A stretch of DNA of 23,381 bases from a virus: IMG/VR virus record IMGVR_UViG_3300014501_000078, positions 1-23,381 of that record. One strand, given 5' to 3'. The position numbers were made by a program, and so were the translations under genes. Under the pieces are notes generated by a model. It was not told where the DNA came from, searched no databases, and was given only the letters and a program-made list of their open reading frames with translations. Of the stretch, positions 1 through 23,381 are shown in pieces (the stretch's first letter is position 1; each line of letters begins with the position of its first letter).

Positions 1-834
1 CATGTTGCCTGTCTCGAACTCACCCTCAAGACCGCGCTCGACTTTCTTTCGCACGAAGTGCTTGAGACCGTCTTGAACGTCCGTCTTGATGTACCAGCCG
101 ATTGGGTCCGTGAGATAGTGATTCACGCTGACGCCGCCCGCATACGTCCCGATGGACTTGAGAGCATTGATGTCGTTGTCGCCGGTCGCCGGACGGAAGT
201 CCGAGAACAGCAAGCGCTGTGCTACGTACTTGTTGCCGTTCGGAACGATCAGCCGTTTCGGCTTCGCAGCGATGCGAATACCGCGCTCGTCAACCCACAA
301 GCCAATCGCGATGTCGGCCGCTTCAAGGGCTGATTCGCAAAGGTCGGGCTGAGTCGAGAACATGTTCGCCTGCACGCCGCCGCCCCAGATCGGGTGGCTG
401 AGCGAGAACAGTGCAGCACCGTCGCCGCCAGGATAGGACGTGCTGAACCCGTTGTTCAGAACGTTTGCGCCCGAGACTTCCTTGGTGTTCTGCAAACCAC
501 GAGCCAGCGACTTGCTGTACTTGCCCGCGATTGAACCGTAGAGGCCGTCCTCTTCCGCTTCCTGCGTAATGGCAAACGCCAACGCAACCGTGTTGTGGAT
601 GTACCGAGCGACGTAGGACTCTGCGCCTTCGTCGAACGACACGCCTGCGCCTTCGGCTTTCACCGGGGCGGTGCCGAGACCGGCCATCAACACATCTTCC
701 TCATACGCCTTGACAGACGTATTGATGTCGAATATGTCGCGCCACTCTTCGGGATAGCGGTTGTACTCCATACCGAACACGGTGTTCAGTCCGAGCTGCA
801 ACTGCTTCTTGAACAGACTGCGATTCATTGCCAT
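1..834 (-). CDS. Major capsid protein, HK97-fold, gpT-like (3' end cut by window edge)
   Basis: This gene reads leftwards and has no stop before base 1, so only the first 278 residues are seen. The product is recognisable as a phage major capsid protein of the Mu gpT-like/HK97-fold kind. It opens with a short helical N-terminus (SLFKKQLQLGLNTVFGMEY), has a PVKAEGAGVSFDEGAES segment near residue 60, and a LFSLSHPIWGG segment typical of this family. The visible end (GLEGEFETGNM) resembles the region before the last 50-70 residues of relatives. Hundreds of copies would build the icosahedral shell. The ATG at 834 follows a purine-rich AGAGAAGAG site; a second ATG two codons in is possible. It is the last visible gene of the scaffold-structural-capsid series. 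Family call from memory of sequence patterns; function confident, exact family moderate. Confidence 0.88.
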   Translation of the reverse strand, partial: MAMNRSLFKKQLQLGLNTVFGMEYNRYPEEWRDIFDINTSVKAYEEDVLMAGLGTAPVKAEGAGVSFDEGAESYVARYIHNTVALAFAITQEAEEDGLYGSIAGKYSKSLARGLQNTKEVSGANVLNNGFSTSYPGGDGAALFSLSHPIWGGGVQANMFSTQPDLCESALEAADIAIGLWVDERGIRIAAKPKRLIVPNGNKYVAQRLLFSDFRPATGDNDINALKSIGTYAGGVSVNHYLTDPIGWYIKTDVQDGLKHFVRKKVERGLEGEFETGNM

Positions 835-867
835 TGTAGTTCTCTTCTCTCTTTTGTTGGTTGCTGC

Positions 868-1482
868 TTAGACCAGGGTGTGCGCCCACTGCGCGATCAG
901 GTCGGACTGCACGATCAGGAACTCAGCCTCAGTGTATCCACCGAAGTTGACCGGATCGTTGCCAGGGTTGCCCGTCAGGTTGTACAGGAACAACGAGACG
1001 TTCTTGTTGGCTGTCTTCGTGTAGGTCGCGAAGTTCGCGTACTCGGCTGACATGCCAGTGAGGGTCGAGCCAGAAGACTGCCCAGCAGGAGCGTAGTACG
1101 CATTGACATCGGTCGCGGCGAACGTCGTGGCGCTGACGCCAGAGACCATCGCTTTGAAGATAATCAACGGGTCGTCATACACGTAGGCCGTGATGACTGT
1201 GCCAGCGAGGATCGCCGTGCTGGCAACCCACATCTTCTCGAACCGGGTGTTACCGGCCGAGTCAACGAACTCGCAACCCATGAACACGCCGCGCACGAAA
1301 AGTGACGTGGTGTTCAGTATGATGTTGCGGGCTGCGGCGGACGCCATCGAGACCAAGTCGCCAGCGAAAATGTTCGAGGCGTAGGCCGATGCGATGGTGT
1401 ACGAAGCTGCGCGGATTACGCCACCATTCTGGTGACGGACGGGTTTGAAGCCGTAGGGGCTGTTCGGAAGCGTGCTTGCCAT
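868..1482 (-). CDS. Putative capsid decoration or head structural protein
   Basis: A 204-residue protein that opens with SPYGFKPVRHQNGGVIRAA, a signature seen at the start of small head proteins encoded just upstream of gpT-like capsid proteins in many environmental phages. The body (residues 35-200) is Ser/Thr/Ala/Gly-rich and predicted to be mostly beta strand, with no catalytic motif, signal peptide or membrane segment. Position between scaffold-side genes and the major capsid protein supports a virion role such as a shell-stabilising or decoration protein. The ATG at 1482 has an AAGGA site about ten bases upstream. It could instead be a minor structural protein; no function is experimentally established that I can name. 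Confidence 0.72.
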   Translation of the reverse strand: MASTLPNSPYGFKPVRHQNGGVIRAASYTIASAYASNIFAGDLVSMASAAARNIILNTTSLFVRGVFMGCEFVDSAGNTRFEKMWVASTAILAGTVITAYVYDDPLIIFKAMVSGVSATTFAATDVNAYYAPAGQSSGSTLTGMSAEYANFATYTKTANKNVSLFLYNLTGNPGNDPVNFGGYTEAEFLIVQSDLIAQWAHTLV

Positions 1483-1525
1483 GATGTCTCAATCCTTTTT
1501 GTTGAAGGACGGAGACGCCCAGATG

Positions 1526-2152
1526 TTAGTCCTCTGAGTCTGCCCCCCGCCCCGTTTTTACTCTCTGTCGCCGGTCGGCCACGATGGCACCGTATCCCTG
1601 GCGTTCTTCTTTGTGGATGTCCCGTTCGATGGCTTCCGTTTGCACGGCCGTCTGTTGACGGTAGAACTTCGCACGCTGTCGTGCGATGCGTACCGGCATC
1701 TCGCACAGGATCAAACCTTCCACGCCAATGACAGTGTTCCCTGCGTAAGCGACGGTGGGCGGTAAGTCTTCCTTCGGAACACTATCAATGTTCCTAGGCT
1801 GCCATCCTTCACGCATGGCTCGCGACCAGTTCTGCGGGTCTTGCTGACCGCGCGAGGCTGTCCGAACCAATCTCTGAACGAACCCTGGTCGGGGGCCGGG
1901 CATCTCAAGGTTCCCTGGATCTCTCCAGTTCATCTGATCCTGCTCGTTCTCGACCACGTCCACGTTGCCGTGGACTTGCTCATCACCAGTGTCAACTTCA
2001 TGAGTCTCAACTGTCTGAGCACGTTTACTTGTCTGTGCGGCACCAGCAGCTTTGATCTGATTGATGCGCTTCTGCAGCTCACCGATGTCGTCCGTGTCGA
2101 TCTCTTCGTTCGGGACGAACTCGGGAACCTCTACATATCCTTTCTCACTCAT
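1526..2152 (-). CDS. Conserved virion-associated protein of unknown function
   Basis: A 208-residue acidic then basic protein. Residues 1-80 are Glu/Asp/Gln-rich and look disordered. The middle holds a pattern resembling a domain found in head-region genes of many phages (GFVQRLVRTASRG then NWSRAMREGWQPR, about residues 91-120), and a C-terminal helix (about 155-190, RIARQRAKFYRQQ) could form a coil. It sits directly after the scaffold-like gene, whose TGA overlaps this ATG (ATGA), and an AGGAG site lies 8 bases upstream within that gene, so the two are likely co-translated. A structural or assembly role is inferred from place; nothing indicates an enzyme. Confidence 0.7.
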   Translation of the reverse strand: MSEKGYVEVPEFVPNEEIDTDDIGELQKRINQIKAAGAAQTSKRAQTVETHEVDTGDEQVHGNVDVVENEQDQMNWRDPGNLEMPGPRPGFVQRLVRTASRGQQDPQNWSRAMREGWQPRNIDSVPKEDLPPTVAYAGNTVIGVEGLILCEMPVRIARQRAKFYRQQTAVQTEAIERDIHKEERQGYGAIVADRRQRVKTGRGADSED

Positions 2153-3171
2153 GACTGCTTCTCCTTGCGTGCATCAGCCTGCTTATTGCGGGCGAACTCG
2201 CGAAGAACTCTCGGGTCCGTGGTGTCTTGCCCCATGCTCTGGAGCATCTTGATCTCGTCTTTGGTGATGGTAACCTTGTTAGGGTTACTGTTCCGTACCT
2301 CCATCGAGCTTCCACCGCGCACACCGTTGCTGCCGACTCCACCAGCGCCGGACTTGCCGCCGCGCTTCGACTTCAGATACTCTGGGTTCACCTTGTCGTG
2401 GAACCGCTCGTCGAGGATCTTCGTCAGACGAGTGTAGTACTCGTCGCTGTTTTGGTTATGCCCCATTTTGTAGAGCAACTGGTCGGCTGCCAAGGCAGCC
2501 TCTTTGAACAAGGGATCGTTACCGTACGCGGGGTGCGCCGTGATCCAGGCTTGCGCCTTCGGATTGACTACCGTCGCCTTCGCCGGGGTCTGCTTCGCCG
2601 CAGCGCGAGCTGACTCCAGCTTGTCGTTGCGTGACTTGATGTTGGCCTTGACATCAGTGATCTGATCATCAACTTCAACCTCAGCAGCCGTGTCGCCCTC
2701 CTCTTTGGCCTTGATCTTCCTTGCCTTGAGAGTGTCGAGCTTCGTGCGATCCTTCGTGTTTTCCAGATCCGCAGCGCGGGTCTGTTCTTCCACATCAACT
2801 CGCTGGGTGAGCTGGCCTACCTGTGCTTCCAGGCGGCGGCTGCGCTCCTCAGCTTCCTCACGCATGCGACGCTCACGTCCGAGGCGTTCCTCGAATGTGT
2901 CCTTTTGCTCGTCCTCGTTGCCACCTTCATCCTTGCGAGTGGTTTCGACTTCGAAGGTCTCATCAGCGTTGACTTCCTCCGGGGCATCAACTCGTTTGTC
3001 GATGTCGCCGAACTGGTCAGCCTTACCTGCATTTGGATTGCGTGGAGCTTCGTTGATGATCGTTGCGCCGGTTGCGTCCTGCCGTACCTCCGGTTGGAGG
3101 TCCACTTGGGCACCTTCGACGGTGTCCTCGGAATGCAGGTCGTTGAAGCTGTGGTCGTAAGTCTTGGGCAC
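2149..3171 (-). CDS. Capsid assembly scaffolding-like protein
   Basis: A 340-residue highly charged protein. Residues 1-85 are acidic and probably disordered; about 88-190 form a long heptad-rich coiled coil rich in Glu, Arg and Lys; about 206-255 carry a pattern common in phage scaffolds (W..AHPAYGNDPLFKEAA, then a Gly-Asn-rich turn and EYY..L..IL); the last 70 residues are Gly/Lys-rich, where scaffolds often bind coat protein. It lies two genes before the major capsid protein, as expected. The start is GTG at 3171, chosen because AAGGA sits seven bases upstream. No protease motif is seen, so a protease-scaffold fusion is unlikely. The function is inferred from charge pattern, coil and place. 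Confidence 0.72.
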   Translation of the reverse strand: MPKTYDHSFNDLHSEDTVEGAQVDLQPEVRQDATGATIINEAPRNPNAGKADQFGDIDKRVDAPEEVNADETFEVETTRKDEGGNEDEQKDTFEERLGRERRMREEAEERSRRLEAQVGQLTQRVDVEEQTRAADLENTKDRTKLDTLKARKIKAKEEGDTAAEVEVDDQITDVKANIKSRNDKLESARAAAKQTPAKATVVNPKAQAWITAHPAYGNDPLFKEAALAADQLLYKMGHNQNSDEYYTRLTKILDERFHDKVNPEYLKSKRGGKSGAGGVGSNGVRGGSSMEVRNSNPNKVTITKDEIKMLQSMGQDTTDPRVLREFARNKQADARKEKQS

Positions 3172-3230
3172 TTTGAGTCCTTATTCTTGTTCGTTACGCC
3201 TCTGGCTACAGCCTGAGTGGGTATGTACCT

Positions 3231-3258
3231 ATCATATCACAGGTTTTGTACGATCTAA
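3231..3258 (-). promoter_or_regulatory. Weak candidate sigma70-type promoter before the scaffold/capsid genes
   Basis: On the minus strand a TTAGAT (3258-3253) and a TATGAT (3236-3231) are separated by 16 bases. The -10 is five of six matches to consensus, the -35 only three of six. It lies 60 bases upstream of the scaffold GTG, overlapping the end of the frameshifted endonuclease gene, where a separate transcript for the highly expressed head genes would be useful. Seen motif; promoter activity is inference. Confidence 0.3.
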
Positions 3259-3592
3259 CACGCGCCCGAGGTATGCCACTAGCAAGAGTACAGCAGCCTG
3301 CGTATCTCCTAGCATCCCGCACGCTCTGTTGCACTTACCGCAGAGCCATCCACGGAACATCGTGGTCATGGTCTAAATCCAAGCGTTTCTTGCGCCCGGT
3401 TGGTATCTGACCGCATGACTCGCAAGAGGACGGCATGGGACGAGTTGGCTCTGGGTAGCCGTTTGTTTTACGATGAGACTTGAGTACCTTATCGGGGTTG
3501 GCCGCTTGCCAACGCAGCACTCCTTCTAGCTGCTTCTTACGCCCGTGAGCTGACTCACGGTACTTCTTTTTTGCAGCAGCGTTCCCGCTCAT
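3232..3592 (-). pseudogene. Recombination endonuclease VII-like (HNH) gene with a +1 frameshift
   Basis: Starting at ATG 3592 (ATGA overlap with the SLOG gene), frame one encodes a basic N-terminus, a zinc pair (CESCG) and the catalytic LDLDHDHD motif, then stops at 3335. In the next frame, immediately after the DHDH, the second half of the same family appears without a stop to 3232: FRGWLCGKCNRACGMLGD, holding the second zinc pair and the conserved RGWLC..CN block. Together they form one endonuclease VII/Holliday-junction-resolvase-like zinc nuclease of about 119 residues. A TAG in the second frame near 3366 limits the shift to a roughly 30-base stretch. Relatives usually have about four residues between the last His and FRG, here one, so a deletion of about 8 bases is likelier than a single-base error. 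Programmed frameshifting cannot be excluded. Confidence 0.8.
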
Positions 3593-3990
3593 ACGCGGAC
3601 AATATGTAGGTATAATCCATGCGCGCCTGCTCTGTTCATCATCGACAGCGACCCCCTGCTCTTCCCATCCCAGAAACAAATACAAGCTCCCCCTTCCGCG
3701 CGCAGAGCCATCTGCTCATTGCGGTACGGACCAGCACGCGGGCCGTACTTAGACCAGTCCGCGAGCACCTTCACAACGATGACCTTGTTGTCTACCGCCC
3801 AGGTCTCGCCCATGCGGTCTGGGCCGCGACATCCGCCCGAGTAGATTGCTTGTGGCTTGCGGATGTTCGACAGCCGATCCAGCTCGTCCGTCAGGCGCTG
3901 GCGGCCGTTGAAGTAGCGCGAACCACAGACAACCCACACGTTGGTGAGTAGGTGGATTGGCCAGACGAAGTCTAGATCCTCTTGCCTCAT
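3589..3990 (-). CDS. SLOG-superfamily DUF2493 (YspA/YAcAr-like) protein
   Basis: A 133-residue Rossmann-like protein. It has the family's first strand and loop VVCGSRYF (residues 20-27), the nucleotide-binding YSGGCRGPDRMGE (50-62), and a later GPRAGPYRNEQM helix start followed by a strand with ICFWDGKSRG. These are the landmarks of the DUF2493 branch of SLOG/cpYpsA proteins, thought to bind nucleotide-derived ligands; no reaction is established. The ATG at 3990 is chosen over a GTG at 4011 because its ATGA overlaps the stop of the GroES-like gene, as for most neighbours. The gene is coupled the same way to the endonuclease VII remnant downstream. Nucleotide or ADP-ribose-type ligand binding is inference from the fold. 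Confidence 0.8.
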   Translation of the reverse strand: MRQEDLDFVWPIHLLTNVWVVCGSRYFNGRQRLTDELDRLSNIRKPQAIYSGGCRGPDRMGETWAVDNKVIVVKVLADWSKYGPRAGPYRNEQMALRAEGGACICFWDGKSRGSLSMMNRAGAHGLYLHIVRV

Positions 3991-4457
3991 TTTCCAGCTA
4001 TCCAAACCCACAAGCGAGAAGGATCAGGAACGAGCGCGATGACGTCAGTCTCTTTGATGGTCTTCAGGGTGTCGAGCTGTGCTACTCCGTCTGCGTCAAC
4101 GATCACGTCGTTGGTGCAGTGCTCTGAGCCGCAGTGCTTCGGGTACGCGACCCACATGCCTACCGTCAGCTGATCGGGATCGTCGGCAAACCTAAGGCCC
4201 GACGTGGTGACAGCTTTACCAACCAAGCCTCCGAGCGCCAGTATCTGTCCGGTCTCATTGAATACAGCCTGAGCTTTCTGGTCGTTCTCGGTAAGGGCGA
4301 TGCTTCCGATCTTAGTTCTCGGGCGATACGGTCGCACCAGGACGAACCACTTGATAGGTCGTAGGGCGAGCGGGAGGTTACCATGCGTCGGCTGCGATGT
4401 CGTCGGAGCTGATTCCTCTACGTCCTCGGGCAGCAGGTCTGTCGTCAGTAGGCTCAT
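3987..4457 (-). CDS. GroES-like co-chaperonin protein
   Basis: A 156-residue protein with a cpn10-like beta domain from about residue 30: LRPIKWFVLVRPYRPR corresponds to the first strands (GroES has V.V...R), followed by a mobile-loop-like segment, GQILALGG (GroES G.V...G), TVGMWVAYPKHCG (GroES GD.V.F), and a C-terminal ETDVIALV. Phage co-chaperonins replace or remodel host GroES to fold capsid protein in the GroEL cavity; presence next to head genes fits. Residues 1-28 are a disordered extension. The start overlaps the previous gene by 80 bases, long for this genome, but GGAG lies nine bases upstream and no nearer in-frame start exists. Membership is judged from pattern; a looser cpn10-fold phage protein is the alternative. 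Confidence 0.72.
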   Translation of the reverse strand: MSLLTTDLLPEDVEESAPTTSQPTHGNLPLALRPIKWFVLVRPYRPRTKIGSIALTENDQKAQAVFNETGQILALGGLVGKAVTTSGLRFADDPDQLTVGMWVAYPKHCGSEHCTNDVIVDADGVAQLDTLKTIKETDVIALVPDPSRLWVWIAGK

Positions 4458-4638
4458 CGTCGTTGTCTCCGCGCTTGCGCTTGAGTTCGGCCAAGTGATC
4501 TTCTAGGGCCTTGATTTCACGCCACTTCCCGAGCCACTGCAAATATGTGCCGTAGTCCTCGACGCCTGTTCCCCAAGCGTTCACGATACGTGAACGTTCC
4601 TTGGAAATGAACACCGCCAACTGTGACTCTACGCTCAT
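4378..4638 (-). CDS. Small conserved head-region protein, unknown function
   Basis: An 86-residue protein, mostly helical: residues 10-65 carry a W...DYGTYLQWLGKWREIKALEDHL pattern that resembles short helical proteins encoded near the portal in many phages. The tail (66-86) is acidic and Arg-rich and likely disordered. No enzyme motif, membrane segment or signal. ATG at 4638 overlaps the stop of the preceding gene as ATGA. It overlaps the GroES-like gene by 80 bases in another frame. It may be a portal or connector accessory protein; that is inferred only from place. Confidence 0.68.
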   Translation of the reverse strand: MSVESQLAVFISKERSRIVNAWGTGVEDYGTYLQWLGKWREIKALEDHLAELKRKRGDNDDEPTDDRPAARGRRGISSDDIAADAW

Positions 4639-4892
4639 GGCCCGCCTGTAGGTAGCTGCGATTCAGTCTTGTCGTGGTCCTCATCAGCTATCGCGGAGTG
4701 AATATCCGCCGCCTGATTCTGCCCACCTGCCAACTGATTGCCCAGAAACTTCATGACACCCTTGAATCCAGTGCTCTGTTCTTTCGCTGCCCCTGCGAAG
4801 GTGCGCGGCGAGATATCCTCAGTCCTAATCCCTCGCTGCCTCAGGTAGGACCGAGCTGCCCGTACCTCTTGCGGTAGTGGGTGTACTGCCAC
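4635..4892 (-). CDS. Small protein of unknown function after the portal
   Basis: An 85-residue protein. Residues 1-35 are basic and helical (RAARSYLRQRG), the rest is Gln/Ala/Asp-rich and probably flexible. The start is GTG at 4892, sharing one base with the portal TAG (TAGTG), the same end-to-start coupling seen across this block. I do not recognise a family. The phrase TFAGAAKEQ...GFKGVMKFLGNQL could form one amphipathic helix. Likely translated with the portal; role unknown. Confidence 0.6.
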   Translation of the reverse strand: MAVHPLPQEVRAARSYLRQRGIRTEDISPRTFAGAAKEQSTGFKGVMKFLGNQLAGGQNQAADIHSAIADEDHDKTESQLPTGGP

Positions 4893-7531
4893 TATACACC
4901 AGCCGGGCTACCGCCGATGGGTGGACCGGACCCGCCCATTGGGGATGGCGGAGGACCCTGCGGAGTTGGTGCCATCGATTGCCCTGGGGGAGACTGCGGA
5001 GGCTGCTGACCGCCTTTGGGCGTACCGCCATCGAACTTCATGTTGTCGGACGGCAACTGAATGTCGTGGGCGTTCCTGATGTGACCTTCTCGCAGGAGCT
5101 TCGCGCGCAAGAGCGCATCCTCCCGTCGTATCTTGGCCTTAGTCTCGGTGTCTTTGCGCTTCGCGTCGCCCATTGCCGAGAGTTGCTTGCGAGCCTCATC
5201 CGCCTGAGAAACCTTCGTCGCCTGCTGCACCTTCGCATCCGTCTGCGTCTTGATGGCCTGAGCCTTCGCCGCGTCCTGTTGCTGCGAGGTAGGCTGCTGC
5301 TGCTGTTGCTGCTGCGCGGCCGGGTTAGGTGCTGGCGCGGGTACAGCGTTGACCTTCACAGCTACGGCGGACGCGATCATGTTCTGCAGGTCCGGTGAGA
5401 CCTTCGTCTCTGTCGGGTCATGCATATCGAACGGCGGCAGAGGAATACCCATCGTCTTTTCGATCTCTACCTTGTACTGGAACGCCAAGTGCTCGGCTAC
5501 GTGCGCCGCCATAATCATCTGGAACTGTTGCTGCAGCGCCGGGTCCAAGGCAGGCATCGTCTTCTGCATGAAGTCCTGGTGGATGGCGATGTGCGCCGTG
5601 TGGAGCTGATCGTAGAACGCGCGTACCGGCGTGTTCGCCATGATCGCCATGTTCTCGCTGACCGGGTCCAGCTCGCTGTACGCATCCGTAGACATGTACT
5701 GATCAACGTCGTGGACGCGCAGCGCCCTCAGCATCTCACGGTGCGCCTTGCGCTTGGCTTTTTCCGAATACAGTGAGGGGTCAGACGTGATGAGCCCGAG
5801 CACTGACTGAGCCTGCGCGATACGCATCGTGCTCGACCAGATGTTCGGGTCGCTGACAGGACGGATCTCGTGAGTGATCGTGCCGTTGAAGTCTTGCCCT
5901 ATCTTGATGCCGTTGAACTGCTTTGAATTGATTGGATATTTCTCGTCAGCCATATATTCGCTGTTCAGCGTATATAGGATACCGAACTCTTCTCCAGCGC
6001 TTGTGTGCAGACGCTTATGGATAGCGGAGAACACCTTGCTGCCCTGCTCGATGATGGCGAGGGTTGTTCCCACCGGGCCAGTGTTCGGCGACTCGCCGGT
6101 CATAGCCTCAGTCGTCGATGAGAACGATTGAATACCCTCAACCAATAGTTTCAGCGTACTGAACAGCGCCGGGGTCGGCTCTTTGAACGGTGGCGTGTAG
6201 AAACCCTTTGCTAAGTCCTCAGCGCTCGCATCAACATCAACCCACTCTCCCGCTTTGTACCGGACCTCTCCAGCTTGAGATAGAGATTTAGTTCGGAAGC
6301 CGCCCTGGAGAGACGACGTGAGTGAACCATCAAGCAAAAGTCTGAGTGCTCCGCCCGCTGCGGCACCGAGACTACCGATAAGGTGCAGTAGTCCGAACCC
6401 ATAGAAGCCGAACCCAGGCAGGTATTTGTAGTGGACGAACCAGACACGCTTCCTGCGCTTGTCGTCGTCGATCTTCCAGTTGCGTCGGATTGCAAGTACT
6501 TCTCCTGTCTCACGCTCGAAGGTGATGATGTACGGGTACGCGAACTCGTTCTTCTTCTGCCCAGTCGCATCGTAGAACCCGCTGGGCACGCGCGCCCACG
6601 GCGTTATAGTGTCCTTCGGGCAAAGGGGAACTGACTCGTTGGTGAACTGAAAGTCGATATGCATCTCGCACATCTCGTAGGTGCTGTCGTCTTCGTGACG
6701 CACCACGTTTCTAGCATCAGCGTGATCGAGAAGCATGCGAGGATCTTCAGGGGAACTCTCTGCAACATACGGCTGCCTCCAAATACCCTTGGGCTCAATG
6801 AACTCGCCGTCAGCTATCGCGCGCTTCAGGTCGTTGCCGGTCATGTAGTAGCGATGAGTGTAACGACTCGCATCCTCCAGGCTCATGGCGTCGTAGGGGA
6901 CAATGAAGTCCTCGACGCGCAGGAAGCGCGCGACCGGCATACCGAGCTGGATGTCGTAAAAGCATTTCTTGAAAGCTGAACCGGCGAACGGCAGATAGAA
7001 CAGCATCTGGTCCACGTTCCAGAAGTACTGCTTATCCAGCTTCGTGAGCTGGCGATTCATGAAGACCTCGATGCGATCCGCTTGATCCTCCTGGTCCTCG
7101 TCCACGTCGTCCTCGGGGACAACCTTCACCGGCCCTTGCGGCGGGAAGACTTCGCTGATGGACCGTGATTGGAACTGCACCATAGCCTCGGCGAGCGCCG
7201 GGTGAGTTACGGTGGATGCGCCTTCGAACACAGTCTCATCTGAGGGGATGTCCGATAGACCGATGATCTCCAGACCCTTACGCAGCCTGCGTAAGTGATC
7301 ACGCCTGGACTCTTCGTCCACGCCCAGGTAGTCCTTCAACTTCATGCCTAGGTTGCGACGATGATTCTCGTCCAGAGAGTCAGCAAGGTTGGCGTCATGC
7401 TTCTTCTGCGCCATTGACTCCTTGTTGGATTCTTTCTCGCTCATCTCACCAACGTCAACTGACCCATCATCATTTTGAGTGATGTCGTCTGAGTCATCAG
7501 GTGTCGGCGTTGGTTGTTCTTCGAGAGCCAT
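4892..7531 (-). CDS. Portal (head-tail connector) protein, long form
   Basis: An 879-residue protein directly after the large terminase (TAATG overlap), the usual portal place. The core has family landmarks: an N-terminal acidic region, a SEVFPPQGPVKV loop near 145, a helix-rich DQMLFYLPFAGSAFKKC segment, and ARFLRVEDFIVPYDAMSLEDASRYTHR, resembling the wing/clip region of podovirus-type portals. Residues 740-879 are low complexity: a run of seven Gln, a charged helix (about 760-820), then a Pro/Gly/Gln tail. Long portals of this kind have a barrel extension into the head; the tail here is disorder-like instead. Twelve copies would form the DNA entry channel and bind terminase. Function well supported by size, place and pattern. 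Confidence 0.88.
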   Translation of the reverse strand: MALEEQPTPTPDDSDDITQNDDGSVDVGEMSEKESNKESMAQKKHDANLADSLDENHRRNLGMKLKDYLGVDEESRRDHLRRLRKGLEIIGLSDIPSDETVFEGASTVTHPALAEAMVQFQSRSISEVFPPQGPVKVVPEDDVDEDQEDQADRIEVFMNRQLTKLDKQYFWNVDQMLFYLPFAGSAFKKCFYDIQLGMPVARFLRVEDFIVPYDAMSLEDASRYTHRYYMTGNDLKRAIADGEFIEPKGIWRQPYVAESSPEDPRMLLDHADARNVVRHEDDSTYEMCEMHIDFQFTNESVPLCPKDTITPWARVPSGFYDATGQKKNEFAYPYIITFERETGEVLAIRRNWKIDDDKRRKRVWFVHYKYLPGFGFYGFGLLHLIGSLGAAAGGALRLLLDGSLTSSLQGGFRTKSLSQAGEVRYKAGEWVDVDASAEDLAKGFYTPPFKEPTPALFSTLKLLVEGIQSFSSTTEAMTGESPNTGPVGTTLAIIEQGSKVFSAIHKRLHTSAGEEFGILYTLNSEYMADEKYPINSKQFNGIKIGQDFNGTITHEIRPVSDPNIWSSTMRIAQAQSVLGLITSDPSLYSEKAKRKAHREMLRALRVHDVDQYMSTDAYSELDPVSENMAIMANTPVRAFYDQLHTAHIAIHQDFMQKTMPALDPALQQQFQMIMAAHVAEHLAFQYKVEIEKTMGIPLPPFDMHDPTETKVSPDLQNMIASAVAVKVNAVPAPAPNPAAQQQQQQQPTSQQQDAAKAQAIKTQTDAKVQQATKVSQADEARKQLSAMGDAKRKDTETKAKIRREDALLRAKLLREGHIRNAHDIQLPSDNMKFDGGTPKGGQQPPQSPPGQSMAPTPQGPPPSPMGGSGPPIGGSPAGV

Positions 7532-9150
7532 TATGCAGTGCCTATGCCCTTGACTTTGCGGGGCCTAAATAATCTGATCGTTCCTGCCTCTTCTTCGAAC
7601 TGGACCCCGTCGCGCTTACGCAGCCACATGAGTCCCATCAGCAAGCAATCGACCCAGTCGTCATTCTTGCCCTTCGGGAAGTCAGCACACTCGTCCATCA
7701 CCGGCTTGGAGAAGTCTTCGTTCGGCAAATAGAACAGGCAGCCCTTCTCCAACGAGAGGCTGGCTGTGTGCGCCCGCGAGATCTTGTCCCCGTCCCCGTC
7801 GATCTTCACCGCGAGTACTGGCATGTTCCCTCTGCGCATCTCCTGGATAAGTGAGTGGCCGCTTGCCTTCTTCTCAATCAAGATCCAGTCTGGGTTCGCT
7901 TTATCGTTCGACTTCTTGGCTAGCGCCCTGAGCACCGGGAACGATACCTTGTCCCGCCACGCGCCCAATAGAATCGCACAGTTGCGAGTAGGCTTCTTAA
8001 TAGCCCTCTCCACCATTCTACCATCCGGGAGGCGTACCTTGCTCATGACCTCCGGGGTGTACCGGAAGATACCAAGGGTGAGCCGCGCGCTGTAGTCGTT
8101 CTCCTCCCCCTCTTCGAAGGCCGTATCATAGAGCTGAATCTTCTCATAGAACTCAGGCAGTTCGCGCTGCATACCTGGGTTTTCATGCCACGACGGGTTG
8201 ACCCAGGGCTGCCAATAGCTACGCTTGAGGATGTAGCCGCCCTCCTTGTTTGGGTCTTGCTGGAACTGCGCCGAGTAGTCGGCCTCGGTCATGCCGTCCT
8301 TGAGTTCCAATGTTGCCTCTGCCGTCAAACGGTCTGGGCTCAGGAGCTGACCCTCGGCCTTGCGAGGATCGATGTACACAAGCTTGCCATGAGTGCCATC
8401 CTTCGTCAGGATACGTGTGACACAACGGCTGGCTCTGCGAAACTCATTCGGTAAACACAAGTGAACGTACTTCTTTCCCTCGGTCGCGAGCAACTCCCCG
8501 GTGAGGTCCTGTGAGTGCGAGCGCTGGGCGATCAGAACCCGGCGAGTCTGTGATGGGTTGTTCACTCGCGTGCGCAGCGGCCCCTTGTACCAGCGGACTG
8601 CTGTTTCCCGCTTCGTGTCCGAGTTGATGTCCTGGATGTTGTGCGGATCGTCAACGATATGGTAGTCGCCGCCGAACCCGGTGAGACGCCCGCCGACAGA
8701 CACGGCCATGCGCTGACCACCGGCATTGTTCACGAACAGGTTCTTCTCGTTCTGGTCGAGCTTCAAGATGATGTCGCTGCCGAAGCGCGCCCGATACCAG
8801 GGGCTCTGCACCATGTCGCGCATGCGCAGCGCGTCGCGGGTCGCTAGCCCGATCTCGTATGAGCCGGTGAGGAACTTGATCTTCGGGTTGTTCGCCCAGA
8901 TCCACGCTGGCCAGATGACCGAAACTAAAGTAGATTTTAAGAATCGTGGCGGGATCGAAATGATAAGGTTCTTGATGTCTCCCAGGAACACGTATACCAA
9001 ATGGTCACAAATTGCATCTAAGTACGGCTCCCACTGAAGCGTTTCGTTCTCGATGGTGTGCCAGCTCTCCCTGACGAACTCACGGAACTTACGCCTGCAG
9101 ATCTCCGCAGACAGGATGGTGAGGCTGGGGGTGCCCTCCAGCTCGATCAC
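7531..9150 (-). CDS. terL: Terminase large subunit (ATPase and nuclease)
   Basis: A 539-residue DNA-packaging motor. The ATPase domain shows a variant Walker A at residues 66-74 (IPPRFLKST) and Walker B DYHIVDDPH at 162-170, followed by the usual coupling region (IAQRSHSQDL). The C-terminal RNase H-like nuclease has D342 in QLYDTAF, E426 in ILIEKKASG and D498/D501 in DDWVD, matching the metal-binding acids of the family. The usual Gly-rich loop PPRxGKST has Phe-Leu here; Lys and Ser/Thr are kept. The start is GTG at 9150, two bases after the preceding stop, with no good ribosome site, suggesting translation by coupling. It pairs with the small terminase 4.4 kb upstream. Confidence 0.95.
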   Translation of the reverse strand: MIELEGTPSLTILSAEICRRKFREFVRESWHTIENETLQWEPYLDAICDHLVYVFLGDIKNLIISIPPRFLKSTLVSVIWPAWIWANNPKIKFLTGSYEIGLATRDALRMRDMVQSPWYRARFGSDIILKLDQNEKNLFVNNAGGQRMAVSVGGRLTGFGGDYHIVDDPHNIQDINSDTKRETAVRWYKGPLRTRVNNPSQTRRVLIAQRSHSQDLTGELLATEGKKYVHLCLPNEFRRASRCVTRILTKDGTHGKLVYIDPRKAEGQLLSPDRLTAEATLELKDGMTEADYSAQFQQDPNKEGGYILKRSYWQPWVNPSWHENPGMQRELPEFYEKIQLYDTAFEEGEENDYSARLTLGIFRYTPEVMSKVRLPDGRMVERAIKKPTRNCAILLGAWRDKVSFPVLRALAKKSNDKANPDWILIEKKASGHSLIQEMRRGNMPVLAVKIDGDGDKISRAHTASLSLEKGCLFYLPNEDFSKPVMDECADFPKGKNDDWVDCLLMGLMWLRKRDGVQFEEEAGTIRLFRPRKVKGIGTA

Positions 9151-9152
9151 GG

Positions 9153-9584
9153 CTAGAGCGACGGGTCTTGGTCGTCAGCGACTGACGTGGGGCCTTGGAC
9201 GCCCTGGGGGTTACCGGCCGAGCCGAGCAGCTTGTTCGTCTTAGTCTTCTGACGGTTTAGAGCCGCAGCCGCCTTCGCGAGCTTGGGCCCGCCGAGTGCC
9301 GGGCCTTGCTGAGTCACGTTCGGCATCGGAGCCTTGAACGCGCCAGGGCGGGCCGACTTCACCGTGGGGGTGATCTTCTTGCCGCTTAAAATCGGATTAG
9401 CAGGAACCCCAAGCCCCTGTAAAGCTGGAGCTTTAGGCATAGATCCTGGAACAAAACCTTTCGGAGCTTTCGGCGGTTGACGCGGAGCCCCAACAACAAA
9501 TTGATTCAGCGATTTACGCGGCCCTTTGGATGGGCCACCCGGAGCTACCGGTAAATTCATTGACTTCCTGGCACGAGACTGCAT
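9153..9584 (-). CDS. Basic Pro/Ala/Gly-rich low-complexity protein, unknown function
   Basis: A 143-residue protein, about one third Pro, Lys and Gly or Ala, with no expected fold except one short helix (KLAKAAAALNRQK, near residue 105). Phrases such as PPKAP, PGSMPKAP and KKITPTVKSARPGAF repeat loosely. The ATG at 9584 has an AGGGGA site seven bases upstream, so it is well expressed from its own site although the HNH gene overlaps it by 71 bases. Basic disordered proteins near terminase may bind DNA or the terminase; that is inference. I do not recognise a family. Confidence 0.7.
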   Translation of the reverse strand: MQSRARKSMNLPVAPGGPSKGPRKSLNQFVVGAPRQPPKAPKGFVPGSMPKAPALQGLGVPANPILSGKKITPTVKSARPGAFKAPMPNVTQQGPALGGPKLAKAAAALNRQKTKTNKLLGSAGNPQGVQGPTSVADDQDPSL

Positions 9585-10008
9585 ATTTATTCCCCTTTTC
9601 TCTGTTCTTTTTCGGCGTCAAGTACTGCAGATTCCAGGAAACATGTAACCCTGACACCATCTTCCCCTGCATAGGAACGATGTGATCTACCTCAAAACCA
9701 TCTGGGCACGCATCGTAGTATAACCTCATCAGCCACTGCGGGCACCAGACTGCAGACCTCTGCAGCTTGGCGGCGTGCCTCCTGGCAGACCTAAAGACTG
9801 CATCTGACGATGGCCGAGCCTTATCGTAAGCCCTAAGATGATCCCTGTTCTTACCCCTCCACGTAGCCGTATACGACAGGCATAGCGCGGTGTTCCTGGA
9901 GCGGTACAGTACACGGTACGCCGCGTCACAAGGCCGACAGCGGCCAAGAGGATCGCGTACAGTGGGTCTCAGTCGCTCTGTAGACCCGCATTTAACGCAA
10001 GGTTTCAT
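9514..10008 (-). CDS. HNH endonuclease, probably free-standing homing type
   Basis: A 164-residue nuclease. The N-terminus has zinc pairs CVKCG and CRPCD (residues 4-7 and about 24-27). The HNH core is at about 100-140: FEVDHIVPMQG, then LHVSWNLQYLT and N.EKGNKY, where the His of DHI, the Asn of WNLQ and the final Asn give the catalytic finger. This matches phage HNH proteins found beside terminases, some of which aid packaging and some of which are mobile. The homology ends near GNKY; the last 25 residues run into the next gene in another frame, a sign that insertion or deletion extended the frame. ATG at 10008 follows a 23-base gap without a clear ribosome site. Confidence 0.85.
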   Translation of the reverse strand: MKPCVKCGSTERLRPTVRDPLGRCRPCDAAYRVLYRSRNTALCLSYTATWRGKNRDHLRAYDKARPSSDAVFRSARRHAAKLQRSAVWCPQWLMRLYYDACPDGFEVDHIVPMQGKMVSGLHVSWNLQYLTPKKNREKGNKYAVSCQEVNEFTGSSGWPIQRAA

Positions 10009-10031
10009 CGCGTACCAGTATACGCTTCTTC

Positions 10032-10637
10032 TTACGATAAGTCACCGTGGGCGCTGCCTTCGTCAGTGCTGCTCCCTTTGCGGGCATCACTGCCTGAAAC
10101 GCGGGCGCTTTGATCGGTCTTGGCTGTTTCGGCTTGTTTGCCATGCTCTATTTTAGCAGACTTCCTGGCCTTGGCTTTCCGCAGGGTCATCGTTACCACC
10201 GGGGGAGCGGTGTACGGGTCGATCAAACAGGCGACCTCTACCGCGCGCTTTGCGCTCGCGCCCATGTGCATGGCACCCATCGCCGCCTTCGCGCCAGATC
10301 CTACCGCGTAGAACTCGTTGAGCACCTTCTCTCCTCTGCACCATTTATCAAATTCCCAGAGCCCGTCATTCTGTAGAACGAGCACGGTGAACTCAGCGTC
10401 TCCGTGAATAAGGTTCTCAGGAGCTTCCTTACCCGAGCCCAGCCAGTCAACGAAGACAAGACCTGAAAACGTCTCGCCTGCAGTAGCCAGGATAACCTCT
10501 TGCTGCACCCCGTTGACCAGGATGGACTTGCGAAACAGCTTCTCACTCAGGAACACGCGCGCACCACCGGCATCGGTGTGCGTGGTACTGCGACTGTCCG
10601 CAGCTAGGATGCCTGATCGGTACGCCACGGTAGTCAT
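10032..10637 (-). CDS. HslV/proteasome-beta-like Ntn hydrolase
   Basis: A 201-residue protein of the 20S proteasome/HslV peptidase superfamily. After removal of Met, the N-terminus is Thr-Thr, as in HslV. AADSR (12-16) holds the Asp matching HslV D17, and SEKLFRK (31-37) the Lys matching K33; ILATAGETFSG (49-59) matches the HslV strand with AGG, and FYAVGSGAKAAMGAM (109-123) the IGSGG motif. All catalytic residues appear present. HslV is about 175 residues; the extra 45 at the C-terminus are Lys/Ser/Glu-rich and disordered. No HslU unfoldase is in the window, so it may use host unfoldases or work alone. ATG at 10637 overlaps the HD gene stop (ATGA). Peptidase activity is inferred. Confidence 0.82.
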   Translation of the reverse strand: MTTVAYRSGILAADSRSTTHTDAGGARVFLSEKLFRKSILVNGVQQEVILATAGETFSGLVFVDWLGSGKEAPENLIHGDAEFTVLVLQNDGLWEFDKWCRGEKVLNEFYAVGSGAKAAMGAMHMGASAKRAVEVACLIDPYTAPPVVTMTLRKAKARKSAKIEHGKQAETAKTDQSARVSGSDARKGSSTDEGSAHGDLS

Positions 10638-11224
10638 GCAGTGCGCAGGCTCTTCATGTACGCCGCAGCGTCCAGCTCCTGCTTCGCTATACCTGACACG
10701 TCATTGTAACGGTCCAGAAACTGATTGACGATGTCGTCCTCGTTCATCAGAGGGAATATCTGCGGGATGTAGTAGTCACGGTCAAACGGTACGAATCTCT
10801 GGATGTTCGGATGCATCAGGTCGCGCGCCTCGGTGATGAGAGCAACGTGATCTGATTCCTTGATGTATTCCCACTCGTGAGTCGTGCAGCGTACGCCGTG
10901 CGATCTCCAGATGGCCAGACGGATCTTGTTGCCAGCCTCGATTACTGCCGGTGCAAGATGCTTGGCAGGTGTAGGGATGTCGCCGAACACTGCCTCTTCA
11001 ATGTCGTGCATCAGCGCAGGGAAAGCTAGCGCACTAGGAACGTGGAAGCTTACCCACACGCTATGCTCAGCGACTGAGTACGTGACCCCCTTCTTCGTGT
11101 GACCGGCGAAGCGATTGACTCGCGCCAGTGACAGCGCAAGCTCTTCGATTCCAACCTCGTCGCCGTCGAAATCATTCAGATTGACAGTGACACCGTTGCT
11201 GAAAGTCATCCACTCAGGTTTCAT
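10634..11224 (-). CDS. HD-domain phosphohydrolase (YfbR/DatZ-like)
   Basis: A 196-residue HD-superfamily enzyme. Landmarks: RVNRFAGHT (36-43), the metal-binding His in YSVAEHSVWV (H54), the HD pair in ALMHDIEEA (H73, D74), GDIPTPAKHL (81-90) and a later EARDLM. This arrangement matches YfbR-type deoxynucleoside 5'-monophosphatases and the phage dATP triphosphohydrolase DatZ, so the substrate is probably a deoxynucleotide, cleaved with a divalent metal in the cytoplasm. ATG at 11224 has a GGAGG-type site and ATGA overlap with the zinc ribbon gene. A DUF5664 nucleotide hydrolase is two genes upstream, suggesting a joint role in nucleotide pools. The choice between mono- and triphosphatase cannot be made by eye. 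Confidence 0.85.
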   Translation of the reverse strand: MKPEWMTFSNGVTVNLNDFDGDEVGIEELALSLARVNRFAGHTKKGVTYSVAEHSVWVSFHVPSALAFPALMHDIEEAVFGDIPTPAKHLAPAVIEAGNKIRLAIWRSHGVRCTTHEWEYIKESDHVALITEARDLMHPNIQRFVPFDRDYYIPQIFPLMNEDDIVNQFLDRYNDVSGIAKQELDAAAYMKSLRTA

Positions 11225-11415
11225 TTCACCCTCCCATGAGACGCTGACAATATGCGCTGCGCAAGAAGCAATGAGCGCGACGCCAATTCCGGTGTGTCGT
11301 CGTTATCACAGCGCTCACAGACCATCGTTTGATACCGCTGGACGCTGGCTGCCCCTGCAGGAACCAGCTGTTCGCTGATATGGCCATTTGAGCAAAGGTA
11401 CTCATAAATTGGCAC
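11221..11415 (-). CDS. Small FmdB-like zinc-ribbon protein
   Basis: A 64-residue protein beginning MPIYEYLC, the classic opening of FmdB/CxxC regulatory-type zinc ribbons. Metal ligands are C8, H12 (CSNGH) and C33, C36 (CERC), replacing the usual two CxxC pairs with Cys-x3-His plus CxxC. The start is GTG at 11415, two bases after the stop of the DUF5664 gene; an upstream in-frame ATG at 11454 would add 13 residues lying inside that gene and is less likely because PIYEY is the family's N-terminus. A role in nucleic acid or protein binding is possible; none is known. Confidence 0.7.
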   Translation of the reverse strand: MPIYEYLCSNGHISEQLVPAGAASVQRYQTMVCERCDNDDTPELASRSLLLAQRILSASHGRVK

Positions 11416-11416
11416 A

Positions 11417-11845
11417 TCAATAACCAGCGCCGTTGCGATGTTGCTGAATAGCACTTAGGAACTCTTCCAACTGCGCAGTAGAGACTGACTCCTGTTCAGA
11501 GCGCACCATAGCCTCATAATCCAGCGTCTGCTCTGAGTCGCGCTCCTCAGCTTCGATGTCGAGCTGCAGTTGCGCCGACAGCCGCCAGATGGCCTTGGCA
11601 AGGTGCCACTGACCGTCAGTGTCCTTCTTGATGCCCATACCATAATCGAACTGATGTCTGAATGCGGTGTTGAGTTGGTCAGTAGACTTCTCGCGAGCCC
11701 ATATAATCGTCTTACCTACGTTCTGATGCTGCGTGTTTCCCGCGACAGCAACACGCACAACCTCCAACCACGCCTTTGGAAAGTATCCGAAAAGAAAATC
11801 CCACAGCGGTAAAGCCTTTCTTGCGTCGTAATCTGTGGGAAGCAT
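11417..11845 (-). CDS. dATP/dGTP diphosphohydrolase-like protein (DUF5664, MazZ-like)
   Basis: A 142-residue all-helical protein of the dATP/dGTP diphosphohydrolase N-terminal family. Landmarks: YDARKALPLWDFLFGYFPKA (6-25), the EVVRVAVAGNTQH helix, a WAREKSTDQL segment, a RHQFD helix and DGQWHLAKAIWR (about 95-107), which place the usual acidic and His residues. Such enzymes cleave dATP or dGTP to the monophosphate and pyrophosphate; in Z-genome phages the relative MazZ shapes pools for 2-aminoadenine DNA. ATG at 11845 shares a base with the upstream TAA (TAATG) and has GAGG seven bases before; a longer frame from 11902 is ignored. Substrate is inferred from family. Confidence 0.8.
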   Translation of the reverse strand: MLPTDYDARKALPLWDFLFGYFPKAWLEVVRVAVAGNTQHQNVGKTIIWAREKSTDQLNTAFRHQFDYGMGIKKDTDGQWHLAKAIWRLSAQLQLDIEAEERDSEQTLDYEAMVRSEQESVSTAQLEEFLSAIQQHRNGAGY

Positions 11846-12600
11846 TACTCGTCCTCGGTGTGCGTAGTGAAGACACCAACATTGCGGCCAGCAGTAGACC
11901 ACACATGCTCATCTAGCTGCGTCTCGTCAGGCTTGTCGCCGTACTTGAACTCGTGAACAATCCCTGAGCAGAAGTCGCCCATGAAGACCTCATCGAGCCG
12001 ACCAAAGATCACGATGTACAGATCTTCTGGAGAGAAGAACTGGACCTTGTGCTTCGGTATGCACGGGTGAGTGTGGTACGTTGCAACCAGCTTCGCCTGA
12101 GCGGGTAGCTGACTGACGTCAATCGCAACATTGTCTCCTGAGTAGTTCGTGTTTGGATAGCTAACGATGAACTTGCCGTTCTCTAGCTTGCCGATTGCGC
12201 CGCCGTACTCATATACCTCGCTCTTCTCCTGGTCAATGAACTTCAGCGCATCTATAGCCGCAAGCTCAGGAGTATCGTATACGAAGACGTCTGACGCTGG
12301 CTGCGGTGCAGACTCAGGCTTGCCCTTGAAGTCATGCGACAGCACCACGCCCTTTGTCAGCTTCGCATGCAGACACGTAATCAGAAACTCTCCGTCCTGG
12401 TACGGTATAACCTCAGCGACGTGACCTTCGCAGAATCCATCCTTGCTGAACTTCTTGCGCCACCCCGCTTGGCTCTGAGGGTCGATGCCGGACGTGCGAT
12501 GCTGAAGTGGCGGAGTCACTTGAGCCGTCGAGAGGGGCACACCAGAAGCGGCGACCACTGACAGCTGAATGGCTGCAAGTAATATCCAAAGTCGTTTCAT
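11845..12600 (-). CDS. Exported JAMM/DUF4329-like metalloprotein
   Basis: A 251-residue protein with a Sec-type signal: MKR, then hydrophobic residues to about 24 with a cleavage-like GVPLSTA; no lipobox Cys. The mature part has an unknown N-terminal segment (30-105) and a JAB/JAMM-like domain of the DUF4329 type (about 108-220): EYGG (Glu131), YHTHP (His176, His178) and FSPED (Ser190, Asp193), the complete Glu, HxH, SxxD set for zinc. Cytosolic members are peptidases or isopeptidases; DUF4329 also occurs in toxin tails. Export suggests a periplasmic target. The start at 12600 is preferred over 12606 because GGAG is then six bases away, not adjacent. Activity is inferred. Confidence 0.75.
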   Translation of the reverse strand: MKRLWILLAAIQLSVVAASGVPLSTAQVTPPLQHRTSGIDPQSQAGWRKKFSKDGFCEGHVAEVIPYQDGEFLITCLHAKLTKGVVLSHDFKGKPESAPQPASDVFVYDTPELAAIDALKFIDQEKSEVYEYGGAIGKLENGKFIVSYPNTNYSGDNVAIDVSQLPAQAKLVATYHTHPCIPKHKVQFFSPEDLYIVIFGRLDEVFMGDFCSGIVHEFKYGDKPDETQLDEHVWSTAGRNVGVFTTHTEDE

Positions 12601-12633
12601 CTGCATCTCCAGGTTAAGGACAGTCGGAGTGTA

Positions 12634-13539
12634 TCACACTTTGCGCTTTACAGTTCGGTAGCCGTATCGTCCTTTCAGGTATCCCAACGACACAGTCATC
12701 AGGTCGAAATATCCATCACGAACCTCGTGGAACACCAGGATGCCGCGCCAGTGCGTATTGCCCTGCGGGCTCAGGTACTTCTCTATGTGCGGGTACGCGC
12801 TACCAGCAATGATACCCCACTGCAGTACCCCTCCGAGAGGCATGCATGCCACGTCTAAACCTTGCTGGTGTCCACTGACAGCGCTGCGTCCTTCACGTAT
12901 CAGCTGTGCTCGCGCATTGGGTGCGCCGCGTTTCGTCTGACCTACAGAGCCGGACGCTGACCGTGGGAAATAGTGACAATACGAGACGCCGTCTATCACG
13001 ACAGGCTGAAGGAACGGATAGACCTCGAAGCCGAAGTGCTCGTAGTTGAGGTCTTTGATGGAGATCGCGCCCTCAAGTTTTGCGTCTGCCTCGACAGCTC
13101 GATCTATGCGGTCCTCGTGATTGCCAAGGGTAAGGACTTTGCGGGTATTCTTCGGCACCTTCTCCATCAGGCGATTCATCGCTTCGTTCGATGCGTCGAT
13201 GTCTGCTACGTATCGCTTGCCCTCGTGCGCCTTCTTGCCGACGTCGTAGGAACTGAGCGAGTTCATGTCGGCGAAGTCGCCGATCTGAATAAGAACATCT
13301 GGGTTGCGATCTGCGATGTAGTAACTGATCCACGTCAGGAAGTCAGTAGACACGCCCGGCCGTATCTGACAATCTGGAACCATGATATGACTAACCGTGG
13401 TTTTCTTCGCGCCTGAATCGCTCTTTATCTGGCGCATTATTCTGCGAGCGCTGCCTGAATCTATATCTAGCGCGCGGCCAACTTCTTCCCCTGACTTCCC
13501 CTTGGCTACCAGCTTCTCTATTTGTTCGCGTCGTGTCAT
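12634..13539 (-). CDS. Calcineurin-like metallophosphoesterase with N-terminal HTH
   Basis: A 301-residue protein. Residues 1-40 form a helix-turn-helix resembling transposase or terminase small-subunit DNA-binding heads (QIEKLVAKGKSGEEVGRAL). From about 50 the phosphoesterase core shows DCQ at 56-58 (a D-x-Q variant of D-x-H), GDFAD at 87-91, GNHE at 139-142, H189, and SGHQQG at 222-227 in place of GHxH. These bind two metals and cleave phosphodiesters. Substrate could be nucleic acid ends, given the HTH, or small nucleotides. ATG at 13539 overlaps the terminase stop (ATGA) with AAGGA six bases upstream. Domain calls are firm; substrate is unknown. Confidence 0.85.
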   Translation of the reverse strand: MTRREQIEKLVAKGKSGEEVGRALDIDSGSARRIMRQIKSDSGAKKTTVSHIMVPDCQIRPGVSTDFLTWISYYIADRNPDVLIQIGDFADMNSLSSYDVGKKAHEGKRYVADIDASNEAMNRLMEKVPKNTRKVLTLGNHEDRIDRAVEADAKLEGAISIKDLNYEHFGFEVYPFLQPVVIDGVSYCHYFPRSASGSVGQTKRGAPNARAQLIREGRSAVSGHQQGLDVACMPLGGVLQWGIIAGSAYPHIEKYLSPQGNTHWRGILVFHEVRDGYFDLMTVSLGYLKGRYGYRTVKRKV

Positions 13540-14324
13540 TTCTGTTCCTTAGTTGAAGATAGTACTGCCTGGGGGCTGGGTTCATGAGCCTGCGGGAGCC
13601 CTGCAGGAACTACTTCCGCTGTTGCGCCCGTCTTCCCAGCCACCAGGACTTCAGACTTTACATCAATCGCTGTCACTTGACTAATCATGCTCGACGCCTT
13701 CAGCATCAGTGCTCGCAGCTGCATCAGCTCTGGGGTAGATAGCCTACTCAGCATAGCATGGTCCTGCGCCTCACCGCCGTGAACGCCCTGCGGCAGCGCA
13801 GCTTTGCCGTTCTCGAACATGCCCATCGTGCGACCCAGTAGTTTCTTGGCTTCGAGCCTGTTGGGGAGCTTGACGTTCGCCAGCACCCAGCGCCCTGGAT
13901 CTTTCTTCTCCGGGTCGTTCGGGTCAGGCTTCCACTTCGGGTCTGACGTCCACATCAGCTCGTAGGATTCTACAACATCAAGCATCTCTCGCGTGCACTC
14001 CTCAAGCGTGCGAGGACGCCATACCCCGGTGTCTTCGTCGAGGATCTGGAAGTCCCTGTGATTCGCGTTGGCAAGCTTGGCGATGGACTTCTGCAGAGAG
14101 ATCACGCTCATCGATGAGTCGATGCGGATGTCTCTCTCCAGCATCACGATATATTCAAAACACGACTTGCGGATGCGTGTGGCGCTTGACGTGTTGTCTC
14201 CGTGCGTGGAGTAGCCGCCAGCAATCAGTGCTTTCTTCGGCGAGCGAGTCTTCACCCACTCGACTGAGAACGCGCGCTGCTGCTCAGTAAGATCTTCCAG
14301 ACCTGTGCCACGGCCTCGAATCAT
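13536..14324 (-). CDS. terS: Terminase small subunit
   Basis: A 262-residue protein whose N-terminus matches Terminase_2-type small subunits: LTEQQRAFSVEWVKTRSPK then ALIAGGYS and a Ser/Thr-rich turn (about residues 12-45), an HTH for binding the packaging site. Helices follow (residues 60-105, DSSMSVISLQKSIAKLANANHRDF). The middle contains a segment (KLPNRLEAKKLLGRTMGMF) also seen in small terminases. The C-terminus is Ala/Pro/Gln-rich. It would bind phage DNA and recruit the large subunit. ATG at 14324 gives an ATGA overlap with the VRR-NUC gene; the longer frame starts at TTG 14333. Unusually the large subunit is 4.4 kb away with eight genes between. Confidence 0.85.
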   Translation of the reverse strand: MIRGRGTGLEDLTEQQRAFSVEWVKTRSPKKALIAGGYSTHGDNTSSATRIRKSCFEYIVMLERDIRIDSSMSVISLQKSIAKLANANHRDFQILDEDTGVWRPRTLEECTREMLDVVESYELMWTSDPKWKPDPNDPEKKDPGRWVLANVKLPNRLEAKKLLGRTMGMFENGKAALPQGVHGGEAQDHAMLSRLSTPELMQLRALMLKASSMISQVTAIDVKSEVLVAGKTGATAEVVPAGLPQAHEPSPQAVLSSTKEQK

Positions 14325-14734
14325 TTGAACCAAAGCGGTTTTCCCCCAAGCATGTACTCTTCCCAGCTCGCAATCGCCTTGTCTTCCCCGGCGCAGATAT
14401 CAGCGTAGTACCCCTGCTTAAGCATGTTCCCGTGGAACACAATCTGCTCTGGGGATATAACGCCGCCTTTGGTGCGCTTCATTTCAAAGAACGCGCCGTG
14501 GTACTTGCCGACCGCGTGCGCGAAGAATAGATCGAACGCGCCGGGCAACAGACCCTGCTTCTTGAGGGAGTTCATGTACATCGCGCGCTTCCTGGCGTCT
14601 CCAGGGAGCTGAGTGCCGTTAGGTATCATCATGAGCAGATGGCCCCATCCCTTTGCACGCACGTGCTGAACGAATATATCCTGTGCGTCCTTCTCGACAC
14701 CAAGGGTGATTTTAGGCATGTACAAGAGTCGCAT
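14321..14734 (-). CDS. VRR-NUC domain nuclease
   Basis: A 137-residue PD-(D/E)xK-type nuclease. Landmarks: KDAQDIFVQHVRAKGW (helix one, with E14 just before it), MIPNG (36-40), LKKQGLLPGAFDLFF with D68, FFEMKR with E84 and K86, then SPEQIVF with Q97. That is the VRR-NUC order (E, then PNG, then PG.PDL, then E-x-K, then Q). It would cut branched or damaged DNA structures, in phages possibly resolving replication junctions before packaging; the next gene is the small terminase. ATG at 14734 shares one base with the upstream TGA (TGATG); a second ATG six codons in is possible. Activity is inferred. Confidence 0.85.
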   Translation of the reverse strand: MRLLYMPKITLGVEKDAQDIFVQHVRAKGWGHLLMMIPNGTQLPGDARKRAMYMNSLKKQGLLPGAFDLFFAHAVGKYHGAFFEMKRTKGGVISPEQIVFHGNMLKQGYYADICAGEDKAIASWEEYMLGGKPLWFK

Positions 14735-15021
14735 CAGTCGATGTCCGCTTCCAACATATCGATGGCCTCGGCCTTGAACATCTCAAGCCAGCCGAGCACA
14801 GCGATGTCGTCCTCGATGCCGCGCTGCGCGACATAGGTGTCACGCACACCTTCCTTGTCCTCAAGGCACACCAGTACGATCAAGCGAACTTGGTCACCGT
14901 GCGCCTGACCCTTCTCGATCATCTGCTTCGTTTTATCAAGAAGATCGCAGGCTGTCCATTTCGTTGGGTCGTCCAATCGAGTAGCGTCGATCCGGTCACG
15001 GATGTCTATAAGTGTAGGCAT
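14734..15021 (-). CDS. Small phage protein of unknown function
   Basis: A 95-residue acidic protein, alternating helices and strands: a strand near 45-52 (QVRLIVLVCLE) and a C-terminal helix (75-92) resembling small proteins found in phage replication regions that have a Gly-Trp-Leu-E helix. I cannot give a function. ATG at 15021 overlaps the stop of the preceding gene by 16 bases, and its own stop couples to the VRR-NUC gene. Base use is like the neighbours, so it is likely real. Confidence 0.65.
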   Translation of the reverse strand: MPTLIDIRDRIDATRLDDPTKWTACDLLDKTKQMIEKGQAHGDQVRLIVLVCLEDKEGVRDTYVAQRGIEDDIAVLGWLEMFKAEAIDMLEADID

Positions 15022-15368
15022 ATCACACCATCAAGTATTGGAACAGAATCAATCTTGCACCCTGGGATCGAGATCCGCGTGTACATTTGCGCGCGCGGCC
15101 CGTAGTCAGGTTCATCGGCAGACCACATCGTAATGCGGTCGCCCGTCCTCCAGTATAACTGAGCCGGTGACGGCGTCGCCTTACGGAAGAGAATCATCTG
15201 CTCATACAGCAGGTTACCAATTTCGGCGAACTGCTCGTGAGACCCCTGGCGGGTAATCACGAGATAGAAATACGCGTGATGCCTCCCGCTATCAGACCAC
15301 GGACCCATGCGGCCAAGTTCGGCGGTATCGAACAGTCCCTCGATGCTGTTGACCAGGAACGTGCTCAC
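15006..15368 (-). CDS. Protein of unknown function
   Basis: A 120-residue protein from GTG at 15368, which overlaps the upstream TGA (GTGA). A longer frame from 15437 would run inside the previous gene. Sequence: HHAYFYLVITRQG strand (about 35-50), a QFAEIGNLLYEQMILFR helix, then a mixed C-terminal part with DRITMWSADEPDYG and PRAQMYTRI. The sheet-helix-sheet order hints at a compact alpha/beta domain, but I do not recognise the family. No catalytic pattern. Confidence 0.62.
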   Translation of the reverse strand: MSTFLVNSIEGLFDTAELGRMGPWSDSGRHHAYFYLVITRQGSHEQFAEIGNLLYEQMILFRKATPSPAQLYWRTGDRITMWSADEPDYGPRAQMYTRISIPGCKIDSVPILDGVICLHL

Positions 15369-15709
15369 TTGAAGTTCACCCTGTACTCTAATCCGGCTTT
15401 TTGGAAGACATCTACCCCAAGCCTTCTGGATACCCACTCAAGGAACTCGACCTGAGTGCCGAACAACTCTTCCCATTCGCGAACGGTTATACCGCCGCCG
15501 TCGATAGCCTGAGGCCCGGCGCAATGGTACTGCGCAGCGAGCGGGATCACAAGCCAGTCGCTGGTCTTCTGCCCCATGCCCTTGTGGATGCCCACGAACC
15601 TGCAGGAGCCGCCGTGGACGTGGTGCAGGGTTGGGCCAGGGCTGTGACTGATGCAGCATCCCAGGGCAGCTACGCGAGTCCAGTGCCTCTTAATCTCGGC
15701 TGTTGACAT
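15365..15709 (-). CDS. Ref/DUF968-like HNH nuclease
   Basis: A 114-residue protein from ATG 15709 (a GTG at 15736 would add nine residues inside the previous gene). The core has HHVHGGS (about 29-35), which fits the first His pair of an HNH; then an IPLA..YHC segment (about 57-63) in place of the second His/Asn strand, and a final EELFG...FLEWVSRR helix seen in Ref-type recombination nucleases of phages (P1 Ref-like, DUF968 region). These are RecA-associated single-strand or D-loop nucleases. Cys residues (CCISHS) may bind zinc. Family by pattern, moderate; HNH nature is likely. Confidence 0.65.
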   Translation of the reverse strand: MSTAEIKRHWTRVAALGCCISHSPGPTLHHVHGGSCRFVGIHKGMGQKTSDWLVIPLAAQYHCAGPQAIDGGGITVREWEELFGTQVEFLEWVSRRLGVDVFQKAGLEYRVNFK

Positions 15710-16073
15710 GGCGGATCGCGTCCTTGTACACTTCACGGTTGCTGCTCTTTGAAAAGTAGCCGTCAGTTCGACCCTGGAGAAGCCACTCCTCGTCGCAGTC
15801 GCTACACTTCGCCCAGACCTTCAGGTAGTCGTACCCGTAATCTTTTCCGAACATAGACGGCGTGGTGTGCGCATGCCTGATCAGAATGATTGTGTGCGGA
15901 CAGCGATCAAGCAACTCACGAATACGCGTGGTTAACGCTGCCAGCTCGTTGTTCTTCTGTAACTCGCGCCACTGAGCAAACGATTTCTTCCATACATCGA
16001 AAATCACTATTGTGCGAAAAGTGATGTAGCTCAGCTTCCTCTGCAAATACCTAAGGACGTTAGATGTTGCCAT
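15690..16073 (-). CDS. Protein of unknown function with a possible zinc site
   Basis: A 127-residue protein. Residues 1-55 are helical and basic (RKLSYITFRTIVIFDVWKK); the rest has CPH near 58-60, IRHAHTT, then CSDCDEEW near 90-97, so Cys and His residues could hold a metal. The start ATG at 16073 overlaps the previous stop by 14 bases. I do not recognise a family. Its place among replication-block small genes gives no clear hint. Confidence 0.6.
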   Translation of the reverse strand: MATSNVLRYLQRKLSYITFRTIVIFDVWKKSFAQWRELQKNNELAALTTRIRELLDRCPHTIILIRHAHTTPSMFGKDYGYDYLKVWAKCSDCDEEWLLQGRTDGYFSKSSNREVYKDAIRHVNSRD

Positions 16074-16746
16074 AGAATGTATCCCCCAGCCACTCTCGGA
16101 ATTGGGAGTGGAGCTTTACAAACCTTCCAATCGCTAGTGTGTTCCGTTGGTCATCAAGCTCTGCTCGGCTTTTGATCGCGCAGTAATCTTTGATCCAGCG
16201 TGTGGCTGTGGTCTCTTTCCACTCGCCCTCATTAACCGTCTCGCGCAACCATTCCCAAAACTGTTGGTTCTTGCCGAGTATAGCTGCAGTGCCGCTCAAC
16301 TTCTTGTCCGCGATGCGACCAGCAGTCATGTCCCGCTCTACCTTCTCGCGCTGCTCCTGGTTGATCACAGTCTCATCGTGATCGATCTCTACAAGTGCAC
16401 CCATGAAACGAGTACCAGGCGTGTCTTTACTGCGCCGGATACAGCCAGCGAACGACACGGGCTCCTCAGCGAACGAGAAAGAGACCGTCCAGCCTCTCGT
16501 TGAGTCACTCCAAGCTGCAAGCGCAACTTCTCCCTCAAAGGGTTTGCCGTATGCGACTGGCTGTAGAGATGCTACGAATCTAGTACCTGGACGGTCCCCT
16601 GACCTTTTCGTAAATTGCTTGAACGGATTGCTTTTGGTCGCGTCGCCCGGCAATTGGATCACACGGAAGCGCACGCGCCATCCGTCCAGGTCCGACCAGC
16701 TCGCGCCGTCGAACTCAATCTCGCCTGAGTAAGCAACTATACTCAT
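16060..16746 (-). CDS. Protein with tandem-duplicated domain, replication block
   Basis: A 228-residue protein. Residues 8-64 and 72-121 are a diverged direct repeat: each begins GE(I/V), then W-S-D near position 10, G-W-x-V-x-F, later R-S-x-D-x-P-G-T-R-F followed by S/A-L. The C-terminal part (130-228) is helical and carries an AAILGKNQQFWEWL and a C-AIKSRAELDD pattern, which resembles a domain widespread in phage genes near replication and SSB-like proteins. A DNA-binding role is therefore possible but unproven. ATG at 16746 is set by ATGA overlap with the primase-helicase stop. The two-fold repeat suggests a pseudo-dimeric beta domain. Confidence 0.68.
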   Translation of the reverse strand: MSIVAYSGEIEFDGASWSDLDGWRVRFRVIQLPGDATKSNPFKQFTKRSGDRPGTRFVASLQPVAYGKPFEGEVALAAWSDSTRGWTVSFSFAEEPVSFAGCIRRSKDTPGTRFMGALVEIDHDETVINQEQREKVERDMTAGRIADKKLSGTAAILGKNQQFWEWLRETVNEGEWKETTATRWIKDYCAIKSRAELDDQRNTLAIGRFVKLHSQFREWLGDTFYGNI

Positions 16747-18566
16747 CCGAAATACCTCGCCGGGGTATCTCCCCTAGCAGACAGGAATTGATGTGATTGG
16801 GAATGAAACCATAATCTTTGAAAAGGTTCAGACCCCTCTCCGTTTCTCTGTTTATGGATCTCGGCTACAGCGTCAGGCTTCAGATCTAACTCAACTAACT
16901 GCCTAGCTACTTCCTCGGGCGCGAGCGTCTGACAGGGCCGCTTCAGCTCACGGATCTTGATCTCTTTACCCTTGTCGCGGAACCAGAGTATCACATTGTC
17001 CACTAGGTCAGTGATCGCGCCGGTCCCTTTGATGGACCACTTGCCGCCCTTCTCTTCGCTCTTGCCTTCGCCTTTGCGCATGTGCGCGACGATTAGCATG
17101 TGGACGTTGTGTTCGATACCGAACGCTGTCGCCATCTCTATGAATCGCTTCTGTCCGTTGTAGTCGTCTTCGTCGAGTCCGCACTTGGACATGTTGTCAA
17201 TAACAAAGAGCTTAACTCCGTAGCGACGATATGCATACAGGAACACGTCGAGCATTTCTTCCATTCGTGTTTTACCCACGACGTCGAAGACCCAGAGTCT
17301 GTCAGCATACCAATCATGGAGCGCTCGTAGACGGCTAGGTTCTGGGGACACTGTGCAGAGCGCTTGGCGAGCAATTCGAGCAAGCCAACGTCGTGGCTTA
17401 AACTCAAGGGAAGCAACGCAGGTCCGAACGTCCTGCGCCAAAGCGCAGAGGGAGATATGTCCGACTCCCTCAGATTTTCCGTGGCCGTTGATGCCAGCCA
17501 GTACTGTCGTCTCACCGTAGCGAAATTGGAATCCTTGTCCAAGCCACTTCCAGGGAGGGGCAAATCCGATGTTGCCTTTGTCTTTCGGGTAGAACTCATC
17601 GTGAACCTCTTCATAGTAACCGCCAGCATGTCTCAGCTGGGCGGGGTCCAGGGCAGCTGCCTCCTCAATCGCTCGTCTAATAACGTCTGCAGCGATGCCG
17701 CTTGTGAGGCAATCATTCGCATCCTTGCATGGTAGCGTGACCACTTTGCATCTATGTCGTCCGAGACGGCTGACAACCTCGGAGACAGCAAGTTGTCCGG
17801 CTTCGTCCTGGTCGAACGCGATGTATATGCAATCGAAACGTTCAAGCTCATCCCACTCAGTTGAGATCCACTCGTGATGTCCCTTGCCTGCACCGAAAGG
17901 GATACTGAGCGCCGGAAAACCGTAAACCCACATTGCCATCGCATCTAGCTGTCCCTCAGTTAGTACAACGCTTTCGGCGTCGTTAGGTATCGCTTGCCAC
18001 CCGAACAGGGAAGGCCGCGTGTCTTTACTCGTCCAGAACTTCTTCGACGCAGCATCGCGGTAACCGAGATGCACAAGCTCTCCCTGAGCGTCCAGGTATG
18101 GAAACACAATTGTCTTGCCGCCATCAGCCGTCGCCACTTTATAGGGTTCAATCGCCTTCTCCAGTCCGCGCTTCACCATCATTTGGTGAGCATTATCCAG
18201 TTTGGATAACGTAGCCAGAGTCGCCGGGCGCTCGGGCTGCTTATAGGTCTTTGGTTCGTACCGCAGAGACATCGGTGTGTCTGCCACGCCTAGGTATCTC
18301 TTCGCCGCCTTGATGCCATCTGAGATCGACAGACCCTGCGATTCTCTGATGAGGTCGAGCAGGTCACCGCCGAGTTCGTTGTTCGAGAAATCCTTCCACA
18401 GACCGCGCCGCTCGCCGACGAGCTGCACCTTGAGGCTCTGACCTTCCTCGCCAGAGAGTGAGCCGACGACCCACTCATGGCCTTGCTTGCGGCCGTTCGG
18501 TAGGTACTGACGGCAGACGCTTTCTACTTGTCCGGCGAGTGCTTCGCGTAGTTGGCGTGGTGTCAT
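16743..18566 (-). CDS. DNA primase-helicase, T7 gp4-like without zinc finger
   Basis: A 607-residue bifunctional replication protein. Residues 1-95 have the shape of a primase N-terminal domain (WKDFSNN.LGGDLLDLI) but none of the CxxC zinc ligands. The TOPRIM domain shows TEGQLDA (E204) and FDQDEAG (D252, D254). The DnaB-like helicase part has Walker A GINGHGKS (358-365), Walker B LFVIDN (453-458) and an H-motif region IVAHMRKGEG (492-501). It should unwind the fork and lay down primers, acting as a hexamer. ATG at 18566 has AGGAAG five bases upstream. It lies two genes above the Ref-like nuclease region and just below the DnaT-like gene. Confidence 0.92.
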   Translation of the reverse strand: MTPRQLREALAGQVESVCRQYLPNGRKQGHEWVVGSLSGEEGQSLKVQLVGERRGLWKDFSNNELGGDLLDLIRESQGLSISDGIKAAKRYLGVADTPMSLRYEPKTYKQPERPATLATLSKLDNAHQMMVKRGLEKAIEPYKVATADGGKTIVFPYLDAQGELVHLGYRDAASKKFWTSKDTRPSLFGWQAIPNDAESVVLTEGQLDAMAMWVYGFPALSIPFGAGKGHHEWISTEWDELERFDCIYIAFDQDEAGQLAVSEVVSRLGRHRCKVVTLPCKDANDCLTSGIAADVIRRAIEEAAALDPAQLRHAGGYYEEVHDEFYPKDKGNIGFAPPWKWLGQGFQFRYGETTVLAGINGHGKSEGVGHISLCALAQDVRTCVASLEFKPRRWLARIARQALCTVSPEPSRLRALHDWYADRLWVFDVVGKTRMEEMLDVFLYAYRRYGVKLFVIDNMSKCGLDEDDYNGQKRFIEMATAFGIEHNVHMLIVAHMRKGEGKSEEKGGKWSIKGTGAITDLVDNVILWFRDKGKEIKIRELKRPCQTLAPEEVARQLVELDLKPDAVAEIHKQRNGEGSEPFQRLWFHSQSHQFLSARGDTPARYFG

Positions 18567-18596
18567 CTTGGCTTCCTGTCATTGAGGTAGCGTGTG

Positions 18597-18992
18597 CTAC
18601 AGGTCGAATCTGCTGACCTCTTGTGGGGCTGCCTCGTCGAGCCAGCGCCTCTGGTTAAGATAAGACGTTGCGTGAAGAATGTACTGCATGCCGGTGGCAT
18701 CTGGCTTCCACTCTTCGGAGGCCAGCCTTGAAACCACATTGGCCTGGATGCGGTCGAAGTGTTTGTCGCCATCTGCTCGTCTCCATGCGCTTAGAGCGCC
18801 TGACTTGTTGACCTTGCGCGGGTATAGCTTCCAGAACTCCTCGAACCGCTGCGGAGTGTCGGCTTCTTCCATGATCTGCTGTGCTACCACGACCCACCGT
18901 GATAACGCTGTAGCTGTTGTCTCGTCCATCATCTCGTGAGTATGAGGGTCCATGAGAGCGCCCTGCAATGCTCTGAGTACGCGATCACCCAT
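18597..18992 (-). CDS. DnaT/O-like C-terminal domain protein, possible helicase loader
   Basis: A 131-residue protein. Its C-terminal 80 residues match the domain ending phage replication O/DnaT-type proteins: FEEFWKLYPRKVNKSGALSAW (about 49-69), then a DRIQ..V..R helix, and YILHATSYLNQRRWLDE near the end. This module links replication initiation to the helicase. The N-terminal part (1-45) is short, so no origin-binding HTH is present. The adjacent primase-helicase is a natural partner. ATG at 18992 overlaps the stop of the 51-residue gene by 8 bases. Helicase loading is inferred from family and neighbour. Confidence 0.75.
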   Translation of the reverse strand: MGDRVLRALQGALMDPHTHEMMDETTATALSRWVVVAQQIMEEADTPQRFEEFWKLYPRKVNKSGALSAWRRADGDKHFDRIQANVVSRLASEEWKPDATGMQYILHATSYLNQRRWLDEAAPQEVSRFDL

Positions 18993-19140
18993 GACGGTGC
19001 TGCAGCTCCGCGCGGATCAGGTTGGCGAAGTTCACTAATTCTACGTCGCCGGGTTCTGCTTCCTGACGCACGATTGTCTCGATGCGCTGCAGTCCCGCGA
19101 AGCTAATGTCGTCCAAAGGATTCAGATGATTGTCGCTCAT
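18985..19140 (-). CDS. Small 51-residue protein with LNPLDD motif
   Basis: A short gene from ATG 19140 to TGA at 18985. AGGAAGG lies four bases upstream, one of the best ribosome sites in the window. The protein is acidic and helical (AGLQRIETIVRQEAE, then ELVNFANLIRAELQ), with a NHLNPLDDIS start also found in the next gene upstream. The ATG overlaps the preceding TGA (ATGA) and the stop runs 8 bases into the DnaT-like gene, so the three are coupled. Function unknown. Confidence 0.65.
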   Translation of the reverse strand: MSDNHLNPLDDISFAGLQRIETIVRQEAEPGDVELVNFANLIRAELQHRHG

Positions 19141-19235
19141 GATACCTTCCTGTTCCCAGTGAGGGTTGGGTCATACCACAAAAAAAACCCCATCGCCTGA
19201 TGACTCATCTCGTCTAGCGGGTTCAAGTAGTTCAA
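19137..19235 (-). CDS. Tiny 32-residue ORF with NYLNPLDE motif (TTG start)
   Basis: A 32-residue frame from TTG 19235, whose TTGA overlaps the JAMM gene stop, with AGGAG seven bases upstream. It ends in an ATGA overlap with the 51-residue gene. NYLNPLDEMS here matches NHLNPLDDIS at the start of that gene, which suggests duplication and real coding. A T8 tract (19187-19180) falls in the codons for FFL. Too small to assign; could also be a leader that couples translation. Confidence 0.42.
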   Translation of the reverse strand: MNYLNPLDEMSHQAMGFFLWYDPTLTGNRKVS

Positions 19236-19648
19236 AGAATTTCTCCTAGTGACAGCTGACCGTCCACAGAGTATGTGATCTTGTCGCGACCCGCAACAAA
19301 CTGGTGGATCTCGCCTGTGCTGGTGACGCCTATGTAGCTCGGCACATTCAGCTTCGCTGCGAGCTTGATGTCCGTTTCCGAGAAGTAGCTCGCAAGGCTT
19401 CCTACCCCAGGGTGAGTGTGAAACATCCCAGACATAGTACACGTCTTCGGCATAATGGCGTGCAGGTAGATCTCAGCTGTCTTGTGTGAGGTCATAGGCC
19501 GAGTGTAGTAAAACTTACCGTCACATTCGACCAGGAAGCCACCGTACTCAAACTTTTTTGAGAGCGGCATCGCTACGTGCTCGGCCGCGACGGCCGCGTC
19601 GTTCAGGGCGTCAAACGCATCAGCTAAGTTTACGTCAGTTGGTAGCAT
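19232..19648 (-). CDS. JAMM/DUF4329-like protein, cytosolic
   Basis: A 138-residue protein that is nearly all one JAB/JAMM-like domain of the DUF4329 kind: FEYGGFL with E34, MFHTHPG (H77, H79), and FSETD (S90, D93), followed by YIGVTSTGEIHQF, the usual last strand. It has no signal peptide, unlike its relative at 11845-12600, which shares the same E, HxH, SxxD order and spacing within one residue. This family can be a peptidase or isopeptidase; the target is unknown. ATG at 19648 has no clear ribosome site, but a TAGAAT six bases upstream would place transcription start at the A of the ATG. It is the first gene after a likely terminator. Confidence 0.78.
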   Translation of the reverse strand: MLPTDVNLADAFDALNDAAVAAEHVAMPLSKKFEYGGFLVECDGKFYYTRPMTSHKTAEIYLHAIMPKTCTMSGMFHTHPGVGSLASYFSETDIKLAAKLNVPSYIGVTSTGEIHQFVAGRDKITYSVDGQLSLGEIL

Positions 19649-19654
19649 GCCGAG

Positions 19655-19660
19655 ATTCTA
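19655..19660 (-). promoter_or_regulatory. Candidate -10 element at the JAMM gene
   Basis: A minus-strand TAGAAT at 19660-19655 is five of six matches to the -10 consensus. It would place the start of transcription at about 19648, the A of the JAMM gene ATG. No -35 is visible 16-18 bases upstream, where the terminator hairpin lies. Weak evidence on its own; supported only by the need for a promoter after that terminator. Confidence 0.28.
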
Positions 19661-19664
19661 CCAT

Positions 19665-19702
19665 AAAAAAATGCCCCGCGCATTACCCGAAGGTTGGGGG
19701 GC
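19665..19702 (-). terminator. Likely rho-independent terminator with UUCG inner loop
   Basis: Read on the minus strand, GCCCC (19702-19698) pairs with GGGGC (19677-19673), enclosing an inner ACC-UUCG-GGU hairpin, and is followed by ATTTTTTT (to 19665). The C(UUCG)G closing makes the tip very stable. It lies downstream of the 67-residue gene and 17 bases before the JAMM ATG, so it would stop or attenuate leftward transcription from the three small genes at 19765-20441. Confidence 0.5.
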
Positions 19703-19764
19703 TAGTGACCGGCAGCTTTTATAGTTAGAGTTCGACTCCTGGCTCCAAAGCCATGAACCGTGCC

Positions 19765-19968
19765 TTACTTCGGTATACTCTGCCATTCAGCCAGGGCGCT
19801 CAGGTACGGGACCATCAGATGAGCCGATGGCTCTACCATGAACGTCATGCGCGTGAAGACCTCTACAGTTCGCTCGAACTCAGCTACCCGCTGGGACTGC
19901 GGGTGCCACTGGTCCATCAGGGCGTTGCGAGCTTTGTGCAACTTGATCTCTGCTTCTGTTCTGTCCAA
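19765..19968 (-). CDS. Small helical protein, unknown function (TTG start)
   Basis: A 67-residue protein from TTG 19968; GGAGG lies four bases upstream, which decides this start over an internal ATG. Residues 3-45 form one long charged helix (TEAEIKLHKARNALMDQW), the rest contains a short hydrophobic helix (LMVPYLSALAEW). It overlaps the zinc-site gene upstream by 89 bases in another frame, which is long, so one of the two may be shorter or spurious. It is the last gene before the terminator. No family recognised. Confidence 0.52.
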   Translation of the reverse strand: MDRTEAEIKLHKARNALMDQWHPQSQRVAEFERTVEVFTRMTFMVEPSAHLMVPYLSALAEWQSIPK

Positions 19969-20149
19969 GGTTCCTCCATCTCAGCAGCTTCGACATCTTG
20001 CCAGCTGACTTGACATAAACCGATTCCTCTTCCTGGCCGCACACAGCACATCGTTCTGTCAGGAACGCCAGCCTGCCAAGCTCGACAACCCGGCGCGACA
20101 TCATCGCCCCGCAGTGAGTGAGCGTCAGACCCTTGCGCGTTTCCAACAT
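19880..20149 (-). CDS. Small protein with possible zinc site
   Basis: An 89-residue frame from ATG 20149. H12/C13 (LTHCG) and C34/C37 (CAVCG) could bind zinc, with a helix between, followed by KSAGKMSKLLRW; the last 30 residues, overlapping the next gene, are polar and low in pattern. No strong ribosome site is seen (only GGA near the ATG). The overlapping 80-residue frame starting at 20159 has no motif and is treated as a shadow. Moderate support only. Confidence 0.5.
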   Translation of the reverse strand: MLETRKGLTLTHCGAMMSRRVVELGRLAFLTERCAVCGQEEESVYVKSAGKMSKLLRWRNLGQNRSRDQVAQSSQRPDGPVAPAVPAGS

Positions 20150-20207
20150 GATCCATCATACCATAACGCGAGCAGGGAGGCTCTTCAGTGGATGTGCTAT
20201 AGTCTAT

Positions 20208-20441
20208 CTACGTCGCGGGGCCAACCCAATCCTGCAGGGCGACGAATAAATGATCGCTGCAGTTGGGATCTTTGCGAAACTCGTTCCTAACGTGGGGCCA
20301 AAGATTAAAACCGGCAATGAGGAGCTGAGCCTCGCCACTCGAAAGGGTTCTCAGATTTGGTGCTGCTGCCGAGTACAGCAGCCCTGTCAAGCTAAGAGCT
20401 TGGGGGGTTGGGGGGTCTATTGGCGAGCCTGAAGCCTTCAT
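20208..20441 (-). CDS. Possible small gene, unknown function
   Basis: A 77-residue frame from ATG 20441 with AGG five bases upstream. Residues 1-30 are Pro/Ser/Leu-rich; 31-77 are helical (SGEAQLLIAGFNLWPHVRNEF, trimmed here) with a C-terminal HLFVALQDW. It is the first minus-strand gene beside the divergent promoter. No homologue comes to mind and the strand-opposite frame is equally long, so coding is uncertain, but position and helix pattern favour it. Confidence 0.42.
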   Translation of the reverse strand: MKASGSPIDPPTPQALSLTGLLYSAAAPNLRTLSSGEAQLLIAGFNLWPHVRNEFRKDPNCSDHLFVALQDWVGPAT

Positions 20442-20460
20442 GGGACCTGTACCAAACTGA

Positions 20461-20490
20461 TTGACATCTCCTCCTCGGTTGTGGTAGCAT
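20461..20490 (+). promoter_or_regulatory. Sigma70-type promoter for the plus-strand recombination operon
   Basis: A perfect TTGACA at 20461-20466 and TAGCAT at 20485-20490 (four of six) are separated by 18 bases, with TGG before the -10. It faces right, into the first plus-strand gene. The expected start, seven bases after the -10, is 20497, the A of that gene's ATG, implying little or no leader. This is the clearest host-type promoter in the window and divides the two transcription directions. Confidence 0.7.
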
Positions 20491-20496
20491 CAGAGG

Positions 20497-20835
20497 ATGG
20501 CTAAGCAATGCATCGTCTGTAAGTCACCAGCCAATCACCCTGGTCGTCCATACTGCGACGACTGTCAGTCACTGGCTGTTGCCCTCATGCACGCTGGAAT
20601 GACCTACAAGTTACCGGCGCTTAAAGAGGCCAGACACAGGTTCCTTGCTGGCGAACAGATGCCAGTTCCTCTACCCAGGTTCCGCAAGCCAAGCACGGAA
20701 CCCTACGACATCTACAAGCCTGTCTGGACTGAGTCCAGATTCGACAGGTTGTGGACCAGGACCGACATCGCGCCCTGGGATGAATCGCTTGGTGAGTTCC
20801 GCCAGAATGATACGCCTGACATCAGAGCAGCTTGA
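20497..20835 (+). CDS. Zinc-ribbon protein, first gene of plus-strand operon
   Basis: A 112-residue protein with a four-Cys zinc ribbon at the N-terminus: CIVC (C5, C8) and CDDC (C20, C23), then a helix (SLAVALMHAG) and a basic/aromatic rest without known fold. AGAGG directly abuts the ATG, too close for normal ribosome binding, and the promoter upstream would start RNA at the ATG itself, so translation may be leaderless. First in the ERF/YqaJ operon and possibly a regulator or DNA-binding protein. I know no name for it. Confidence 0.7.
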   Translation: MAKQCIVCKSPANHPGRPYCDDCQSLAVALMHAGMTYKLPALKEARHRFLAGEQMPVPLPRFRKPSTEPYDIYKPVWTESRFDRLWTRTDIAPWDESLGEFRQNDTPDIRAA

Positions 20836-21016
20836 TGCGCTACCTGAAGTCGAGCGTCGTGATGAACATCGCTTTCGCCATGTGGAGGCTGCTCTACAAG
20901 CGGCATGGCGTAAACACGGACATCCACCCCAACTCACACCGTCCGAATGCGCTCTCATCGACTCATGGGAAGTGTGCTATTCTAGACGCCCAACTTCCAC
21001 CAACGAGATCTGGTGA
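20807..21016 (+). CDS. Small protein of unknown function
   Basis: A 69-residue helical protein from ATG 20807, overlapping the previous gene by 29 bases. It has LTSEQLDALPEVERRDEHRF at the start and a basic helix, then LTPSECALIDSWEVCYSRR. The longer frame from 20645 lies inside the zinc-ribbon gene and lacks coding character. No strong ribosome site. The next gene follows after four bases. Role unknown; likely real because of place in the operon. Confidence 0.52.
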   Translation: MIRLTSEQLDALPEVERRDEHRFRHVEAALQAAWRKHGHPPQLTPSECALIDSWEVCYSRRPTSTNEIW

Positions 21017-21020
21017 GCAT

Positions 21021-21323
21021 ATGGCAGTTTCGATTCCAGTGCAGATAAAGACTGATGGCACGTCGTATCGAATCACCCCGAAGGTGATGGAGATACTTAC
21101 GATATTGTTCTCCATGTCGCTTGAGGAATACACCGAGGCTCGCCTCTTCCTCTCACCTTGGCAGTTCTTCTACGCCTTCATGCGCCGCAACGATCTTGCG
21201 ATGGAGGCATTCGAGGCTATGGTGCAGCGAGACTATCACCGCTGGCACACGCAGATGGTCGGCAACGAGATCGGCACGTCGGCCCAAGACACACCCATTC
21301 CTCCACGAAGCAAGGTAAACTGA
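21021..21323 (+). CDS. Protein of unknown function before ERF
   Basis: A 100-residue protein from ATG 21021, with GGTGAG three bases upstream and overlapping the previous TGA. It starts with a strand pair (MAVSIPVQIK.DGTSYRITPKVMEIL), then helices with many aromatic residues (SPWQFFYAFMRRNDLAMEAFE) and a polar tail. I recognise no family. The longer frame from 20832 includes sequence of the previous gene and is rejected. It is next to the ERF gene, so a recombination helper role is possible but unsupported. Confidence 0.62.
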   Translation: MAVSIPVQIKTDGTSYRITPKVMEILTILFSMSLEEYTEARLFLSPWQFFYAFMRRNDLAMEAFEAMVQRDYHRWHTQMVGNEIGTSAQDTPIPPRSKVN

Positions 21324-21324
21324 A

Positions 21325-21930
21325 ATGGCTAAACCAACAGAAACGAAGATCACGCCGGGACGCAGCGCGCTCGCGAGCTTCCACTACGCTGCGCCGGTAA
21401 TCGGCAAGACCGATGAAGTAACTGTCAGCGGCAAGAAGGGAACGTACAAATATTCGTACACCCCGCTTGATAAGATCTTCGCCACCTACAAACCTGTGCT
21501 TCAGGCGCAGGAACTGTACCTCGACCAGAACGCCGGGAGCGAGATCCATGACGGCAAACTGTACGCAAGCGTACAGACTTTCATCCGCAAGTCTGCTGAC
21601 GATGAGATCGTGCGCTCAAGTCCGGTCATGCTCTTCGGCCCCATCACGGACATCCATGATATGGGCGGCGCGTTCACCTACATGAAGCGCTATCAGGCAA
21701 ACACGATGATGACTGTCTCGCCTGCCGATGAGGACGACGACGGCAAGGGTGTTGTCGAAAGCGCTGTGGTAGTTACAGGCAAGCTAAAGCAGATCAAGGA
21801 TCAGATCGAGCGCACAGGCACAGACCCGGAAGCCGTGAAGAAGTATTACGGTGTGAAGTTTTTCGACGAGTTGACAGCCGAGCAGCAGGACGACTGCATA
21901 GACACACTGAACCATAAGGCGACGTCGTGA
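21325..21930 (+). CDS. ERF-family single-strand annealing protein
   Basis: A 201-residue recombinase. ERF-family marks: YSYTPLDKIFATYKPVLQAQ (about 50-69), then LDQNAG and a strand, and the signature DMGGAFTYMKRYQANTMMTVSPADEDDDG (shown in parts) near 112-140. The C-terminal section holds helices typical of the family's variable tail. It coats and anneals single-stranded DNA and works with an exonuclease, here the YqaJ-type protein three genes away. ATG at 21325 follows the previous stop by one base, with AAGG about eleven bases upstream; the stop overlaps the next GTG (GTGA). Confidence 0.9.
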   Translation: MAKPTETKITPGRSALASFHYAAPVIGKTDEVTVSGKKGTYKYSYTPLDKIFATYKPVLQAQELYLDQNAGSEIHDGKLYASVQTFIRKSADDEIVRSSPVMLFGPITDIHDMGGAFTYMKRYQANTMMTVSPADEDDDGKGVVESAVVVTGKLKQIKDQIERTGTDPEAVKKYYGVKFFDELTAEQQDDCIDTLNHKATS

Positions 21931-22367
21931 TTAGTACAAGCGAAATTGAGGCCATCCTTGGCAAGAAGAAGGGTGGAAAGTGGGTGAAAAACCCATTCGT
22001 GTACCTGACAATGTTGCGTCAGGCCGATAGCCTGCTCACGCGCGATGCCTGGATTCAGGGAGCATACGCGCTGGACTCCCAGGGCCGCGAATTGAAAACC
22101 GCGCGGACCCGTCAGGCTGTAAAGTTCTGCATGCTGGGAGCGGCAGAGAACGTCAGTCACGACTACCAGCAGTATTTTCTGTTGAAACTTTTGCTAGCGG
22201 CTGCCGGTGACATCAGTCCTGCTGAGCTGTCGTCGTTCAATGACTCGCGCCCGGTGACGAAGGTTGACGAGAAGGACAGCGGCAAAGAGCCAGCTGACGC
22301 AGTGTACGCGCGCGTGAAGGATCTCTACGCTGTAGCGATCAAGTCACTGGCTTTGGTCTCTGCGTGA
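21927..22367 (+). CDS. DUF6197-like phage protein
   Basis: A 146-residue protein from GTG 21927 (GTGA overlap with the ERF stop). Landmarks: MLRQADSLLTRDAWIQGAYALDS, then KFCMLGAAENVSH, and SSFNDS (about 102-107) fit the DUF6197 pattern W..GA...D..G, C..GA, ND. The last 40 residues form a helix after a polar linker. No reaction is known. In phages it occurs among recombination and replication genes. The match is from pattern and moderate. Confidence 0.7.
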   Translation: MISTSEIEAILGKKKGGKWVKNPFVYLTMLRQADSLLTRDAWIQGAYALDSQGRELKTARTRQAVKFCMLGAAENVSHDYQQYFLLKLLLAAAGDISPAELSSFNDSRPVTKVDEKDSGKEPADAVYARVKDLYAVAIKSLALVSA

Positions 22368-22561
22368 TCTGGTATATCATCGTCCTGTTCGCTGTAGGCT
22401 TCCTGTGTGCCCAGGACGGGTATGGGCGCGGCTACGAGAAAGGAACCGACTTCGGCCGCATGACTGGCTGGGAGAGTGGTTACATCGCAGGGTTCGAGGA
22501 CGGATCGACCAACCTTAACGATGACAGCCTGAATCGCGCAAGTTTTCCCTGTCATTTATGA
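22364..22561 (+). CDS. Small membrane protein with Gly-Tyr repeats
   Basis: A 65-residue protein from GTG 22364 (GTGA overlap). Residues 2-16 form one N-terminal membrane helix (WYIIVLFAVGFLC), then a GYGRGYEKG, DFGRMTGWESGY, AGFEDG series in which aromatic-Gly steps recur about every four to five residues, and a polar C-terminus. Such Gly-rich steps occur in some small phage proteins but no function is known to me. It ends in ATGA overlap with the exonuclease gene. A holin is unlikely: one short helix and no charged tail of the usual kind. Confidence 0.65.
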   Translation: MIWYIIVLFAVGFLCAQDGYGRGYEKGTDFGRMTGWESGYIAGFEDGSTNLNDDSLNRASFPCHL

Positions 22562-23343
22562 GAGTTCCATTTCCATCCACAAATCCCGAGGAAGGGGGTT
22601 CTGTGCAAGAGAAGGCCGGTGCAGCTGCCTACGAAGCAGCGTTCGCTGACGTAGAGAAGTTCGCAGCCGACGACGGACCGCCCTACATCAAACCCTACTC
22701 CCCTGAGTGGTGGTCCGCCCGGCGCGGCAAGATCACTGCCTCGAAGCGACTGCACACCGTCCTGTACGGCACGTTAGCCGCCAAGAACAAGATGCTTGAT
22801 GAGCTGGATGCTGAACTGGCCGATGGCTTCACATGGCCAGCAGAGGCTCAAGGCGCGGCGCTCTCCTGGGGCAAGGATCACGAGACGCAGGCGCGCAACC
22901 TTATCGAGATGATGTACGACGTCAAGACTTACGAGCCTGGATTCCTGTGTCACCCGGAGGTTCCGATTCTCGCGGCGACGCCGGACTACGGTATCTCTAC
23001 TGACGGAGGAAAGACTACCGAGATAACTGGAGAGATCAAGGCACCCTACCTTCAGAAGAACCACACGGTGCTGTACCTGCAGGGGCTGAAGAGCAACCGC
23101 AAGTATGAGACCCAGGTGCAGGGCCAGATCCTGGTGACCGGCGCGCACGAGGGATGGTTCTCGTCGTTCGATCCTCGGGCACCGCACCCCTTAAGATTGT
23201 CGCGCGAGATCATTCAGCCCGATGAAAAACTACACACACAGATGCTTGAAGGTTGTGTTAAGATAGCCTCCATGCTGAAGTCCGACTCAAGGTTCGGGCG
23301 CGGAAAAGTCACAACCCCTAGCGGAGTGCGAAGATGCTTTTAA
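22558..23343 (+). CDS. YqaJ-type viral exonuclease
   Basis: A 261-residue PD-(D/E)xK exonuclease of the lambda-exo/YqaJ group. Landmarks: YSPEWWSARRGKITASK (47-63, the usual N-terminal block), WGKDHETQAR with E109, LAATPDYG with D143, GEIKAP with E159 and K161, and YETQVQGQILVTG with Gln residues 186-190. It digests double-stranded ends 5' to 3' to leave single strands for the ERF protein. The ATG at 22558 overlaps the previous stop (ATGA), but GTG at 22603 has a much better GGAAGGGGG site and would give a 246-residue form; both are possible. Confidence 0.9.
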   Translation: MRVPFPSTNPEEGGSVQEKAGAAAYEAAFADVEKFAADDGPPYIKPYSPEWWSARRGKITASKRLHTVLYGTLAAKNKMLDELDAELADGFTWPAEAQGAALSWGKDHETQARNLIEMMYDVKTYEPGFLCHPEVPILAATPDYGISTDGGKTTEITGEIKAPYLQKNHTVLYLQGLKSNRKYETQVQGQILVTGAHEGWFSSFDPRAPHPLRLSREIIQPDEKLHTQMLEGCVKIASMLKSDSRFGRGKVTTPSGVRRCF

Positions 23344-23381
23344 GAACCCGTATCTATCAGTGCCCGGCTTGTAAGAGCAAG
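23334..23381 (+). CDS. Start of a zinc-ribbon gene (3' end beyond window)
   Basis: The last 48 bases encode 16 residues from ATG 23334, MLLRTRIYQCPACKSK, with a CPAC pair as in a zinc ribbon. GGAG lies seven bases upstream, within the end of the exonuclease gene, whose last 10 bases it overlaps. No more can be said because it leaves the window. Confidence 0.55.
   Translation, partial: MLLRTRIYQCPACKSK

Follow-up and report, generated by a model that had tools for sequence, protein, structure and literature searches.

The window, a linear virus record of 23,381 bases analysed here in full, carries on its minus strand a gene of the endonuclease VII type that is divided between two reading frames at the turn of its active-site hairpin, and we regard this division as probably the mark of a real and recent inactivation of an accessory nuclease gene. 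The product would have been a small zinc-bound endonuclease with the DHHRN motif and a beta-beta-alpha-metal fold, and its gene stands alone between a YspA-like gene and a probable scaffold gene, in a slot that is empty or otherwise filled in the nearest relatives. We propose that the nuclease gene was gained by this lineage and later inactivated by a net loss of about eight bases, a figure taken from comparison with relatives, at the turn that joins the two hairpin strands of the active site; such a loss would have thrown the arginine, the second pair of cysteines and the asparagine that binds the metal into another frame.

One nuclease domain in two reading frames

The features of the region are as follows.

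3335..3592, minus strand: upstream part of the split nuclease, from ATG 3592 through the CESC zinc cysteines and LDLDHDH to TAA 3337-3335; PF02945 24-48/50
3338..3372, minus strand: region of the +1 frame change; the last DHDH base is 3362, FRG runs from 3357, and 3361-3358 are four bases in place of the twelve of relatives
3232..3372, minus strand: downstream part of the split nuclease in the +1 frame, with FRGWLCGKCN, a C-terminal helix and the stop 3234-3232; PF02945 48-80
3589..4011, minus strand: YspA/SLOG-like gene (PF10686), directly upstream of the split gene; 87% in L137 and 70% in L136, two of the relatives described below
3987..4457, minus strand: GroES-like gene, named by its likeness to CRP-902 gp61 (annotated GroES), with no Pfam or PHROG match
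2149..3171, minus strand: probable scaffold gene downstream of the slot, its role suggested by its position

ATG 3592 opens the upstream frame and forms an ATGA overlap with the stop of the YspA/SLOG-like gene (4011..3589); the frame then passes through CESC and LDLDHDHD before it ends at TAA 3337-3335. The +1 frame is open from position 3372, just after TAG 3375-3373, and reads MTTMFRGWLCGKCNRACGMLGDT... until TGA 3234-3232; its FRGWLCGKCN holds the arginine and asparagine of the nuclease motif along with the second pair of cysteines. The stop at 3375-3373 therefore confines the frame change to 3372-3338, about 35 bases. A preliminary description of this DNA had also used a stop in the second frame to confine the shift, and in that it was correct, but it had placed the stop near 3366 and the length at about 30 bases. 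Its view of an endonuclease VII gene split directly after DHDH, with the halves in adjacent frames and the second shifted by +1, agreed fully with what we found, namely an LDLDHDHD frame followed by an FRGWLCGKCN frame with adjoining parts of PF02945; we add the minus strand, as no strand had been given.

Against PF02945 the upstream half matched positions 24-48 of 82 with 16.3 bits, under the cut-off of 23.6, and the downstream half matched positions 48-80 of 82 with 26.0 bits, over it. A search of the whole record returned the same two places (E 1.4e-4 and 1.2e-6), and the read-through protein scored as a single domain with 41.9 bits, above the curated cut-off of 23.6. With a profile made from relatives only, the window being excluded, the halves were found at domain E values of 4.7e-6 and 4e-9, and nothing besides the two halves appeared at E <=1 when 2020 stop-free stretches, taken from the window and L135-L138, were searched. 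The whole-record and window-free profile searches ruled out chance similarity of the halves to endonuclease VII. When the window was aligned with 40 other rows, the motif order CX2C ... DHDH ... R ... CX2C-N was kept across both frames; as the pattern that selected the 40 rows itself demands DHDH, F, G, the downstream cysteines and N, only the first cysteine pair counts as independent agreement. The residues conserved between T4 endonuclease VII and F-CphI (the zinc cysteines, D40, H41, H43, R54 and N62 in T4 numbering, according to PMC6083498) were all present across the two frames. The full motif did not fall within a single open reading frame, being spread over two with the stop 3337-3335 in the first. 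A codon-usage score switched at about 3352 from favouring the upstream frame to favouring the +1 frame, a weak signal in which two upstream windows were slightly negative and the +1 scores were near zero.

A scan of 3100-3700 for sigma-70-type promoters found none. On the plus strand, opposite the broken gene, we noted two terminator-like hairpins at 3543-3560 and 3446-3461, where shuffled sequences gave a mean of 0.5.

The shortened turn and its possible causes

In the window four bases lie between the end of DHDH (3362) and the start of FRG (3357). Relatives were collected with a DNA pattern of the form DHDH...FRG...CX2CN with 12-14 bases between, which covers FRG-type members only. It gave 69 matches in viral_contigs, 48 of them distinct at 80% identity; 40 of these 48 went into the alignment and model and eight were left out. 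The gap from DHDH to FRG was twelve bases in all 69, with every frame open on both sides, and at the second position of the turn 65 of the 69 had T, at the third 51 had G. Gaps of 1-11 bases were absent from both viral_contigs and genome_contigs (0 in each). By the twelve-base norm of the relatives the window is eight bases short, so that the earlier claim of a gap shorter than in relatives, fitting an 8-base deletion, was borne out (four versus twelve in 69/69); the four-residue turn that marks the FRG-type subset is lacking in the window.

The break could be an error of sequencing or assembly, the gene being intact in the phage, and we consider this unlikely while giving it real weight. As neither half has a further stop, decay is visible at one point only, and such a single lesion, in halves that are otherwise stop-free and retain the conserved residues, is what an error would produce; moreover, the window is a single metagenomic contig, and the junction had no second copy in viral_contigs. 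In contrast, tblastn aligned each of eleven further window genes, which total 3,176 residues, with L137 as one piece over most of its length, indicating that indels are not a general fault of the contig. Errors of this kind usually involve a single base, and a net change as large as the one here also counts against the explanation. We retain inactivation in the phage itself as the preferred reading. The upstream product, of 85 residues, ends 25 residues past its last cysteine, so that it would hold one half of the zinc site and would lack a complete active site, and nuclease activity would presumably have been lost.

That the split gene is functional, by a +1 frameshift or a separate downstream start that would yield a two-state or two-chain enzyme cut at the hairpin turn, appeared to us very unlikely. 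Taken by itself, a programmed +1 frameshift within the 35-base overlap, giving low levels of full-length nuclease, was slightly less probable still. For it speak the overlap of the frames in the right order, the scoring of the read-through protein as one domain, and an AlphaFold2 model of that protein (mean pLDDT 86.7, pTM 0.54) which matched Hpy99I (Z 5.7, rmsd 2.9, 66 aligned) and T4 endonuclease VII, both as 2qnf_A (Z 3.8, rmsd 4.5, 70 aligned) and as 1e7l_A (Z 3.5, rmsd 4.7, 69 aligned). Unrelated chains reached Z 3.9 in the same structure search, and the matches are no evidence for or against function; when solved structures were searched by sequence, the matches were only weak, with a best E of 0.39 and Hpy99I at 0.49. 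Against the frameshift, the turn of the +1 product would still be three residues shorter than the four-residue turn of 69/69 relatives, and the strands on either side of it were predicted to be only two residues long in the read-through protein, which was modelled alone. The RNA fold around the junction was no better than that of shuffled sequences (z -0.33), and no other short-gap copy occurred in viral_contigs or genome_contigs. We recognised no slippery site known to us at the frame overlap, which also counts against a programmed event. The frame arrangement was not conserved in relatives, the five genes of this type in related phages each occupying one frame. The earlier suggestion of a programmed, regulated nuclease thus found no support in RNA structure or in other short-gap copies, and we rejected programmed frameshifting as the main reading.

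Least probable of all was a two-chain nuclease, in which the downstream part, started at ATG 3369 or 3360, would pair with the upstream chain and rebuild the zinc site. The in-frame ATGs at these positions are present, and the split falls in the turn between strands, where a chain break should do least harm. However, no ribosome-binding site was visible by eye before ATG 3369 or 3360, the upstream stop lies some 23-32 bases beyond the internal ATGs, and all five intact genes of related phages encode one chain.

The slot and its homologues in related phages

The nearest relatives were found through TerL and the capsid protein (L142 is the same record as L137). TerL identity to the window was 83-85% for L135, L136 and L137 (85% for L137 and 83% for L136) and 92% over 121 residues for L138; L141 had 66% in TerL and 91% in the capsid. 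Among the matches listed, the best relative found through the portal protein had 36% identity. Of L135-L138 and L141, only L136, L137 and L141 reach the slot, and none of these three nearest relatives with a readable slot has endonuclease VII there. The interval from the YspA-like gene to the scaffold gene is 417 bases in the window; L137 has about 100 bases there, from the end of the YspA match at 14537 to the start of the scaffold match at 14636, and L136 about 220, the corresponding positions being 12381 and 12605. As the MAFFT DNA alignment of the slot was poor in the middle, gene ends and gap sizes alone were used. The endonuclease VII profile found nothing in the slot of L141. A PF02945 search over whole records was negative in all six TerL-relative records, including L136 and L137, in a run whose own controls were also silent; the same search detected PF02945 elsewhere, in the window record and in the portal-bearing set. 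The roughly 220 bases of the L136 slot (12382-12604) hold, by eye, a different small ORF, which makes the slot look variable.

In distant relatives the GroES-like gene served as the slot marker. Of the loci L141-L220 (L142 excluded), 49 had at least 4000 bases before the capsid gene, and four of these (L167, L169, L184 and L194) carried an intact endonuclease VII-type gene in the equivalent slot, 2.4-2.5 kb before the capsid gene and between GroES-like and scaffold-like genes; homology of the flanking genes was established for L194 only. The slot gene of L167 was only 30% identical to that of the window and belongs to a different subfamily, suggesting that the site took up such genes repeatedly or retains them in some lineages. 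Intact syntenic genes of distant relatives need not, then, be orthologues of the window gene. Five intact endonuclease VII-type genes were available from related phages, one of them of the window's subfamily.

The member of that subfamily, L167:160-567 (IMGVR_UViG_3300005253_000249), is 48% identical to the window gene over 86 residues and has in common with it the blocks PEPTR...CE.CG and LDLDH.H...FRGWLC.KCN. It differs in having one open frame, a normal four-residue turn and a longer N terminus, and in occupying a different genomic site, 8.4 kb ahead of the capsid gene; the L167 capsid is 62% identical to that of the window. Searches of viral_contigs with the upstream half and the read-through protein, as six peptide patterns, found no relative, and as they missed the L167 homologue their silence means little. 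In phages, blastn of the region found none and tblastn of the read-through domain found 8 records at 45-48% identity.

A remnant of an endonuclease VII-type gene was found at another site, L137 7865-8110. It is 48% identical over 33 residues to the upstream half of the window gene, reads G.PEPTRP.P..CE.CG without the catalytic core from DHDH to CX2C, and adjoins the 3' end of a different gene, whose counterpart in the window (10637..10032) is longer. It was detected by tblastn alone (E 1.2e-7 and 8e-6) and not by the window-free profile, and it was not seen in the corresponding stretches of L135 and L136, which are shorter.

PF02945 was also present in one of the 47 portal-bearing records searched (57 loci, ten left out), in a gene that is nested in a TerL intein and is not an orthologue. 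The TerL gene of this record (L060, IMGVR_UViG_3300047548_000089) occupies 537-3005 on the minus strand with an intein (PF14890) at residues 262-539; an endonuclease VII-type ORF of 203 residues at 1465-2076 on the same strand (PF02945, 69.3 bits) wholly overlaps the intein linker in another frame. When the codons of this ORF were shuffled 5000 times, the TerL frame stayed open in 180 cases. The arrangement looks like a nuclease gene lodged out of frame inside an intein.

Role of the intact gene

The preliminary description had proposed that the phage lost this resolvase, perhaps relying instead on two other nucleases, whose genes are the following.

14321..14734, minus strand: VRR-NUC-like gene, matching phrog_5702 (Holliday junction resolvase, E 1.7e-9); also in L136 and L137
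15365..15736, minus strand: Ref-like nuclease gene (PF16786, 21.8 bits, under the cut-off of 26.9); also in L137 and in L136, where the copy is cut by the contig end

The name VRR-NUC was carried over from the preliminary description, and the gene had no Pfam match at 0.1. Neither proposal was supported. No endonuclease VII lies in the slot of the three nearest relatives with a readable slot, and the read-through protein has its motif at residues 55-108 of 119, not at the N terminus as in the T4 gp49 type; according to PMC6083498, C-terminal motifs belong mostly to homing and restriction enzymes and N-terminal ones mostly to resolvases. The C-terminal motif and the lack of the gene in sister phages make an accessory nuclease, perhaps of the homing type, more likely than an essential resolvase as the role of the intact gene. 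Its presence in some and absence from other near genomes at the site is the pattern of a homing gene, and fits any accessory gene too. The VRR-NUC-like and Ref-like genes are both found in L136 and L137, which gave no endonuclease VII match, and so were not replacements made necessary by loss of the nuclease; they look like standing enzymes, not substitutes.

Elsewhere in the window, an HNH endonuclease gene (9514-10008, minus strand) lies near TerL and has homologues of 51% at the same place in L135 and L137, L136 having only a 36% match at a different place, which suggests another mobile nuclease. Two separate DUF4329 proteins are encoded at 11845-12606 and 19232-19648 on the minus strand, and the second also matches Prok-JAB.

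On the description in PMC6083498, the window gene resembles F-CphI and the DHHRN family in having CX2C, DHDH, an arginine, CX2C and an asparagine in the same order, in the motif lying in the C-terminal half of a small protein and in the gene standing alone, and differs in being in two frames with a turn eight bases short. With T4 endonuclease VII (gp49, PF02945) it shares the zinc and catalytic motif; in contrast, the T4 motif is N-terminal (PMC6083498), and the window's gene is missing from the slot in the nearest relatives. Arthrobacter phage Kaylissa gp41, annotated as endonuclease VII, is 48% identical over the domain, but is listed as one intact gene and lies beside DNA polymerase I in a genome of 44 kb. 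A split endonuclease VII gene is not described in the portions available of PMC6550527, PMC3029335, PMC8496362, PMC4626039, PMC6083498 and PMC3765158.

Most likely the split represents ordinary decay of an expendable nuclease gene that comes and goes, with no new mechanism, and it would not surprise specialists. The observations point to the acquisition and decay of a gene of the endonuclease VII type among uncultivated phages of a single group, in which we saw the slot devoid of the gene, the gene in broken form, intact copies, and a remnant elsewhere in one genome. Genes of this type commonly carry the label 'recombination endonuclease VII' or resolvase; the one described here seems to be dispensable, which calls for caution in annotation.
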